NCBI GenBank assembly: GCA_944363785.1
Contig: CALVVF010000006.1
Coordinates: 1 to 64,000, forward strand
Length of the DNA stretch: 64,000 bases
Source of the DNA: an uncultured Bacilli bacterium
GTDB taxonomy: Bacteria > Bacillota_I > Bacilli_A > RF39 > UBA660
Direction of reading: 5' to 3'
Shown: positions 1 to 64,000 of the stretch, piece by piece
Layout: each line of letters opens with the position of its first letter
Numbering within the stretch: position 1 is the first letter of the stretch
Position numbers and translations under genes: made by a program
Notes under the pieces: model-generated
What the model was told of the DNA's origin: nothing
Database searches by the model: none
What the model saw: only the letters and a program-made list of their open reading frames with translations

Positions 1-138
1 AAATTAACATTTTAACTATATCATATCGATTTTTTATTTTTACTTTTTTAGTCTCACATCATTGACAACTACACATTATCCTTAGTTAGTATTTCCATTA
101 TGATTTTTTTTATCCATATTTTTTTCTAATTTAATCAA

Positions 139-2010
139 TTATCTTACTTTTACTTTTTTTAAAATAAGACTATCTTCATTTTGATATAAAGTTTCTTCAA
201 TCTTACTTAAAATAGACATCTCTTTTTCTTGAATATCTTCAATTAACACACCAAATCTTTTCGCAAGTTCATCATAAGATAAATTTTCTTGAAAGCGAAG
301 AAGGAGAAATTGAATTTCCTCTTTAGGTAAAGTGCCGATAACATTTATCATTTCTTCACTAAATGGTTCATCAGTAGCTACCGGTTTACTCACTACAAAA
401 TCTATTGTTTTTTTATTCTCATAGACATCTTCATCTAAAGATTTTGTATAAGAAATATTCTTTCTTACATAGTTTAATAGAGTTCCTTCAATAGTCTTTT
501 TTAAATAATTAATGACTTCTCCACCAATATTAGAATATGTTTTATCTATAACTTCTAAAGTACATACTTGTAGTTCATTTAAAAGATCATGATATTGTTC
601 TAGAGAAAGTTTTCTTCCTAAAATTTCAGCAATCATTTTCCTATTTATTTTCAAATATCTATTCCAAAGTATTTCTCTAGTATCAACAATATGACATTTA
701 TATAAACAAATTAACGAATAAGTATCTGGGGTAGATAAATCACTATTTGCTAAGATTTCAATTTCTGTTAAACGGTTTTTGGATAACATCTTCCTATTCT
801 TTTCATCTTGTTGATCAGAAAAATACCAAATCATACTAACCGCTTGATAAGTCGTATACCCCGCATTTTTTAATTCTTGTACTCTTTCAAAATCAATTCC
901 TAAAAACGAACAATAGGCTCCTACTGTTTCTCTATCTTGATTTACTTCTAAATCATGGAAAATATCTCTTATTTTATTCAGTTTATCTCTTCTTTCTTTT
1001 TCTAATCGATATTCTTCCACCACTAAACGCATAATTTCTTCATCATTTATTTCTGGTAACTCTTGTTTCTTCTTCATATATTTTCTAACTATTGTCGTAT
1101 AAGCATAGCCATATTTAGCACAATAAGCAGATAAAGTAGTATCTTCATAATAATATTTATAGTCATGGTAATTATCTGGATTTAATGCATAAGAAACTAA
1201 TTCTTCATCAGATAAATCAGGATTTCTTTCTTTTAAATTCCTAATGCGTTTCGTAATCGTACCATAATTTATAGAATTCGCTTCACAATATTGCTTTAAA
1301 GGTATACCTTGATGATAATATTTATAGTCACGGTAATTATAGTCACGGTAATCATCTGGATTTAGTGCATAAAAAACTAACTCTTCATCAGATAAATCAG
1401 GATTTTCTATTCTTAAGGCTGAGATACGTGCAATAATTGTACTATAATTTATAGAATTCGCTTTACAATATTGCTTTAAAGGTATACCTTGATGGTAATA
1501 TTTATTATAGTCATAGTAATTATCTGGATTTAATGCATAAGAAACTAACTCTTCATCAGATAAATCAGGATTTCTTTCTTTTAAATTCCTAATGCTTTTC
1601 GTAATCGTACCATAATTTATAGAATTCGCTTCACAATATTGCTTTAAAGGTATACCTTGATGGTAATATTTATAGTCATGATAATTATTTGGATTTAATA
1701 CATAAGAAACTAATTCTTCATCAGATAAATCAGGATTTCTTTCTTTTAAATTCTTAATACGCCACTTAATCATACCATAATTTATAGAATTCGCTTCACA
1801 ATATTGCTTTAAAGATATCCCTTGGTGGTAATATTTATAGTCATGGTAATTATCTGGATTTAATACATAAGAAACTAATTCTTCATCAGACAAATTAGGA
1901 TTTTTTTCTTTTAAATTCTTAATACGCCGCTTAATCGTATCATAATTTATAGAATTCGCTTCACAATATTGCCTTAAGGATATACCTTGATGATAATATT
2001 TTGTGTTCAA
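139..2010 (-). CDS. Sigma-70-like protein with tandem N-terminal HTH repeats
   Basis: The 623-residue protein starts with five near-identical repeats of 55-60 residues (about residues 4-58, 59-113, 114-169, 170-229, 230-284) and a diverged sixth (285-335). Each repeat has the pattern KYYHQGxxLKQYCEANSINY followed by a variable helix, then NPDLSDEELVSY; this reads as a helix-turn-helix. The C-terminal half resembles sigma-70: residues about 415-515 match region 2 (VIDKTY...YLKKTIEGTLLNYVRK), and about 555-612 match region 4 (LPKEEIQFLLLRFQENLSYDELAKRFG is the region-4 HTH, quoted across two segments). The start is TTG, with TTAGGA about 9 nt upstream; an in-frame stop lies just before it. The likely role is transcription initiation or regulation with a modular DNA-binding array. 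The sigma assignment is from visible similarity; the repeat function is inference. Confidence 0.75.
   Translation of the reverse strand: MNTKYYHQGISLRQYCEANSINYDTIKRRIKNLKEKNPNLSDEELVSYVLNPDNYHDYKYYHQGISLKQYCEANSINYGMIKWRIKNLKERNPDLSDEELVSYVLNPNNYHDYKYYHQGIPLKQYCEANSINYGTITKSIRNLKERNPDLSDEELVSYALNPDNYYDYNKYYHQGIPLKQYCKANSINYSTIIARISALRIENPDLSDEELVFYALNPDDYRDYNYRDYKYYHQGIPLKQYCEANSINYGTITKRIRNLKERNPDLSDEELVSYALNPDNYHDYKYYYEDTTLSAYCAKYGYAYTTIVRKYMKKKQELPEINDEEIMRLVVEEYRLEKERRDKLNKIRDIFHDLEVNQDRETVGAYCSFLGIDFERVQELKNAGYTTYQAVSMIWYFSDQQDEKNRKMLSKNRLTEIEILANSDLSTPDTYSLICLYKCHIVDTREILWNRYLKINRKMIAEILGRKLSLEQYHDLLNELQVCTLEVIDKTYSNIGGEVINYLKKTIEGTLLNYVRKNISYTKSLDEDVYENKKTIDFVVSKPVATDEPFSEEMINVIGTLPKEEIQFLLLRFQENLSYDELAKRFGVLIEDIQEKEMSILSKIEETLYQNEDSLILKKVKVR
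1159..2001 (-). repeat. Five tandem ~165-bp coding repeats
   Basis: Five almost identical DNA units lie in tandem inside the sigma-like gene (about 1837-2001, 1672-1836, 1504-1671, 1324-1503, 1159-1323). A sixth, diverged unit follows downstream in the gene. Nucleotide identity is high between units, indicating recent duplication or gene conversion. Differences cluster in the codons of repeat positions 21-26, the presumed recognition helix. Unit three carries one extra codon and unit four a short duplicated NYRDY-type linker. Such an array could change copy number by recombination. Confidence 0.9.
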
Positions 2011-2040
2011 CTTCCATCATCCTAACTACATAATTTTTAT

Positions 2041-2793
2041 TTAATCATGAAATTCTGGTTCAATACTTTTATTTTGAATATACTTTTCTACTTCTTGAAA
2101 ATATTCTTTTAAGTGATAGGGATAATTTAATTTCTGAGCCATTTTTTCATATAGCTTTGTTTTTTCTAGATAATGGAAACTATTAAAAAAATATAATTCG
2201 TAGACATACCCTAAATAAATTAGTAAGTGATCACTATCTGTTTTTAATTCTCTATAGGGAATCATCTGGTGTTGAAAAAATAGTTCTCGGCAAGTAGGTG
2301 TTACTTCTTCATTAGTTGTTGGTAACTCATTGTTTTCAATCAATAAATAGAGAATATCTAATTTATCGGCATCTTTAATCATCTTCGCAAATAATTCTTC
2401 TTTTTTATTTTTTATTCCTGTTAATTCCATTTTATTATGATTAAAAATACTTGTTTTGATGATGGGATAATATTCTTCTGGTATTCCAAACTTTTCGATT
2501 AACCCCTCTTCAAATAATATTTTTACTCCGTATTCTCCATGATCTAAACTCTTTCTATCATTGATGGTATGATAAGTAGATAACTGTTCAAAGCGACCAA
2601 TATCGTGTAATAAGGCAATTAATTCCGCAAGCTCAATCTCTTCTTCTGTTAAGTGAAGACTTATTGCTAATTCTTCTATTCTATCTACGACTCGATAAGT
2701 ATGATTATAACGTTCCTTTATTTTAGGGTTACTACTATCGTATTGTTGATAAAACTCTTCAAATAAAGAAATCCATCCCTTTTTTATTCTCAT
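2041..2793 (-). CDS. HD-domain phosphohydrolase
   Basis: This 250-residue protein has the metal-binding signature of the HD superfamily: an early His in HTYRVVDRI (about residue 31), LLHDIGR (about 62-68), and a later Asp in KDADKLDIL. It also carries a DHGEYGVKIL segment and FNHNK, typical of HD domains that hydrolyse phosphoesters of nucleotides. The substrate cannot be told from sequence. It starts at an ATG preceded by GAGGGATGAGAG. It lies 30 nt upstream of the repeat-containing sigma-like gene on the same strand, so the two may be co-transcribed. Family assignment is confident; function within the family is open. Confidence 0.8.
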   Translation of the reverse strand: MRIKKGWISLFEEFYQQYDSSNPKIKERYNHTYRVVDRIEELAISLHLTEEEIELAELIALLHDIGRFEQLSTYHTINDRKSLDHGEYGVKILFEEGLIEKFGIPEEYYPIIKTSIFNHNKMELTGIKNKKEELFAKMIKDADKLDILYLLIENNELPTTNEEVTPTCRELFFQHQMIPYRELKTDSDHLLIYLGYVYELYFFNSFHYLEKTKLYEKMAQKLNYPYHLKEYFQEVEKYIQNKSIEPEFHD

Positions 2794-2921
2794 TCTCTCA
2801 TCCCTCTTTTTTTATAATGTTTCTATTATACGAGGGAATTTACTTATTGGCAAGTATTGATTTCTTTACAAGCCCATACGAATATATTTATCCCTCCATA
2901 TACTATAGTAGGGTGAGAAAT

Positions 2922-3143
2922 ATGTTTAGGAAAGGACAAGGCCATGGTTTTTTCTGTCGTTGTGAAGCATGTAAGTGTAGAAGAAGATCTAGTATTTTCT
3001 ATATGGGTTTTCTCTTAGCCTTATTAATTATTCTCTTTTATCAATGTCTTTTTGCGATTTTCTTTGTTTCCCGGTTTAATTCTTTTTTATGTTTTCTCTT
3101 TTTAATTTTAGTCATGATAGGTTTTATCCGTATTATCTTTTAA
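2922..3143 (+). CDS. Small membrane protein with CxCxxCxC cluster
   Basis: This is a 73-residue protein. The ATG at 2922 is chosen because GGGTGAG sits 5 nt upstream; a longer reading frame from 2817 has no ribosome site. The N-terminal 25 residues are basic and contain CRCEACKC, a tight cysteine cluster that could bind zinc or an iron-sulfur cluster. Two hydrophobic helices follow (about 28-48 and 54-73). The cysteine cluster directly before the membrane segments is unusual. I do not recognise a family. It is convergent with the ysxE-like gene, with a shared hairpin between them. Confidence 0.55.
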   Translation: MFRKGQGHGFFCRCEACKCRRRSSIFYMGFLLALLIILFYQCLFAIFFVSRFNSFLCFLFLILVMIGFIRIIF

Positions 3144-3195
3144 AAAACTAAATAGAATGTTGACTTTTTAGTCGATTCATTCTATTTAGTTTTTC
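3142..3195. terminator. Bidirectional terminator hairpin
   Basis: A perfect inverted repeat with arms 3142-3159 and 3178-3195 (AAAACTAAATAGAATG against CATTCTATTTAGTTTT) ends in A- and T-runs on both sides. It sits between convergent genes and overlaps the last codons of the minus-strand gene. An inner GACT/AGTC pairing can form in the loop. Confidence 0.8.
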
Positions 3196-4041
3196 TCTTA
3201 ATTGATAAGCTGTTTCGGTAATAGTAAATACCTGTTTTATCTTTTGATACTCTGTTTTTTTCATTTCTAATTTTTCAGGAAGTAAGATCATTGCCAAAAA
3301 TAAATCAATTTCTTCTTCTTTTAATACATATTTACTTTGATAGATTTCTAATAGATCAAAGATATCAATTTTTTCTTTATTGTTTTGATAGATACTAAGT
3401 AGATCATAGATAGGAAGATTAATTTTCGCTTTTGACCAACTAATTAAATATAGATCGTTATTTTCAATTAAATGTTCTTTTTCTAAAGCTCCATGTGTCA
3501 TCACATAACGAAGTTTTTTACTATCTTTTACTTTCTGATACCAATTTTGAATTCTTCTTTTACTTTCACTGATATTTTGATAAAGTAAAGAGATATTTCT
3601 GATTAATAGATAATGACTAGGTGACATGTATACTTCGTTTTCAATCATATTTTGTAAGCCTGAATAATAGCTATATAAATAGTCTTGTTGATCAATTAAA
3701 TCTTCATAGATTTTTTTTATTTGATCAATATCTACATTTTTATAGAATGTTGTTTTGGTGTGTAATAAACTAGTTAAATATATTAAGTCTTCTATTCGCT
3801 GTTCTTCAGGTACATCAAAGTCATCGATATATTCCGTTATTTCGTATGGATCATCATTACTGGTTAAATTCATAGGAAAATTATCGAAATTACGTGTTCT
3901 TAAATATTCATAGATATTTGTGTTATTTTCTTCTTTTAAACAATAACGATTATTTTCTACAGAGATAATATCTACTTTTTTTCTTTTTTGATAACGGGTA
4001 GCTTTTAGATTGTATTTCTCTAGCTCTTCTTTTTTATTCAT
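3148..4041 (-). CDS. CotS/YsxE-like spore-coat kinase-fold protein
   Basis: This 297-residue protein shows a degenerate aminoglycoside-phosphotransferase/CotS fold. An N-terminal lobe holds RYCLKEEN, in the position of the lysine strand. A loop THGALEKEHLIEN resembles the HGDLSxxNIL catalytic loop of CotS-type proteins but lacks the catalytic Asp. Then comes WSKAKINLPIYDLLSIY, like the WDxAxxGxPxxDLA segment. It overlaps the 3' end of spoVID by 8 nt, and in Bacillus ysxE follows spoVID. I infer a YsxE-like spore-coat assembly protein that may be catalytically inactive. The weak sequence match makes the fold call moderate; the context strengthens it. Confidence 0.6.
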   Translation of the reverse strand: MNKKEELEKYNLKATRYQKRKKVDIISVENNRYCLKEENNTNIYEYLRTRNFDNFPMNLTSNDDPYEITEYIDDFDVPEEQRIEDLIYLTSLLHTKTTFYKNVDIDQIKKIYEDLIDQQDYLYSYYSGLQNMIENEVYMSPSHYLLIRNISLLYQNISESKRRIQNWYQKVKDSKKLRYVMTHGALEKEHLIENNDLYLISWSKAKINLPIYDLLSIYQNNKEKIDIFDLLEIYQSKYVLKEEEIDLFLAMILLPEKLEMKKTEYQKIKQVFTITETAYQLREKLNRMNRLKSQHSI

Positions 4042-4906
4042 GATGGCATGGGATGATCACTTTACTACCGATTTTTATATTTTCTAAATCATTATAGGCC
4101 GCTAAATCATCTCTTGTTGTCTTATATTTTTCGATGATAGAATCTACGGTATCACTTTCTCTTACAATATAAACGTGATAAGTTACGAATGTTTCGTTTG
4201 TCTCTTGGGCTATCATATTAAAAATGGAACTCATCTTTGTTATTTCTTGTGGGTTTTCTTCTCTTTTTATCGGATTAGTAGGCTCTGATGGTACTGATTT
4301 AGGTACTAGTTCTATTTCTTCCTGATCATCGTACAGTTGTTTATTTTTATTGATTTCTTGGCTTAGTTTCTTTTCTAGTTCTTGTTCTAAATCATTTTTC
4401 TCAGGTATAGTAGGCATTGAACAATCACTCATCTCTAATAAATCTGTCATAGTATCTGTTTCTAGAGTTTCAACTTCTAATTTTTCTTTTTTCTCTTCTA
4501 TTTCAACTGGAATTTTTTCAATTGTCTTACGAATACTTTCTTCATCTAATGATATTTCTTCATTATCTAAAGCTACTTGTTTTTCTTCTACATTACCTAT
4601 TTCTAATTCAATATTAATTTTCAAATCTTCTTCGTTAATAATTTCGAAATAGAAATCATTGATCGTAATCGTACATGCTGAAATATCATATTTACTATCT
4701 ACTTCTATAGTATAAGGTAAATTATAATGGAATTCTTCTTCAATTTGACTTGCTTCATGCATTTTATATTTACCATCAACAATGATATCTCCTTCGATAG
4801 TATTTCCTTCTTTTACTTCGAGATTATGTTTTGTTTCGATATCGGTGATTTCGGCAATCATCGTTTTAAACTTAATCGTCTTTGTAAAAGGTATTATTTT
4901 TTTCAT
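4034..4906 (-). CDS. spoVID: Stage VI sporulation protein D (SpoVID-like), LysM
   Basis: The protein is about 290 residues from the ATG at 4906, chosen because GAGGG precedes it by 5 nt; a frame from 4954 lacks a ribosome site. The N-terminal 100 residues form a beta-rich SPOCS-type domain (IIPFTKTIKFKTM start, later EEEFHYNLPYTIEVDS). The middle is acidic, low-complexity and Lys/Glu-rich. The C-terminal 45 residues are a LysM domain (YHVYIVRESDTVDSIIEKYK ending in KIGSKVIIP). This architecture is that of SpoVID, which tethers spore-coat layers to the forespore surface during encasement. The downstream ysxE-like gene matches the Bacillus order. It implies this organism makes spores or descends from spore formers. 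Confidence 0.75.
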   Translation of the reverse strand: MKKIIPFTKTIKFKTMIAEITDIETKHNLEVKEGNTIEGDIIVDGKYKMHEASQIEEEFHYNLPYTIEVDSKYDISACTITINDFYFEIINEEDLKINIELEIGNVEEKQVALDNEEISLDEESIRKTIEKIPVEIEEKKEKLEVETLETDTMTDLLEMSDCSMPTIPEKNDLEQELEKKLSQEINKNKQLYDDQEEIELVPKSVPSEPTNPIKREENPQEITKMSSIFNMIAQETNETFVTYHVYIVRESDTVDSIIEKYKTTRDDLAAYNDLENIKIGSKVIIPCHHE

Positions 4907-4961
4907 TTTATCCCTCATTTCTATTTCAGTATATGTAAATTCTAAATAGAACATTCTTGAT

Positions 4962-4992
4962 AAAAAAAAGAATGAAGGAAATCATTCTTTAA
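4962..4992 (-). terminator. Rho-independent terminator
   Basis: On the minus strand AAAGAATG, an 8-nt loop and CATTCTTT are followed by a run of T. It closes the lon-downstream transcription unit and overlaps the last codon of the gene ending at 4989. Confidence 0.75.
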
Positions 4993-5687
4993 TATCTTAA
5001 AAAGTATCGTAATTTTTTTTCATGTTCTAATGTTTCTAAATGATTAGTTATTTTTTTTGTTTTTCTTAGTACCCAATCAATAGGATAATTTGGTTCTGTT
5101 TTACGCGCTTGTTCTAGTTCTTTTAGTTTTTTTATCGCAAATTCTCGGTATTCATGATGGTCTTTAAATACTTGTGGATAATCATGTAGTAATAAATTTA
5201 TCGTCGCAATAAAATAAGCCGGATTTTCGATTTTAGCTTGATTATTCTGTTCAAAAATTATTTTCAAGTGATAAGGGTCCCACTCGACAGCAGTAAAGAC
5301 TTCTTCAACGGTATTCCCTAAGGTTTTAGAAAATAATAGTTCATGTCTTTTTCCTTCTTCACGTAACCAAATACTTCTTCTTTTGATACGTTCTAAGGAA
5401 TCTAGTTGTTGGTATTCTCTTGCTTGTTGTGTAATATATTCATCCATAGCAAACAAAGGCTTATTTCCATAATGACGAAAACGAAGGGCACAAATCACAT
5501 CTAGGAGTTTGTCGGTTAAGTCTTCGCTCATTAAGAAAAAGTCTTCTTTTTCAATAATTTGACATAACGTCTTACACATAGTTAATTGTGCCTTTTCTGT
5601 TTGTACTAGATCGAGTATTTGGCTACTAGATAAACATAAAAATTGATTTTTAATCGAGTAATAATTGAATATTTCTTGGATCGACAT
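4989..5687 (-). CDS. Hypothetical protein overlapping lon
   Basis: This is a 232-residue, mostly helical soluble protein with no signal peptide or membrane segment and no family I recognise. Notable segments are a charged SLERIKRRSIWLREEGKRHE stretch near the middle and a C-terminal helix rich in Lys and Glu. Its start lies 38 nt inside the 3' end of lon, so the two genes are translationally linked. A function connected with protein quality control is possible from position alone. A terminator follows immediately. Confidence 0.6.
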   Translation of the reverse strand: MSIQEIFNYYSIKNQFLCLSSSQILDLVQTEKAQLTMCKTLCQIIEKEDFFLMSEDLTDKLLDVICALRFRHYGNKPLFAMDEYITQQAREYQQLDSLERIKRRSIWLREEGKRHELLFSKTLGNTVEEVFTAVEWDPYHLKIIFEQNNQAKIENPAYFIATINLLLHDYPQVFKDHHEYREFAIKKLKELEQARKTEPNYPIDWVLRKTKKITNHLETLEHEKKLRYFLRY

Positions 5688-8022
5688 GTTTTTTCCTGCC
5701 TCTTCTTTCTTTAAATAGAAAATGTTGAATATCTGAATAACGATCGACTAAGATAAAATGAATATCTGCCGTTACTTCATGAGGAATTTCATCAAGATCT
5801 TTTTCGTTTTGGCGGGGAATAAAGATCGTGCGAATTCCATTACGATGTGCGCCAATGACTTTTTCTTTTAATCCACCAATCGGTAATACTTTTCCTCTTA
5901 GGGTCATTTCTCCTGTCATGGCGATATTGGTTTGAATCGGTGTATTGGTAACAAGGGACAATAATGTCGTTGTTAGGGTTACACCAGCACTAGGGCCATC
6001 TTTAGGAACAGCTCCCTCAGGAACATGAATATGAATATCATTTTTTTGAAATACTTCTGGATTAATTTTGAACTTAGTACTGTTCGACTTTAGATAGTCT
6101 AAAGCTAAATGAGCGGATTCTCTCATGACATCGCCTAAACTCCCGGTTAAGATAATATCTCCTTTACCTGGAAACATTACTGCCTCGATAGCTAAGATAT
6201 CTCCTCCAAACGGTGTATAAGCAAGTCCATTTACGATTCCTACTCGTTCCATAATATCATTTTCATTCCAGAAATATTTTTGTTTTCCTAAATATTTTTC
6301 AAGATTATAGACGGTAATTTCATAGCTATTTTCACGAAGATTCATGATCTTATCGGTTACTACTTTACGTAATATTGCGGCAATATTTCTCTCTAGATCT
6401 CTAACTCCGGCTTCTTTCGTATAATTACGAATGATTTCTAGGAACACCCCTTGGTCAAAATGAACAGCATCTTTCTTTAAGCCATGTTCTTTTCTTTGAC
6501 GAGGGAGAAGATAGTTTTTCGCAATATCTAATTTCTCATATTCGGTATAAGAGGATAATTCGATCATCTCCAAACGATCTCTTAGTTCTAATGGAATTTG
6601 GTCATAGTAGTTTGCTGTTGTGATAAACATGACGTTACTAAGATCATATTCTTCTTCGATATAGTGATCGACGAAAGCTTTATTTTGTTCCGGATCAAGT
6701 ACTTCTAATAAACTACTAGCAGGATCTCCTTTGATATCTTTGGTCATCTTATCAATTTCATCGATGATAAAGACAGGGTTTTTAGTACCTGCTTTTTTCA
6801 TTCCTTGTATAATTAAACCAGGTGCAGCGCCAATATAAGTTCTTCGATGCCCCACAATTTCTGCTTCATCATTAATTCCTCCTACAGAAATCTTAGTCGA
6901 TTTACGTCCTAAACTTTCCGCAATACTCTTCGCTAGAGTTGTTTTTCCTACTCCTGGAGGTCCAACTAAACAAAGAATGGGACTTTTTAAATTATGGGTA
7001 TTTTGTTTAACTGCTAAATATTCGATAATTCTGTTTTTGACTTGATCTAATCCATAGTGTGAACGATCTAATACTTTTTTTACTTTATGTAAATCTTGAT
7101 TATCGACCGTTTCTTTTTGCCAAGGTAGATCTAATAACCAATCGATATAGTTACGGATCATTCCGGCATCTGGGGCATTAGGTGGACAATTCTCATAACG
7201 ATGTAGTTCTATTTCTAATCGTTCTATTATCGCTTTGGGATAATTTCCTGATGCGATTCTTTCTCTTATTTTCTCAATTTCATTATCTTTATCACTGATA
7301 TCCCCTAATTCTTCTTTAATAATTCTAATCTTTTCACGAAGAACGTACTCTTTTTGATTTTTCTCCATTTCTAATGATAATTTCTCATCGATCTTTTTTT
7401 CAATTTCTAAAATGGCTAAATCATTCTGAATATCCTCCATGATCATTTCGCTACGGCGAATAGAATCAGTTTCCCAGATATAACTAGCTTTACGATTATA
7501 GTTAACTGGCAAAGTTGGTGCGATTAAATCCGTTATTTTTTCTAGGCTATTTACTCCAATTAAACTATTAATCATGTTGTTACTATATGAGTAGTCATCA
7601 ATATAGGTCTCTAAAAGATTCATAATTTTTCTAGAATAAGCAATCTCTTCTTTCGGATTGTGATTTTCTAGTTCTATCTCTTCTATATTCGCGCTTAATA
7701 TTTTATCTTCTTCTTCAAAGGCTAAGATACTTACTCTTCTTAACCCGTGTAATAATAATCTCGTTTTACCATTAGGCATATCCATACGCATTTTTATCTG
7801 TGCTACTAACCCTATCTTTGGTAATTCTTTTAATGCATTTGCTTCCTGTAATTCACTTATGGGATTTAAAATTAAAATATAACTATCGAAACATCCTTCA
7901 GCAACAGAAACAATTTGCTTTTCTACTAAGGTATCAAATTCAAGACGAAGCTCACTCCCCGGAAAAAGAACCATATCTTTTAATATTAAAATTGGTAATT
8001 TTTCTTTATTATTGTCACGCAT
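5650..8022 (-). CDS. lon: ATP-dependent Lon protease
   Basis: The 790-residue length matches bacterial LonA. The order of domains is N-terminal LAN substrate-binding domain (1-200), helical linker (200-320), AAA+ module with Walker A GPPGVGKT (about 357) and Walker [10 protein letters not shown], then the S16 peptidase domain. The catalytic Ser is in [10 protein letters not shown] (about 677) and the catalytic Lys in [10 protein letters not shown] (about 720). It degrades misfolded and regulatory proteins in the cytosol. It starts at an ATG preceded by AGGAGG and has its own promoter after the tig terminator. All catalytic residues are present. Confidence 0.97.
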
Positions 8023-8051
8023 GGCTCATCCTCCTAGAAACTATGATTTTT

Positions 8052-8079
8052 ATTATAGCATTTCGGTTCAAAAAAGCAA
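8052..8079 (-). promoter_or_regulatory. lon promoter
   Basis: Minus-strand -35 TTGCTT (8074-8079), 16-nt spacer, -10 TATAAT (8052-8057) with an extended TGC before it. It is placed between the tig terminator and lon. No CIRCE-type inverted repeat was seen. Confidence 0.7.
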
Positions 8080-8149
8080 CCTATTTATACATATTTTGAC
8101 ATTGTAAAAGTTGGAAATTTTTGGAAAATAAAATTTGTTTTGGTACTGA

Positions 8150-8177
8150 AAAAAAAGTTCTAAAATTAGAACTTTTA
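8150..8177 (-). terminator. tig terminator
   Basis: Minus-strand stem AAAAGTTCTAA / TTAGAACTTTT with a 2-4 nt loop, followed by T residues, overlapping the tig stop region. Confidence 0.8.
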
Positions 8178-9446
8178 TTTGTTTTCTTCTTTTAACATTT
8201 CGATTGTCTTACGCATTTCAAGTTCATATCTAAGCATTGTTTTATCGTGGAACATCTTGACGATTTCTTCTTTTTCCATCTGATATTTTTTTGCCATTTC
8301 GTCTAGTTCTTTTTCTACTTCTTCATCAGTTACTTCTACTTTTTCAAGTTTCATGATTTCTTCTAACATTAAACGATATAAGACATGTTGATAAGCATCT
8401 TTTTCCATTTGATCACGAAGTGCTTTTTCATCAGATTGCGTAAACTTCAAATACATGTCTAGACTGATTCCTTGCATACTTAGTCTTTCTTTGAATTGCT
8501 CGATCATGTGATCAATTTCTTCTTCGACCATTTCTTCTGGAATGTCTACTTCAACGTTTTTACCGATTTCTTCTAATAAGCGATCGATATGATTATTTTC
8601 AGCTTCGACTTCTTTTTGGGTTTGAATTTTGTTTTTGATTTCTGCTTCTAATTTTTCTTTAGTGTCTACGCCTTCCATACCTAAATCATCAAAGAAATCT
8701 TTATCTAACTCACGTTTTTGTTTTTCTTTAATTTCATTTACTTTAACTTTGAAGACAACTTCTTTTCCTTTTAAGTCTTCGGCCATATAATCTTCAGGGA
8801 AAGTAACGTTAATTTCTTTTTCTTCTCCTGTTTTCATTCCAACTAATTGTTCTTCAAAACCAGGAATAAATGTACCACTACCGATTTCAAGAGAATAATT
8901 TTCTCCTTTACCACCATCAAAGGCTACTCCATCTTTGAATCCTTCAAAATCGATTACTGCGATGTCGCCTTCTACAACATTTCCTTCTTCTTTGGTTACT
9001 ACTTCGGTATATTTTTCTAATAAGTGACCTAATTCATGTTCAACTTCTTCATTCGTTACTTCAACTTTATCTTTCTTTACTTTTAATCCTTTATATTTTT
9101 TTACATTTACCTCAGGGGCAGTAATAATCGTAAATAAGAATTCCACTTTTTCATCATCGATATTCTTGATGTCTACTCTTGGTTGAACAACTGGAACTAA
9201 ATCTTTATGCTCATCTAATAACTTTTTGTATGCTGCTTGTAATAAGCTCTCTGCTGCATCTATGTATAAAGATTCTTTACCAAATTTTTTCTCATAAATA
9301 TCTCTTGGACATTTTCCTTTACGGAATCCATCTACTGTTACATTTTTTACTTTTTGTTTAAATGCTTTATCTAAAGCATCTTGCCATTCTTTTCCATTTA
9401 TGGCTATTGTAATTTCTAATTTATTTGTCTTTTCTTTTTTTGCCAT
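8175..9446 (-). CDS. tig: Trigger factor
   Basis: This 423-residue protein is a ribosome-associated chaperone and peptidyl-prolyl isomerase. The N-terminal ribosome-binding domain contains the signature GFRKGKCPRDIYEKKFG (about 41-57). The FKBP-type PPIase domain spans about 150-245 (GDIAVIDFEGFKDG and FIPGFEEQLVGM). The rest is the long helical C-terminal chaperone domain, rich in Glu and Lys. The length is normal. The ATG follows GGAGG. It is monocistronic, with a strong promoter upstream and a terminator downstream. Confidence 0.96.
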   Translation of the reverse strand: MAKKEKTNKLEITIAINGKEWQDALDKAFKQKVKNVTVDGFRKGKCPRDIYEKKFGKESLYIDAAESLLQAAYKKLLDEHKDLVPVVQPRVDIKNIDDEKVEFLFTIITAPEVNVKKYKGLKVKKDKVEVTNEEVEHELGHLLEKYTEVVTKEEGNVVEGDIAVIDFEGFKDGVAFDGGKGENYSLEIGSGTFIPGFEEQLVGMKTGEEKEINVTFPEDYMAEDLKGKEVVFKVKVNEIKEKQKRELDKDFFDDLGMEGVDTKEKLEAEIKNKIQTQKEVEAENNHIDRLLEEIGKNVEVDIPEEMVEEEIDHMIEQFKERLSMQGISLDMYLKFTQSDEKALRDQMEKDAYQHVLYRLMLEEIMKLEKVEVTDEEVEKELDEMAKKYQMEKEEIVKMFHDKTMLRYELEMRKTIEMLKEENK

Positions 9447-9469
9447 ACTTTTCCTCCAATACGCTTTAT

Positions 9470-9498
9470 ATTATAACCTACTTTTGTCTTTTGTACAA
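9470..9498 (-). promoter_or_regulatory. tig promoter
   Basis: Minus-strand -35 TTGTAC (9493-9498), 17-nt spacer, -10 TATAAT (9470-9475), followed by GGAGG and the tig ATG. This is close to the vegetative sigma consensus. Confidence 0.8.
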
Positions 9499-9616
9499 GC
9501 TCATTTTGTGAGAAGATTTACGGGTATAAAAATTTTTCTTTCTGATTATCTATCGTCTTATATTTTCTGTTTTTATTATTCTATCTACTTTTATGGACAT
9601 TATTTATTTATTTTTC

Positions 9617-9645
9617 TTGAAAAAGAGAGATGTTATGTGTAAAAT
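9617..9645 (+). promoter_or_regulatory. Promoter for the gene at 9673
   Basis: -35 TTGAAA (9617-9622), 17-nt spacer, -10 TAAAAT (9640-9645). It is followed by AAGGAG at 9657-9662 and the ATG at 9673. Confidence 0.75.
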
Positions 9646-9672
9646 AGTGGGATGTGAAGGAGTTAGAGAAAT

Positions 9673-10461
9673 ATGTGGCAAGAAGAATTAGAAGAATATA
9701 TTCTTTTAACAGGAAAAAAGAATTTGAAAACTTTATTAGCTGAAGAAAGTCAATTAAGAAAAATGTTTAATTTATATACGACTACTTTTGATGCTGAGAT
9801 GCTTAATAATCTTTGGGAATTAATGCTTTATGATCATATTAACCGTAGATTTTCTTTAAAGGATTTAGAAGATATATATGCCCTCTCTCCAGCAAAACGA
9901 CATGATTCTTTTATGCGCTATATTGATATTATGCACTATGGTAGTCATATTTTTCGTGGATTAAAGGCATATTCATTTGATCATCCATTATTCTACCTAG
10001 ATCAGGCAGATTTTCGTATGGCAAATTCTCTACAACGTTGTATGGATTGTATTGATGAACTTGCTGATTGTACAGAGGGAAGTCTACGTGAAGAACTAGT
10101 CGAAGTCAATGATAGTATGTTCTTTGCTTTAGAAGATATGTATGATTATTTTTATCAAGATACTTTTCTTCCACAAATGACATCAGCACTTGAACAAGGT
10201 AATCAAAAAGAGGTCTTACGATTGTTTCGTAAGTGTGCGGAAAAAAGGGATTTATATACAAGAGGAATAAGTCGTTTTGTCGATTTATTACTAGTTGCTT
10301 CCCAAGAAGTTAATGACAATTTGGATGAATTTACTTCATATACAGATATTTATCCTACTATTTCTTCTTTTCAAGACCAGGCTAATCAATATCAAGAAAA
10401 TACTAAAATTTATCGTATGCAAAGGCAATTGTTTGATCGTTATAAAAATGAAAACAAATAA
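9673..10461 (+). CDS. Hypothetical helical protein
   Basis: This 262-residue soluble protein is predicted to be almost wholly helical, with no signal, membrane segment or recognisable catalytic motif. Many aromatic and acidic residues (for example FALEDMYDYFYQDTFLP) suggest a helical-bundle or protein-binding role. It is an isolated plus-strand gene among minus-strand genes, with its own consensus promoter, a good AAGGAG site and a strong terminator, so it is clearly a real and independently expressed gene. I do not recognise the family. Confidence 0.7.
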   Translation: MWQEELEEYILLTGKKNLKTLLAEESQLRKMFNLYTTTFDAEMLNNLWELMLYDHINRRFSLKDLEDIYALSPAKRHDSFMRYIDIMHYGSHIFRGLKAYSFDHPLFYLDQADFRMANSLQRCMDCIDELADCTEGSLREELVEVNDSMFFALEDMYDYFYQDTFLPQMTSALEQGNQKEVLRLFRKCAEKRDLYTRGISRFVDLLLVASQEVNDNLDEFTSYTDIYPTISSFQDQANQYQENTKIYRMQRQLFDRYKNENK

Positions 10462-10483
10462 AAAAATTCTATAATATTTGATT

Positions 10484-10525
10484 AACTGTATACTAAGTGA
10501 TTTTTCACTTGGTATACAGTTTTAT
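10484..10525 (+). terminator. Rho-independent terminator
   Basis: AACTGTATAC plus AAGTGA pairs with TCACTT plus GTATACAGTT, closed by a short T loop and followed by TTTATTTT. It lies just after the plus-strand gene ending at 10461. Confidence 0.85.
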
Positions 10526-10542
10526 TTTAAATCGGTATCTAA

Positions 10543-10578
10543 CAAAAAAAGTGACTTAGTTTTCTCTAAATCACTTTT
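10543..10578 (-). terminator. greA terminator
   Basis: Minus-strand stem AAAGTGATTTAG / CTAAGTCACTTT with a 6-nt loop, then T7. It overlaps the start of the greA stop region. Confidence 0.8.
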
Positions 10579-11059
10579 ACTTGATTTCAGTAATTTGTAC
10601 TTGATAGCTACCATTTGGACTTTCTACTGTTACGATATCGCCTACTTTACGATTAAGTAATGCTTTGGCAATTGGACTTTCATTAGAAATCTTACTAGCA
10701 AATGGATCAGCTTCTTGACTACCAACGATTTTATACTCGTCTTCTTCCTCGTCCTCATCGTCTTCATCCATATATTTAATCACAACAGTACTACCAAGAC
10801 CCACTTTGTCTTTGGATACTTCTTCTATAATCACGTAATTTTCAAGCATTTGTTCAATCTTCTTGATTCTTCCTTCTAGTTGAGCTTGTTCATCACGAGC
10901 GGAATCATAATCAGCATTTTCCGATAAATCACCTAAAGCACGAGCTTCTTTGATTGCTTGAATATTAGCAGGTCGTTTAACATTGATTAAATCATCAAGT
11001 TCATTCTTTAACTCCTCTAATCCTTCTTTTGTTAAATAGACAACTGGTTTATCGCTCAT
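10577..11059 (-). CDS. greA: Transcription elongation factor GreA
   Basis: The 160-residue length is typical of GreA. The N-terminal coiled coil carries the conserved GDLSENADYDSARDEQAQ tip (about 44-61), whose acidic residues reach the RNA polymerase active site to stimulate cleavage of backtracked RNA. The C-terminal FKBP-like domain includes VTVESPNGSYQVQITEI at the end. An acidic insert DEDDEDEEEDEY (about 98-109) is longer than usual. It is monocistronic, with a consensus promoter upstream and a terminator downstream. Confidence 0.96.
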   Translation of the reverse strand: MSDKPVVYLTKEGLEELKNELDDLINVKRPANIQAIKEARALGDLSENADYDSARDEQAQLEGRIKKIEQMLENYVIIEEVSKDKVGLGSTVVIKYMDEDDEDEEEDEYKIVGSQEADPFASKISNESPIAKALLNRKVGDIVTVESPNGSYQVQITEIK

Positions 11060-11089
11060 ATTATCACCTCATTTAAAAATTCTTCTAAC

Positions 11090-11118
11090 ATGATACTATA
11101 AAACAATGATAATGTCAA
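11090..11118 (-). promoter_or_regulatory. greA promoter
   Basis: Minus-strand -35 TTGACA (11113-11118, perfect), 17-nt spacer, -10 TATCAT (11090-11095). Confidence 0.75.
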
Positions 11119-11145
11119 GTTATTTTTGTTGACACATTTATTTTT

Positions 11146-12309
11146 TTATTGTTCTTGTTTACTATATGAGAATTCTTTTAAATGGTGAATACTATTTATA
11201 AAATATTCATCAGTCATTCCTGCGATAAAATCAATGACTATTCTTTCTGGAGAGGTGGTTGTTTGGTAAGTTTTATCGGCATGATCAAGGTAAATAGTAA
11301 AGATATCACTCGTTTTATTTTTTGTTTTAATATCGTTTAGTAGTTTCTCATAAAGGTGATTCATTCCCTTTCGATAGAAGGCAATTTGCTCTTTAGTATT
11401 GGCTTTGTTGTAAATATTTTCATAGTTAAAACTTTTTAAGTCTTTGATCGCTTGGAAAACTTCTTCACTCATTTTAATATATGGTTGATTAAAGCTATTT
11501 TTAATAATATCGATGATGATGGTATTGACGATTTCTTTATTGGTTACCCCTAATACTTTTTGAACAGATACAGGGATTTCTTCTCTTTTTAATACCCCAA
11601 TATTAATCGCATCTTCGATATCTCTCCCAATATAGCCAATGATATCACTAATTCTTACTACGCATCCTTCTAGTGTCATTGGTTTTACTTTTCTTAAGGT
11701 TTCTTTATCGGTATAACAAGCTTCATATTCTTTTAAGAACTCTTCGGTTGTTTTTTTCTTAGGGCAATAGATATTTTCTAACATTTCGCCATTATGACAC
11801 ATGATTCCATCTAATACTTGGATAGTTAGATTGATCCCTTGTTGATTGTTTTCTAAGTTCATGTACGTTCTAACACTTTGAATATTATGGGAAAAGAAGG
11901 TATTTGTTTCTCTTAGGGAGATTTCATTTAACAAACTTTCACCAACATGCCCTATTGGAGTATGACCGATATCATGTCCTAAAGCGATAGCTTCGATTAA
12001 ATCTTCATTTAAGTTTAAAGCTCGACCAATCGTGCGGGCGATTTTACTTACTAATTGAACATGAACAATTCTCTTACTGATATGGTCATTGGGATTAAAG
12101 GAAAACACTTGGGTTTTATTTAAATATCTCGTATAAGATAAAGCATGAATAATCCGATCAATATCGTGATAAAATTCCGGTCTGATTTCGTCTTTTCTGG
12201 TTTCTTTTTTTAGACGGACTCCTTCTTTACTTTTGGTGGCATAACGACTTAGATGTTTTTCTTTTAATAGAAAATTTTCTTTTACTTGTTCTAATAACTC
12301 TTTGTCCAT
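11146..12309 (-). CDS. dGTPase-like deoxynucleotide triphosphohydrolase
   Basis: The protein is about 387 residues from the ATG at 12309, chosen because AAGGAG precedes it by 6 nt; a frame from 12330 lacks a ribosome site. HD-superfamily metal ligands are visible in RYLNKTQVF, HVQLVSKIARTI and ALGHDIGHTPIGHVGE. The family hydrolyses dNTPs to deoxynucleosides and triphosphate and so limits dNTP pools in the cytosol. ISDIIGYIGRDIEDAI is the second conserved block. The member is slightly short compared with E. coli Dgt and closer to Firmicutes dGTPase-like proteins. Confidence 0.88.
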   Translation of the reverse strand: MDKELLEQVKENFLLKEKHLSRYATKSKEGVRLKKETRKDEIRPEFYHDIDRIIHALSYTRYLNKTQVFSFNPNDHISKRIVHVQLVSKIARTIGRALNLNEDLIEAIALGHDIGHTPIGHVGESLLNEISLRETNTFFSHNIQSVRTYMNLENNQQGINLTIQVLDGIMCHNGEMLENIYCPKKKTTEEFLKEYEACYTDKETLRKVKPMTLEGCVVRISDIIGYIGRDIEDAINIGVLKREEIPVSVQKVLGVTNKEIVNTIIIDIIKNSFNQPYIKMSEEVFQAIKDLKSFNYENIYNKANTKEQIAFYRKGMNHLYEKLLNDIKTKNKTSDIFTIYLDHADKTYQTTTSPERIVIDFIAGMTDEYFINSIHHLKEFSYSKQEQ

Positions 12310-12464
12310 ATTTTCTCCTTTTATAATCATTCTTGCTCGTATTATACTATAAATTCTAGTAAATTCCTATATGTGTACTGATTTTGATTTAAAAATATTA
12401 AATTGGCTATCTATCTTTTAGGCAAGTCTTGTTTCAAGTGGTTCTAAACTTTTCTTTTAAACTT

Positions 12465-12500
12465 TAAAAAGCAATTAACGGTTAATCGCTAATTGCTTCT
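12465..12500 (-). terminator. Terminator of the ABC-F gene
   Basis: Minus-strand AAGCAATTA pairs with TTAATTGCTT around a short inner GCGATTAACCG segment, followed by TTTA. It lies just past the stop at 12511. Confidence 0.65.
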
Positions 12501-12510
12501 TTACTTACTT

Positions 12511-14133
12511 TTAGTTTTTGTTCGCATAGGCTTGTTCTCGTAATTTATTTACTTCTTTATTTTCTAGATACTCATCAAATGGTAAACGTCTATCAATAAT
12601 GCCAGTTGGTAAAATTTCGATAATACGGTTAGCGACTGTACTCGTAAATTGATGATCATGGGAAGTAAATAAAACTTCTGAATCATATTTTATCAAGCCA
12701 TTATTTAAGGCCGTAATACTTTCCAAGTCTAAGTGGTTAGTAGGTTCATCTAGGATTAAGAAATTACTTGCTTCTAACATACATTTTGACATCATACAAC
12801 GCATCTTTTCTCCACCGGATAAGACAGGAACTTTTTTAAACACATCTTCCCCAGAAAACAACATTCTACCTAAGAAACTACGTAATACTGTTTCATCATC
12901 CACATGATGGTATTTTCCCATCCATTCCATAATCGTCTCATCATCTTGGAAGTATTCAGAATTATCTTGAGGAATATAACTTTTTGTGATTGTCTTTCCC
13001 CAAATAACTTCCCCTTTGTCTGGTTTTAATTCACCCATTAAAATTTTAAATAATGTCGTTTTCGCAATGTCATCGCTACCGACAAAAGCAATCTTATCCC
13101 CTTTTAAAACTGAAAAAGAAACTTTATCTAATACTTTTCTTCCTTCGACCGTTTTCGTTAAGTTCTTTACCGTTAAGATTTCTTTACCAGATGGTTTTTC
13201 TGGCTTAAAGTCAATATAAGGATACTTCCTAGATGAAGGGACAATTTCTTCTAATTCGATTTTTTCTAACATTTTCTTTCTGCTTGTTGCCTGTTTACTC
13301 TTAGAAGCATTAGCAGAGAACCTCGCAATAAAATCTTGTAATTCTTTGATTTTTTCTTCTTTCTTCTTATTTTGCTCCTTCATCTGTTTTAAAGCTAATT
13401 GACTAGATTCGTACCAGAAATCATAGTTACCGATATATAATTTCATCTTATTATAGTCAATATCGACAATGTGCGTACAAACTTTATTTAAGAAATGACG
13501 ATCGTGAGAAACGACGATTACTGTATTGGGATAATTGATTAAAAATTCTTCTAACCAATTGATTGCTTCCATATCTAAGTTGTTGGTTGGTTCATCTAAA
13601 AGTAAGATATCTGGATTACCAAATAAAGCTTGAGCAAGTAATACTTTTACTTTTTGTTTAGCTGGTATTTCTTTCATTAAACTATAGTGGACATCAGTAG
13701 GAATACCAAGGGCAGATAGTAATTCCCCTGCTTCACTTTCTGCTTCCCAACCGTTCATCTCAGCAAATTCAGCTTCAAGTTCAGCAAGACGCATTCCGTC
13801 TTCATCACTAAACTCAGTTTGGGCATACATTTTTTCTTTTTCTTGCATGATCGAATAGAGTTTAGTATTTCCCATGATGACCGTATTAATTACAGATAGA
13901 TCTTCATAGGCAAAGTGATCTTGTTTTAAAACCGAAATTCTCTCACCCTTAGTCACGATAATTTCGCCACTTGTCGTATCGATTTCACCACTTAATAATT
14001 TTAAAAAAGTAGATTTTCCGGCACCATTAGCACCAATAATCCCATAACAATTTCCTGCTGTAAATTTGATATTCACTTCTTCAAATAAAGTTCGTTTACC
14101 AAAACGAAGTGTTACATTTTTAGCCGTTATCAT
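12511..14133 (-). CDS. ybiT: ABC-F ribosome-associated ATPase, YbiT/YkpA type
   Basis: This 540-residue protein has two ABC domains joined by a linker and no membrane segments. Domain 1 has GANGAGKST (Walker A) and LLLDEPTNNLD. The linker contains ARFSANASKSKQATSR, a segment typical of YbiT. Domain 2 has LSGGEKMRCMMSKCM and LILDEPTNHLD. ABC-F proteins act on the ribosomal E site in translation regulation or antibiotic protection. The second Walker A reads VGSDDIAKTTLFK, with Ala in place of the last Gly and no second Gly, so site 2 may bind or hydrolyse ATP differently. The length and start match the family. Confidence 0.9.
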   Translation of the reverse strand: MITAKNVTLRFGKRTLFEEVNIKFTAGNCYGIIGANGAGKSTFLKLLSGEIDTTSGEIIVTKGERISVLKQDHFAYEDLSVINTVIMGNTKLYSIMQEKEKMYAQTEFSDEDGMRLAELEAEFAEMNGWEAESEAGELLSALGIPTDVHYSLMKEIPAKQKVKVLLAQALFGNPDILLLDEPTNNLDMEAINWLEEFLINYPNTVIVVSHDRHFLNKVCTHIVDIDYNKMKLYIGNYDFWYESSQLALKQMKEQNKKKEEKIKELQDFIARFSANASKSKQATSRKKMLEKIELEEIVPSSRKYPYIDFKPEKPSGKEILTVKNLTKTVEGRKVLDKVSFSVLKGDKIAFVGSDDIAKTTLFKILMGELKPDKGEVIWGKTITKSYIPQDNSEYFQDDETIMEWMGKYHHVDDETVLRSFLGRMLFSGEDVFKKVPVLSGGEKMRCMMSKCMLEASNFLILDEPTNHLDLESITALNNGLIKYDSEVLFTSHDHQFTSTVANRIIEILPTGIIDRRLPFDEYLENKEVNKLREQAYANKN

Positions 14134-14200
14134 ATTATCCCTCCAAAACTATCCCTAATTTTACTATATTTTTATTCGATAATCAATAAAATTCCCATAG

Positions 14201-14230
14201 AAAAAGGAATAAGCTTTGTTACTCCTTACT
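14201..14230 (-). terminator. Terminator of the gene at 14233
   Basis: Minus-strand AAGGAGTAA / TTATTCCTT hairpin with one mismatch, then T5. Confidence 0.65.
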
Positions 14231-14232
14231 TC

Positions 14233-14958
14233 TTATTTTTTCATTATTTCTTCATCTGGTTTAGTAATATCGATGATGTCTGTTCCCATATATATTGACT
14301 TAGTAATGAAATCATTTAATAGTGATTCATCATATACCCCTAATTCTAGTGCCTTTTGACGAAGAAAAAAATCTTGCTTTCCATAATTATAAAGTTTTCT
14401 TACTCCTTCTTTGCCATTATGAATAGCTACATTATAAAATGTATTATAAATATTCGTCATTTCATTTTCCATATTTTCTTTTGATTTTCTACATTGTGGC
14501 ATTGTTTCCATGATTGTTGTTTCGATTTTAAAGTAATCACGTAAGTAGTCCTGGGCTTCTTTACCGATTAAACGAAGTGCTGTTGGATTTAACTCTTTCT
14601 GGTTTAAAATCATGATCAATTGTTCATCTTGAAGAGTATTTATGACATTTGCCACTACGGATGGCCAAGAAACTCTATAACCACTTGGTTTACTTTTTAT
14701 CATTCTTAATTCCCATTCTAGTTGATGGCATTGATACATCATCTCAGCAGTAATTTTATTCATATTTTTATTCACAGTACTAGAAGCAATAAGTTGTATA
14801 GTTTTCTTCAAATTTACTATTGAATCTTTTAAGTTTTTTACAAGTTCTTCTTTTTCTTCTTTACTCAATAACACTTCTTTTGGAACTTTTCCCTCTTGGT
14901 ATTCTGGTAACTTTTCTAATTCAACTTTTTTATAATAGGCAAATACTTTTTTTAACAT
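14233..14958 (-). CDS. Hypothetical protein
   Basis: This 241-residue cytosolic protein is helical and Lys/Glu-rich, with no motif I can assign. Residues 35-60 form a probable coiled coil (KEELVKNLKDSIVNLKKTI). It lies 17 nt downstream of the GNAT gene, with a GGGGG ribosome site, and is probably in the same operon. A terminator follows. No homologue is recognised. Confidence 0.6.
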   Translation of the reverse strand: MLKKVFAYYKKVELEKLPEYQEGKVPKEVLLSKEEKEELVKNLKDSIVNLKKTIQLIASSTVNKNMNKITAEMMYQCHQLEWELRMIKSKPSGYRVSWPSVVANVINTLQDEQLIMILNQKELNPTALRLIGKEAQDYLRDYFKIETTIMETMPQCRKSKENMENEMTNIYNTFYNVAIHNGKEGVRKLYNYGKQDFFLRQKALELGVYDESLLNDFITKSIYMGTDIIDITKPDEEIMKK

Positions 14959-14975
14959 TTTTTATTTTCCCCCTT

Positions 14976-15458
14976 CTATTTTCTTCTTTTATGAAATTCT
15001 AAATATCCATATTCTTTTTTTAATTCAAATCCTGCTTTATCTATAGTTAAGATACTAGAGATATTATCTGGACTAATTCGCGCTACAATATCTTGAAATT
15101 GTAAATTATTATTTACTGCTTTGTCCGATAATAAATAATCACTTAATTCTGTGATTAGTTTACTTCCTAAACTATGGTTTCTATATTTGGGATCTAGGAC
15201 ATATTCTATTTCTGCTGTCTTTACTTTTTCAAAAGGAAGTTCCCAAACTTTGATGAATCCAATTTTTGTTTTTCCAAAATAAGGGATATATGGATACTCC
15301 TCTCTTTTGGTTTCTACTAAAGTAAGAATGGCATCAGGTAATATTTCTTGTAACATACAACTAGTATGAAGGTTACATAGATAATCCCAGTGATCTCTAT
15401 TCTTTTTATCAATTTTTTCCAAACGAAAAGTCGGTAAAAATATATCTTTTTCTTTCAA
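14976..15458 (-). CDS. GNAT-family N-acetyltransferase
   Basis: This 160-residue protein has the GNAT acetyl-CoA binding motif YRNHSLGSKLI (about 91-101), a variant of R/QxxGxG/A. A following block ARISPDNISSILTIDKAGFE matches the GNAT motif B region (N-xxS-xxxxxKxGF). The substrate is unknown. The start is TTG with a GGGGG ribosome site; no ATG fits. A promoter at 15491-15520 lies directly upstream. It is followed by the 241-residue hypothetical gene. Confidence 0.8.
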   Translation of the reverse strand: MKEKDIFLPTFRLEKIDKKNRDHWDYLCNLHTSCMLQEILPDAILTLVETKREEYPYIPYFGKTKIGFIKVWELPFEKVKTAEIEYVLDPKYRNHSLGSKLITELSDYLLSDKAVNNNLQFQDIVARISPDNISSILTIDKAGFELKKEYGYLEFHKRRK

Positions 15459-15490
15459 TTATTTTCCCCCTTTCTTGCAAACAGTGCATT

Positions 15491-15520
15491 ATTATATCGC
15501 ATTTAGTGGGAAATAAGCAA
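15491..15520 (-). promoter_or_regulatory. Promoter of the GNAT operon
   Basis: Minus-strand -35 TTGCTT (15515-15520), 18-nt spacer, -10 TATAAT (15491-15496). Confidence 0.65.
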
Positions 15521-15527
15521 GATTTTT

Positions 15528-15953
15528 TTACTTAAGTTTCGTAGAAAGAAGTTTTGTTTTTCCCTTTTTTTGATCACCTTGTAAATCTGTTAGTTCTTTT
15601 TTTACTTGGACACTTAATCGATCTAATTGAGCAATTCTTCCTTGGCTTTTTGCCGAACTAGTATTTAAAAAATAGCCTCTCCATTCAGCTAATTCAATAT
15701 CGATTCGATTTAATTGTCTTACCCTTTTTTCAACGACTACTTTTTTTCGCAATATGATCAATTCAGCTCGAACTTGTTCTCTTAAGCTAGCTAACTCATG
15801 AATTCTATCTTCAGTATCTAAAGAAGGATTAGAACTCAAATGTTCTATCCATAGTGTGAGTTCATTTTCTTTTTCTTCCAATTGTTTTAGTTTTTCTTTG
15901 ATTACATTCAACTGTTGCTTTTCATCATCTTTTCTATTTAAATTTTCTAACAT
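15528..15953 (-). CDS. Coiled-coil hypothetical protein with internal duplication
   Basis: This 141-residue charged protein is almost all coiled coil. It appears to contain two related halves: LTLWIEHLSSNPSLDTEDRI with ELASLREQVRAELIIL, and LAEWRGYFLNTSSAKSQGRI with QLDRLSVQVKKELTDL. In both halves a W/aliphatic helix is followed by a Ser/Thr-rich loop, an RI pair and a leucine-rich helix. No family is recognised. It has its own consensus promoter with a leader of about 70 nt. Confidence 0.6.
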   Translation of the reverse strand: MLENLNRKDDEKQQLNVIKEKLKQLEEKENELTLWIEHLSSNPSLDTEDRIHELASLREQVRAELIILRKKVVVEKRVRQLNRIDIELAEWRGYFLNTSSAKSQGRIAQLDRLSVQVKKELTDLQGDQKKGKTKLLSTKLK

Positions 15954-16027
15954 TTTATTTTTCCTTTCATAACGGATATGAAATATAGTTCTTTGAAAGA
16001 CTTCTGTGTTCCTTTTTACTGAGTGGT

Positions 16028-16056
16028 ATTATAGCACTTTTCCCTTTAAAACTCAA
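16028..16056 (-). promoter_or_regulatory. Promoter of the coiled-coil gene
   Basis: Minus-strand -35 TTGAGT (16051-16056), 17-nt spacer, -10 TATAAT (16028-16033). Confidence 0.7.
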
Positions 16057-16094
16057 ATTTTTCCGATTTACTGTGTACATTAGCAGGTATTTAA

Positions 16095-16131
16095 AATAAA
16101 AAATGGTATCTACTAGATGACACCATTCTTT
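16095..16131 (-). terminator. Terminator of the rmuC gene cluster
   Basis: Minus-strand AATGGTGTC / GATACCATT hairpin followed by TTTTTATTTT, about 60 nt past the stop at 16192. Confidence 0.65.
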
Positions 16132-16191
16132 ATTTATTTCTATTTAATTACGAACTACATATTTTTACTTCATTATCGTTACTTTTATCAT

Positions 16192-16524
16192 TTATTTTTT
16201 AGTATTCTGAGGCACTACACTATCACTTTTTTCTTCCTTCAAACTAGATTTTAAACAACTACTCGCCAGTAACACAATAGCAATCGCAAATACAGTAGGA
16301 AGAATGATAAATAAGACAATAGGTATTACTTGATTCATTCCTGCAAATATAAAGCCTGGTATCGCAAGTAGCTCTAAAATTAATAAAACAATTAGAATTC
16401 TTAAGAATAATTTTCTATGATCTTTTTTGACTTTTTCCTTCTTAACTTTTTCTTTTTTTGATTTATTTTTTACTTCTGTTGCTTTTACTTCCTTTTCTTT
16501 TTTCTTTACTTCTTTTTCTGCCAT
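16192..16524 (-). CDS. Small membrane protein with Lys/Glu-rich N-terminus
   Basis: In this 110-residue protein, residues 1-38 are a highly charged Lys/Glu/Val tract (repeats of KKEKVKKEKV type), followed by two membrane helices (about 40-63 and 66-90) and a short polar tail. It has AAGGAGG before the ATG and follows the DUF2238-like gene by 14 nt. I do not recognise a family. The basic tail would lie in the cytosol and could bind nucleic acid or lipid head groups. Confidence 0.55.
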   Translation of the reverse strand: MAEKEVKKKEKEVKATEVKNKSKKEKVKKEKVKKDHRKLFLRILIVLLILELLAIPGFIFAGMNQVIPIVLFIILPTVFAIAIVLLASSCLKSSLKEEKSDSVVPQNTKK

Positions 16525-16538
16525 ATTTTTTATCCTCC

Positions 16539-17147
16539 TTATAATACTTGATCTAATTTCTTTATAAATTTATCTTTCTTGATTTTTACTTCTATAAAAT
16601 AATAAATACAAAATAGAATGGATCCTAAAAAGGCAATTAACATATCCCCCATCGTATCATCAACACCAGTCTCTTTTACCCATTGAGTATCTCCACCTAA
16701 TATTTTATCAGAGAAAAATTCAAAGAATTCCCAGAATGAAGCAATCATTAGACTAAAAGCGATCATAAATACAAGGTGAAACCATTTTAACTCTTTTTTT
16801 AATAGATGATTTTTCTTTAGGATGATTAAAGCAACTATCATAGTCGCAATACCAGATAGGAAATGAGCAAATAAATCGAGCCAGCTAATCTTGTAATACC
16901 ATCCTAAAATACTTCCTAAGATGAGCGCAATTAGGACAAATACGTAGTATAGTATCTTTAACAGTTCACTCATCTCGTACTTTAAAATTTTCTTGATGAG
17001 AAAAGGCCCAGCTGTAATAGGAATAATGGAAAGAGTCGTTAAAATCTTCGATAGTGTCATCGTTGTTCCAAAACATATTAATTGATAAAGCATGATTCCC
17101 ATATATAAAATCATGAACCCAATATTGATTACTTTTAATTTATTCAT
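16539..17147 (-). CDS. DUF2238/YjdF-like membrane protein
   Basis: This 202-residue protein has about six membrane helices. Conserved polar residues sit in or beside helices: WLDLFAHFLSG (D and H), SFWEFFEFFSD (W-E-x-x-E), and DDTMGDMLIAFLG. This set is the pattern of the DUF2238/YjdF family, whose function is unknown. It overlaps the 3' end of rmuC by 8 nt, so it is in that operon. It could be an intramembrane enzyme because of the buried acidic and His residues, but that is inference. Confidence 0.65.
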   Translation of the reverse strand: MNKLKVINIGFMILYMGIMLYQLICFGTTMTLSKILTTLSIIPITAGPFLIKKILKYEMSELLKILYYVFVLIALILGSILGWYYKISWLDLFAHFLSGIATMIVALIILKKNHLLKKELKWFHLVFMIAFSLMIASFWEFFEFFSDKILGGDTQWVKETGVDDTMGDMLIAFLGSILFCIYYFIEVKIKKDKFIKKLDQVL

Positions 17148-18180
17148 CTCGTTTATCCTCCAATTGAGTTACTTCTACTTGATTAATAGAGTCGAACTTC
17201 CTACTGATCTTTTCTGTTGTGATATAAACACTTTCGACATCACGATTTACGGTTTGAATACTTTTAGCTAGGTGATCCCATCTTTCTTTATAACGGGAAA
17301 ATTCGACACCTAATTTTTTTAATTCTTCATGAATGATCGAAGTATATTGGTCACGTTCAATATTTTTTATAATCATCTGAATGACACTTAATGTGGAAAT
17401 TAAAGTGGTAGGAGAAGCAATCCAAACTTTCTTTTTATATGCATAATCTAACAAGTCAGTGTGATAAGCATTAATTTCTGCAAATATGGCTTCCGCAGGT
17501 AAAAACATAATAGCTTGATCAGAAGTAACTCCTGGAATGATATATTTATGACTAATCGCATCGATATGTTTTTTGACATCGATTTTAAATTGTTTTTCAT
17601 GCATAGCTCGTTCCGTTTGTGATAGGTTTTTATCTACCATCTGTTGGTAATTTTCTAAAGGAAATTTAGAGTCGATAGCGATCATCCCAAGAGGCTTAGG
17701 GGCATAAAGAATACAATCGACAATCGTTTCATTGGGAAGTGGGCATTGAAGTCGGTAAATTTTATCATTTTTTTCTCCAAAGACGTTTACTAAGATATGC
17801 TTTAGATTTACTTCTCCATAAATACCCCTACTCTTTTTATCCGTTAAAATACTCTGTAATGAGACAATATCGGTCGATAGTGTTTCAATCTTTTTTTGGG
17901 CCTCATCAATTTTACTTAACCGTTCTAGTACGTTTGCAAATGTTCTATTTGTCTTTTCGAAATTCTCGCTTAATCGCTCGTTTACTCGGTCATCAATACG
18001 ATTTAATCTAGTTTCTAATTTATCGTTTACTTGGATAAAATTCTGATTCATCTCTTTGATGATATCCATTTCAAAACGTCCTAATCTTTCGGTCATATCA
18101 CTGTTATCTTTTTTTCGAAATAGAAGAATCACCAATAAAATTAAAATACATACTAATAATCCTACAATAACATACTCCAT
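17140..18180 (-). CDS. rmuC: DNA recombination protein RmuC
   Basis: In this 346-residue protein, an N-terminal membrane anchor (residues 1-23) is followed by a coiled coil (30-115), then the RmuC nuclease-like core: GIYGEVNLKHILVNVFG, ETIVDCILYAP and MIAIDSKFPLENYQQM. The core resembles a restriction-endonuclease fold with the D-x(n)-DSK motif. RmuC limits inversions at repeats in E. coli. The protein is shorter than E. coli RmuC but normal for Firmicutes. It starts 3 nt after the VTT-domain gene ends and overlaps the next gene. Confidence 0.92.
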   Translation of the reverse strand: MEYVIVGLLVCILILLVILLFRKKDNSDMTERLGRFEMDIIKEMNQNFIQVNDKLETRLNRIDDRVNERLSENFEKTNRTFANVLERLSKIDEAQKKIETLSTDIVSLQSILTDKKSRGIYGEVNLKHILVNVFGEKNDKIYRLQCPLPNETIVDCILYAPKPLGMIAIDSKFPLENYQQMVDKNLSQTERAMHEKQFKIDVKKHIDAISHKYIIPGVTSDQAIMFLPAEAIFAEINAYHTDLLDYAYKKKVWIASPTTLISTLSVIQMIIKNIERDQYTSIIHEELKKLGVEFSRYKERWDHLAKSIQTVNRDVESVYITTEKISRKFDSINQVEVTQLEDKRDE

Positions 18181-18182
18181 AA

Positions 18183-18773
18183 CTACCTAACCTTCCATTT
18201 CTTTTCTATTTTTCTAGAGATGATAAACGTAATTGTCAAAAGAAGAAATATTTTTATCATAATCGTGATATCCGTTAAACTTTCTAATAGTGAAGTTCCA
18301 ATATATCCCCAGAAATACACCATAACGATTTTACCAATTAATAAAGCTAAAAAGAATTTTTCTACTTTCATATGGGAAATTCCAGAAGCGATATTAATCA
18401 AAAAAGCTGGAGAAAACGGTAAAGCGATCAATGTAACTAAACTACTGAATTTACTACTGCTGATTTTCTTAGTTAATGTCTTTAATGTTTCGCTATCTTT
18501 TCTTTTGATAAAACGGTACCATTTCTTTTGTAAGAAAAAGCGAAATAAAAGAAACGAAAGCATACATCCGACAACTGTCGATAACCATGAAATAATTAAA
18601 CCAAAAACATTTCCATAACTGACAATATTCAAAGTAATAAATACCGATAACGGTAACATTGGAATTATTGATTCCGCAATAATTAGAAGAACTCCTGCGA
18701 TAGGTCCATAACCAATTAAAAAACTAGTAGTGCTAGTAACAAAACTATCGACGAGTTCTTTCATATTCTTCAC
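18183..18773 (-). CDS. TVP38/DedA-superfamily (VTT) membrane protein
   Basis: This 196-residue protein has about five membrane segments. It has the VTT-domain features ESIIPMLPLSVFITLNIVSYG near the N-terminus (acidic and Pro residues in the re-entrant loop) and ALPFSPAFLINIASGISHMK in the second loop, which corresponds to the family G/P-x-P motif. TVP38/DedA proteins are thought to scramble or transport lipid carriers. A DedA paralogue lies 96 nt upstream, and rmuC follows after 2 nt. Confidence 0.78.
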   Translation of the reverse strand: MKNMKELVDSFVTSTTSFLIGYGPIAGVLLIIAESIIPMLPLSVFITLNIVSYGNVFGLIISWLSTVVGCMLSFLLFRFFLQKKWYRFIKRKDSETLKTLTKKISSSKFSSLVTLIALPFSPAFLINIASGISHMKVEKFFLALLIGKIVMVYFWGYIGTSLLESLTDITIMIKIFLLLTITFIISRKIEKKWKVR

Positions 18774-18869
18774 CTAGTATATATTATACCTCGTTTTTAT
18801 GGTTTATAAAAGTGAATTCCCAAGTTTATTCTATAAAATGAATAAGTGAACTATACTATTCTTAAACAT

Positions 18870-19460
18870 TTAAACTTTCTTTTTTACTTTTCGGTAAACA
18901 TAATGGGCAATAAGTAAAAATAATAAAATATAAATGGGTACTTTTAACCGCGACGTATATTCTTTTAAAATAATCCAATTATTTCCTAAGCTATAGCCAA
19001 CATAAACAAAGGCAAAGGTCCAAGGAATACTACCAAGGGTGGTGTAGAGAACGAATGGCCAGAAATTAAGACGCATCATCCCAATTGGTAAAGAGATAAA
19101 GGTTCTTACGATGGGAAAGTTTCGTCCGATGAAGGAAGCTAACATTCCATATTTTTGAAACCAATCTTCTGCTTTTTCGATATCTTCTTTTTTCATAAAA
19201 AAATATTTACCATATTTATCAATAAATGGTCGTCCACCAAAATAACCCATAAGATAGATAATAATCGCACAAAAAACACTGCCTATTACTCCGGTTATCA
19301 AAGCACCTAAAAAGGAAAATATACCTTGGGAAGCTAAAATTCCTCCGGTCGCTAAGATCAGCTCACTGGGAATAACAATGATTACTGCTTCCAAAATCAT
19401 GGCTAAAAACATACCAAAATAACCATATTCCGAAATTGCGTTTATAATAAAAGAAGACAT
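18870..19460 (-). CDS. DedA-family membrane protein
   Basis: This 196-residue protein has EAVIIVIPSELILATGG (the N-terminal re-entrant loop with E and P), then GRNFPIVRTFISLPIGMMRL, the classic DedA motif with F/R-P-x-x-R-T-x-x-x-x-x-A/P-G-x-x-x-M. Members of the family recycle undecaprenyl-phosphate or affect membrane potential and drug tolerance. Its ATG is 46 nt downstream of the prsW stop. Confidence 0.88.
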   Translation of the reverse strand: MSSFIINAISEYGYFGMFLAMILEAVIIVIPSELILATGGILASQGIFSFLGALITGVIGSVFCAIIIYLMGYFGGRPFIDKYGKYFFMKKEDIEKAEDWFQKYGMLASFIGRNFPIVRTFISLPIGMMRLNFWPFVLYTTLGSIPWTFAFVYVGYSLGNNWIILKEYTSRLKVPIYILLFLLIAHYVYRKVKKKV

Positions 19461-19506
19461 CGTATCACCATTACAGTTTACGAAGTCTTAGATTTATTTA
19501 TGCTTA

Positions 19507-20199
19507 TTAACCAATATTTATATTTGAATCAGATGTTTTTTTACTATCTTCGCGTTGTATTTTTTTAACCAAAGAAATAGATTTAACATAAAGAAAAATA
19601 ATAAATACGAAGAATAGTAAAATGGCATAGACCTCACCAAGCAATAATAAGGCATCAAATATGCCATGTAACACAAAAGGTATAACCAGACTAAGTAGCA
19701 TGTACTTTTTCTTATGTTTACTATCCTCTTTGGCCTTTTCTAAATAATATCCCATAAAGATAGCATAGAAGGCATGACTAGGCACTGTTAAGATAGCCCT
19801 AAAGATTGCGACAAACATTCCACCACTTAGACTGTATAGAATATTTTCGATTAGGGCAAAACCTAATCCAACATAGATGACATAGAGCATATAGTCATAT
19901 AAACTATCTAAGTGTTTATTCTTTTTTAATAAGAAATAACTAATTATCCATTTTGAAGCTTCTTCGATTATTGCAATTCCAAAAAAGGTATAAAGAATTA
20001 TTCCACTTGATGATAAAGACTCGCTGTCAATTTTATGAATATTCAGCATAAAAGAAAAAACAAGAGTTAAAATGACGGCTCCTAAACCAGAAAAAAGTGC
20101 TTTTACTAGTTCTTTCTTTGGTTCTTTTTCAATTTTATCTAGACGATAAAAAATAATGGCTAATAATATAATTGGGAAAATAGCAGCTAATATCAACAC
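19507..20199 (-). CDS. prsW: PrsW-family intramembrane metalloprotease
   Basis: This 230-residue protein has about seven membrane helices. The putative metal ligands are IIEEASKW (about 78-84), ALIENILYS, PSHAFYAIFMGYYL and HGIFDALLLLG, which match the four PrsW motifs. In Bacillus subtilis PrsW cleaves the anti-sigma factor RsiW, so a membrane anti-sigma target is plausible here; the window has one such candidate at 28928. The start is GTG preceded by AGGAG. Confidence 0.85.
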   Translation of the reverse strand: MLILAAIFPIILLAIIFYRLDKIEKEPKKELVKALFSGLGAVILTLVFSFMLNIHKIDSESLSSSGIILYTFFGIAIIEEASKWIISYFLLKKNKHLDSLYDYMLYVIYVGLGFALIENILYSLSGGMFVAIFRAILTVPSHAFYAIFMGYYLEKAKEDSKHKKKYMLLSLVIPFVLHGIFDALLLLGEVYAILLFFVFIIFLYVKSISLVKKIQREDSKKTSDSNINIG

Positions 20200-20224
20200 A
20201 ACTTTTCACTCCTTTTTAAAATAC

Positions 20225-20254
20225 AAAATACATACCTTTATCGGGTATGCATTT
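20225..20254 (-). terminator. rbfA terminator
   Basis: Minus-strand TGCATACC / GGTATGTA hairpin followed by TTTTGTATTTT, just past the rbfA stop. Confidence 0.65.
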
Positions 20255-20256
20255 AC

Positions 20257-20607
20257 CTACTCTTCCTCTTGGGAATTATTGATCTTTTCAATAATTTTTT
20301 CAATATGGTTTCCATACTCGATCGATTCATCAAAAACAAATTTCAACTCTGGGGTATGCCTAATTTCTATTCTTTGACTAAGTTCTCCTCGAATAAAGGA
20401 AGCTGCTTTTTTTAAGGCATCCCAAGTAGATTGTCTCTTGGTATCGTCTAATACGGTAAAATAAACTTTACAATAACTTAGATCATTGGTAATCTTACAT
20501 CCTGTTATTGTCACAAACTTGATATCTTCATCTTTAATTTCCGTCTGAAGAATATTACTGATTTCTTTTTCAAATTGACTGTTTAATCTTTCTATTTTGA
20601 TACTCAT
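20257..20607 (-). CDS. rbfA: Ribosome-binding factor A
   Basis: This 116-residue protein has the KH-type RbfA fold: ERLNSQFEKEISNILQTEIKD at the start, CKVYFTVLDD in the middle, and RIEIRHTPELKFVFDESIEYG near the end, which is the family signature. It assists late 30S maturation at the 16S 5' helix. An extended -10 (TGGTATAAT) lies just upstream, and infB is next upstream with its own terminator, so rbfA may be transcribed separately from infB. Confidence 0.95.
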   Translation of the reverse strand: MSIKIERLNSQFEKEISNILQTEIKDEDIKFVTITGCKITNDLSYCKVYFTVLDDTKRQSTWDALKKAASFIRGELSQRIEIRHTPELKFVFDESIEYGNHIEKIIEKINNSQEEE

Positions 20608-20730
20608 CTTTCATCACCTAATAGTATTATACCATGCTAAGAGAAAAGATACTACACTTAAAATTTTTTCTATGATATTCCTTTTCTTTTAGTTTTGTTC
20701 TTCTTCTGATTTACCAAATTCCTAGTATAT

Positions 20731-20786
20731 AAAAAAGTTCTTAAGAAGTACTGAATATAGTTCAGTATTTTCTTTAAGAACTTTTC
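20731..20786 (-). terminator. infB terminator
   Basis: A long minus-strand hairpin: AAAAGTTCTTAA with ATACTGAAC on one arm and TTCAGTA with TTAAGAACTTTT on the other, followed by T residues. Confidence 0.8.
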
Positions 20787-20792
20787 TTATGT

Positions 20793-22919
20793 TTATCTTT
20801 CAATTTCTACCATTTCGAATGCTTCGATGATATCTCCCTCTTTAATATCTTGATAATTTTCTAGGGTGATACCACAATCCATTCCTTTAGATACTTCTTT
20901 TACTTGATTCTTTTCCCGTTGAATAGTATTGATTTTTCCTGTATATAGAACAACACCATCTCTGATTAATCTAGCTTCGTGATTTTGATTGATCACTCCA
21001 TTAGTCACATGGCATCCAGCAATGTTACCAATTTTTGAGAATTTGAAGATCTGTCTAATTTCTGCTTCTCCTCTAACTTTTTCTTCAAATAAAGGCTCTA
21101 ACATACCTTTCATGGCATTTTCCATATCTTCTACTACTTTGTAGATGATGTTATACAATCTGATTTCAACATTATTTTCTTTTGCGACTTCGGTTGTTTT
21201 ACTGTTTGGCCGAACATTGAACCCGATGATAATCGCATTAGAAGCTTTAGCTAAAACAACATCACTTTCTGTAATTGTTCCAACTCCACTACGAATTACT
21301 TTAACTCGAACATTTTCTACTTCGATTTTTTCCAAAGATTTTTTAACGGCTTCGGCACTACCGTTGACATCCGCTTTTAAAATAACATTGATCTCTTGAA
21401 TTCCTTCTTTAATATGACCGAATAAGTCTTCTAAAGTCATTCCTGATTTATTGGTATCTTGGGCTTTACTACGAACTTTTCTCTCTTCAGCTATCTGTTT
21501 TGCTTGTTTTTCCGTTTCAAAAGCCATGAATTTATCTCCTGCTTGTGGAGTTTCATTTAATCCGGTAATTTCTACTGGCGTAGAAGGTAGGGCTTCGACA
21601 ATATTTTCACCACGATCATTTTTTAAAGTTCTAATTTTTCCAAGACTAATTCCTACTACAACTGGATCTCCCAAACGTAGAGTTCCATTTTGAATAAGAA
21701 GTGTTGCGACTGTTCCTACTTGTTTATCTAACTTAGATTCGATTACCGTTCCTGTAGCATAACGATGTGGATTTGCTTTTAATTCTTTCATTTCAGCAAC
21801 TAGTAGAATATTTTCTAATAGTTCTGGAATACCTTCTTTGGTTGCCGCAGATATTCTCGTACAGATAACGTCTCCTCCCCATTCTTCTGGGGTAACACCA
21901 TACTCAACTAGTTCCGTTAATACTTTATCAGGATTAGCATTTGGCTTATCGATTTTGTTGATTGCTACGATAATTGGTACATCCGCAGCTTTGGCATGAT
22001 CGATTGCTTCTTTTGTCTGTGGCATCACACCATCATCAGCTGCAACAATGATGATAACAATATCCGTAATACTTGCCCCACGAGCTCTCATTTCAGTAAA
22101 TGCTTCATGACCTGGTGTATCGATAAAAGTTATCTTCTTGCCATTTATTTCTACTTGATAAGCACCGATTGCCTGAGTAATTCCTCCTGCTTCACCACTT
22201 ACTACATTACTTTTTCTAATTGCATCTAATAATGAAGTTTTACCATGATCGACATGTCCCATAATGGTTACTACTGGTGGACGTTCTTCTAGATTTTTTT
22301 CTTCATCGATGATTTCGTATTCTTCAAAATTAGAAATATCCGCACTTTCTTCTTTCTTTAATGTCTTATCATAGTCGACAACTAAAAGTTCTGCTACTTC
22401 AAAAGTCAAAGAATGATTTAGTGTAGCCATAATACCAAGAGACATCAATTTTTTAATTAGTTCACTCGGTGCTTTTTCTAAGCTATCAGCTAATTCCTTT
22501 ACTGTCATATTTTCTTTATATAGGATAGTATTGGTATCGGTATTTTGATCATTAGATACTAATTTTTCTTTATGTTTATACATTTCCTTTTTGTCTTTTA
22601 GAAATTGACTATTTTTATTTTCTTTACTTGCTTTATTATCCTTTTTTTGACGGTTCTTTGTTTTTTGTTTTTCTGTCCCAAGTCTTGTATTAAGTGCTAA
22701 ATCTTCCACTTTTTCAAATAGGTCGTCATCTTCTAATTCTTCTTTTTCTAAGACAATATCCTCTTCTTGATTTTGAATCTCACTATCTAATAACGTAATA
22801 TCTTCTTGAGATAACATATCCTCTTCATTTTCTACTTTTATTTCTAACTTATCACATAGTAAGAAAATCTCTTCTACTGTCTTATTTACATCTTGTGCAT
22901 ATTCTAAAACACTCATCAT
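20793..22919 (-). CDS. infB: Translation initiation factor IF-2
   Basis: The protein is about 708 residues. The ATG at 22919 is chosen because GGAGGGTGAT lies 6 nt upstream; the longer frame begins inside that ribosome site. The N-terminal part is charged, with an IF2_N segment ([20 protein letters not shown], about 137-156). The G domain has [11 protein letters not shown] (about 223), DTPGHEAF and NKIDKP, followed by domains II, III and the fMet-tRNA-binding C-terminal domain. IF-2 brings initiator tRNA to the 30S subunit. The N-terminus is short, as in many small-genome Firmicutes. Confidence 0.97.
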
Positions 22920-22995
22920 GAAAATCACCCTCCTTTTACTTTATTTCTCATGTATATTAAATGCTAAAATTATCCGTTTTTTTCTTTTTTATCGA

Positions 22996-23055
22996 CTAGT
23001 TAGCTAGTTTTTCTTTATACCAACGAAGGCTATTACTAGTACTCATATCATTCAT
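22996..23055 (-). CDS. Possible 19-residue peptide coupled to rnpM
   Basis: A short frame encodes MNDMSTSNSLRWYKEKLAN. Its ATG overlaps the rnpM stop as TAATG, a common arrangement for translational coupling. The frame sits where many Firmicutes carry ylxQ (an L7Ae-like gene), which is absent here. It could be a chance frame; there is no separate ribosome site and no known family. Confidence 0.2.
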   Translation of the reverse strand: MNDMSTSNSLRWYKEKLAN

Positions 23056-23324
23056 TATTTTTCTGAGACGATTATTTTTTCTATTTCTTGATAGATTTCA
23101 TCAGGAATTTCTATTTCTAAATGTCTTTCTAATGCTTTATTTTTTTGGGCTTTTTTTAAGACTTCTACATCTTTTTTAATATATGCACCCCGACCGTTCA
23201 TCTTTCCAGTTGGATCTACTTTTACTTCTTGTTCTTTGGTCTTCACGATGCGAAGTAGTTCTTGTTTTGGTAAACGTTCTCTCGTAATTACGCAACTACG
23301 TAAAGGAATTTTTTTTACTTTCAT
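23055..23324 (-). CDS. rnpM: RNase P modulator RnpM (YlxR)
   Basis: This 89-residue DUF448 protein has the family signatures PLRSCVITRERLPKQELLRI at the start and DPTGKMNGRGAYI in the middle. RnpM binds RNase P RNA and modulates its activity in Bacillus subtilis. It sits 2 nt downstream of nusA and upstream of infB, the conserved order in Firmicutes, but the usual ylxQ between it and infB is missing. Confidence 0.93.
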   Translation of the reverse strand: MKVKKIPLRSCVITRERLPKQELLRIVKTKEQEVKVDPTGKMNGRGAYIKKDVEVLKKAQKNKALERHLEIEIPDEIYQEIEKIIVSEK

Positions 23325-23326
23325 AA

Positions 23327-24415
23327 TTATTCTTCCCTGAAGTTTATTCCTGATTCTCTAGCTTGTTCAGTATTTTTAATGTCGATTTTATAGTGCGTTA
23401 AACGAGAGGCAAGACGAGCATTGTTTCCTTTTTTACCAATAGCTAATGAGAAATTATCGCCATCGGCAACGACAAGAGCTTCTTGTTTTTTAGGATCCAT
23501 AATCAATACTTTTAAGTCTTGAGCTGGTGATAGTGCATTCTTAATAAAAATGGCTGGATCTTTATCGTATTTAACAATATCTACTTTTTCACCATGTAAT
23601 TCTTCTAAAATATGCGCAATACGTGTTCCTTTTTCACCAATACAAGCTCCAATTGGATCAATACGATCATGTTCTGAGTAAACAGCTACTTTACTTCTAT
23701 TTCCGGCATCTCTTGCGATACTATAGATTAAGACACTTCCTTCGTTAATCTCAGGAATTTCTAATTCGAATAATCTTTTTACAAAACCATAATGAGTACG
23801 TGATAATAGGATAAATAATCCTTTACTACCTGCATCTACTTTACTGACATATACTTTTAGCTGACTACCCATTTCAATTTTTTCACCAGGGATACATTCT
23901 TTTTTTGGTAAAATTCCGTTACTTCTTCCTAGATTAATGTAATAATTATCTGTATCTTCTAATTCGACAGTACCGATTAACAATTCATCTTGTTTATCCC
24001 CTAAGTCTTGCATGATACTGTTTCTTTCTGCTTCTCTAATTTTTTGAATTAATACTTGTTTAGCGGTTGAAGTAGCTACTCGACCGAATTCTTCTTTAGG
24101 TTCAATTTCTGTTTCAATCGTATCGCCAACATTTAAAGTCTTATCTCTTTTTCTAGCTTCTTTTAAACTGATTTCGATATCTAAATCAATACCGTCTTCT
24201 TCCTCTTCTTTTTCATCTTCGACAACAGTAAGATAAGAATAAACTTTGATATCTCCAGAAGTTTTATCGATTCTTACTCTACAGTTTTGTAGTCCGGTTG
24301 CTCTTTTATAAGCAGCCATTAAAGCATTTTCCATAGCTTCAAAGATGATACTACGATCGATTCCTTTTTCTTTTTCGACTAAGTCGACTGCTTTAATAAA
24401 TTCTTTTCCATTCAT
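23327..24415 (-). CDS. nusA: Transcription factor NusA
   Basis: This 362-residue protein has the NusA N-terminal domain (1-130), an S1 domain (about 135-205; GTVELEDTDNYYINLGRSNG), then two KH domains (about 210-345; CIGEKGTRIAHILEELHGE and AIGKKGNNARLASRLTHYKI). The length fits Gram-positive NusA without the acidic repeats. It controls pausing, termination and antitermination. It starts 2 nt after the short rimP stop. Confidence 0.97.
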   Translation of the reverse strand: MNGKEFIKAVDLVEKEKGIDRSIIFEAMENALMAAYKRATGLQNCRVRIDKTSGDIKVYSYLTVVEDEKEEEEDGIDLDIEISLKEARKRDKTLNVGDTIETEIEPKEEFGRVATSTAKQVLIQKIREAERNSIMQDLGDKQDELLIGTVELEDTDNYYINLGRSNGILPKKECIPGEKIEMGSQLKVYVSKVDAGSKGLFILLSRTHYGFVKRLFELEIPEINEGSVLIYSIARDAGNRSKVAVYSEHDRIDPIGACIGEKGTRIAHILEELHGEKVDIVKYDKDPAIFIKNALSPAQDLKVLIMDPKKQEALVVADGDNFSLAIGKKGNNARLASRLTHYKIDIKNTEQARESGINFREE

Positions 24416-24417
24416 GT

Positions 24418-24669
24418 TTAATTCTCTTCTCCTTTTGGCTTGGCATATACATCTAATACATAAGAGTCCGCAATTAAATCTAATTTATCTAAAATTGGAT
24501 TTAAAATTCTAGTAGCCATAACTACAGTATTAAGGGGAATAATTTCTTCACTATCTAATACGATAGTAAGCGTATTTTCTCCATTTACTTTACCATAGGT
24601 TACATCATCGATGAATACACCTAATCCTTTTAATTTTTCTTCTGCTGCGGCAGTGATCTTTTCTTTCAT
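24418..24669 (-). CDS. rimP: Ribosome maturation factor RimP, N-domain only
   Basis: The protein is about 83 residues from the ATG at 24669, chosen because GGAGGG lies 5 nt upstream. It matches the N-terminal alpha/beta domain of RimP (AEEKLKGLGVFIDDVTYGKV, TLTIVLDSEE, SYVLDVYAKPKGEEN), but stops where the family has the SPGxxRPL motif and the C-terminal SH3-like domain; full RimP is about 150 residues. No continuation is seen in another frame because nusA starts 2 nt later. The truncation may be a lineage feature. It is first in the nusA-infB operon, the usual rimP place. Confidence 0.75.
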   Translation of the reverse strand: MKEKITAAAEEKLKGLGVFIDDVTYGKVNGENTLTIVLDSEEIIPLNTVVMATRILNPILDKLDLIADSYVLDVYAKPKGEEN

Positions 24670-24691
24670 TTTGCCCTCCACAAATAAAACA

Positions 24692-24709
24692 GAGTGGTTT
24701 TTGCCACTC
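24692..24709 (-). promoter_or_regulatory. 5' leader hairpin of rimP-nusA-infB operon
   Basis: The stem GAGTGG / CCACTC with a 6-nt loop lies within the first 25 nt of the predicted transcript, followed by TGTTTTATTTG. It could stabilise the 5' end or act in NusA autoregulation; the short U-run makes it a weak terminator. Confidence 0.5.
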
Positions 24710-24720
24710 GTTGTAGTTAC

Positions 24721-24748
24721 AGTATATCATAAAATGTCCATTTGTCAC
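24721..24748 (-). promoter_or_regulatory. Promoter of rimP-nusA-rnpM-infB
   Basis: Minus-strand -35 GTGACA (24743-24748), 16-nt spacer, -10 TATACT (24721-24726) with an extended TG before it. Confidence 0.7.
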
Positions 24749-24749
24749 A

Positions 24750-24976
24750 GTTTTTTTGATTATTTTGTGTTAAATCTTGTTATTTTTTTAAGAATTTACG
24801 GATATTTTTTTAAATTTACGAGAAATATCGGTCGATTTAACAGGGGTGCTCATACAAGAAAATGAAAAACTATTCTAAGTTTAATTACTGATTAGATTTC
24901 TAAATAAAAGTTATTTTTGTAGAAAGAAAATAAGAAAAAGAAAAGGTTTAATTCTCAAAAATGGTAATTTATCCAT
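24750..24976. other. Intergenic stretch without recognised features
   Basis: An AT-rich region lies between the nusA-operon promoter and the toxin promoter. It has no convincing reading frame, RNA gene or repeat. Confidence 0.5.
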
Positions 24977-25005
24977 TTGTTTTCTAGATCTCTCTACTCT
25001 ATAAT
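24977..25005 (+). promoter_or_regulatory. Promoter of the small toxin gene
   Basis: -35 TTGTTT (24977-24982), 17-nt spacer, -10 TATAAT (25000-25005). The predicted leader is about 57 nt before the ATG at 25069. Confidence 0.7.
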
Positions 25006-25036
25006 CTTTTCTGGAACATTTAATCTGTTGGGTGGG

Positions 25037-25062
25037 GCCTAGCTTCAAACAAGAAGGGAGGC
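25037..25062 (+). promoter_or_regulatory. Stem sequestering the toxin ribosome site
   Basis: GCCTAGCTTC (25037-25046) can pair with GAAGGGAGGC (25053-25062) except for two central mismatches. The second arm contains the ribosome-binding site AAGGGAGG, so translation would be restrained, as in many type I toxin mRNAs. Confidence 0.5.
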
Positions 25063-25068
25063 GATAAA

Positions 25069-25152
25069 ATGAGTAAGAAAGATTTTTTAATCTTTTCTTT
25101 AATTCTCATCATCTTCCTTTTATTATTCGTACAAATCGTTGTATTAATATAA
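25069..25152 (+). CDS. Candidate type I toxin (27-residue hydrophobic peptide)
   Basis: The peptide has a charged MSKKD start followed by one continuous hydrophobic helix to the C-terminus (FLIFSLILIIFLLLFVQI and a short VVLI tail), with a single Gln inside. Small size, a single membrane helix, a strong but structured AAGGGAGG site, a consensus promoter and flanking hairpins are the layout of Gram-positive holin-like type I toxins. A convergent minus-strand promoter at 25262-25290 would make an RNA antisense to its 3' end. In the TxpA/RatA model the antisense RNA blocks the toxin mRNA. It has no long homologous protein to confirm it; the call rests on architecture. Confidence 0.6.
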   Translation: MSKKDFLIFSLILIIFLLLFVQIVVLI

Positions 25153-25159
25153 AAGAAAT

Positions 25160-25188
25160 CCACCTAACTCATTCTATGATTTAGGTGG
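25160..25188. terminator. Hairpin after toxin gene, antisense RNA terminator
   Basis: Stem CCACCTAA (25160-25167) / TTAGGTGG (25181-25188) with a 13-nt loop. U-rich sequence follows only in the minus direction. Confidence 0.6.
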
Positions 25189-25203
25189 GTCAAAAAAACT
25201 GGC

Positions 25204-25239
25204 AACACTTAACATCAGAGGATTAAGTGTTCCTTTTTT
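25204..25239 (+). terminator. Toxin mRNA terminator
   Basis: AACACTTAA (25204-25212) pairs with TTAAGTGTT (25223-25231), followed by CCTTTTTT. Confidence 0.75.
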
Positions 25240-25261
25240 ATCAAGTTTCCTTGATGGTTTC

Positions 25262-25290
25262 ATCATAACATGAATACTTATTTAATACAA
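25262..25290 (-). promoter_or_regulatory. Promoter of the antisense RNA
   Basis: Minus-strand -35 TTGTAT (25285-25290), 17-nt spacer, -10 TATGAT (25262-25267). No reading frame with a ribosome site follows it on that strand. Confidence 0.6.
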
Positions 25291-25323
25291 GAGATAAATA
25301 AAAATTAAATATGTAGTAATCGA

Positions 25324-26291
25324 TTATCTTCTGGATAAATGTTTTTGGATTAATCCTATATTTGTACTATTTTCTAAAGTGATATCTTGACTATCTAAGT
25401 ATTCTTCTACTGTTTTATTACCATCAAATACTGTTTGAATACCAGCAAGAATTTCTTTTCTTTCTTCTTGATTAGATTCTAAATAACGATCAAATAAATT
25501 CACCGCTTTTAATGTCGATGTAATATAAGCAGAGGCCTCTACTCGTTCAGTTCGCGAGTGATTGTTTTCTTCATATAATCCAATACACATTCTAAAAAAC
25601 TTCTAAAACGCATTGTCTCACATGCCGTTAACAGTTCTAAAGAATTGTCTAATTCTAAAGCAGCTACTTTTTCTAAAAAGATAGGTAATACTTCTTTATT
25701 ATGATAATTTTTTGTTGTTTGCTTTACCCTTTCTAATTGTGTATGAGTAATTTCATGAACTTTAGTAGCTGTGCTAAGTTTTGTGATATTATCTCCTAAA
25801 CTTATTTTCCATATCGGGATAATGACTTTTTTCAGATACTCATCATCAAGAATTAAAGTTAAAAATTTATGACATTTTCCAATCATAGAATGTCCAGATA
25901 TATATTCTATTGGTATTTGATTAGGATTAATATATTCTACACTTTTTTCTAATTCTTCATTAAATTTTGAAAGTGTATCTATATCGATCGTATTTCCTTC
26001 TATATAGGTATTCCATATTTGTTGACATTTTTCTAATGGTAAATAGGCAACGGGATGTATAGTAAAATGAGAAGTCAAAAATTCTTCTGTGTAAACGTTT
26101 ACTTGTTGCTTACTACAGTTAAATTTAAGTACTCTTTGATTAGCAGGTAGATTCGACATTAAACTAGCGATTCGTTTAATTTCTGGTGTTAATTCCATAG
26201 GTACTCTTCCTTTTTCATAGCCATATGCCAATAATTTACTACGAATGATTTTCCTTCTGATATTCCTTCCATTACTTTCACTCCTTGTCAT
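25324..26291 (-). pseudogene. Metalloprotease-like gene split by a frameshift
   Basis: Two overlapping frames look like one gene. The upstream frame (25539-26291, about 250 residues, or 219 from a likely ATG at 26198 with GGAAGAG upstream) contains KVHEITHTQLERV, an HExxH motif with a later Glu (FLEKVAALELD), as in zinc metallopeptidases. It ends in TRELNE. The downstream frame (25324-25590) continues in the -1 frame with an uninterrupted helical 80-residue tail starting near SRTERVEASAYI. A single-base change within 25539-25590 would join them into about 300 residues. No canonical slippery heptamer is seen. A second oddity is that the best ribosome site near the 5' end (AAGGAGTG) serves a 27-codon frame in another phase. 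It could be a decaying gene, an assembly error or two overlapping genes. Confidence 0.5.
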
Positions 26292-26423
26292 TAATGGGGC
26301 TTATTTTATCACAGAAGATAGAAAATGTCCAATTTTTTCTATTCACATGCGATTTCTTTTACTCTTTACTAGGTTTCTGTGGTAAGATTATTATAGTATA
26401 CTAAAAAATTTGAGGTGAAAAAA

Positions 26424-27371
26424 ATGAATTATATAAGTTATACAATTTTATTATCTTTTTTAATGACTACTTTTCCTTATTTCTACTTCATGAGTCAGAA
26501 AAAAGAATTTACAAACAAATTCAAAAAATACAATAATTTAATTTCTCTTAGCATATGGGGAGTAATTTCTTTTGGTATTAACTTTTTACTTTTGTCTTTT
26601 GCCAAAATGGATCCTTATATTCCCGCAATACTAGGTAGTTGTCTAGTTGGTACATTAGTCAATTATTGGTTGATGAAAAAATATATCGATAATCATAAAG
26701 TTCTAAAAGGAATTGGGATATTCTGTTTGTTTTTCTTCTCTAGTTTATTTCAACTTATTCCTATCTGGTTATTCCAACTTGATTCTTTAGAAGGAAAAGT
26801 AGGTAGTTATCTTACTCTATTTTCTAATTTAATTCTTTTTGGTATTTTATTTTGGATTTACAGAAAGGATATCAAAAGAGATTTTCAAGACTTTAAAAAG
26901 AACTTTAATCAAAACCTTGATATTGGTTTTAAATATTGGTTAATTGGTGTAATCGTTATGGTAGTAGCGAATAGTTGTATTATTTTTCTATTACCAGAAG
27001 CTCAAGCTACTAATGAAGAAAGTGTACAAAATGTTATTCATGCCGCCCCTTTTATTTCATTAATTAGTGTTGGGATTATTGGTCCTTTTATTGAAGAAAT
27101 GGTCTTCCGTCGTTCTTTCCGGGAAGTATTTAGTGATAAGTGGTTATTTGTTTTGATGTCAGGATTAATTTTCGGAAGTCTACATGTTATCTTATCGATT
27201 TCTTCGCCTTGGGATTTTGCTTATATTATTCCTTATAGTTCACTAGGATTTGCATTTGGGTTGATGTATGTTAAAACTAATAATATTTTTACCCCTATTT
27301 TCTTACATGTCTTTCATAACTTTATGTTAACACTATTATCCATTGTTGGAACGATGATGGTGGTATTATGA
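26424..27371 (+). CDS. CPBP-family intramembrane metalloprotease
   Basis: The protein is about 315 residues from the ATG at 26424 (GAGGTGA 7 nt upstream; a GTG-started frame begins inside that site). It has about eight membrane helices. The CPBP motifs are PFIEEMVFRRSFREV (EExxxR), FGSLHVILS (His) and FLHVFHNFMLT (HxxxN-type). Such proteins cleave or process membrane or prenylated substrates, or serve in bacteriocin self-immunity; the substrate is unknown. It overlaps the downstream phosphoesterase gene by 4 nt (ATGA). Confidence 0.88.
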   Translation: MNYISYTILLSFLMTTFPYFYFMSQKKEFTNKFKKYNNLISLSIWGVISFGINFLLLSFAKMDPYIPAILGSCLVGTLVNYWLMKKYIDNHKVLKGIGIFCLFFFSSLFQLIPIWLFQLDSLEGKVGSYLTLFSNLILFGILFWIYRKDIKRDFQDFKKNFNQNLDIGFKYWLIGVIVMVVANSCIIFLLPEAQATNEESVQNVIHAAPFISLISVGIIGPFIEEMVFRRSFREVFSDKWLFVLMSGLIFGSLHVILSISSPWDFAYIIPYSSLGFAFGLMYVKTNNIFTPIFLHVFHNFMLTLLSIVGTMMVVL

Positions 27372-28282
27372 GTAGTCGTGAAGAAAAAAGTAAAAAGATA
27401 GAAGAAGAAATGGAAAGTGAAGAAAAGAAAGAAAAACAACATCGTCAACTTCTACGGATTTTTTTTATTTTCTTTCTCCTTACCTTTTTAGTGGTTGGCT
27501 TTTTCTGTTATATGCGGTTTGTGGGGACAAGTGGACTAGTCGTTCGAGAATATAAAGTAGTCGATAAAATGTTACCGGAGTCATTTCATGGCTTTAAGGT
27601 AGTACATTTTTCAGATTTACATTATCAATCCACTTTTGATTATTCAGATTTAAAACATTTAGTGACTGAAATTAATCGCTTAAAGCCGGATATTGTCGTA
27701 TTTACTGGCGATCTTACTGATCAAGGTACTCAAATTCAAGAAAAAGATATCCAACAGCTACAAGAAGAACTAGGAAAAATCGAGGCATCGACTGGTTTAT
27801 ATGCGGTTCGTGGTAATCATGATTATGCCGATAATACTTTTGATTTAGTTTTTCAAGCTACTTCTTTTCAAATCTTAGATAATCGCTATGATCTTATTTA
27901 TTATCATGGATCTACTCCGATTTTAATTACCGGGTTAGGTAGTAGTCTACAGAATGATCTAGATATTGGGCAAGCCTATAGTTATATAGATAGTCAGTCT
28001 TTGTTCACTATTTCTTTATTTCATGAACCTGATGTAATCGATCAGATTCTTCCTAATAACCATGTCAATTTGGCATTAAGTGGACATTCTCATAATGGTC
28101 AGATCACTCTTCCTAAAATAGGAGCGATTATGACCGTAGATGGGGCGAAAAAATATCCTAATCCTTATTATTCCATCGATGATACTAAGCTTTTCGTTTC
28201 GGGTGGTTTAGGTACTAGTGTATATAAATTACGGTTATTTAATCGGCCGAATATTAATTTATATCGCTTAGTCAATTCATAA
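27368..28282 (+). CDS. Membrane-anchored metallophosphoesterase (YkuE-like)
   Basis: This 304-residue protein has a charged Lys/Glu N-terminus, then one membrane helix (about 33-54), then a calcineurin-type phosphoesterase domain facing outside. All metal-binding motifs are present: FSDLHYQS, FTGDLTDQG, RGNHDYAD and LSGHSHNGQ. YkuE-type enzymes cleave phosphoesters such as those of cell-surface or lipid-linked substrates. It is co-translated with the CPBP gene (4-nt overlap). Confidence 0.9.
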   Translation: MSSREEKSKKIEEEMESEEKKEKQHRQLLRIFFIFFLLTFLVVGFFCYMRFVGTSGLVVREYKVVDKMLPESFHGFKVVHFSDLHYQSTFDYSDLKHLVTEINRLKPDIVVFTGDLTDQGTQIQEKDIQQLQEELGKIEASTGLYAVRGNHDYADNTFDLVFQATSFQILDNRYDLIYYHGSTPILITGLGSSLQNDLDIGQAYSYIDSQSLFTISLFHEPDVIDQILPNNHVNLALSGHSHNGQITLPKIGAIMTVDGAKKYPNPYYSIDDTKLFVSGGLGTSVYKLRLFNRPNINLYRLVNS

Positions 28283-28293
28283 TAGATACTTAT

Positions 28294-28327
28294 AAAATGA
28301 AAAAAAATATTTTTTTTCATTTTTTTT
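28294..28327 (+). terminator. AT-only palindromic terminator
   Basis: AAAATGAAAAAAAATATTTTTTTTCATTTT is a perfect palindrome (split here at its AT centre) followed by more T. It closes the CPBP-phosphoesterase unit. Confidence 0.5.
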
Positions 28328-28389
28328 CTCCAAAAAGATAACAAAAAAAGTTATAATACTGGATGAACTAGACGAGCGGTGGTGATAAG

Positions 28390-28935
28390 ATGAATTCGTG
28401 GCTAGATCAGGTTCGATTAGATCATGCACTTAGAAAATTACAACAAGGAAATACAAAAGCTTGGGAAGAAATCTATCAACTTCTCTATCCATCTATTTTT
28501 CGCTATATATTTTCTCTGATTAGAGATTATTATCAAGCGGAAGATATCACCCAAGAAGTATTTATCCGAATTGAAAAATACAAACGACGTTATATTCCCG
28601 GCACTAACGTCAAAGCTTGGGTTTATCAAATGGCAAAAAATCTCGTTTATACTAAGAAAAAACAGATGCGAGAAATTCCATTAGAGAGTGATAAATTAGA
28701 TTTTATTATCGATAGTAGTAGGCAAAAACCAACTACTGATCTATCTTTTGTACAAGAAGCTTTGGATTGTTTAACTGAAGTAGAAAAACAGATTGTCACT
28801 CTTCATCTTTACGGTGGTTTAAAACATTATGAAACCGCACAAGTATTACACCTACCCTATTCTAAAGTTCGTTCATCATATACTTATGCTTTATCCAAAA
28901 TTAGGAAAAAGTTAGGGGGTATTTCGTATGAATAG
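28390..28935 (+). CDS. ECF-type RNA polymerase sigma factor
   Basis: This 181-residue protein has region 2 at about 25-95 (DYYQAEDITQEVFIRIEKYK and VKAWVYQMAKNLVY) and region 4 at about 118-178 (CLTEVEKQIVTLHLYGG and a HTH ending in YTYALSKIRKKLG). Region 3 is absent, as expected for ECF factors. A -10 TATAAT at 28352-28357 lies upstream. The next gene, overlapping by 8 nt, encodes a single-pass membrane protein typical of anti-sigma factors, so this sigma is probably held at the membrane until a surface signal releases it. Confidence 0.92.
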   Translation: MNSWLDQVRLDHALRKLQQGNTKAWEEIYQLLYPSIFRYIFSLIRDYYQAEDITQEVFIRIEKYKRRYIPGTNVKAWVYQMAKNLVYTKKKQMREIPLESDKLDFIIDSSRQKPTTDLSFVQEALDCLTEVEKQIVTLHLYGGLKHYETAQVLHLPYSKVRSSYTYALSKIRKKLGGISYE

Positions 28936-29470
28936 ACGTATAGAAGTAAAACTAAAAAGAAGTCTAGATGTGTATTTGCCACATGATTATGAGAAGAAAA
29001 CAAATTGGCACTTTGCCTATACAGGAGGTATTATTGCTTTGATCGTTTGTCTTTCTTGCTTAATTAAACCAACTACACTCTATTTTAATCCCGATATTTA
29101 TCTATCTGGTATGACAACGAAGATGAATCCACTTGCTGGTGAACAAACTGTGTCTAATCTTGCTTCCTTTCCTACTTGGAATGAGGATGTAGGAGTTAAC
29201 TATCAGTATCAGTACGATGAAGATACACTACATATTACCTATCAAAAAGAATTTACTGTCTATTTGACGATGAAAAAAGAAGAATTACCAATATCATCAG
29301 AATCAAAGGGGTCAAAAATAGCGAATACGACTGTGCATTTAGCTTATCAAGATGGTATTTATCAAGCCATTTGGCAAGTAGATGATTTTACTGTCGTAGT
29401 TCAAATGCATAGTAGTAGGAATCAATTTATTCAAGAAATCAATCATATTATAAAGGAGAATTTAACATGA
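28928..29470 (+). CDS. Putative membrane anti-sigma factor
   Basis: In this 180-residue protein, residues 1-28 are basic and cytosolic, a single membrane helix spans about 30-47 (FAYTGGIIALIVCLSCLI), and about 130 residues follow outside. It has no zinc-binding HxxxCxxC anti-sigma motif, so the family is not recognised from sequence. The call rests on overlap with the ECF gene and topology. It overlaps the next lipoprotein gene by ATGA. If true, its release could involve the PrsW-like protease at 19507. Confidence 0.55.
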   Translation: MNRRIEVKLKRSLDVYLPHDYEKKTNWHFAYTGGIIALIVCLSCLIKPTTLYFNPDIYLSGMTTKMNPLAGEQTVSNLASFPTWNEDVGVNYQYQYDEDTLHITYQKEFTVYLTMKKEELPISSESKGSKIANTTVHLAYQDGIYQAIWQVDDFTVVVQMHSSRNQFIQEINHIIKENLT

Positions 29471-29928
29471 AAAAAATAATACTTAGTTTATGTGTCGTCT
29501 TAGCTTTGGTTTGTATGACCGGTTGTGGCGCAAAAGAAAAGAATATTGAAGGCTCTTTAGAAGAGATTATGACAAAAGTCTATCAAGGAATAGATGAAGA
29601 AAAATTACCAATGATGTTATCTAATGTCGAAGTAACAGATGAAAATATCGAAAACTATTTAGGTACAAAAGATATTCAATATAAAGAAGCTTTAGCCTCT
29701 GAATCGATGGCTGGTTCTATTGCTCATTCTGTAGTACTTGTTCGTATGGAAGAAGGAGCAGATGTTGAAGAAGCTAAAAACTTAATTAAAGAAAAAGCAA
29801 ACCCTAGAAAATGGATCTGTGTAGAAGCAGAAAATGTCTATGTAGAAAGTAAAGGCGATTTAATTATTTTAATTATGAGTGGTGAACTTGCTGATCCTAT
29901 AAAGACAAATTTTGAACAATTATCATAA
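29467..29928 (+). CDS. Lipoprotein, DUF4358-like
   Basis: In this 153-residue protein, residues 1-20 are a lipoprotein signal peptide with lipobox MTGC (Cys about 20). The mature part, about 130 residues, has the pattern AHSVVLVRMEEGADVEEAKN followed by a strand-rich tail ending LIILIMSGELAD, resembling DUF4358 proteins of unknown function. It would be on the outer face of the membrane. It is third in the ECF operon and might be part of its sensing or target set. Confidence 0.7.
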   Translation: MKKIILSLCVVLALVCMTGCGAKEKNIEGSLEEIMTKVYQGIDEEKLPMMLSNVEVTDENIENYLGTKDIQYKEALASESMAGSIAHSVVLVRMEEGADVEEAKNLIKEKANPRKWICVEAENVYVESKGDLIILIMSGELADPIKTNFEQLS

Positions 29929-29980
29929 AAAAAACAGGAAAAAGACCGGGAATTTTTTCTTAGAAAAGGAGTAACCTCAT

Positions 29981-31375
29981 ATGGTTTTTTCTAGTATTAC
30001 TTTTCTCTTTTTTTATCTACCTATCGTATTACTCTGTTACTATTTATTGTTTCGAAAACACAAAAATACTGTTCTACTAATTGCTAGTTTAGCTTTTTAT
30101 TTTTATGGCGAACCAAAATATATTCTCGTTTTAGTTTTCTCTTGTTGCTTCAATTATCTCTTTGGAAAATTAATCGAAAAAAAACGTCAATATGCAACAC
30201 CTCTTTTAATCATTGACTTATTTATTAATTTTGGAATGCTATTTTACTTTAAGTATTTTGGTTTTTTTATCGAAAATATCAATAGTCTATTAGATCTTCA
30301 GTTACTTGTCCCTAATATAGTGATGCCGATTGGTATTAGTTTTTTTACTTTTCAAGCTACGAGTTATACCATCGATATCTATCAAAAAAAGGTAAAAAGT
30401 GCTAAAAATTTATGGACATTTGCGACTTATCTTGCTCTTTTTCCGCAACTGGTTGCTGGACCTATCGTTCGTTATGAAACGGTTTGTGAAGAGTTAGAAA
30501 ATCGAGAAGAAACACGAAGTTTATTTGCTGAAGGTATCGGACGATTTACGATTGGTTTAGCCAAAAAGGTACTACTTGCTAATGTATTGGGAGAATTAGT
30601 TGCCCTATTAGGTGAATTAAGTACACCTACTATTTTGGCCTATTGGATTCAAGCAATTGCGATTACTTTACAACTTTATTTTGACTTCTCTGGTTATTCG
30701 GATATGGCAATTGGACTTGGTAAAATGTTTGGCTTTCACTTTTTGGAAAACTTCCAATATCCATTAGTCGCAAAGAGTATTACCGATTTTTGGCGGAGAT
30801 GGCATATTTCTCTATCTAGTTGGTTTAAAGATTATGTATATATTCCATTAGGGGGAAATCGTAAAGGACTTATTCGCCAATGTATAAATATTTTTATTGT
30901 CTGGTGTTTGACTGGACTTTGGCATGGAGCTAGTTGGAATTTTGTCTTTTGGGGGATTTATTTCGGTGTATTACTGATCATTGAAAAAACGTTGTTGAAA
31001 AAGACATTAAATTCCCATCCTATTCTAGCTCATCTATATACTTTTATTTTGATTATCATTAGCTTTGTTATTTTCCATTTCGATAATCTATCACAACTTA
31101 GTACATTCTTAAATGGAATGTTTGGTCTAGGTAATTTATCCTTTAGTAGTCAAGAAACCATTTATTACCTTAGAAGTTATGCTGTCGTATTAGTAATCAG
31201 TTTAATTGCAGCTACCCCATTAGCTAAACAATTGATTAGTCGTATCGATCAGTATCCTCACTTCTCTAAGCTAAAAGACATACTGGAAGTTGTTTTATAT
31301 TTTTGCCTTTTACTTCTTTCCGTATCCTTTTTAGTGGATGAGAGTTATAATCCATTCTTATATTTTAGATTTTAG
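29981..31375 (+). CDS. MBOAT-family O-acyltransferase (AlgI/DltB-like)
   Basis: This 464-residue protein has about eleven membrane helices. The MBOAT motif blocks DFWRRWHISLSSWFKDYVY and LTGLWHGASWNFVFWG are present; the second holds the catalytic His (about 313). It moves acyl groups across the membrane to a surface polymer, as AlgI does for alginate and DltB for teichoic acid. The DHHW-type partner lies 9 nt downstream, so a polysaccharide or wall polymer is likely O-acetylated. No dltA/C is nearby, which argues against D-alanylation. Confidence 0.9.
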   Translation: MVFSSITFLFFYLPIVLLCYYLLFRKHKNTVLLIASLAFYFYGEPKYILVLVFSCCFNYLFGKLIEKKRQYATPLLIIDLFINFGMLFYFKYFGFFIENINSLLDLQLLVPNIVMPIGISFFTFQATSYTIDIYQKKVKSAKNLWTFATYLALFPQLVAGPIVRYETVCEELENREETRSLFAEGIGRFTIGLAKKVLLANVLGELVALLGELSTPTILAYWIQAIAITLQLYFDFSGYSDMAIGLGKMFGFHFLENFQYPLVAKSITDFWRRWHISLSSWFKDYVYIPLGGNRKGLIRQCINIFIVWCLTGLWHGASWNFVFWGIYFGVLLIIEKTLLKKTLNSHPILAHLYTFILIIISFVIFHFDNLSQLSTFLNGMFGLGNLSFSSQETIYYLRSYAVVLVISLIAATPLAKQLISRIDQYPHFSKLKDILEVVLYFCLLLLSVSFLVDESYNPFLYFRF

Positions 31376-31384
31376 GAGGAGTTC

Positions 31385-32485
31385 ATGAAAGATAATTTAA
31401 TTATTGGTGAATTTATTGTATTCATCTTTGGTTTTTTTATTCTCAGTTTTTTACTTCCCGATCAAGAAGTATCTGTATCCGAACGACGTCATCTTGAGAA
31501 ATTACCAGAGTTTAGTTTTCAAAAAGTTATGGATGGGGACTATTTTAAAAGTTTAGATCAGTATTTTAATGATCAATTTCCTTATCGTGATCAGTTTCGA
31601 TGGCTTAAAGCTCAAGCTCAATTTTCTCTGTTTCAAAAATTAGATAATCAAAATATTTTTATTGAAGATAATCAAGTATTTTCTCTTAGCTCTGCTTGGA
31701 ATGAGAAAGAGATCAAACACTTTACGGATAAACTTTTAGAGATTAAAAAGCGTTATTTAACTTCTAATCAAAATATCTATTATAGTATCATTCCTGATAA
31801 AATTGCTTACTTGGAAAGTAGTATATATCCAAAGTTTAATTATCCCCGTTTAAATCAAACGATTTCGCAGCAACTTAATTCTCAAACTGGTGCCGGTTCT
31901 TCATTCCACTATATTGATCTGTTCTCACTCCTATCTTTAGATGACTATTATCGAACAGACATCCACTGGCGCCAAGAGAAAATTAGCCATATTGCCCGTA
32001 ATTTAGTCGAAGAAATGGGTCATCCTTATGTCAGTTCAAAAATGGAAGAACATACTTTCTCGCCATTTTACGGTTCACTTTATGGCCAATCAGCACTACC
32101 AATTGAAGCAGATACACTTACTTATCTTAGTAATGATGTTTTAGATCAAATAGAAGTTTGGAACTATGAAAAACAGAAAAAGGAAAAAATATATCAACCA
32201 CAAGCTTTAACGGGAATTGATGCTTATAGTGTCTTCTTATCTGGTCCTTCTGCACTTTTAGAAATCGAAAATCCTAATCAGGAAGAAGGAGAACTTATCA
32301 TCTTCCGTGATTCGTTTGCGAGTAGCTTAACTCCATTATTAATTGAGTCCTATCATCATATTACCTTAATCGATTTACGCTATATTGCAACCGATCTACT
32401 AGATGATCTCGTTGATTTTGAGGGCAAAGATATTTTATTCTTATACAGTGTTCCCGTAATTAATCAAAGTAGTATTTTAAAATAA
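31385..32485 (+). CDS. DHHW/AlgX-type O-acetylation partner protein
   Basis: This 366-residue protein has an N-terminal membrane segment (about 6-23) and an extracytoplasmic SGNH-like domain. It has DYYRTDIHWRQEKIS, a variant of the DHHW motif, and IIFRDSFASSLTPLL, the conserved Ser block. In alginate and similar systems, AlgX/AlgJ-type proteins receive the acetyl group from the MBOAT partner and transfer it to the polymer. It has AGGAGGAG before its ATG and is in the MBOAT operon. Confidence 0.82.
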   Translation: MKDNLIIGEFIVFIFGFFILSFLLPDQEVSVSERRHLEKLPEFSFQKVMDGDYFKSLDQYFNDQFPYRDQFRWLKAQAQFSLFQKLDNQNIFIEDNQVFSLSSAWNEKEIKHFTDKLLEIKKRYLTSNQNIYYSIIPDKIAYLESSIYPKFNYPRLNQTISQQLNSQTGAGSSFHYIDLFSLLSLDDYYRTDIHWRQEKISHIARNLVEEMGHPYVSSKMEEHTFSPFYGSLYGQSALPIEADTLTYLSNDVLDQIEVWNYEKQKKEKIYQPQALTGIDAYSVFLSGPSALLEIENPNQEEGELIIFRDSFASSLTPLLIESYHHITLIDLRYIATDLLDDLVDFEGKDILFLYSVPVINQSSILK

Positions 32486-32487
32486 AG

Positions 32488-32528
32488 AAAACCTAATCTC
32501 TTTACTAGAGAATTAGGTTTCTTTTTTT
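32488..32528 (+). terminator. Terminator of the MBOAT operon
   Basis: AAACCTAAT, CTC / GAG, ATTAGGTTT hairpin followed by CTTTTTTT. Confidence 0.85.
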
Positions 32529-32549
32529 AGGTTCCGGATAGTAGCAAAA

Positions 32550-32578
32550 TAAAAAACTCGTTTTTAAAACGAGTTTGA
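32550..32578 (-). terminator. Terminator for the gene at 32582
   Basis: Minus-strand AAACTCGTTTT / AAAACGAGTTTTTT hairpin followed by T. It overlaps the stop region. Confidence 0.75.
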
Positions 32579-32581
32579 TGT

Positions 32582-33409
32582 TTATTTGACTAATTCTACT
32601 TGGTCGAAATAATAACTTCCTGTTTCTTTATCTTTTAAGAATGTAAATTGATAAACGGGAACATCATCACGGCATGAGTCAATACCATAGTTTTCTGCTG
32701 TACCAATAAGATCAGTAGCCCCTAGATCACTGTAGATGTAGTAGTATGTCTTCTTCTCCTCTAAATTATAGTCAAAATTAATAAAAGCTACTTTTTGACT
32801 AATGGTAATCTTATCATCATCTTCCTCTGTATTTACTAATTCTGTATAGATCGTCGTTCTAGCTGATTCATCACAATCAGATGGTAGTTGTTGGTAACGT
32901 TTTTGTTCCTCATCGTATTTAAAGTTCGTATAACTACAACTATTGCCATTTAGGGAAGCATGTTCATATTTGACTTTTTGACCAAAGATCGCTACTAAGG
33001 CATCTTCAACCTCTTTAGCCTCAATTTCTAATTTTTTATCGGTATTTAAATACTTGGTTGGATTTTCGGCAACAATTTTTCTAATAGCCATATAGATTTT
33101 GATATTGTTTGCCATTTTACTTGCCGTTACTTTTTCACTTTGGAAAAAGTAACCATAATACTCAGCTGGCAAAGTATTTAAATTTAAATAGTTAATTAAC
33201 GTATAGTAATCTGGTGTCTTTACCTCTGCTGGATCAGTTGGTTGTGGAGTAGCTTCTGTTTTCTTATCATTATCTTTTTCGGCTGGGGTTACGAATAGGA
33301 TGATTATTACAACGACAATTATAATGAATATCAAGGCAAAGATACCGATTTTTATCCACATTGGATTCATAGTTATTGGTTTTTTATTTTTATTTATCTC
33401 TTTTTTCAT
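32582..33409 (-). CDS. Single-pass membrane protein, hypothetical
   Basis: The protein is about 275 residues from the ATG at 33409 (GAGTGAG upstream). The N-terminus is basic, a membrane helix spans about 21-45 (IFALIFIIIVVVIIILFV), then an external domain of about 220 residues contains four Cys (SCSYTN, SDCDES, DSCRDD region) that could form disulfides. A Pro/Thr-rich linker follows the helix. It lies 25 nt downstream of proS and is probably co-transcribed. I do not recognise the family. Confidence 0.6.
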   Translation of the reverse strand: MKKEINKNKKPITMNPMWIKIGIFALIFIIIVVVIIILFVTPAEKDNDKKTEATPQPTDPAEVKTPDYYTLINYLNLNTLPAEYYGYFFQSEKVTASKMANNIKIYMAIRKIVAENPTKYLNTDKKLEIEAKEVEDALVAIFGQKVKYEHASLNGNSCSYTNFKYDEEQKRYQQLPSDCDESARTTIYTELVNTEEDDDKITISQKVAFINFDYNLEEKKTYYYIYSDLGATDLIGTAENYGIDSCRDDVPVYQFTFLKDKETGSYYFDQVELVK

Positions 33410-33433
33410 TTTTCTCACTCTTATTTAATTTTT

Positions 33434-34867
33434 TTAATATTGTTTACCCCAGTAAACTAAATATTTTGCTTCTTCACCGCAGCAGACACATTTACCAGTT
33501 GGTTCATGGTCATCAAAAGGAATACAACGTGAAGTAACACCGGCTTTCTCTTTAATTAGATCTTCACATTCTCTTTTTCCACACCAAGATGCACGAATAA
33601 ACCCATTTTCTTGTTTAGCTAAGGTTATCATTTCTTCAAAAGTAGAAACAGTTTTTGTCATATCTTCTCTTCTGATCTTAGCTCGCAAATACATACTGTT
33701 TTGAATGTCTAGTAACATCTTGATGACTTCCTCTGTTACTTCACTTAGAGATATTGCTGTTTTTTCTAAAGTATCTCTTCTAACTAAAATACAAGTATCT
33801 GTAGCAACATCACGTGGTCCTATTTCAATACGAAGCGGAATTCCTCTCATTTCACTTTCAGCAAATCTAAAGCCTGGTGATTTTTCACTATCATCTACTT
33901 CACAACTGATATTTAATAGTTTTAACTCTTTAGCAATTTCATAACTTTTTTCTAGTACCTCAGGATTATTTTTTCCAATTGGAATAATATTTACTTTGAT
34001 TGGAGCGATATTTGGTGGTAAAACTAACCCATGATCGTCACTATGCGTCATGATCATCGCTCCGATAATTCTAGTCGACATTCCCCACGATGTTTGATAC
34101 ATGTAACGCATTTTGTTTTCTTTATCCAAATAAGTCATTTGAAAGGCTTTAGCAAAACTATCTCCAAAATAATGAGAAGTACCCGATTGAAGAGCAACAC
34201 CATTATACATTAGTGCTTCTATCGTATAGGTATTTTCTGCCCCTGCAAATTTTTCTTTAGCAGTTTTTTCTCCTTTAATTACAGGAATAGCTAAGATATC
34301 TTCACAAAAATCGGCATAAATATTTAACATTTTCAATGTTTCTTCTTGGGCTTCTTCTTTACTAGCATGAACAGTATGTCCTTCTTGCCATAAAAATTCT
34401 CTACTTCTTAGAAAAGGTCGAGTAGTTTTTTCCCAACGAACGACACTACACCATTGATTGTATAATTTTGGTAAATCTCGATAACTCTTTATTATATTGG
34501 CATAATGTTCACAAAACAAAGTCTCGCTTGTTGGACGAACGCATAGTCTTTCGGTTAGTTCTTCCTCACCTCCATGGGTAATCCAAGCGACTTCAGGTGC
34601 AAATCCTTCGACGTGATCTTTTTCTTTATTGAGTAGTGATTCAGAAATTAATAGTGGCATATAAACATTTTGATGTCCGGTTTCTTTGAATCTCTTATCT
34701 AGTTCTTTCTGAATATTTTCCCAGATTGCATAACCATATGGACGAATAATTAAACATCCTTTTACTGAAGAATAATCTACTAATTCGGCCTTTAAGCAGA
34801 TGTCTGTATACCATTTGGCAAAATCATCATCACGACTTGTAATTTCTTTTACTTGTTTATCATTCAT
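33434..34867 (-). CDS. proS: Prolyl-tRNA synthetase (type 3, eukaryote/archaeal-like)
   Basis: The protein is about 477 residues; the ATG at 34867 is chosen by AGGGAG 7 nt upstream. Class II core motifs are visible: RPYGYAIWENIQKELD, RPTSETLFCEHYANI and RWEKTTRPFLRSREFLWQEG. The C-terminal zinc-like tail CGKRECEDLIKEK, CVCCGEEAKYLVYWGKQY is typical of the short type-3 ProRS without the editing insertion. It charges tRNA-Pro. No T-box leader is seen; a promoter is directly upstream. Confidence 0.95.
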   Translation of the reverse strand: MNDKQVKEITSRDDDFAKWYTDICLKAELVDYSSVKGCLIIRPYGYAIWENIQKELDKRFKETGHQNVYMPLLISESLLNKEKDHVEGFAPEVAWITHGGEEELTERLCVRPTSETLFCEHYANIIKSYRDLPKLYNQWCSVVRWEKTTRPFLRSREFLWQEGHTVHASKEEAQEETLKMLNIYADFCEDILAIPVIKGEKTAKEKFAGAENTYTIEALMYNGVALQSGTSHYFGDSFAKAFQMTYLDKENKMRYMYQTSWGMSTRIIGAMIMTHSDDHGLVLPPNIAPIKVNIIPIGKNNPEVLEKSYEIAKELKLLNISCEVDDSEKSPGFRFAESEMRGIPLRIEIGPRDVATDTCILVRRDTLEKTAISLSEVTEEVIKMLLDIQNSMYLRAKIRREDMTKTVSTFEEMITLAKQENGFIRASWCGKRECEDLIKEKAGVTSRCIPFDDHEPTGKCVCCGEEAKYLVYWGKQY

Positions 34868-34886
34868 GTTTTCACTCCCTAATAAA

Positions 34887-34915
34887 ATTATATAGTAAGA
34901 CTTCTTGTTGTGCAA
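34887..34915 (-). promoter_or_regulatory. proS promoter
   Basis: Minus-strand -35 TTGCAC (34910-34915), 17-nt spacer, -10 TATAAT (34887-34892). The -35 also forms the end of a 7-bp stem with TGTGCAA near 34938, so transcription or termination there could interact. Confidence 0.65.
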
Positions 34916-34932
34916 CTAGCATGGGAAGCTCT

Positions 34933-35838
34933 TTATTTGCACACATTTTGATTAGCTTCTAATGCTTTTAATACTTCACTTAAAGATTGTTGATAGCTAT
35001 ATGGAGCGCTAATGGTCTCTCCGGCATCAGTTGTAAATGTTTTAAATATTTCTAAATCAAAAGTTTCTGTCAACGTAATAGTTAAATTATCAATCTCACA
35101 ATCAACACTATATCCATCTTGAACAGGATTAGTAAGAGGATCTGCTTTGGATTGACAAGTTTGTTTCATACTTTCATATTCAGCTTGTTCTTGAAGATAA
35201 GTGCGAGAATGGGCAACTGAGACAGAAATAATCTTATCCTCTTTGTGTTTAATCGTCTGTTCTTCAGTTAAGGTAAAAGCTCCTTGATTAGAACTTGGTG
35301 AAGTACAAACTGTTGTTTTGATTTTCTTTTGTTCTTCTAATTCTTCTTCTCGTTCTTGTTCTTCTTGCTTTTGTTGTTCTTCTTCACGTTTTAATTGTTC
35401 TTCTAATAACTCTTGTTGCTGTTTCGTTTTTTGAGCCTGTTGATAATCATTAATATATGGCAAACAGAAAATAAATCCACAAAGTAAAATGAATACAAAA
35501 ATCCCCGCAAATGACTTCTTAGCTGGCTTCTTAGGTGAATTAGGTGTCGGTTGTTCTTTCATCAAGACGGGTTCGATTGGTGTAGTATTGGAATTAGGTG
35601 TTGTTGCTTCAGGTTTTTTTGGTTCTACTGGGGCAGAATTTGAATTTGTACTTTGGTTCATACCAGTATTGGGTATTGATGACGATGCTGGTGCTACCCT
35701 AGGTTGATTATCTATTTGTGGACTAGGATTAGTATTTACTCCTTGATTTAATGATGGAGTTGAGACTCCAGTATTGGTTACTCCAGACTGATTTTGTGGA
35801 TTATTCTGTGGTGCGTTATTATTATTTATTTCGTTCAT
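34933..35838 (-). CDS. Membrane protein with Asn/Pro-rich cytosolic domain
   Basis: In this 301-residue protein, residues 1-100 are low complexity (Asn, Pro, Gln, Ser, Thr), as in disordered regions. One membrane helix spans about 112-130 (FAGIFVFILLCGFIFCLP). A Gln/Glu coiled coil follows (about 135-170), then an external beta-rich domain (about 175-301) with four Cys that could pair. It may be a surface or secretion-linked protein; no family is recognised. It is upstream of proS on the same strand. Confidence 0.6.
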   Translation of the reverse strand: MNEINNNNAPQNNPQNQSGVTNTGVSTPSLNQGVNTNPSPQIDNQPRVAPASSSIPNTGMNQSTNSNSAPVEPKKPEATTPNSNTTPIEPVLMKEQPTPNSPKKPAKKSFAGIFVFILLCGFIFCLPYINDYQQAQKTKQQQELLEEQLKREEEQQKQEEQEREEELEEQKKIKTTVCTSPSSNQGAFTLTEEQTIKHKEDKIISVSVAHSRTYLQEQAEYESMKQTCQSKADPLTNPVQDGYSVDCEIDNLTITLTETFDLEIFKTFTTDAGETISAPYSYQQSLSEVLKALEANQNVCK

Positions 35839-35880
35839 GATTTCATCCCCTTATTCTTTGTCTATACTAAAATTATATCA

Positions 35881-35909
35881 AAAAAAAAGTACGCTTAAAA
35901 GTACTTTTC
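35881..35909 (-). terminator. typA terminator
   Basis: Minus-strand AAAAGTAC / GTACTTTT stem with an 8-nt loop followed by T9. Confidence 0.8.
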
Positions 35910-37718
35910 CTATTTTTTGGCATCAAATTTCTTTCGTTGTTCCGTATCTAAAATCTTTTTGCGTAAACGAATATTTGATGGGGTAATTTCGACTAATTCA
36001 TCACTATTGATATAATCTAAAGCATATTCTAAGGTGATTGGTCGAGGTCTTTTTAAGACTACTGTTTTATCAGCACTAGCTGCACGCATATTCGTTAATT
36101 GTTTTCCTTTTACTACATTTACTGCTAGATCATTTTCTCGGTTACATTCTCCAACGATCATTCCTTCATAAACGTCAGTAGCTGGTTCGATAAACATGAT
36201 ACCACGATCTTCTAATTGACCTAAGGCATAAGCAGAACTTTTTCCTGTTTCTGTCGATACTAAAACACCAAGTTTTCTTTCTCCGATTTGAAGAGCTTGA
36301 TAAGGACGATATTCTTTAAATGTGTGATTGATAATTCCATATCCCTTAGTCATTGTCATAAAATCCGTCATGAAACCAATTAATCCACGCGAAGGAATGA
36401 CGTAATTTAGACGAACTTGATTTTCAAAATTCATCATGTTATCCATGATTGCTCCCCTAGAACCTAACTGTTCAATAATTGATCCAACACAATCTTCTGG
36501 CACTTCGATTTGTAAATCTTCATATGGTTCCATTCTAATGCCATCTTCTTCTTTTAGGATAACTTCTGGTTTGGATACTTGTAATTCATATCCCTCACGA
36601 CGCATATTTTCGATTAGAATAGATAGATGTAATTCTCCACGGCCAGATACTAACCAACTTTCTCCATCTGATGGTTCTACTCTTAAACTAACATCACGTT
36701 GTAGTTCTTTATTTAAACGATCCTCTATTTGACGAGCAGTTAAGAATTTTCCTTCTTTTCCCACGAATGGTGAAGTATTTGTTCCAAAAGTCATTTGAAG
36801 GGTTGGCTCATCGATTCTAAGTAATGGTAATGGGTAACTTTCTCCTTGGTTACATACTGTCTCACCGACAGAGATATCACTAAGACCCGCAATCGCAATG
36901 ATATCTCCTGCTTCTGCTTCTTCAATTTCTAGTCTTTTCATACCTAAAAAACCAAATAATTTTTGAATACGAAAAGCTTTAGTAGTACCATCTAAGCGAC
37001 AACAATTTACCATTTGACCTACTTTTATTTTTCCATTATGAATACGACCAATACCAATTCTTCCTACAAATTCATTGTAATCCAATAAAGCTGGTTGGAA
37101 CTGTAATGGTTTATCAGGATCTCCTTGTGGTGCAGGTATTTCTTCAATAATTAGATCAAGTAATTCATGGAAACCTGGTGTTTGAGTCGTGATGTCTTCA
37201 CTTAAACTTGAAGTTCCATTTAAAGCACTCGCATAGACAACTTTAAAATCCAACTGATCATCATCAGCACCAAGTTCGATAAATAAGTCTAATACTTCAT
37301 CGACTACTTTACTACATCTTGCACTAGGTTTATCTACTTTATTGATGACTACGATCGGTTTAGCTTTTGCTTCTAATGCTTTTTTTAATACAAATCGTGT
37401 TTGAGGCATAGGTCCTTCATAAGCATCTACTACTAATAAAACACCATCAACCATATTCATAATTCTTTCTACTTCTCCACCAAAATCAGCATGTCCTGGA
37501 GTATCAAGAATATTAATTCGGTAATCTTTATAGTCGATTGCAGTCGTCTTAGCTAAAATAGTAATACCACGTTCTTTTTCTAAGGCATTGGAATCCATTG
37601 TTACATTGCTGGTATCCTCATTTTCTCTAAACATCCCACTTGTTTTTAATATTTCATCGACTAAAGTCGTTTTTCCATGATCGACATGGGCAATAATTGC
37701 GATATTTCGTTTTTTCAT
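35910..37718 (-). CDS. typA: GTP-binding protein TypA/BipA
   Basis: This 602-residue protein has the standard length. G-domain motifs are [13 protein letters not shown] (about 10-22), [14 protein letters not shown] and [13 protein letters not shown]-like domains and the BipA-specific C-terminal domain follow ([18 protein letters not shown] near the end is diagnostic). It is a ribosome-associated GTPase for 50S assembly and stress growth. It is monocistronic, with its own promoter and terminator. Confidence 0.97.
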
Positions 37719-37747
37719 ATATTCACTTCCTATACAACATCTTGCTC

Positions 37748-37775
37748 ATTATATCATATATTTTTGGAATTTCAA
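37748..37775 (-). promoter_or_regulatory. typA promoter
   Basis: Minus-strand -35 TTGAAA (37770-37775), 16-nt spacer, extended -10 TGATATAAT (TATAAT at 37748-37753). Confidence 0.75.
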
Positions 37776-37929
37776 AGTTTTTTTGTTGGTTTGTAGTCAT
37801 TTTATTATACGAGTCTGTAAATGATTGATCAAAAAGTTGGGGTATTCTAACTAAGGATAAATGCATCCATGGAGATAGATGAAGGAAAACTGAGATTTCA
37901 ACAGGAATTAGCTAGAATTGTCCAGTAGA

Positions 37930-37963
37930 AAAGGAATGTTATTCGTGTAACACTCCTTTTGGT
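37930..37963 (-). terminator. Terminator of the rhodanese gene and T4SS locus
   Basis: Minus-strand AAAAGGA-TGTTA / TAACA-TCCTTTT hairpin followed by CTAC. It marks the left end of the long minus-strand envelope-machine locus. Confidence 0.65.
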
Positions 37964-37971
37964 TAAAATTT

Positions 37972-38274
37972 CTAATCACTGAATTCTTCTTTGGGTTGGT
38001 AGTGTTCAAAACCACCGATTAAGTCGACTACTTGATAACCAAGTTCACTTAGATAACTACATAGTTTTCTACTTTTGGTACCACAGTCACAGTACAAATA
38101 ATATTTTTTATCTTTGGTTAAATAATTTTCAGGCATCATAAATAAGTAAGTATATGGAATATTAATTGCCCCTTTTATATGACTTAATACATATTCATAT
38201 TTATCTCTAATATCAATTAAATTTTCATTGGTAGTAATGGTATCTATTTCTCCTATATCCATAGAATCATACAT
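37972..38274 (-). CDS. Single-domain rhodanese
   Basis: In this 100-residue protein, LIDIRDKYEYVLSHIKGAIN and the active-site loop YCDCGTKSRK (Cys about 69) mark a rhodanese. YLSELGYQVVDLIGGFEHY is the usual C-terminal block. It probably carries persulfide or acts in sulfur relay or redox. It lies 47 nt downstream of the VirD4-like gene and may be co-transcribed with it, though its function is likely unrelated to secretion. Confidence 0.9.
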   Translation of the reverse strand: MYDSMDIGEIDTITTNENLIDIRDKYEYVLSHIKGAINIPYTYLFMMPENYLTKDKKYYLYCDCGTKSRKLCSYLSELGYQVVDLIGGFEHYQPKEEFSD

Positions 38275-38321
38275 AATATCACCACTATATTATATGTTAA
38301 ATAATAGAGATTGTGTAGAAT

Positions 38322-40898
38322 CTAGTCATCGAAGAAATCATCAAAGAATTGATCATCGGTAACATCAATTTCTTTTTCAGGAATTTTATCTTCGTGAATA
38401 ATTGGTGTTTCTTTCTGTGGAGTTGGTTTAGCTTCCACTTTGTTTGGTTCTTGGATAATTGGTCTTTCTTCTATAATCGTATTCTTTTCAAACTGATTAT
38501 TCACTACTTGTTGTTGTTTATTCTGTTCTTGGAATTGTCTGATGAAGTCATCCACGTCTTGGATGTTATTTTTTCCTGGTTCAGGGGATAATGTACGTTT
38601 TGGATTTAGTAATTCTTCAAGGGACATTGCTTTTTTATCTTCTGTTTGTGTTGGCTCTTTTGGTGGAATAAAATCTGGCTTGATTGGTTCTTTCTTTTCT
38701 GTTACTGATGGTTGTTCTACTTTTGCCTCTACGACAGGAGGTACTGGTTCTTTTGGTACACTAGTCGTATCTTTAGGAGGCGCTTGTACTTCAACTTTCT
38801 CGGTTGACTCAGGAGCTTGTTGAGCAGCAAGTTGCTCTTTTTGTCTCTTTTCTTCTGCTTCGATCTCTGCAATCTTGGCATCAATTTTCTTTACTAAGTC
38901 ATCCACATTAAACCCAGAATTTAAGGTCCTACTTTGTGGAGCAGTCGAATTAGGTTTTGGCGCAAATGGATTAGGCATAGGGCTATTATTCATTCCTCCG
39001 CCACCACCGGCACCGACACCGGCTGGTGGAAACATTGCTCCTGGCATACCACTTGGGAGTCCTCCAGGAAACATTCCAGCACCTGCACCCACGCCTGGTA
39101 AGCCACCCATTCCTGATGAAATTCCACCCGGCATTCCACCTGGAAGTCCTCCTGCTGCATTAGGATTATTCAAAGCTTCCATCATCTTTTGATTACGTTT
39201 GTCTAAGACAAATTTACGTAAATCGAAAACATGAACTTCTTGTTTTTCACGATGTGGATAAGTTGCTTTAGGATATTTCTTACCAAATTCCATCTGATAA
39301 TAAGGAACGAATTTGGTTTTAAACGGATTCTTACGCATTCTCATGATGATTACTTCAAACTGTTTCATACGCTGAAGATCACTAATTGTAACAAGAGGAG
39401 TTGACGCTGTCTTATCATCCTTTTTCGATTTTACTTCACCACACATCTTAGAAATTTCTTCCAATGCTTTTAACTCAGTCGTGATCAAGTAAATAATATT
39501 ACCGCAGTTACCTTTAATGGTCTCGGCATTTTCTTTACCATATACTTGATCTAATTGGGCAAAGTTTTGAATGATCATGGTAAAACGAATTTGACGAGAA
39601 CGCGCTGCTGTAATCATCGTCGTGATATCTTTTAATGGTGGCATGTTCGCAAACTCATCTAGTAGAAAGTTGGTTCTGACTGGTAATTTACCACCATTTT
39701 TTTGTGCAACACTAATTAGTGTTTCATAACATTGTTTCAAAAGAATCGTAACTAAAGAGTGATATGTTTTCTTTTCATCTTGAATAACAATAAATAGTAC
39801 GGTTGGTTTTTCACCGATTGATTCTAATTCAAAATCACTATGACTTAACATTTCTGAAAGATTTTCACGTGAAGCAAATAATTTAATTTTTTGTTTAAAT
39901 ACAGAAATAATTGAACCTTTCGTTTCATTTGGTGCCATAATCGTACCAGATGCATTCGTGTAAGCAGGAGAAGCTGGATCTTTGCCATTAAAGTACTCTT
40001 TAATGAACGTTGAGCCACCTAGTTTCTCCTCTCCTACTGTCGTCATTAAACTGATACTATTTAAGTTTACGTTTTCTTCAGTTGTATCTTCGAATAGACC
40101 TAAGGCAAGTCCTGAAAAATAATCGGCAGAAGTCTTTTCCCAGAAAGGATCAGCATTACCTGATTTTTCTTCATAAAGAATGTTCGCAGCTAAGTCATCT
40201 AATAACTCGATTGCTTTATCTTGGTTACCGCTACGATAAATTCGATATGGTAAGGAAAGTGGATTCCATGAATTACCATCTTGTGGGTCACGGAAGTTTA
40301 GTATTAATACATTGTATCCCTTTTCCCTTAGCATGTTTGAAGTCTGTTCATAGATCTCACCTTTAGGGTCGGTAATGATCATCGACTCACGTTTTTTGGC
40401 TAATACCTCAACAGTTGGAAAAATGACGGTCTGTGTCTTACCAGAACCAGTAGCACCAATAACTAAGTTGTGATATTCACCGTTATCTACCCATACTTCA
40501 TCTTTTTTAATAATTAGTGGTACACCAGCAACATCAGAATTTTCAGCATGAGGATTTACTTTAGCTACCCCTTTATCTTCTTTAATTTCTTTTTCTTTAG
40601 CCCAATGACTATATCCTTTCGATGACTTTTCAGTACCAAAACCAAAGCCTTTTTCTCTTTCGAAGAAGTAAGAGGATACAGACATAAAAATTCCAGCTAA
40701 AGCTAATAGATAAAATACTATTGTTCCTACAATACGATCAGGAGCAAAAGCAGGAAGTGGATTTAAACCAAAAAACCTACCATTAATAGCAAGTTCTGGA
40801 AAATTCAGAATTGCTAAGCATACAACATATAAAAGAAAGATCGCAAATAAAATAAATATTGCTACATCAGATGCGTCTGCTTTAAATTTTAATTTCAT
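38322..40898 (-). CDS. VirD4/TraG-type T4SS coupling ATPase
   Basis: This 858-residue protein has two membrane helices near the N-terminus (about 13-33 and 58-80), then the coupling-protein ATPase: Walker A GATGSGKTQ (about 148), a TraG-type DPKGEIYEQT, and Walker B LLDEFANMPPL (about 413). It selects substrates at the inner face of T4SS channels. About 250 extra C-terminal residues are Gly/Met/Pro-rich (570-640) then acidic and Pro/Glu-rich, which is longer than typical VirD4. It is the distal gene of the T4SS block. No relaxase is in the window, so its cargo may be proteins. Confidence 0.9.
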   Translation of the reverse strand: MKLKFKADASDVAIFILFAIFLLYVVCLAILNFPELAINGRFFGLNPLPAFAPDRIVGTIVFYLLALAGIFMSVSSYFFEREKGFGFGTEKSSKGYSHWAKEKEIKEDKGVAKVNPHAENSDVAGVPLIIKKDEVWVDNGEYHNLVIGATGSGKTQTVIFPTVEVLAKKRESMIITDPKGEIYEQTSNMLREKGYNVLILNFRDPQDGNSWNPLSLPYRIYRSGNQDKAIELLDDLAANILYEEKSGNADPFWEKTSADYFSGLALGLFEDTTEENVNLNSISLMTTVGEEKLGGSTFIKEYFNGKDPASPAYTNASGTIMAPNETKGSIISVFKQKIKLFASRENLSEMLSHSDFELESIGEKPTVLFIVIQDEKKTYHSLVTILLKQCYETLISVAQKNGGKLPVRTNFLLDEFANMPPLKDITTMITAARSRQIRFTMIIQNFAQLDQVYGKENAETIKGNCGNIIYLITTELKALEEISKMCGEVKSKKDDKTASTPLVTISDLQRMKQFEVIIMRMRKNPFKTKFVPYYQMEFGKKYPKATYPHREKQEVHVFDLRKFVLDKRNQKMMEALNNPNAAGGLPGGMPGGISSGMGGLPGVGAGAGMFPGGLPSGMPGAMFPPAGVGAGGGGGMNNSPMPNPFAPKPNSTAPQSRTLNSGFNVDDLVKKIDAKIAEIEAEEKRQKEQLAAQQAPESTEKVEVQAPPKDTTSVPKEPVPPVVEAKVEQPSVTEKKEPIKPDFIPPKEPTQTEDKKAMSLEELLNPKRTLSPEPGKNNIQDVDDFIRQFQEQNKQQQVVNNQFEKNTIIEERPIIQEPNKVEAKPTPQKETPIIHEDKIPEKEIDVTDDQFFDDFFDD

Positions 40899-40916
40899 AT
40901 TTTAACCCTCTTCCTA

Positions 40917-41669
40917 CTAAATTTTATTCGCATTTTTACTTTTGTTTTTGATATATAGATAAAATAATACTACGGATAGGATAACACCAGCAATTATAAA
41001 GATCAAGCCCCAATCCATTCTAAATTCAGTTTCTTCACTCAAAATGATCTGTAGTGTTTTTTGACTCGCATTATTTTTGTTAATTCTCCAAATATACTTA
41101 TCGTCAATAACTTGATCAGCATTATGAGAAATTACTTTATGATTTGTTTTTAAATTAATAGTAACCGATTCTAGATTAGGATATACTTCAAAACAATGAT
41201 TTTCAGCTGAACTAGAAATGGTAAGATGTTCGTTTCCCGATTCTTCATCCTTATTTCGTAAAACCGTAAAATGATCATAACAAGTACTAACACCAGCTAT
41301 ATTAGAAATTGCAGAGGTATCTTTCCAGTTGTACTCTTCTTCAAACTTTATTCCTAGTTCCTTGTCTGTTTTAATTTTTTCTAAGCCCTCTCTACGTGTT
41401 GCTTCATCCGCTTCAATCGTTTTAGAATTTACTAGATCTTCAAATGTTAATTTTGAATAATCTACTTCATTATCTTCAATTGGGACATCATTGCCCTCTT
41501 CACCAATCGAATTATCTACAATGATGTCATCCCATTTATTTTTATCTAATTCTACTAGTTTTCCATTTACTTTGATGGTGTCATCTTTAATTTCAATATC
41601 ATAGTTTACGCTACAACCAGTTAGGAGAAAAACCAATAATAAACAAATCAGTAATTTTTTCTTTTTCAT
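40917..41669 (-). CDS. Lipoprotein with C-terminal membrane helix
   Basis: This 250-residue protein has an N-terminal lipoprotein signal with lipobox LTGC (Cys about 19). The external domain has two Cys (STCYDH and ENHCFE) and is beta-rich. A C-terminal helix (about 216-238, LIFIIAGVILSVVLFYLYI) ends in a basic cytosolic tail. Anchoring by both lipid and helix is unusual. It lies between the VirD4-like and cell-wall hydrolase genes, so it may be a structural or assembly part of the secretion machine. Confidence 0.65.
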   Translation of the reverse strand: MKKKKLLICLLLVFLLTGCSVNYDIEIKDDTIKVNGKLVELDKNKWDDIIVDNSIGEEGNDVPIEDNEVDYSKLTFEDLVNSKTIEADEATRREGLEKIKTDKELGIKFEEEYNWKDTSAISNIAGVSTCYDHFTVLRNKDEESGNEHLTISSSAENHCFEVYPNLESVTINLKTNHKVISHNADQVIDDKYIWRINKNNASQKTLQIILSEETEFRMDWGLIFIIAGVILSVVLFYLYIKNKSKNANKI

Positions 41670-41679
41670 TCAATGCCTC

Positions 41680-44367
41680 CTAATATCCTGTAAATGAGAA
41701 GTGCATGTAGTCTTTCGAACTCGTCCAACTACCACCCCATATCCATCCATATTTAGCAAATGTCGTAACGACTACACCATTCGGTGTGATCGAATAAGGA
41801 TCCTCACCTGGTCTCCAATAGCTACCTGATATAATCTGGCCATTTCTGATCATGTAGTTTTGGGTTGGATTTATATCACAAGCAACACCATAACTATGAT
41901 GAGATGTAGTATTTCTATTTCCAGCCATTCCACGCCAACTATAGCAGTAAAAACTATTGATTGGGAAACCAGCATCGACGATTTCTTGCATAGCATTTTG
42001 GACATCATTGGCCACTGCTTTATGTACAGAAGTGTTAAAGGTTCTTGGCCTTCCCTCGGCATCATAGGCGGTTATCGAAATCGGAGTTAAATATTTTTGC
42101 ATTTCAGCACTAGAGGTTGGAAGACCATCTGGGAATAGGAATTTAAGTTTTTCATCTTTTGAACCGTTAACAATACCAGGATCTAGGCTACTTCCGTAAC
42201 CACCCAATACTGAAATTTGTGTTCCCTCCGAATAGAATGTTCCCAATATTGTCTTATAATACTCACTTCCCGTATTGGCACTTGACGCTGCCATATCTGC
42301 TGCTGCAATTTGACTCATTCCACGACCATGACCACCTGCGGCTCTTCCTAAATAGGTATCGCTAATGGTTATTTCGTTACTTTCACGGTTTGGCAGTTTC
42401 ACATAAGTACAAGTATTACTTCCTTTACAATTCCATGAATCATATTCTGATGAGAAGATTTGACCATTATAAGTTAAAACCTCTCCTTCTGTTGATTTAG
42501 CTGCTTCCCATGATTCATCTGAATAGTTTGGATTGAAATTTTGGGCATTTGAACTATTTTCAATTGGACTTTCACAAAAATTAGTACGATTTAAAACGTA
42601 AGTTCTTGCGGCTACTGCTAATGCCTTTTTCGCTTCAATGTTGAAGTCAGAGTACATTTCTGCTTCGACAACACCAGCAACATATTCTTCTAAATCGTAA
42701 GTTCCAGCATATTGGCCTCCTACTACTGTTACTCCGTTTTCGCAACCTCCACTTACACTTGGTTGGTAATCGACCTTACAATTTCGACTAGGTCCCATTT
42801 CATTATATAGAAGATAAATGTCTTCAATCATTGCTTTAATTTTTTCGTATCTATCTGTCCCTTCTTGTGGAGTACCACTTCCACTTGGAAGATAGTCTGC
42901 ATAATAATCACCAATGAAAGAATCCATTAAATTCCAATAGTAAACACTTTCTTCCATATGATCCAAATCACCAATATCTACTTCTGCAAAACTGGTATTG
43001 CTTGTCAAAACCCTCGGTTCGCATATTACTTCGGGAACAGCTAATTTATTCCCGGCACTATCGTATTCATTGACTGTAAATGCCGGTCTGTACAAATAGT
43101 AAGCAATATTTCTCTCTTCATTTGCTTTTTTGGTAAACCACTCAAACAATCCACCATCAAGGTCATTTTGTGCGATTTGCCTTGGACTACCACTTACTCT
43201 AATTGGTACACCGTTTATTGTATCTCCCATTTTACTAATCCAATTATCAAGGAAACTAGCAAAACCTGTTCGGTATTCAGCATTATCAATATCTTCTTCT
43301 GCTGTGATGAGTTTCGTACTTTCTTCTGCCTCGGTTTCCGGATTCGTACAGTATTGTATTTCTTCTCCAGTATATGGATTAGTCGTTTTCCATTCCTTAT
43401 CTAATAGATAAACTTTTCGTTTGATTTGCATGTTAGCAAGCAACTCAATTTGTTTAGTCATTTTTTTATAATCGAGATGTTCTAATTCGGCACCAGTTGG
43501 ATCTTCTCCTTCAATTCCTTCTTCTAAATATTCATCGTTTAATGTATTTACAGTTAAAGTTGCGGTAATTAGGTTGACATCTATACAAGCTTTATATTTT
43601 TGATTAAGCTCTTCTTGAACCTTTTCTAGTGTTTCATAGTATTCTAATTCCCATTCTTCATCAGATTTATAACCAACTAGTGCTTTTAAATTGTCCCAGG
43701 CGCTACCAAAAAAATCGATTACTGTTTGGGCAGGACCTAGGATCACACCAAGAATACCCAAAATGGCTATAACGATGATTAAAAAGCCGACAAAATAGCC
43801 CATAATAGGTAGCAACCATTTCCAATTTTTTTTGATAAAACCATTTAAAGCAGCGCTACCGCTATTATTACTAGTTCCATCGATATCATCACCATTATTT
43901 GAGTTTTCATTTTTCAAATTTGAAAAAGGAGAAGAATTTTTGGATTTTTTTGAAGAATTATTCTCTGTTCCATCTTCGATACCCTCTCTTTTTAAGCCTT
44001 CTCGTTGCATCGAAGGATCTTTTGGAGCAGAATTAGTTCCACCAGGTTTACTACCACTCATCTTATTCATTCCTGCATTTGCAGCATCCAAAGCACCTGA
44101 CTTATCAGCTACTTTAGACATTCCTTTTAGGCCAGGATTACTATTAATCATATTCCCAGCTCTTTTTTCGACTGCTTGTCCTATTTTAGTTTTACTCGCT
44201 GCATCATAGAGCTTTCCACCTACGGGACCTCCAAAGTAAGTGGCCGCTCCTTTTCCAACAGTATGAGCGGCCTTTTGACTAGAATCTTGTTTATTATTAT
44301 TTTGATTTGATATATTGGTATCTTCATTTTTTCTAGCACGATATTTATTGTTATTTTCTTCGCCCAT
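41680..44367 (-). CDS. SpoIID + M15 peptidase fusion, VirB1-like wall hydrolase
   Basis: In this 895-residue protein, residues 1-185 are hydrophilic and low complexity and likely cytosolic, and one membrane helix spans about 186-213. Residues 540-710 are a SpoIID domain: EYVAGVVEAEM with the catalytic Glu, and GGHGRGMSQIAA near 682. Residues 760-895 are a VanY/M15-type peptidase: SHHSYGVACDINP (about 822) and DYMHFSF (about 889), which supply the Zn His/Asp/His ligands. SpoIID cleaves peptidoglycan glycan strands and M15 cleaves peptide stems, so both would open the wall for a channel, the job of VirB1/CwlT-type proteins. The Gly-rich VGKGAATYFGGPVGG near the start resembles TrbL-like repeats. 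Confidence 0.85.
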   Translation of the reverse strand: MGEENNNKYRARKNEDTNISNQNNNKQDSSQKAAHTVGKGAATYFGGPVGGKLYDAASKTKIGQAVEKRAGNMINSNPGLKGMSKVADKSGALDAANAGMNKMSGSKPGGTNSAPKDPSMQREGLKREGIEDGTENNSSKKSKNSSPFSNLKNENSNNGDDIDGTSNNSGSAALNGFIKKNWKWLLPIMGYFVGFLIIVIAILGILGVILGPAQTVIDFFGSAWDNLKALVGYKSDEEWELEYYETLEKVQEELNQKYKACIDVNLITATLTVNTLNDEYLEEGIEGEDPTGAELEHLDYKKMTKQIELLANMQIKRKVYLLDKEWKTTNPYTGEEIQYCTNPETEAEESTKLITAEEDIDNAEYRTGFASFLDNWISKMGDTINGVPIRVSGSPRQIAQNDLDGGLFEWFTKKANEERNIAYYLYRPAFTVNEYDSAGNKLAVPEVICEPRVLTSNTSFAEVDIGDLDHMEESVYYWNLMDSFIGDYYADYLPSGSGTPQEGTDRYEKIKAMIEDIYLLYNEMGPSRNCKVDYQPSVSGGCENGVTVVGGQYAGTYDLEEYVAGVVEAEMYSDFNIEAKKALAVAARTYVLNRTNFCESPIENSSNAQNFNPNYSDESWEAAKSTEGEVLTYNGQIFSSEYDSWNCKGSNTCTYVKLPNRESNEITISDTYLGRAAGGHGRGMSQIAAADMAASSANTGSEYYKTILGTFYSEGTQISVLGGYGSSLDPGIVNGSKDEKLKFLFPDGLPTSSAEMQKYLTPISITAYDAEGRPRTFNTSVHKAVANDVQNAMQEIVDAGFPINSFYCYSWRGMAGNRNTTSHHSYGVACDINPTQNYMIRNGQIISGSYWRPGEDPYSITPNGVVVTTFAKYGWIWGGSWTSSKDYMHFSFTGY

Positions 44368-44397
44368 ACTCTCACCACCTTACTTCGATTCTATATT

Positions 44398-46185
44398 TTA
44401 TAGCCCGCCACCAGATCCAAAAGATTCAAGTTCTTCTGGTGTCAGAATAATATTAATTTGCATTCTTCGATTTCCACATACAAACAATGCTTCGCCTTGT
44501 GAAAATCTCTTAATACTTTCTTTTTCATTATCATTTAGATCGATCAGTCTTCCTAAGTCTTCAGCAGCTTGCTTTTTAAGCCCCATAACTAAATAATAGG
44601 AAGCATTATCAAATATAGCTTTTCCCTGCGTAATTACCGCAGGAGTAGCAAAATCACTTGGTTGTTGGGTAATAATAATAGATCCAGTATTATATTTACG
44701 TGCTCGCCTTTGTACTTGGGCTAAGAAGTCAGCTCCTAGGGAATTTTGATCTGATAATAATACATGTGCTTCATCTACCATTAAAACGGTGTTAACATCT
44801 TTGTTTAAACATAGTCCCCATGCATATTTTAAAATATTAAAGAATAAAGCATTTCTGATATTATCAGCTGAATTCATTAACTCTTTAATGTTAAATACAA
44901 TAAAATCAGTTTCAGAAGTCACTGTTGTATGACCATCAAAATAATATTTTAATTCTTGGGTCAAAGGTCGAATTTTTAATTCCAATTTTTCCATGATCAT
45001 TCTTTCTTGCGTACGTTCAGTCATCGCAAGTAATCTTCCCTTAATCGTCTCATAAACATCCGAAAAAGTTGGATAATCACTTGGACCATAGTTATAGAAA
45101 TTACTGGTAAAATCGATTCCGAATCTTCGATACGTATCTTGTACAATTTCACTGAACATCGTAAGAACATCTTCTTCAATCGAAGGATCATAATAACGCA
45201 TAAATCCTTTTAAGAATTGTAGAGTTCTAGTTAATACAGTATATCCTAATCCTTCTTTAATTTCATCTTCATCAGCATCAATGACGACTTGAAGTGGATT
45301 TACCATTCCATATTCTCCACCTTTTCCGAGGTCAATACTTTCTCCACCAAAGGTCATTGTCATATCATAAAGTTCATTTTCTGGGTCGATAGCAACGATT
45401 TGATAACCATTTCTAATATGGCTACGTAACATTAATTTAGCCGCTGTAGATTTACCACTACCAGAAGTTCCTAAGATGATTAAGTTAGCATTATTTCTGT
45501 TATTTTCTTTTTTCATTTGATATAAGAATTGGTTAAAAAGAATAACTCCTCCTGAGAAATCAACACCAAGTAATGTTGATAAACCTGGATCTTTAATACT
45601 ATCAAAAATATACGGATACATTGCTGCTAACGTAGGTGAAGGAATTGGGGTTCCAATTCTTTTTTCTACGTCCTGAGGTGGGAAAATAGGAATTATCGAC
45701 TTTAATATTTTTTCTTGTTCAAAGCGTAGGGAAATTCCCCTTAACTCCATCGCATCTAAATAGTTTTTGACATTTATTTTCTTTAATTCCAAATCTTCTT
45801 TGGTATCTGCTGTAATCATAATATGCAATTGAAAATCAAAGATTTTAGATTGAGAACTAGCTAACATGGTAATGAAAGTCTCCAAAGATTCATAATCTTG
45901 GCGAATTCTTTCTTTAGTAGTTTGATCTTTCTCTTCCTGATATCTGACTTTCAAATCAGCGATTTGTTTATTTAACATTTTAGACATAGAAGTAAATGGC
46001 ATTGGAATATGTTTAGCTACTATTTTAATACCTGACATACTTGTTAGAGAAGCTAAATATCCTGGATAAATATATTTTGGATAAGCAACAACTGTTAAAA
46101 TTGTAGCGTATTTGTCGCTAATAAAGAAATCACTTGGATTGAAATGAATTCCCTTAGGCGCTACTTCTGATTTAAAAATACTCAT
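44398..46185 (-). CDS. VirB4-type ATPase, C-terminal ATPase part
   Basis: This 595-residue protein has a HerA/FtsK-like motor: Walker A GTSGSGKSTAAKLM (about 242) and IDPENELYDMTM, then Walker B VLMVDEAHVLLSD (about 468) and TQQPSDFATPAV (motif Q region). It begins where a normal VirB4 middle domain begins. The N-terminal domain is encoded by the preceding gene, which overlaps by 4 nt (ATGA), so the two together make a full VirB4. It powers T4SS assembly and substrate transfer at the membrane. Confidence 0.9.
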   Translation of the reverse strand: MSIFKSEVAPKGIHFNPSDFFISDKYATILTVVAYPKYIYPGYLASLTSMSGIKIVAKHIPMPFTSMSKMLNKQIADLKVRYQEEKDQTTKERIRQDYESLETFITMLASSQSKIFDFQLHIMITADTKEDLELKKINVKNYLDAMELRGISLRFEQEKILKSIIPIFPPQDVEKRIGTPIPSPTLAAMYPYIFDSIKDPGLSTLLGVDFSGGVILFNQFLYQMKKENNRNNANLIILGTSGSGKSTAAKLMLRSHIRNGYQIVAIDPENELYDMTMTFGGESIDLGKGGEYGMVNPLQVVIDADEDEIKEGLGYTVLTRTLQFLKGFMRYYDPSIEEDVLTMFSEIVQDTYRRFGIDFTSNFYNYGPSDYPTFSDVYETIKGRLLAMTERTQERMIMEKLELKIRPLTQELKYYFDGHTTVTSETDFIVFNIKELMNSADNIRNALFFNILKYAWGLCLNKDVNTVLMVDEAHVLLSDQNSLGADFLAQVQRRARKYNTGSIIITQQPSDFATPAVITQGKAIFDNASYYLVMGLKKQAAEDLGRLIDLNDNEKESIKRFSQGEALFVCGNRRMQINIILTPEELESFGSGGGL

Positions 46186-46730
46186 GCTACTGACACCGTC
46201 CCGAAAGTGGTTGTTCTACCACCATTTAAAAAATTATCTAAAATGATTCGCAAATCTTCATTGCTTGTCTGTCTAGCCATTAATCCAGCTTGAGCTAGGC
46301 CACTAATTAAAGATCTAACTTTCTTTTGAAGTAATTCTAAGTTCTTTTCTTTAAACAAAATGTAATACTCAGTATCTACAACATTGTTACTCATAAAGTA
46401 ATTTCCCTTTTGAATATCTTGATTGATTAGTTTTCGAATAGCAGGGTTTTGTTGTTGTTGATAAAGTAGTTGAAGCTGAGATAGATAGATCGATATATCG
46501 ACTGGTCTATCGGCAACTACCAACCAAAACTCATAATCGATCGTATTATAGAAGTTTTTTAATGCGGTAATTATGTTAGCTTGCGCATCTGCTTCTAAAA
46601 TGAAAATATTTCTAGGAGTAATTTTTACTCCACTTACTTTTTCCTGACTAGGAAGTACAATCATTCCATTTGAAATGGATTGTATGTTAATCCAATTTTC
46701 GGTCCATTTGCTTTGATTCTGCTGATTCAT
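46182..46730 (-). CDS. VirB4 N-terminal domain as a separate protein
   Basis: This 182-residue soluble protein has features of the VirB4/TrbE N-terminal domain: VSGVKITPRNIFILEADA, LKNFYNTIDYEFWLVVADRP and DTEYYILFKEKN. Its stop overlaps the start of the ATPase gene by ATGA, implying coupled synthesis at about equal amounts. A split VirB4 is rare. It starts within the 3' end of the PrgI-like gene (44-nt overlap). Confidence 0.8.
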   Translation of the reverse strand: MNQQNQSKWTENWINIQSISNGMIVLPSQEKVSGVKITPRNIFILEADAQANIITALKNFYNTIDYEFWLVVADRPVDISIYLSQLQLLYQQQQNPAIRKLINQDIQKGNYFMSNNVVDTEYYILFKEKNLELLQKKVRSLISGLAQAGLMARQTSNEDLRIILDNFLNGGRTTTFGTVSVA

Positions 46731-47025
46731 CTAGAATACACCAACCTTTCCATATATATATTCTTCTCTCGGTAAAAAACTTATAAATCTCAATAATTAG
46801 TTGTAATACATTATGATAATAAGCAACCGGAGCTACTAATAACGAGCATACTATACCAGGTGTTACTGCTAAAACAGCTGTCCACGTTTGTTCCATTGGC
46901 ATTACAGCTGCCATAATTAATGTTGTAAAGATGCCAACACCAAATATAATTAAATCAACTGGTCTAAATAGGCCAAATATATACTGTCCCCTTTTTACAT
47001 TGGCAGGTATTAAGAAATTATCCAT
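46687..47025 (-). CDS. PrgI-family protein (VirB3-like)
   Basis: In this 112-residue protein, MDNFLIPANVKRGQYIFGLF is the N-terminal block typical of PrgI proteins, followed by two membrane helices (about 25-43 and 47-68) and a basic C-terminus. PrgI is the VirB3 counterpart in Gram-positive T4SS and sits next to VirB4. It overlaps the next gene by 44 nt. Confidence 0.85.
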   Translation of the reverse strand: MDNFLIPANVKRGQYIFGLFRPVDLIIFGVGIFTTLIMAAVMPMEQTWTAVLAVTPGIVCSLLVAPVAYYHNVLQLIIEIYKFFTERRIYIWKGWCILDESAESKQMDRKLD

Positions 47026-47043
47026 CTAATATCACACCCTTTT

Positions 47044-48915
47044 CTATTTTTTACTTGCTTGAGAATTGACTGAGCCCACTCTGTATCTCGTTGTAGCTTT
47101 AGTACGGCTCACTTCAGCATCAACGGCCTTTCTGCTGTTATCTAGATCTTTTGATGATCCAACTTCTTGTCCTAGGGATGCGCCAGTTGCAGTGACTGCT
47201 TGATAATCAGCATATAAATCAGGATTACCCGTAATAGCATCAGTATCTCCAGTTTTGAATTTTTCATAAAGTAATCCCATCTCTGATTTTTCTAGATCAC
47301 CCGCAAGTACTTCATAATCGGTAGTTGAGACGCTAAAACTGTTTCCGTCAGCATTAGTGTACATGAAGGAGCTTTTTCCTTGAGAAAGTGCAAGTTGAGC
47401 TTGCGCACGCAAACTTTTAGAATTTCCTTTAACCTGCTGACCATTATAGCTAGCTTCAGCAACTCCATATTTTCCTTTAGTAGCTTCTGACTTCAAAGCA
47501 TTTTGGAAAGCAGAAGCCGATTTTACAAAATCTTCTTGGCTTTTTAGCCTTCGATTTTGTCTATCAAACATAGTCTCACCAGTTACTGCTTGACTTGCAG
47601 ATTCAGCGGCACGTCCTAACCAAGTAGAGCCTGCCGCACCTAAGGCTAGACGATTGGCATTTCTTTTATTCATTGCACTTATTGCTGCTCGACTAGCATG
47701 ATCTTTAGCACCTAAAGCCGCTCCCGCTCCAGCAGCAGCTCCAGTAACTCCTCCGAATAATCCAGCTCCAACATTTTTTATTCTATTACCAAAGCTATGA
47801 CCTTTTCCGTTTGCTTCGTCTGATAAAGAGCTGGCCTTATAAGCGGCAACACCTGATCCGATCGCACCTAAGCCAATTGCACCGGCAGCTGCAACTTTCG
47901 CTAGACCTCCAAATAATCCATTACCTTCTTTAGATTTAATTCCTAAAGCATCTGTAATAAATTTTGGTGCTTGCTTAGCAAAGAATAATAAACCGATAAT
48001 GATGAAAACACCAACAACTATTGCTCTTGCTCCAGTTAATCCTCCAAAAGTAAATCCGTTTGATAAAATAACAAGGTCTATCATATATAATATAAAGTAT
48101 AAAATTCCTAATTTAATAAATAAATCTAACCAAGTTGATGTTAACATTCTAACCCAACTTGCAAAAGCACCGTCTTTTGATGATTTAGGATCGATATAGC
48201 TAATAATAGGAATCGGAGCGATAAACTGTAATATAACTAATTTAAAAGCTCGTATAGCAACATCGACTGCAAAACCTACCATTAAGACAGCCATTATTAG
48301 TCCTATTACAAACCCAACGACTGGAATATAATCATACGCATACTCACTTCGATCACTTCCAGGATCATTTATATGATCTACCACGGCACCAATTGTGTTT
48401 TCCCCACCGTTTTGCTCACTAAATGTAGCAGTGTCGAAAACGATACCATATACTTGCCAACTGATTGTTTTTCCTACACTTTCCATTTGAGAAGCTGCAC
48501 TCTCTGGTGACATATCGGTAGATAATATAATTCTTGGTAATACTTTTATTAATTCGTCTTGGACCCTTCCCATTAAATTAAATACTATTGGAAAACCAAT
48601 TAACATGATAATTACTAGAACTGTTCTAGTTACCATTTTTCCCATGCCTTTTTCTTTATCAGACATTGCATCAGGATTTACTAAATATCCAAGCATCGTT
48701 ATCGTTATTTTAAACAGCATAAATATACCTAAAAGTACATAGATTTTCATTCTAAAATCTTCATACACAGAATTTTCTACAATAGGGACACTGGCAATAT
48801 CAAAAACAGCTTGAATTACCCATTCAAATATAGTAAAAGCAACCCAATCTAGCCAAACAAACAATTGTCTTACTAAATTCCAACCAATTGATCGCTCTAT
48901 AGCACTTATTAGCAT
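47044..48915 (-). CDS. VirB6/TrbL-like T4SS channel protein
   Basis: In this 623-residue protein, the first 330 residues contain about six membrane helices. The rest is Ala/Gly/Ser-rich and hydrophilic (for example GAGLFGGVTGAAAGAGAALG), a pattern of TrbL/VirB6 proteins of Gram-positive T4SS, where the tail can carry effector or hydrolase functions. It sits directly before the PrgI gene. In such systems VirB6 forms the inner-membrane pore. No enzymatic motif is visible in the tail. Confidence 0.82.
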   Translation of the reverse strand: MLISAIERSIGWNLVRQLFVWLDWVAFTIFEWVIQAVFDIASVPIVENSVYEDFRMKIYVLLGIFMLFKITITMLGYLVNPDAMSDKEKGMGKMVTRTVLVIIMLIGFPIVFNLMGRVQDELIKVLPRIILSTDMSPESAASQMESVGKTISWQVYGIVFDTATFSEQNGGENTIGAVVDHINDPGSDRSEYAYDYIPVVGFVIGLIMAVLMVGFAVDVAIRAFKLVILQFIAPIPIISYIDPKSSKDGAFASWVRMLTSTWLDLFIKLGILYFILYMIDLVILSNGFTFGGLTGARAIVVGVFIIIGLLFFAKQAPKFITDALGIKSKEGNGLFGGLAKVAAAGAIGLGAIGSGVAAYKASSLSDEANGKGHSFGNRIKNVGAGLFGGVTGAAAGAGAALGAKDHASRAAISAMNKRNANRLALGAAGSTWLGRAAESASQAVTGETMFDRQNRRLKSQEDFVKSASAFQNALKSEATKGKYGVAEASYNGQQVKGNSKSLRAQAQLALSQGKSSFMYTNADGNSFSVSTTDYEVLAGDLEKSEMGLLYEKFKTGDTDAITGNPDLYADYQAVTATGASLGQEVGSSKDLDNSRKAVDAEVSRTKATTRYRVGSVNSQASKK

Positions 48916-48927
48916 TTTATCACCTAC

Positions 48928-50166
48928 CTATCTTATACCACAAGTTGAACTATTTACCCATTCTAAAATATAATTTAGAATTGTTGGAATAAAGAAAATA
49001 GCTACTGCGATAATACATCTTTTTACAAAAGTAACTCCAGCTTTCTGCAATTCATTTTTTTCTTGTATAAGTACAGCTTTGGCAAAATCTAAACTTCCTA
49101 AGACAATGACAATAATTGGAACAATTATTTTAATCCAAGTAAAGATTTCATCAATTATATCCAATAATTCTGTACCTAATAATCCCTCGCAAGTTTCTTC
49201 TACTGAGTCTCCCAACTCAATTCCTGTAGCGACATCTATTATATTATCAAAGTTTTCATTAAAATCTTCTTTATCTTGTTCTAGTTTTTCGTTTTGATCA
49301 TCTGATTCCTTATCAGCTTTATCTTTTAAATCTTCTTTTTGTTCTTCATTAAGATTTGTTTTTTCTAAACATTCTTTGTAATTAATATTTCCTTGATTTC
49401 CTAGTAATTTGCCAACACTAGTTGCCCAATTAATTTTTTGCTTGATCAATGTCTCAAGATCTTTTTGTTGTTGATCAGTTAGTGCACAAGTCTTAGGAAT
49501 TTCATTGATAATAGTTTGGGTTTCATTTATAAAATTTTCTGTATAACTCCCATTTACACTAAATCTATTAGCATAAACACTGGATTTTTCTTTAAAAGTA
49601 TTACAACTACTAGCATCTTCTTTATTCGATGGTGTAGTATCCGTATTTTCTAGTTCAGAGATCAATGTATCATAATTATTTTTTAAATGTTTTTGATAAG
49701 CTTCCTCAATTTTTTTTGCATTGTTATCATATTCTGTACTGCTACAAGGATAAGTATGATCAGGGGATCTAAGAAATTCTACTATATTTCTTGGCTCATG
49801 TGTTAAAGCAAATGACATACCATTAACATCTACTGAACTACCAAAAACTGTATATTTGTTTTCTCCTGCTCTTTTTTCGTATAAATATATTTCGGGGCAT
49901 GAATCATCAGTATCAAGGTAAACACTTGTACTGTAGATGCTATCTTCTGATACATTATTTTCAGCACCATTTAAGTTACCACTAGATACACTACAATAAC
50001 GATATGCAGGATTGCCATCAACGGGGCAACTTAAAACTACTTCACCTAATTTTGAATTATAAGTACAAGTTTTCGTTGTGGTCTTAGCTTCTATCTTATC
50101 ATTAAATAAGAAAAATATAGTAATTAATAATAAACAATATATATAGTATTTTCTTTTCTTCCTCAT
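48928..50166 (-). CDS. Secreted Cys-rich domain fused to VirB2-like pair of helices
   Basis: The protein is about 412 residues from the ATG at 50166 (GAGGAG 8 nt upstream). A signal-like helix (about 8-24) leads a 310-residue external domain with many Cys and acidic residues, then two membrane helices (about 342-365 and 385-405) matching the VirB2-like gene at 50262: IVLGSLDFAKAV, then VKRCIIAVAIFFIPTI. The same pattern GS-D-KAV...KR-I-AVA-FF-TI is shared. It may be a specialised pilin or pore subunit carrying an adhesin. It has its own probable promoter. Confidence 0.7.
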   Translation of the reverse strand: MRKKRKYYIYCLLLITIFFLFNDKIEAKTTTKTCTYNSKLGEVVLSCPVDGNPAYRYCSVSSGNLNGAENNVSEDSIYSTSVYLDTDDSCPEIYLYEKRAGENKYTVFGSSVDVNGMSFALTHEPRNIVEFLRSPDHTYPCSSTEYDNNAKKIEEAYQKHLKNNYDTLISELENTDTTPSNKEDASSCNTFKEKSSVYANRFSVNGSYTENFINETQTIINEIPKTCALTDQQQKDLETLIKQKINWATSVGKLLGNQGNINYKECLEKTNLNEEQKEDLKDKADKESDDQNEKLEQDKEDFNENFDNIIDVATGIELGDSVEETCEGLLGTELLDIIDEIFTWIKIIVPIIVIVLGSLDFAKAVLIQEKNELQKAGVTFVKRCIIAVAIFFIPTILNYILEWVNSSTCGIR

Positions 50167-50201
50167 TGATAAACACTCCTCATAATTGGATATACTAGCA
50201 T

Positions 50202-50234
50202 AATTATAGCATAAAAAAAATAATAACAAAATAG
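50202..50234 (-). promoter_or_regulatory. Promoter of the VirB2-fusion gene
   Basis: A minus-strand -10 TATAAT (50202-50207) with extended TGC lies directly downstream of the preceding gene's terminator; a TTGTTA about 15 nt further is a possible -35. Confidence 0.5.
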
Positions 50235-50250
50235 TATTTTGTTATTATCT
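50212..50250 (-). terminator. Terminator of the VirB2-like gene
   Basis: Minus-strand AATAACAAAATA / TATTTTGTTATT stem with a 3-nt loop followed by T8. Confidence 0.75.
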
Positions 50251-50261
50251 TCATTCTTTGC

Positions 50262-50603
50262 TTAGTCTAAATTATTCCAACAATCTTTCCAAGAATCAGT
50301 TCCACTAATTGTACCTGATTCATCAGCACCAGAGCTAGAGAATAATCCCATTAATAAAGACACAATCGTAGCAACAAAGAATACAGCTACAGCAGCAATT
50401 GCACGTTTAATTAATTTGCTTGTTGCACCTTTAATTTCCTTGTCATCGCTCGACATAACGGCTTTTCCTAAATCAATTGATCCCATTAAAATTAATAAAA
50501 TTGGAATACCAATTTGAATAATTGGATAAATTCCATTTTTAATGAATTTGAAAATAGGAACTAAATCAGATGGACAAGCCAATATTTGTGCTAAATCAAA
50601 CAT
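50262..50603 (-). CDS. VirB2-like pilin or pore subunit
   Basis: The protein is about 113 residues from the ATG at 50603 (GAGGAGG upstream). It has two membrane helices (about 28-46 and 64-86) joined by a short polar loop, with GSIDLGKAV after helix 1 and KRAIAAVAVFFVATI in helix 2, a layout like VirB2/TrbC. It has no signal peptide. It has its own consensus promoter and terminator, which suggests high separate expression, as expected for a multi-copy subunit. Cys at both ends is unusual. Confidence 0.65.
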   Translation of the reverse strand: MFDLAQILACPSDLVPIFKFIKNGIYPIIQIGIPILLILMGSIDLGKAVMSSDDKEIKGATSKLIKRAIAAVAVFFVATIVSLLMGLFSSSGADESGTISGTDSWKDCWNNLD

Positions 50604-50630
50604 CGTAATTCCTCCTCTTAATATATGTAC

Positions 50631-50659
50631 ATCATATATCAATTTGTCTATATAGTCAA
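50631..50659 (-). promoter_or_regulatory. Promoter of the VirB2-like gene
   Basis: Minus-strand -35 TTGACT (50654-50659), 17-nt spacer, -10 TATGAT (50631-50636), inside the short gap after the TadZ gene. Confidence 0.7.
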
Positions 50660-50676
50660 TAATTATTGACAACTTT

Positions 50677-51699
50677 TTACATTATGCCACCACTATATGT
50701 ACCAATACCTAATCGATTTAATAAATCGGTTAAGACTTCTGAGTTATTGGCTCGTTCATCTAATGGTGGTAAATTGAAGAATACTTTAGTTTGTGCTTCG
50801 TATTCAAATTCGGTAATATCTTGCATCGATAATAAACTTTTTGATAATACGATCTTTTTGCCACGAAGTTTTTCGAAAGCCCTGCGATCTCTTCTCATCA
50901 ATTTATTTAATTTTATCGTAGATGGTTCTACTAAATAAATGACATCTGTACACAAATCAACATTTTCATCCCCATTTAAGTCAATCAGAATAACTGATGC
51001 TTCACGATGCTTCATCAATTCTGCCGATAGACGTTCACTATTTACAGAAATTAATGTTTGATCGTTAATATAGATGAAATCTCTTTTGTTTACTTCGATT
51101 GCAACCGCATTTTTTCCTAAACTATCTAATTCCTTCTTCAATAGATACGCAAGCATTGTCGCGCCAGCATGATCCGTTAGATTTCTAATTCCCAGGATAT
51201 AAGCACCACCACTTACAATATTGTTGATGACCATTCCACCACCGTCACCACTATTACCAAGGTTAGGTGTTGCTGCCTGAGCTATACCACTACTAGTAGG
51301 AGCTGGACTTGCAACATCATCTAATTGTTGTAAGTGAGCAACATCACGATAAGTATTTGGATTATTTAACAGATAATTTACGCCATCCAGGTTGGTTGTA
51401 AAATTGTAGATTCCCATTGAGATCATTCTGGATAGAAATTGGGGGGCTAGACATTCAGGTGTATCTGGTAAAAGTACAATAATCTTCTCAATATCTAATG
51501 CCATCGATAATTTTTGAAGATTTCGAATATCACGATAATTTTTCAAAGCTGTTAAATCTAAAATCATTCTACCAAAGAAAAAGTTACTAAACATTTGTAC
51601 TAATTCATCAGCATCGAATACCCCATTAATAGATTTAATTACTTCTATATCTAAATTGGCAAGTTCGGCTTGTCTTTCATTGGATATAATTACATTCAT
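50677..51699 (-). CDS. TadZ/CpaE-like protein with degenerate ATPase site
   Basis: In this 340-residue protein, residues 1-120 resemble the pseudo-receiver domain of TadZ/CpaE (IIVLLPDTPECLAPQFLSRM, MGIYNFTTN). Residues 165-330 resemble a ParA/MinD ATPase: IRNLTDHAGATMLAYLLKKE aligns with the deviant Walker A (KGGVGKTT-type) but lacks the lysine pair and P-loop glycines. A switch-like ILIDLNGDEN and KKIVLSKSLLSM follow. TadZ places the pilus machine at a pole. It sits next to the pseudopilins. The loss of the ATP site suggests a scaffold role. Confidence 0.7.
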   Translation of the reverse strand: MNVIISNERQAELANLDIEVIKSINGVFDADELVQMFSNFFFGRMILDLTALKNYRDIRNLQKLSMALDIEKIIVLLPDTPECLAPQFLSRMISMGIYNFTTNLDGVNYLLNNPNTYRDVAHLQQLDDVASPAPTSSGIAQAATPNLGNSGDGGGMVINNIVSGGAYILGIRNLTDHAGATMLAYLLKKELDSLGKNAVAIEVNKRDFIYINDQTLISVNSERLSAELMKHREASVILIDLNGDENVDLCTDVIYLVEPSTIKLNKLMRRDRRAFEKLRGKKIVLSKSLLSMQDITEFEYEAQTKVFFNLPPLDERANNSEVLTDLLNRLGIGTYSGGIM

Positions 51700-51723
51700 C
51701 TATTATTCACCACCATCCTGCTT

Positions 51724-52245
51724 TTAAGAAGTTTTTGCATTCTTGCATAATTCACTGTTATTTCCCGATGAATAAATCACATCTGTCTGCCCGGTTATTA
51801 CTAAAAAATTGGCCGCTGCTGGGAAAATTTTATTAATAATCGGAATATTGATATTGACAAAAGTAGCTACCGTATATTGGGCACCCTTGTATTCTAGATC
51901 AGAGTTACTGGTACCGGTGACATCAGCTAGTTCGCATCTTACGCAAAAAACAAACTTTTCACCATTATCTAAGGTCTGAGTATATGGTTCATAGCCTAAG
52001 CTACGACATTTATTCTCATAAGCACTAGTAGAAGAAAGTGAATAGTTTAAGCGATTAGCATAATCATCAATTTTATCACTAGCGCTTGGGGTTAGACCTT
52101 CATACTGTTCTATTATTGTCACCAATTGATTTTTCATATGAAAAGACTTTGTGTAGCTAACACTAAACAGCAAAAGTCCTATCATCAAAACCAAAAAAAT
52201 AAAGATTGCTTGAAAAGACAAAACGCCTCCTAATGCTTCTTTCAC
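51724..52245 (-). CDS. TadE-like pseudopilin 2
   Basis: In this 173-residue protein the leader MKEALGG is followed at once by a hydrophobic helix (about 9-28), then an external domain with two Cys pairs (ENKCRS/KFVFCVRCE and a C-terminal SELC). It is a paralogue of the next upstream gene (similar length, leader and Cys pattern). The start is GTG with AGGTGAT upstream. TadE/F-type pseudopilins join the pilus assembly in low copy. There is no classical prepilin peptidase site with Glu at +5. Confidence 0.7.
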   Translation of the reverse strand: MKEALGGVLSFQAIFIFLVLMIGLLLFSVSYTKSFHMKNQLVTIIEQYEGLTPSASDKIDDYANRLNYSLSSTSAYENKCRSLGYEPYTQTLDNGEKFVFCVRCELADVTGTSNSDLEYKGAQYTVATFVNINIPIINKIFPAAANFLVITGQTDVIYSSGNNSELCKNAKTS

Positions 52246-52263
52246 GGCATCACCTACTTTACC

Positions 52264-52785
52264 TTATCTTCTCGCTTCACAAAATTCGCTTGCTTCTTTT
52301 GCATGAACGTCGGAATAGATCAAAGGAGTTTCTCCAGCTATTTTGAAAAAACTAGCGGTAAACGGTAAAATATTATTTACTATTGGAACATCAAAAGTAA
52401 CGAAAGTTACAATCGAATAGTAAGCTGCTTTGCTTACATCATCATCATTTGGTCTTCCTGTAATATCGGCATATTCACATTTGATACAAAAGCGAACCCC
52501 ATTTCCATTCTCACTAGTTTTCCCATTATAGACATCGTATCCCATTTTTTCGCAAACTGACTCGTATTCAGCAGGCAAGAAATAATTCATACTACGAACA
52601 GTATCATTTATTTCTTTACGTGCCTCTACTGACAACCCCTCATGCTTTTCAATGATATTGCGGATTTCATTTTTCACGCGAAAAGCTTTTGTATAATTGA
52701 CAGAAAAAGCTAGTAAACAAGTAATGATTATCATCGCAACAACAATTGCTTGTAATACAAAAACGCCACCTACTCCTTCTTTCAA
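52264..52785 (-). CDS. TadE-like pseudopilin 1
   Basis: In this 173-residue protein, MKEGVGG is followed by a hydrophobic helix (about 9-28), then an external domain with Cys at ESVCEK, RFCIKCE and SEFCEA. It is paralogous to the next gene. The start is TTG with GGTGGT upstream, a weak combination that would give low synthesis. It lies 63 nt downstream of the Flp-like pilin. Confidence 0.7.
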   Translation of the reverse strand: MKEGVGGVFVLQAIVVAMIIITCLLAFSVNYTKAFRVKNEIRNIIEKHEGLSVEARKEINDTVRSMNYFLPAEYESVCEKMGYDVYNGKTSENGNGVRFCIKCEYADITGRPNDDDVSKAAYYSIVTFVTFDVPIVNNILPFTASFFKIAGETPLIYSDVHAKEASEFCEARR

Positions 52786-52848
52786 ACTACCACCGCTTTT
52801 CTCTTTTTTCTTTTTTTCGCACTTTTATTCTTTTCTCATATTTAATGA

Positions 52849-53052
52849 TTACTGACTAACGCAACTTGTTCCGTTATAGTATTGTCCTGGTGGACAATTT
52901 ACATCTTCACCATTATTACCACTAATACTATTCCATGTATTGGTAATTGTATTAGAAATATTTGGCCACATTACCCAGAAGAAGGCAATGATCGCACCAA
53001 TGGCAATAATTGTTACTACTGTCATATTTAATTCTCCTGTTGCTTCTTTCAT
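52849..53052 (-). CDS. Flp-like major pilin
   Basis: In this 67-residue protein, MKEATG, then ELNMTVVTIIAIGAIIAFFW, a single long hydrophobic helix, precedes a short polar tail ending in a Cys pair (NCPPGQYYNGTSCVSQ). Size and topology match Flp major pilins of Tad pili. The leader is shorter than that of Flp and the cleavage site is not the usual G|xxxxEY. It has AAGGAGGAG before its ATG and its own consensus promoter, so it should be the most abundant product of the locus. Confidence 0.7.
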   Translation of the reverse strand: MKEATGELNMTVVTIIAIGAIIAFFWVMWPNISNTITNTWNSISGNNGEDVNCPPGQYYNGTSCVSQ

Positions 53053-53076
53053 AAATTATCTCCTCCTTATGATAAC

Positions 53077-53105
53077 ATTATAACATAATTTTTATTGTGT
53101 GCAAA
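53077..53105 (-). promoter_or_regulatory. Promoter of the Flp-like pilin
   Basis: Minus-strand -35 TTTGCA (53100-53105), 17-nt spacer, -10 TATAAT (53077-53082), then AAGGAGGAG before the pilin ATG. Confidence 0.7.
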
Positions 53106-53115
53106 GCTCTTTACA

Positions 53116-53901
53116 CTAAAGATTTGTAAACATGTAAATCATAGCAATTAAGATCAAAACCATAACACCTGCACCAGTTGCTACTAACATAACCATCGTT
53201 TGTCTTTCCATGTATTCGATTCTTTCTTTATACTTTTGATCTCTGGCTTTAGCTTGTAAGTTAGATACCGTTCTTGAAAACATCAATAGTCGCTCTTGTT
53301 TTCTTTCTTGCGAACCTAATCCTAAACGATATAATAATCTCATCATTCGCATAGAATCTCTAACTGGATACTGATTAGCAAAATCCATATAAGGTTGAAT
53401 ACTAGAATCCCCGGCATCGATTTTGGCAATCATCTCTCTAAGGCCTGGTTTAAATACTTCTGGTGCCTCAGGAATTGATTTTGCTATAGCTACCGGTACG
53501 GTATAGTGTTGTACAAGGATTTCTAATCCCTTTAAATAGTATGGCAACATGACATCGATTTCATGCAAATGGCGCTTATAGTACTTCTTTAAATTGCTAT
53601 ATTCTATTTTATAGACAAAGTAACCAACTAAGATGGATAAGACAACGTTAATTAAAGACAATTCTGTTAAGAATACAAAAAGGAAAATAACAATTGTCAA
53701 ACCACCATTTCTTAATCGTTTGGCAAATATTTCATCAGGAGATTTTCTTTCCCCATAACGAGCAGCTACTAAGAATTCAAAGTCTTCTTCTTTTAATTTA
53801 TCCAGTAATAATTTATTATCTTGGATAAACTTTTCTCCATCTATACTTCGATTATAGACTAAGATAAATACGATAATTGCTCCTACAATAAATATTTCCA
53901 T
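53116..53901 (-). CDS. tadC: TadC-like inner-membrane platform protein
   Basis: This 261-residue protein has four predicted membrane helices: one at the N-terminus, a pair around 70-100, and one at about 238-258. It carries a T2SSF domain (LEILVQHYTVPVAIAKSIPE, then AKIDAGDSSIQPYMDFANQY). TadB and TadC form the platform that couples the TadA motor to pilin. It overlaps the TadB gene by 1 nt (TAATG). The pilin promoter is immediately downstream. Confidence 0.8.
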   Translation of the reverse strand: MEIFIVGAIIVFILVYNRSIDGEKFIQDNKLLLDKLKEEDFEFLVAARYGERKSPDEIFAKRLRNGGLTIVIFLFVFLTELSLINVVLSILVGYFVYKIEYSNLKKYYKRHLHEIDVMLPYYLKGLEILVQHYTVPVAIAKSIPEAPEVFKPGLREMIAKIDAGDSSIQPYMDFANQYPVRDSMRMMRLLYRLGLGSQERKQERLLMFSRTVSNLQAKARDQKYKERIEYMERQTMVMLVATGAGVMVLILIAMIYMFTNL

Positions 53902-54794
53902 TATTCTTCACCCACATTCTCATTGTAAAACTTTTCTCCCTTGAGAAGGAAGTAACTATTAATTAAAATAATACCGTGAAGAATTAACTTTACAAATAGA
54001 TTATCTAATAACTGAATATAAGTATCTCTACCTAATAAGTATTGAATCAGCATGACCATTAGATAAAGCATAATACCATACTTTAAGAATCCTTTATGGA
54101 AAGTTGCTCTTTCCATACGGTCACGGTAAACACTTTCTACAAGCATATCGATATCTAATTGCATGTTATCTAAGGATTCACCCGAATCTCTAGCTCCTTC
54201 TTTAGTAATCTGTAAGAAAAGTTGATGCATATTTTTAACAATGTAATAAGGATACTTAGTTGTCATAAACTCGATAGATTCATCGATCGATCCATTTTGA
54301 TAAGCAAGAGAGATCATCAACTCGACATCGCTTAAGACTGGATCTTCTAAAACACCTGATGCAACAACTCCTTCTAAGGCTTTAACGAAGCTTTGCGTAG
54401 TTGCAAACTCCATGATTGTATTGGTTGTATAAATTTGAATTTGTTCGAAAATAAATTCACTATAGACACGTTTACATCTTAGATAGGCAAGATATGGAAT
54501 CGTCATATCTAAGGCTACAATATAGATGATCGTAATCAATATATTATAGAAATATAGATAAGAGATTACTCCTGCGAAGATAGAGAATGTAGCAACTTGG
54601 ATCATGTATTGTCTTGCCGTATATTCTTGTCCTAAGTCTTTTGTCTTTTGACGAATAACTTTAAAGGAATATGGGGCGAAACGGTTATACATGTTCGTCG
54701 CTTGTAAAGTAATAAAATGATAGACATTTTGTCCTTTATATTTACGGTAAAAAAGAATAAATAACGCTATAGCTAATAGAATTAGTAATTCCAT
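53901..54794 (-). CDS. tadB: TadB-like inner-membrane platform protein
   Basis: This 297-residue protein has a membrane helix at the N-terminus, two at about 70-105, a cytosolic T2SSF domain (about 115-230; FATTQSFVKALEGVVASGVL, MISLAYQNGSIDESIEFM) and two helices near the C-terminus. It resembles TadB/GspF-type proteins. It sits between TadA and TadC with 20-nt and 1-nt spacing, the conserved tadABC order. Confidence 0.82.
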   Translation of the reverse strand: MELLILLAIALFILFYRKYKGQNVYHFITLQATNMYNRFAPYSFKVIRQKTKDLGQEYTARQYMIQVATFSIFAGVISYLYFYNILITIIYIVALDMTIPYLAYLRCKRVYSEFIFEQIQIYTTNTIMEFATTQSFVKALEGVVASGVLEDPVLSDVELMISLAYQNGSIDESIEFMTTKYPYYIVKNMHQLFLQITKEGARDSGESLDNMQLDIDMLVESVYRDRMERATFHKGFLKYGIMLYLMVMLIQYLLGRDTYIQLLDNLFVKLILHGIILINSYFLLKGEKFYNENVGEE

Positions 54795-54814
54795 TATTTC
54801 TCACCTCTTTTCGC

Positions 54815-56317
54815 TTAATTGTTGTTAAAATCCACGATGATTGGTTGAGTTTGATTCACTGTTGAATTTGTTCCCTGAGTCATACCATTAATTGGTTGTA
54901 TCCTATTTTCGTCTATTACTGTTGGGATAGGTTGTTCTTGAGGCGGTGGAGTTATGGGTGCCGCCTGCGGTTGAACAGGATTAGAATCTGTCATTGGATT
55001 AGGTTGTGATACAGTTGGTGGTGGTGTTTGATGTTCGGTTGGAAGTGGTGTAGAAATTGGTGGTACCTGATTAGGTATAGGACTTGGATTTACTTTTTCC
55101 TCTGGCATATCCAAAGTCTCCATTTCAGGTATGTTGTTTTCTACTGGTGTTTGTACTTGCTGTACTGGTGTTTCTACACTTTCCACCTTAGGTTCTTCCT
55201 TTTTTACTGCTGGATTTTCGCCAATTACATCTTCAATTTTGATTCCACCATCATCTTCTTCTGCCCCTTCAAAAGTAGTTGATTCTAATTCAATATTTTG
55301 TGCTAATAGTGAATCTATCAAGTGTTGACTAGGATTTTTCTTGATAATTTTTCCATTCATTAATTTTTGATACAAAACATTATAAACAGGTTTATTATTT
55401 TCATCGATATAAAATTCGGTAATCTCATCAATTTCTCGGTGGAACTTACCATATTTTTTACTATAGTAAGCTTTGATATGAACACCTAGTTGAACATAAC
55501 GATAAATCGTATTTAAGAATTGATCGACATCTAACTCTGTTTCCATTAAGGCATACATACGATGTGGGATAGCACTTGCTTTATCCGAGTGAATAGTCGA
55601 TAAGATATTGTGTCCTGATGAAATTGAGTTACGAACCGCACTTACTGCTTCGGCACTACGAACCTCGGACAAAAGAATCCATTTTGGATTCTGTCTCATA
55701 CAGGTAACTAGTACATCACTATAAGAAGCAATATTATTGGTCTTCATCGCTACAATATCCCGTTGAGGATAGATCTTATCCAAGTGTAATTCCAATGTAT
55801 CCTCAATCGTAATCAATTTCTCGCTTTCTTTCGTATGAGAAGCTAGATATTTAACAAACTCTGTTTTACCAGAACCAGTCTCTCCGCAGACCATGATATT
55901 ACAGTGTCCGTGAACACATTTAATTAAGAAGTCATGAATATCCTTCGTTACATAATCTTCTTTTAATAGTGTTTCTTCTTTTAGACGAATCTTAGCCGGT
56001 GTTTTACGAATAACTAAAGCGATTCCATTGGTTGCAACCGATTCGTGTACAAAGTTCATACGTAGTTCTGGACTTTCTGCATCTAGGAAGGGGCTAGCAT
56101 TATTGAAAGTTGTTCCCATTACGTTGGAACACTGAAAAGCTAGTTTTTCTACTACACTGTTATTAATGGCTGGATTTTCTACTCTCAGTGATCCTTGTGT
56201 TAAGGAACGAACCCATATTTGTCCATTATTCGTATAGGAAATATCGGTAATATCATCGTTTTCGATATATTCACGAAAAGCTCCAAAGTCCAATTGTTCA
56301 AATAGGCTATCTTTCAT
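54815..56317 (-). CDS. tadA: TadA/CpaF pilus-assembly ATPase
   Basis: This 500-residue protein has an N-terminal domain (1-120), then the secretion ATPase: VCGETGSGKTEFVKYL (Walker A, about 146), the Asp-box LITIEDTLEL, WILLSEVRSAEAV (Walker B region with the usual acidic pair as SE), and SSGHNILSTIHSDKAS with the His box. It powers Tad pilus extension. A Pro/Gln/Thr-rich tail of about 150 residues (350-500) is not usual for CpaF. The same protein family as VirB11 could serve the adjacent T4SS, which has no VirB11 of its own. Confidence 0.92.
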   Translation of the reverse strand: MKDSLFEQLDFGAFREYIENDDITDISYTNNGQIWVRSLTQGSLRVENPAINNSVVEKLAFQCSNVMGTTFNNASPFLDAESPELRMNFVHESVATNGIALVIRKTPAKIRLKEETLLKEDYVTKDIHDFLIKCVHGHCNIMVCGETGSGKTEFVKYLASHTKESEKLITIEDTLELHLDKIYPQRDIVAMKTNNIASYSDVLVTCMRQNPKWILLSEVRSAEAVSAVRNSISSGHNILSTIHSDKASAIPHRMYALMETELDVDQFLNTIYRYVQLGVHIKAYYSKKYGKFHREIDEITEFYIDENNKPVYNVLYQKLMNGKIIKKNPSQHLIDSLLAQNIELESTTFEGAEEDDGGIKIEDVIGENPAVKKEEPKVESVETPVQQVQTPVENNIPEMETLDMPEEKVNPSPIPNQVPPISTPLPTEHQTPPPTVSQPNPMTDSNPVQPQAAPITPPPQEQPIPTVIDENRIQPINGMTQGTNSTVNQTQPIIVDFNNN

Positions 56318-56345
56318 ATTCTAGCTCCCCTTTTCTTTTTATGCA

Positions 56346-57179
56346 TTATTCTGTAGGTAGTGGTTCATCCATATCAATATCCGTAAATTCAGTTACTTCA
56401 TTGATAAAGTCACGTAATTGTTCACTACTAATACTTACTTCACCAGGTTCTTCTTTTAGTGATTCATTTGTCGGTACTGGAATAATAGCTACTTCATAAG
56501 TACGTAAGTATGATGCTTTTCTTAGTAGAATATGATATTCCTCTGGTACCGCAAAGATAAGTTGTGCTGGTGTTTTAACATTCTCTAAATCTTCAAATAC
56601 ATCTTCACCATTAGAGTCTAACACGGCTAGTATCTTTATATTCTTTAATAGTTTACCAACCATGATTTTATCTTCTGTTTCTGCTGTAATATTTTCTTCA
56701 TCGATTTTGTTTACTGCTTTGATGTAGATATCAATGTAGTTTCCAGGATACATTTTATTACCATAACTAGTTTCTGTTGTTACAGGTAAGTTTACTAAAA
56801 CATAGCCATCAGGATAATCATATAGTATCGAGTCTGGTAACTCTGATTGACTAACTACTGCTCTTTGATAGAACAAGCTACCTTTTGGAATTGTACAATC
56901 CGCATTAACGTAGTAATTGATGATTTTACTCGTATCTGTAATTACATCTCCTTGAACCATTGCTAATGGGACATCTACAACACCGACCATATCGCTAGTA
57001 ATTCTTGTCTTAGAAGCAATATCTACTAAGGCATAAGGCACACTAGTTGGATTAGTTTTTTGACTAATTCTATAATTATAGAAAAAATACAAGACAACAA
57101 TTGCGATAACCGTTAAAATTATCGTAACTGTATTTTTATTGGTTAAGAATTTTTTTACTTTAGTTCCTATTCCATTCAT
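56346..57179 (-). CDS. cpaB: CpaB/RcpC-like Flp pilus assembly protein
   Basis: In this 277-residue protein an N-terminal membrane helix (about 17-34) is followed by an SAF domain: VPYALVDIASKTRITSDMVG, CTIPKGSLFYQRAVVSQSEL and YPGNYIDIYIKA. In Tad systems CpaB/RcpC guides the pilus through the cell envelope. AGGAGGGG lies before its ATG, and the tadA gene follows after 28 nt. The match to CpaB is good through the SAF region. Confidence 0.85.
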   Translation of the reverse strand: MNGIGTKVKKFLTNKNTVTIILTVIAIVVLYFFYNYRISQKTNPTSVPYALVDIASKTRITSDMVGVVDVPLAMVQGDVITDTSKIINYYVNADCTIPKGSLFYQRAVVSQSELPDSILYDYPDGYVLVNLPVTTETSYGNKMYPGNYIDIYIKAVNKIDEENITAETEDKIMVGKLLKNIKILAVLDSNGEDVFEDLENVKTPAQLIFAVPEEYHILLRKASYLRTYEVAIIPVPTNESLKEEPGEVSISSEQLRDFINEVTEFTDIDMDEPLPTE

Positions 57180-57191
57180 TATTTTCCCCTC

Positions 57192-57620
57192 CTACTCAAC
57201 TTCTTCAATTTTTCTTTTTTCGTTATATTTTGTTTCTAGAATACCATCAATCGTCGTTACGATATCGAAGTCTTCTCCGACAAATGAGGCAACGGTTGTG
57301 GTTCCTACTTGAATACTGGCTTTTGGTGGTGTTTCGTTAAAATCGATGATTTTAATTCGATAGGTAGAAGATGCAGAAACGCTATCTGCAAATCTTCTAA
57401 CAAAACTCTCTACGAATTTTTCTCTATCTACTCTTATGATTCCACCAGAGGTACGATAGTATCCATAATCTACTGCATCGATCATCGCTGCTTCTGTTGT
57501 TTCTTTTAATAAGTAATAATCTAATTCGTTACCCGATTGATAGTTTTGAATTAAATTTACACAGGCTAGAGTTAATACTCCTAAAATTATAATTCCTGTA
57601 ATGATCATTCCCTTACTCAT
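57192..57620 (-). CDS. DUF5411-like membrane-anchored protein
   Basis: In this 142-residue protein an N-terminal hydrophobic helix (about 4-25) is followed by an external alpha/beta domain with NELDYYLLKETTEAAMIDAV, FVESFVRRFADSV and NETPPKASIQVG. The pattern resembles DUF5411, unknown in function but often near pilus genes, and its layout is like a TadE-type pseudopilin. It sits between the large secreted protein and CpaB, with 11-12 nt gaps, so it is in the pilus operon. Confidence 0.65.
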   Translation of the reverse strand: MSKGMIITGIIILGVLTLACVNLIQNYQSGNELDYYLLKETTEAAMIDAVDYGYYRTSGGIIRVDREKFVESFVRRFADSVSASSTYRIKIIDFNETPPKASIQVGTTTVASFVGEDFDIVTTIDGILETKYNEKRKIEEVE

Positions 57621-57631
57621 AGTACTCTCCT

Positions 57632-60580
57632 TTAATTATCATCACACGTACCGCCATACGCGTTATTACATATTGAGATGTTTTTCCGTGATTGTGAGTT
57701 ATAACCGCTCGCATAAGTAATATAAGAAATATTATCTAAGAAGTTACTTGTACATACTTCGCGATCATCAATAGTTGAACAACTCATATCGTAATCTAGA
57801 TAATTTGTATAGCCGTCACTGTTATAGTCATCTACGTTCTTGTTGTATTGCCGTATTCGCATGATTTGTTCTGTCGTTAAGATGATATCGTAGTCGACTT
57901 CACCCTTATCACTGTAGACTTCATTACCTTTACTTTCGATATCTTCTGTTAGTTCAATTGGATTAATTTTGTATCCTAATAAGTTTTGAATTCTATCATC
58001 AGTAGGAATAGCTCCATTTGTCCAATTCCAACGAGGATTTCTACTATTAGGGAATACATCGACTAAATCAATTGGTCTATAGATAAAGGTTATACCTGAG
58101 TAATCTATCGGTGGATTATCTGGACCGCCTCCATCTGGGTCTCCACCATCTGGACAATCAGGTCCGGTACAAGGCTCATCGCAGTCCGGACATTCAGAAC
58201 CCTCTATTTCCGTCGGATCATCTGGATCGACAAACAAAGTATTATATACACCATAGAAGCAGTTGATTTGATCTGTATAGTCTCTAGTACCAATACCTTC
58301 TACTTTTACCGTGATGGTCGATTTCTTATTATCTTGATCAAAATATTCATCATAACCGATTAAACTAACTTTATCATCATAATCGATTGGGATAGTTACG
58401 TTAGTATTTCTACTCTTTGGATCGGTATAATATCTTCTACCACCGGCATAGTATCTTTTCTCATCGAAATTAATGTTACCTAATCTTCCGGTATTAGAGT
58501 CGAATGCTTGGTATCCTCTACCTGCTTTATAAGCAGCTAAACCGGTTGTCTTGTTGACATAAGCTTCAGGTAATTCAATCTCTACCGTTTCTGAAACTTC
58601 ATTTTTACTACAGAAAGTAACCGTTATATTAGGTGTAGAATCTCCTAATTCTACAGTCTGATTTCCACCTATACAGCTTCCAGTTCTACTGACACTCTTA
58701 ATGATATCAGCATTATCAGAAGTTACGGTGTAAGTATACGATTCATTTCCTCTCTTTAAATAGGAATCAGAAATATTGATTGTATAAGTACCTGTTTTTT
58801 GTTGTTCTTCAGCGATTGCTTCAAAGTTTAAGAATTCTCTTTGAGAATCTAGCAATTGATTTCTATATAATTCTTCTGGATTATCTACACATCCAGCTGG
58901 ACCTACAGATTCAGTAACTGTACAAACACCATTATGGGTATCACAATAAGTGGAGAAAGTAACACCAACATTACCACAATGTTCCGTGTGTACAGTACAT
59001 ACGTACATTCCTTTATAGTTTCCAGCTCCATCCACTGAATCATGACTAAAGGTACAACTGTCATTTGAAGTTGACGTTATGGTATCAACGATTGTGGATG
59101 TCCGTTCGACAGAATGTTCAAGGAAAGAAGTTGGTTGTTCTAATTTAGAATCTAGTAGCGATAAATCCCTTGGTTCTTTTTCACTATAAACGGTGTTGTA
59201 GCATGAATTGATACAACTTTGAGTGTATTTACCACCATCGCAAGAATTTACACAAGCATCAAAATCATCATTTGGACCTGCCTGTTTGTCTTCTTTTCTA
59301 CCTGCTCTTTCGTCATAGCTACAGCTTGTATCACAAGAATAAACACATTTTGGTTTCTTAATTACTTTTTGTTTATGAACGATTGAACATTGCCTCGTTG
59401 CTTTAAAGGTACCCCCATAAGTAAATCCAGCTCCAGCATAGACTAACTTGGCACCGACTGGATAGATATCATAGTTTTCCCAACAAGTAATTCCCCAATA
59501 AGTTCCCGATTGACTATAAACTACTTGAAAGCCCTGATGTCTTTCACTATTACATTGGAAACCGTTGCTGGTATCTAGGATAGAATAACCATCATCCGGT
59601 ACACTACCAATCATTTTCTGCAAATTTTCATAGCTTTTGGCGATATCTTCTTTTAAAGTTTGATATTGGCTATATGTTATTTTATCTTGGTAGCAAAGTC
59701 CGGCATAGTTTTGTTTTAGTGAAGTAATTAATGTTTGTAGATAAGCAGGATCTGATGAATAGATTACCTTTTTATCTACCAAGTATTGAATGTAATCTTC
59801 AATTGTCTTACAACCATAGATATTATTTGGATCTCTTGAAGTTAATGCTGGATTGTCAATATCGACACTGTCAGCTGTATTGACGACTAATTCGATACTA
59901 GAAATATAAGTATTATTACATGGTGAAGAAGGATCGTCGATATAAAACTCTAGTATAATTTTGTGAAGATTAAGACTGTTGGTAGCACTGTTATATACTG
60001 AAGGTCGAACATTTCTGGCTACATAATAGTTTCCTTCTTTACTTAGGAAATTCGTATACTCTGTCACAAGTTTATTTCCTATATTTTTCTCTTCCCCTTC
60101 ATCAACCAATCTTATTTTGGTTGTGCCACCAAATAAATCTTTGATCTTAATATTAATTAGCCCGTTTGATAGGTTTAATTCCATATTAATATTTTTGTAT
60201 GTGCCTTTGTCCTCATCAACAGCTAAGACTTTATTTAATTCATATTTTTTATTTTCTGCTGTTGTTGGACAAGTCTGTACACTACCATAATTATCAATAT
60301 AACAATTATAACCATTTTCCACTACATTGATCTTATATGGTGTCGTATCAACTGTCCCAGGTGGATAAGCAACAAATCCATTTCTTATTGCCGCTTCGTC
60401 AATCTTATCTACTGTTACCTCAGTTGACACTTTAGGATCCCAGCTGACTTGATAATACCGCCTATCGGAAAGACAAAAGTTTTTATTTTGTAATCCCGTA
60501 TCTGCTGCTTCTACTCCTTGTGGCAAGATTATTACACTAGTAATCAACAGTAGAAAGAAAAGTAATTTAAATCTTTTCAT
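57632..60580 (-). CDS. Large secreted Cys-rich surface protein
   Basis: The protein is about 982 residues from the ATG at 60580 (GAGGTG upstream). A signal peptide ends near GVEA (about residue 25). The mature protein is rich in Cys, with clusters such as CVYSCDTSCSYDE and a Cys/Pro/Gly linker (CPDCDEPCTGPDCPDGG) near 800. The last 150 residues follow a TFIYRPIDLVDVFPN motif. No membrane anchor or LPxTG-type sorting signal is seen at the C-terminus. It is first in the Tad gene order and may be a pilus-tip adhesin. The family is not recognised. Confidence 0.65.
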   Translation of the reverse strand: MKRFKLLFFLLLITSVIILPQGVEAADTGLQNKNFCLSDRRYYQVSWDPKVSTEVTVDKIDEAAIRNGFVAYPPGTVDTTPYKINVVENGYNCYIDNYGSVQTCPTTAENKKYELNKVLAVDEDKGTYKNINMELNLSNGLINIKIKDLFGGTTKIRLVDEGEEKNIGNKLVTEYTNFLSKEGNYYVARNVRPSVYNSATNSLNLHKIILEFYIDDPSSPCNNTYISSIELVVNTADSVDIDNPALTSRDPNNIYGCKTIEDYIQYLVDKKVIYSSDPAYLQTLITSLKQNYAGLCYQDKITYSQYQTLKEDIAKSYENLQKMIGSVPDDGYSILDTSNGFQCNSERHQGFQVVYSQSGTYWGITCWENYDIYPVGAKLVYAGAGFTYGGTFKATRQCSIVHKQKVIKKPKCVYSCDTSCSYDERAGRKEDKQAGPNDDFDACVNSCDGGKYTQSCINSCYNTVYSEKEPRDLSLLDSKLEQPTSFLEHSVERTSTIVDTITSTSNDSCTFSHDSVDGAGNYKGMYVCTVHTEHCGNVGVTFSTYCDTHNGVCTVTESVGPAGCVDNPEELYRNQLLDSQREFLNFEAIAEEQQKTGTYTINISDSYLKRGNESYTYTVTSDNADIIKSVSRTGSCIGGNQTVELGDSTPNITVTFCSKNEVSETVEIELPEAYVNKTTGLAAYKAGRGYQAFDSNTGRLGNINFDEKRYYAGGRRYYTDPKSRNTNVTIPIDYDDKVSLIGYDEYFDQDNKKSTITVKVEGIGTRDYTDQINCFYGVYNTLFVDPDDPTEIEGSECPDCDEPCTGPDCPDGGDPDGGGPDNPPIDYSGITFIYRPIDLVDVFPNSRNPRWNWTNGAIPTDDRIQNLLGYKINPIELTEDIESKGNEVYSDKGEVDYDIILTTEQIMRIRQYNKNVDDYNSDGYTNYLDYDMSCSTIDDREVCTSNFLDNISYITYASGYNSQSRKNISICNNAYGGTCDDN

Positions 60581-60612
60581 TATATTCACCTCGTTACTAT
60601 ACTATATATTTC

Positions 60613-60641
60613 ATTATAACACAGTTTATTTTTTTGGTATA
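60613..60641 (-). promoter_or_regulatory. Promoter of the large surface protein
   Basis: A minus-strand -10 TATAAT (60613-60618), 17-nt spacer and a poor -35 TATACC (60636-60641) precede the GAGGTG site. The -10 is clear; the -35 suggests activation by a regulator. Confidence 0.4.
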
Positions 60642-60646
60642 GATTT

Positions 60647-61447
60647 TTATCCATTTTCTGTTGCCGCTCCCTCAGCTAGCATGTCAAAGTTTTTACTCTT
60701 CTCCACTTTATACTTTTCGATCTTCTCATCTTCTCTTACTTTACGGGCATCGATAACAAATAGTTGTTTTTCAAAAGCTCCAAAGTACCTAGTACAAGTT
60801 TTAATCGTGATCAACTCATCATTTTCATCAACATCGACGTCATAATCGTAGATCGAATTATCTCGTACACTAGCGATATATTCTTTTATCTGTTCAGGAT
60901 TACTCATACTTCTATTTGAATCTCCCGCATAATCATAAAAGCCGATCGCATAGATTTTATAGATCTCTTCTACGCCTTCTTTGGTATAGCTGATGTACAA
61001 ATTATCTTGGGCAAAATCATGATAGGTAAATGCCATTAACCCCTCAAAGTAATTTAACATACTCATCTCACGAATCGGTGTACTTGATACATTGATGATA
61101 TTATGACCATTGATGACTTCTCTTGTTTCATCTGTATCGTATTCTGAGCTTCGCCATGCATAATCTGAGATACCATCCTCACCATAATCAAAACCATTAA
61201 TAACTGGGATGTCAATGTTTGTTCCTTGAACTTGGATCCATCCTACAGTATAGAAATCCTCATGCTTAAATTCTAGGGAATCTTTGGTTCTATCTTTGAA
61301 ATTTAGGGTGATATTGGTATCGAATTCTTTTGGTTTTACACTGAAATAGATAAGTGCTATTACTAAGACTATAATCACTAGAAGACTAGTTACTATTAAC
61401 ATTTTCTTTCTGGCATTTATCGATTTCTTTTTCTTCCTTTTCTTCAT
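60647..61447 (-). CDS. Sortase B-type transpeptidase
   Basis: In this 266-residue protein a very basic N-terminus and a membrane helix (about 16-34) are followed by the sortase fold. Catalytic residues are His in VINGHNI (about 114), Cys in TIKTCTRYFG (about 217) and Arg in DARKV (about 233). PVINGFDYGEDGISDYAWRS is typical of class B. Sortase B links proteins to peptidoglycan or builds pili. It sits between two surface proteins and the Tad genes. Confidence 0.85.
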   Translation of the reverse strand: MKKRKKKKSINARKKMLIVTSLLVIIVLVIALIYFSVKPKEFDTNITLNFKDRTKDSLEFKHEDFYTVGWIQVQGTNIDIPVINGFDYGEDGISDYAWRSSEYDTDETREVINGHNIINVSSTPIREMSMLNYFEGLMAFTYHDFAQDNLYISYTKEGVEEIYKIYAIGFYDYAGDSNRSMSNPEQIKEYIASVRDNSIYDYDVDVDENDELITIKTCTRYFGAFEKQLFVIDARKVREDEKIEKYKVEKSKNFDMLAEGAATENG

Positions 61448-61460
61448 ATTTTCACTTCCT

Positions 61461-63305
61461 TTACTGCAGTATATACGGATCTTTCAATGTTCCTTTTCCT
61501 GATCTGATCTTTAAGTTACCATCCAAGTGTGTGAGAACCTTCATAGAAAATTCCGAAAAATTATCCGTTGTTAGTTCATAGGATACTCCCGTCACCACAT
61601 TTAACATGATTACCATGTTTTCTCCTGTTGAACGATCAGAAAATAATTGAATACGTTGGGCGCTATAAGGACTACTACTTACACTAGAGAATAAATCAAT
61701 AGTAGAGGCTAACATTAATTTGGCTTTGACTTTTTCTTTTTCTAACTCGTTATACTTAGTATTAGGTGCATTAGTAATGATTTCATATTCATAAGGAATA
61801 ATGTGACTATCATCTAAATATTCAATATAATCCTCGTTAAGAATATAACCGGGATTATTTTCATCCGTATGATTGTATTGATAATTTTCTATATCACTTA
61901 CCGAAACGGTTAAAACTCGATCATCAGTTACATTTAATAACGGATGCGCACCAATTACTTTTATGCTACCATCTTTTTCTTTACCAGTAATTCTAAATAG
62001 TTGCCCTGAATAGGAAACATATTCTCCAATTAAGCGGTTATTTATTTTCTCATGTTCTTTACCATATTGATAATCATTTAATTTATATGGATTTTCTTTA
62101 GTTCCGTCTCCATCGGTAATATAGAGACCACTCTTAATAGTGATTACCGGTTTAATTGGAGCGATATCTAAACTATTTCTTGGAGCTATTATGCGTCGTT
62201 CAATTACCATTAAGTTTTCTGCGCCCATTTTATTCGTTAATAGATAGGAATAATTATTACGATAGCTCGCTGCACTAATGCCATTACTTACTGTTTTATT
62301 ATACTCATCGATACTTAAAAGTCCTACTTTGGCAGTTACTGTCTCACTACAGCTACTATTAATATCATCTACACTATTTACTGCACCAACACAGTAAGTC
62401 GTATCTACTAAGTATTTATCGGGATTGGTTAAACTATTATAGAAAACATTGTTTAGCCAAGCTTCAACGTTAGAATCTTTATAACCAGTACTGTCATAAC
62501 GTAGATTACTGACAACATCTTCACTGATTAATTTGACATTGCCATTTTCATCGACATTGATAATTCGCCATAACATACCAGAAAATTGAACATAGTTATC
62601 TTCAACTTCTCCTTTGTAATAGTTAGTCTCATCTGTTTCACTAGCTACTGTTTCAGAAAAGTTTCTAGCTACGGTTACTTTTCTTGTTACTCTAGTTTGA
62701 TTATGGGTACTATCTTTTACTTTGTATGTGACTTCATACGTTCCTACTTTACTGGTATCTACTTTACTATTATCTATAATTACTTGAGAGATATCTATTT
62801 TACCGTCTACGTTATCTGTAACACTTTTTACTCCTGGTTCTTCATAAGTAGTGTTGTGATTGATGATCATATTTTCTTCACCATTTAGTTCAATTTTAGG
62901 TCCTTCGTGATCAATATCTGATTCGTACTTTCCACATTTCAAATAAGTATAATATTGATACTCTCCTTCTTCTGTTTGTACCACTCTTACCCAACTAGAA
63001 GTATCACATAAAGTTTTTGTCTTAGGTACATATAGAGCTTCTACTCTATCTTCTAAGAACATTTTCTCTAATGTCATTTCTCTACTTTCTCCCTTTTTAG
63101 GTAAAAGTTCTTGTCGGAATTCATAATACCGTTTTACGGCATTTAAGAAGGTTTGTTCTTCCTGTTTAAAAATTTCTATTTTTGATAACCAAAAGTACCA
63201 TAAAATATAACTTAATAGGAATAAGAATAAGCTAATCGCAATCAATATTCCTACCGCTTTTAGATACTTATTACTTAGGAACCAAGCTTTTACTTTTTTC
63301 ATCAT
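61461..63305 (-). CDS. Membrane-anchored surface protein with Ig-like and DUF6273-like parts
   Basis: In this 614-residue protein a membrane helix (about 13-35) is followed by a short domain with a Cys pair. An Ig-like/DUF5011 repeat lies at about 150-220 (GVKSVTDNVDGKIDISQVII and GTYEVTYKVKDSTHN). Two related modules then follow, beginning VQFSGMLWRIINVDENGNVK (about 242) and VSYSGQLFRITGKEKDGSIK (about 430), a DUF6273-like pattern seen on bacterial surface proteins. It would face outside. AAAGGAG precedes its ATG. It lies 13 nt from the sortase gene. Confidence 0.7.
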   Translation of the reverse strand: MMKKVKAWFLSNKYLKAVGILIAISLFLFLLSYILWYFWLSKIEIFKQEEQTFLNAVKRYYEFRQELLPKKGESREMTLEKMFLEDRVEALYVPKTKTLCDTSSWVRVVQTEEGEYQYYTYLKCGKYESDIDHEGPKIELNGEENMIINHNTTYEEPGVKSVTDNVDGKIDISQVIIDNSKVDTSKVGTYEVTYKVKDSTHNQTRVTRKVTVARNFSETVASETDETNYYKGEVEDNYVQFSGMLWRIINVDENGNVKLISEDVVSNLRYDSTGYKDSNVEAWLNNVFYNSLTNPDKYLVDTTYCVGAVNSVDDINSSCSETVTAKVGLLSIDEYNKTVSNGISAASYRNNYSYLLTNKMGAENLMVIERRIIAPRNSLDIAPIKPVITIKSGLYITDGDGTKENPYKLNDYQYGKEHEKINNRLIGEYVSYSGQLFRITGKEKDGSIKVIGAHPLLNVTDDRVLTVSVSDIENYQYNHTDENNPGYILNEDYIEYLDDSHIIPYEYEIITNAPNTKYNELEKEKVKAKLMLASTIDLFSSVSSSPYSAQRIQLFSDRSTGENMVIMLNVVTGVSYELTTDNFSEFSMKVLTHLDGNLKIRSGKGTLKDPYILQ

Positions 63306-63306
63306 T

Positions 63307-64000
63307 TTATTCTCCTTTTAACTGATAAAAATATTGATAAGTTCTAACTGTAAAGTATAATTCTATATTTTGAGCATTTACCATTTCACTAGGGGCTGCG
63401 ATAAACAAGTGATTTCCACGATAATTAGTAAGTAAATAAGATATGTTCATCTCTTTTGTTTGACCGTTTATCGTATAACGAATTTTGCCATAGTTTTTGA
63501 TGAAATCAAGGAAATCTTTCTTACTTCCTTCTTCTAGATTGTACTTGGCATAAAGTATCACTTGATTTTCTTTGCTTTCTAAGGTTGCTTCATAAATCGG
63601 ACAAGTTTTGGCATTACATTTTTCATAACGATAGTTAATGGAATTAGTCAACTGAAAATTCGATAAACTAAAAGTCCATTCTTTATTTAGGTTAATAGGA
63701 ACCGTTAACTCTTCTCCTAAAGATACATTAGCTTTTTCAATAAAATTACTGATATCTCTAACCTGAACCCGAATTCTTTTAGCACTATCATTAAACTGTC
63801 CAGTTCGATAAGTTAATAAGAAATTACTGTCTTTCGTTGGCTTATCGATTTCAAACACGAATAATAGGTTTTCACTACTAGATGCTTTTATTTTCTTTCC
63901 ACTCGTATATAAAGTTCCAATATCCGTAAAATACAAGTTATATCTTTCAGTTGGTGTATATTGTTTATTATCTACATATAAGAAGAAATAACGACTACTA
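63307..64000 (-). CDS. Hypothetical envelope protein (5' part outside window)
   Basis: The frame is open to the right edge of the window with no start of its own; a TTG near 63936 is only an internal codon, since SSRYFFLYVDNKQYTPTERY is readable upstream of it. About 230 residues are visible. They look extracytoplasmic and beta-rich, with one Cys pair (CNAKTC). No membrane helix or family is recognised in the visible part. It ends 1 nt before the next surface gene, so it is in the same operon. Confidence 0.6.
   Translation of the reverse strand, partial: SSRYFFLYVDNKQYTPTERYNLYFTDIGTLYTSGKKIKASSSENLLFVFEIDKPTKDSNFLLTYRTGQFNDSAKRIRVQVRDISNFIEKANVSLGEELTVPINLNKEWTFSLSNFQLTNSINYRYEKCNAKTCPIYEATLESKENQVILYAKYNLEEGSKKDFLDFIKNYGKIRYTINGQTKEMNISYLLTNYRGNHLFIAAPSEMVNAQNIELYFTVRTYQYFYQLKGE

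Follow-up and report, generated by a model that had tools for sequence, protein, structure and literature searches.

The gene at the start of the window (the whole 64,000-nucleotide stretch of DNA analysed here) raises the question of what a sigma-like protein would do with a row of helix-turn-helix (HTH)-like repeats at its N-terminus, and whether that row reads DNA. The gene is a single open frame on the minus strand, from a TTG start at 2010 to a stop codon at 139-141, and the TTG occupies the position of the ATG in orthologues. Its product has, in order from the N-terminus, six repeats of about 55 aa, a conserved WYFSD domain, a sigma region 2-like domain and a sigma region 4-like domain. 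The source genome is a draft in 36 contigs, and the gene sits at the end of one of them; short reads might have miscounted the 165-bp repeats. The features of the gene are as follows.

142..2010, minus strand: focal coding sequence (623 aa), which starts with TTG; stop codon at 139-141
1837..2001, minus strand: repeat 1; positions 21-26 read DTIKRR (1924-1941)
1672..1836, minus strand: repeat 2; GMIKWR (1759-1776)
1504..1671, minus strand: repeat 3; GTITKS (1594-1611)
1324..1503, minus strand: repeat 4; STIIAR (1426-1443); the most diverged of repeats 1-5, with a longer linker
1159..1323, minus strand: repeat 5; GTITKR (1246-1263)
1000..1158, minus strand: repeat 6, diverged; TTIVRK (1081-1098); positional counterpart of the last repeat in eight-repeat relatives
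781..978, minus strand: conserved helical domain in the centre, with MIWYFSD at its end; resembles a shortened repeat (profile comparison probability 1%)
457..738, minus strand: sigma region 2-like domain, residues ~425-518
175..363, minus strand: sigma region 4-like domain, residues ~550-612; in nearly all members the counterpart of the recognition helix is acidic

The sigma-like identity of the C-terminal part, claimed in the preliminary description, was backed by profile and fold matches. Residues 425-621 matched the folds of sigma B, WhiG, SigW and others at Z 9-11, and the sigma factor family TIGR02937 matched residues 445-607 with an E-value of 4.6e-9, at a score (36.1) below the NCBI cut-off of 42.9. 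PHROG 1740, a phage RNA polymerase sigma factor family, matched this part of the protein (phrog_1740, E 1.8e-11). The region 4-like domain matched sigma A region 4 by profile at E 4.7e-5 and sigma folds at a Z of about 9 (rmsd 1.7-2.7 Å over 61-69 residues), with Pfam region-4 scores under the gathering threshold. A D-x3-E pair of the region 2.2 type (D475, E479) and a Y...I-[KR]-G stretch show almost no variation. By profile and predicted fold, then, the protein has both the region 2 and the region 4 domain of the sigma70 family, from which we infer sigma activity. The full-length model, with a pTM of 0.40, does not give the mutual arrangement of the domains.

Like known sigma70-family factors (ECF, SigB and WhiG/FliA types), the protein carries a region 2-like domain followed by a region 4-like one, but it differs by its N-terminal six to eight HTH-like repeats and WYFSD domain; no matching N-terminal extension on sigma factors was present in the libraries or papers searched. 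It also differs in the recognition helix of region 4. The region 4.2 helix of sigma factors is normally basic and reads the -35 element. Across 20 members of the present family, the equivalent helix has a net charge of -4 to +1, with a mean of about -1.6, and a basic helix of this kind is absent. Because of this acidity, normal reading of a -35 box is unlikely, and the array perhaps takes over that recognition.

The same acidic helix would suit a different role, in which the protein is a regulator belonging to mobile DNA (a repressor, an activator or an anti-sigma-like decoy) and its sigma-like part only docks on polymerase. Sigma scores under the curated cut-offs point the same way, as do the horizontal spread of the gene and the position of certain copies beside serine recombinase/Mob units or a serine recombinase (see below). 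Against this, both sigma domains are under purifying selection, with a dN/dS of 0.26 over the C-terminal part, and the acidic residues of the region 2.2 type hardly vary. We regard such a role as possible but give it clearly less credence than that of a sigma factor.

We then turn to the array itself. The motif KYYHQGI opens five repeats, at residues 4, 59, 114, 170 and 230, with a diverged sixth beginning at residue 285, and the array is detected by TRF with a score of 1144. In the predicted structure (pLDDT 88) a repeat unit consists of a short beta hairpin followed by three helices at positions 9-15, 20-33 and about 39-47, with an HTH-like turn at 16-19 between the first helix and the long second one. 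We examined residue composition in 150 repeats from 19 proteins. Over positions 21-29, aspartate and glutamate account for only 0-3% per position, the residues at 23 and 27 are hydrophobic in every repeat, and the mean charge is +3.0 for helix 20-33 and -2.9 for helix 39-48; an exception is repeat 7 of the main lineage, whose helix is neutral with a mean charge of -0.2. A helix that is basic and nearly devoid of acidic residues supports DNA contact, and these features are what would be expected of a DNA-facing helix with one side in the core. The preliminary description had taken positions 21-26 as base contacts, which the charge pattern favours, except that position 23 is an invariant isoleucine in the window repeats and belongs to the core.

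Profile and fold searches give this picture less definition. Pfam matches of the repeats to HTH_28 and HTH_23 are weak and below cut-off, and weak matches were also obtained to HTH-bearing phage proteins, namely an HNH endonuclease (phrog_3377), a terminase small subunit and an excisionase. Structure prediction of the repeats, proposed in the preliminary description as a check, does yield the turn at 16-19 and the helix at 20-33, but a fold search of a two-repeat model against solved structures in the PDB matched no HTH structure, which leaves DNA contact as something inferred from the helix. Searches of the PDB and BFVD with two repeats returned nothing at an E-value of 0.001 or better; a Synechococcus phage HNH endonuclease ranked second in BFVD at E 0.05, which we treat as a lead only. 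The single PDB sequence match of the repeat profile, Cin1 of Venturia (2LHT, E 0.012), is regarded as chance. The WYFSD domain was considered as an additional repeat, which the profile comparison (probability 1%) did not support. The best fold matches of the two-repeat model were the three-helix domains RPA AROD and RuvA domain III (Z 3.4-5.0, a range also given by unrelated small helical domains). If these are taken at face value, and given that no HTH structure was matched, the repeats could be protein-interaction modules that make no DNA contact. Z values of that size are, however, typical of unrelated small helical domains, and the HTH sequence pattern, the basic, acid-poor helix and the matches to DNA-binding families argue in the other direction, so that we consider this improbable.

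The preliminary description held that five repeats were near identical except at positions 21-26, and that recent duplication followed by selected change at contact residues could have produced a changeable, TAL-like code. The six hexapeptides it quoted are exactly those of the translated repeats. Near identity outside them is an overstatement, since repeats 1-5 differ at 18 of 52 positions and repeat 4 shares only 80-85% DNA identity with the other near-identical repeats, but the variation is enriched in the predicted helix 20-33, the second of the unit, with 10 of its 14 positions variable compared with 8 of 38 elsewhere. This clustering is beyond chance, yet modest (P = 0.04 for any six-residue window; P = 0.002 for helix 20-33 versus the rest). 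Among the window repeats, pN is 0.32 at positions 21-26 and 0.039 outside 20-33, an eightfold difference, and pS is raised as well, at 0.40 versus 0.17 (2.4-fold). Part of the signal may thus reflect older segments that were spared while their flanks were homogenised. In the youngest repeat pairs (1-2 and 3-5), four of eight amino-acid changes (positions 10, 21, 22, 25, 33, 36, 50 and 26) fall at 21-26, compared with none of eight silent changes (positions 3, 4, 6, 8, 37, 52 and 3, 41). With a one-sided Fisher test of 0.04, a two-sided value of 0.08 and 16 changes in all, the pattern hints at selection on the helix, and selection for altered contacts in the window copy is at most suggested.

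As to the origin of these repeats, window repeats 1-5 are each closest to repeat 2 or 3 of relatives, and in the two nearest relatives repeat 2 is always their best counterpart, which suggests repeated duplication of one unit. The sixth repeat has its best mean scores against repeats 7 and 8 of relatives. Among the copies compared, recent rebuilding from a single unit is suggested for the window copy only.

To place the window copy among its relatives, we scanned genome contigs; a single-sequence scan found nothing and a scan based on an alignment detected 24 loci in assemblies of Bacilli, whose titles mostly indicate gut samples; Candidatus Onthousia and Candidatus Scybalousia are among the carriers. 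Within the family, 31 of 291 genomes and 25 of the 150 genera have matches to the repeats, and the class and phylum samples outside the family contained no repeat match at E 1e-5. Eighteen unique copies have exactly eight repeats each. The helix peculiar to each repeat is retained from genus to genus (YYSVVSFVK in repeat 5, for example), and shorter members retain the identity of the repeats that remain to them, with L093 and L098 corresponding to repeats 3-8. The main lineages therefore have old, fixed and individually distinct repeats. Between the repeats of 16 orthologues nearly all positions differ, with the third helix and the linker, instead of 21-26, showing the greatest contrast.

Between species, the candidate contact positions vary no more than the remainder of each repeat. 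Identity among orthologous repeats is 0.69 at these positions and 0.75 at the others, and dN/dS is 0.21 and 0.16, respectively, which together with the value for the C-terminal part indicates purifying selection on the protein in both its repeats and its sigma-like part. In this species-level comparison, then, the expectations that repeat number and helix residues would vary among relatives and that dN/dS would be elevated at the contacts were not borne out, and the changeable code does not hold between species. A narrower version would have the window array alone diversifying by selection at its contacts, as a modular, evolvable DNA-reading code that tracks changing targets. The excess of amino-acid over silent changes in the youngest pairs, the clustering of variation in helix 20-33 and the apparent descent of five units from one ancestor speak for it. 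Set against these are the contact positions that evolve no faster between species, the eight repeats fixed in 18 copies, and the silent divergence that is raised in the very same segment of what is one array only. We think this version unlikely.

Would-be contact residues that are fixed between species point to a reader of one long site, not to a quickly changing code. The explanation we prefer, in which we place about even confidence, is that the gene encodes a sigma70-like factor, travelling as a lone mobile gene, whose HTH-like array reads one long DNA site. The N-terminal row of six to eight modules would run along DNA, and, through recognition-helix residues specific to each module, the modules would jointly read a single long site that is fixed within a lineage. 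Binding of core RNA polymerase and of the -10 region would fall to the region 2-like domain; the region 4-like domain would retain its polymerase contact without reading a -35 box, and the array would substitute for that recognition. In the window lineage the array may have been rebuilt by repeated duplication of one unit, closest to repeat 2 of relatives, and would then have diverged mainly in the recognition helix.

Two known groups of proteins invite comparison with this sigma70-like array reader. TAL effectors and TALE-like proteins (BurrH, MOrTL) are made of tandem repeats that differ at few positions (PMC5472282), and the idea in common is one of tandem repeats with proposed module-by-module reading of DNA. 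The units here are 55-aa hairpin-HTH modules, not TALE repeats; relatives vary at nearly all positions between repeats, and the candidate contacts are conserved between species. Variation confined to specificity residues is seen in part in the window copy only, and fails in the 16 orthologues. Phage homing endonucleases such as I-HmuI and I-TevI use small modules (NUMODs), HTHs included, to contact long sites, which can span 30 bp at most (PMC3943268). The likeness lies in DNA-binding modules strung together, and the repeats do match phrog_3377 weakly, but the present protein is without a nuclease domain, has a sigma-like C-terminus and carries a longer, regular array; no NUMOD model appeared in Pfam scans of it. 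No described family with the whole architecture, and no paper on such a protein, was found in the libraries and papers searched.

If the array does read DNA, the protein would represent a factor of the sigma type in which many small modules in a long row select the promoter. The natural six- and eight-module variants, together with a freshly rebuilt array, would form a series in which to follow the evolution of HTH specificity by duplication, and the array could be a source of modular DNA-binding units.

Another way to view the gene is through its movement between genomes. DNA identity of the focal gene across genera reaches 82-92% (74-88% at third positions), whereas lon in the same genome pairs is 60-69% identical (43-55% at third positions). 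For genomes G013 and G171, the values at all and at third positions are 92% and 88% for the focal gene, compared with 62% and 47% for lon. Conversely, the window genome and genome G012 have lon proteins that are 92% identical and focal proteins that are merely 42% identical. In most pairs of copies DNA similarity stops near the edges of the open reading frame, at varying distances, and the neighbouring genes are unrelated, many of them core genes; a recurring neighbour or operon partner that might be a regulated target was not found, save in one pair of related loci. As judged from these identities, the gene moves alone between genera of one family of gut Bacilli.

The window itself holds what may be one such event, flanked by the following features.

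2041..2793, minus strand: HD-domain gene upstream of the focal gene; differs from the copy in the relative over its last 8 codons
1..102, no strand: end of an IS-like element (1-75) and 27-bp direct repeat (76-102); not part of the gene

In G012 two HD-domain genes are adjacent and the focal gene is absent between them. The window genome has the first HD-domain gene next to the focal gene, close to where contig C6 starts, and the second at the start of contig C11. The arrangement points to a gene-sized insertion between two conserved genes, or else a deletion in G012, and the altered last eight codons of the first HD-domain gene would mark the upstream edge of the insertion. The 27-bp direct repeat, CATAATGGAAATACTAACTAAGGATAA, is present at window 76-102 and at the head of contig C11 (locus L154), and the inverted ends of the IS-like element carry TTAGTCTCACATCA at both contig ends (window 1-102 and L154); an IS-like element with this repeat explains why the contig ends where the window starts. 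At about 290-375 of L154, a T-box-like leader with GGTGGTACCGCGG lies upstream of the second HD-domain gene and is kept in G012.

Other copies occupy varied sites. At loci L085, L093 and L096 the gene directly follows a tRNA or tmRNA gene, and at L094 a 24-bp direct repeat of the 3' end of a tRNA-Leu gene flanks it on both sides. Repeats of tRNA ends were considered as general attachment sites, but besides the 24-bp repeat in L094 and copies of the motif after some genes, none was found at the other tRNA-gene loci. At L088, on a 290-kb contig, two tandem units of a serine recombinase and a Mob_Pre-like protein flank the gene at 1530-4806 and 9973-13624, and another copy is near a serine recombinase. 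No shared terminal repeats, constant target site or target duplication were found among the compared copies; at the window insertion the longest direct repeat is 9 bp. In searches of Pfam, NCBIfam, PHROGs and PADLOC the product gave HTH and sigma matches only and none to a nuclease, recombinase or transposase domain; a match to IS66 TnpA is limited to HTH residues. The whole architecture had no match in phages, plasmids or viral contigs, and an origin there was set aside, as was an anti-phage defence role, for which the only match, AbiD to the repeats, is at chance level.

These data bear on whether the gene could be a minimal selfish element in the manner of homing genes, with a product that finds long sites and brings about insertion of the gene there. 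DNA similarity that ends at the edges of the reading frame amid unrelated neighbours, a gene-sized insertion relative to an empty site, and copies after tRNA or tmRNA genes, one of them within the tRNA-Leu repeat, would all fit. The product nonetheless has no recognisable catalytic domain for the task, the copies have neither common termini nor a constant or duplicated target, and ordinary recombination or larger carrier elements explain the data equally well, making this a very unlikely account. A composite proposal, in which a self-spreading gene encodes a new class of sigma factor and interchangeable HTH modules replace -35 reading and are duplicated and altered for new specificities, as in the window copy, we likewise doubt. 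Whatever the array does, the passage between genera of a lone transcription-factor gene that encodes no mobility function prompts the questions of what carries it and how its hosts benefit.

Some further observations concern the loci and the repeat family at large. A trailer of the form CTCGRACTTTT ... GAG directly follows different tRNA genes and a tmRNA gene (L085, L088, L094, L096 and L101), and stand-alone copies of it follow focal genes in L091, L092 and L094. Frameshift-broken copies of the gene occur at L095 (3509-5806) and L104 (6977-9238), which fits gain and loss. Other proteins consist mostly of these repeats (L058 2374-4929, L061 8931-10334, and L062 1420-3994 and 15920-17881); those of L058, which is two adjacent genes, and L061 have seven repeats and no recognised sigma domain. 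Finally, large proteins at L064 (7678-10533), L076 (1-2628) and L069 (8469-10673) combine another tandem array with one HTH-like unit of the present family and share a C-terminal region, and are possibly a sister architecture.
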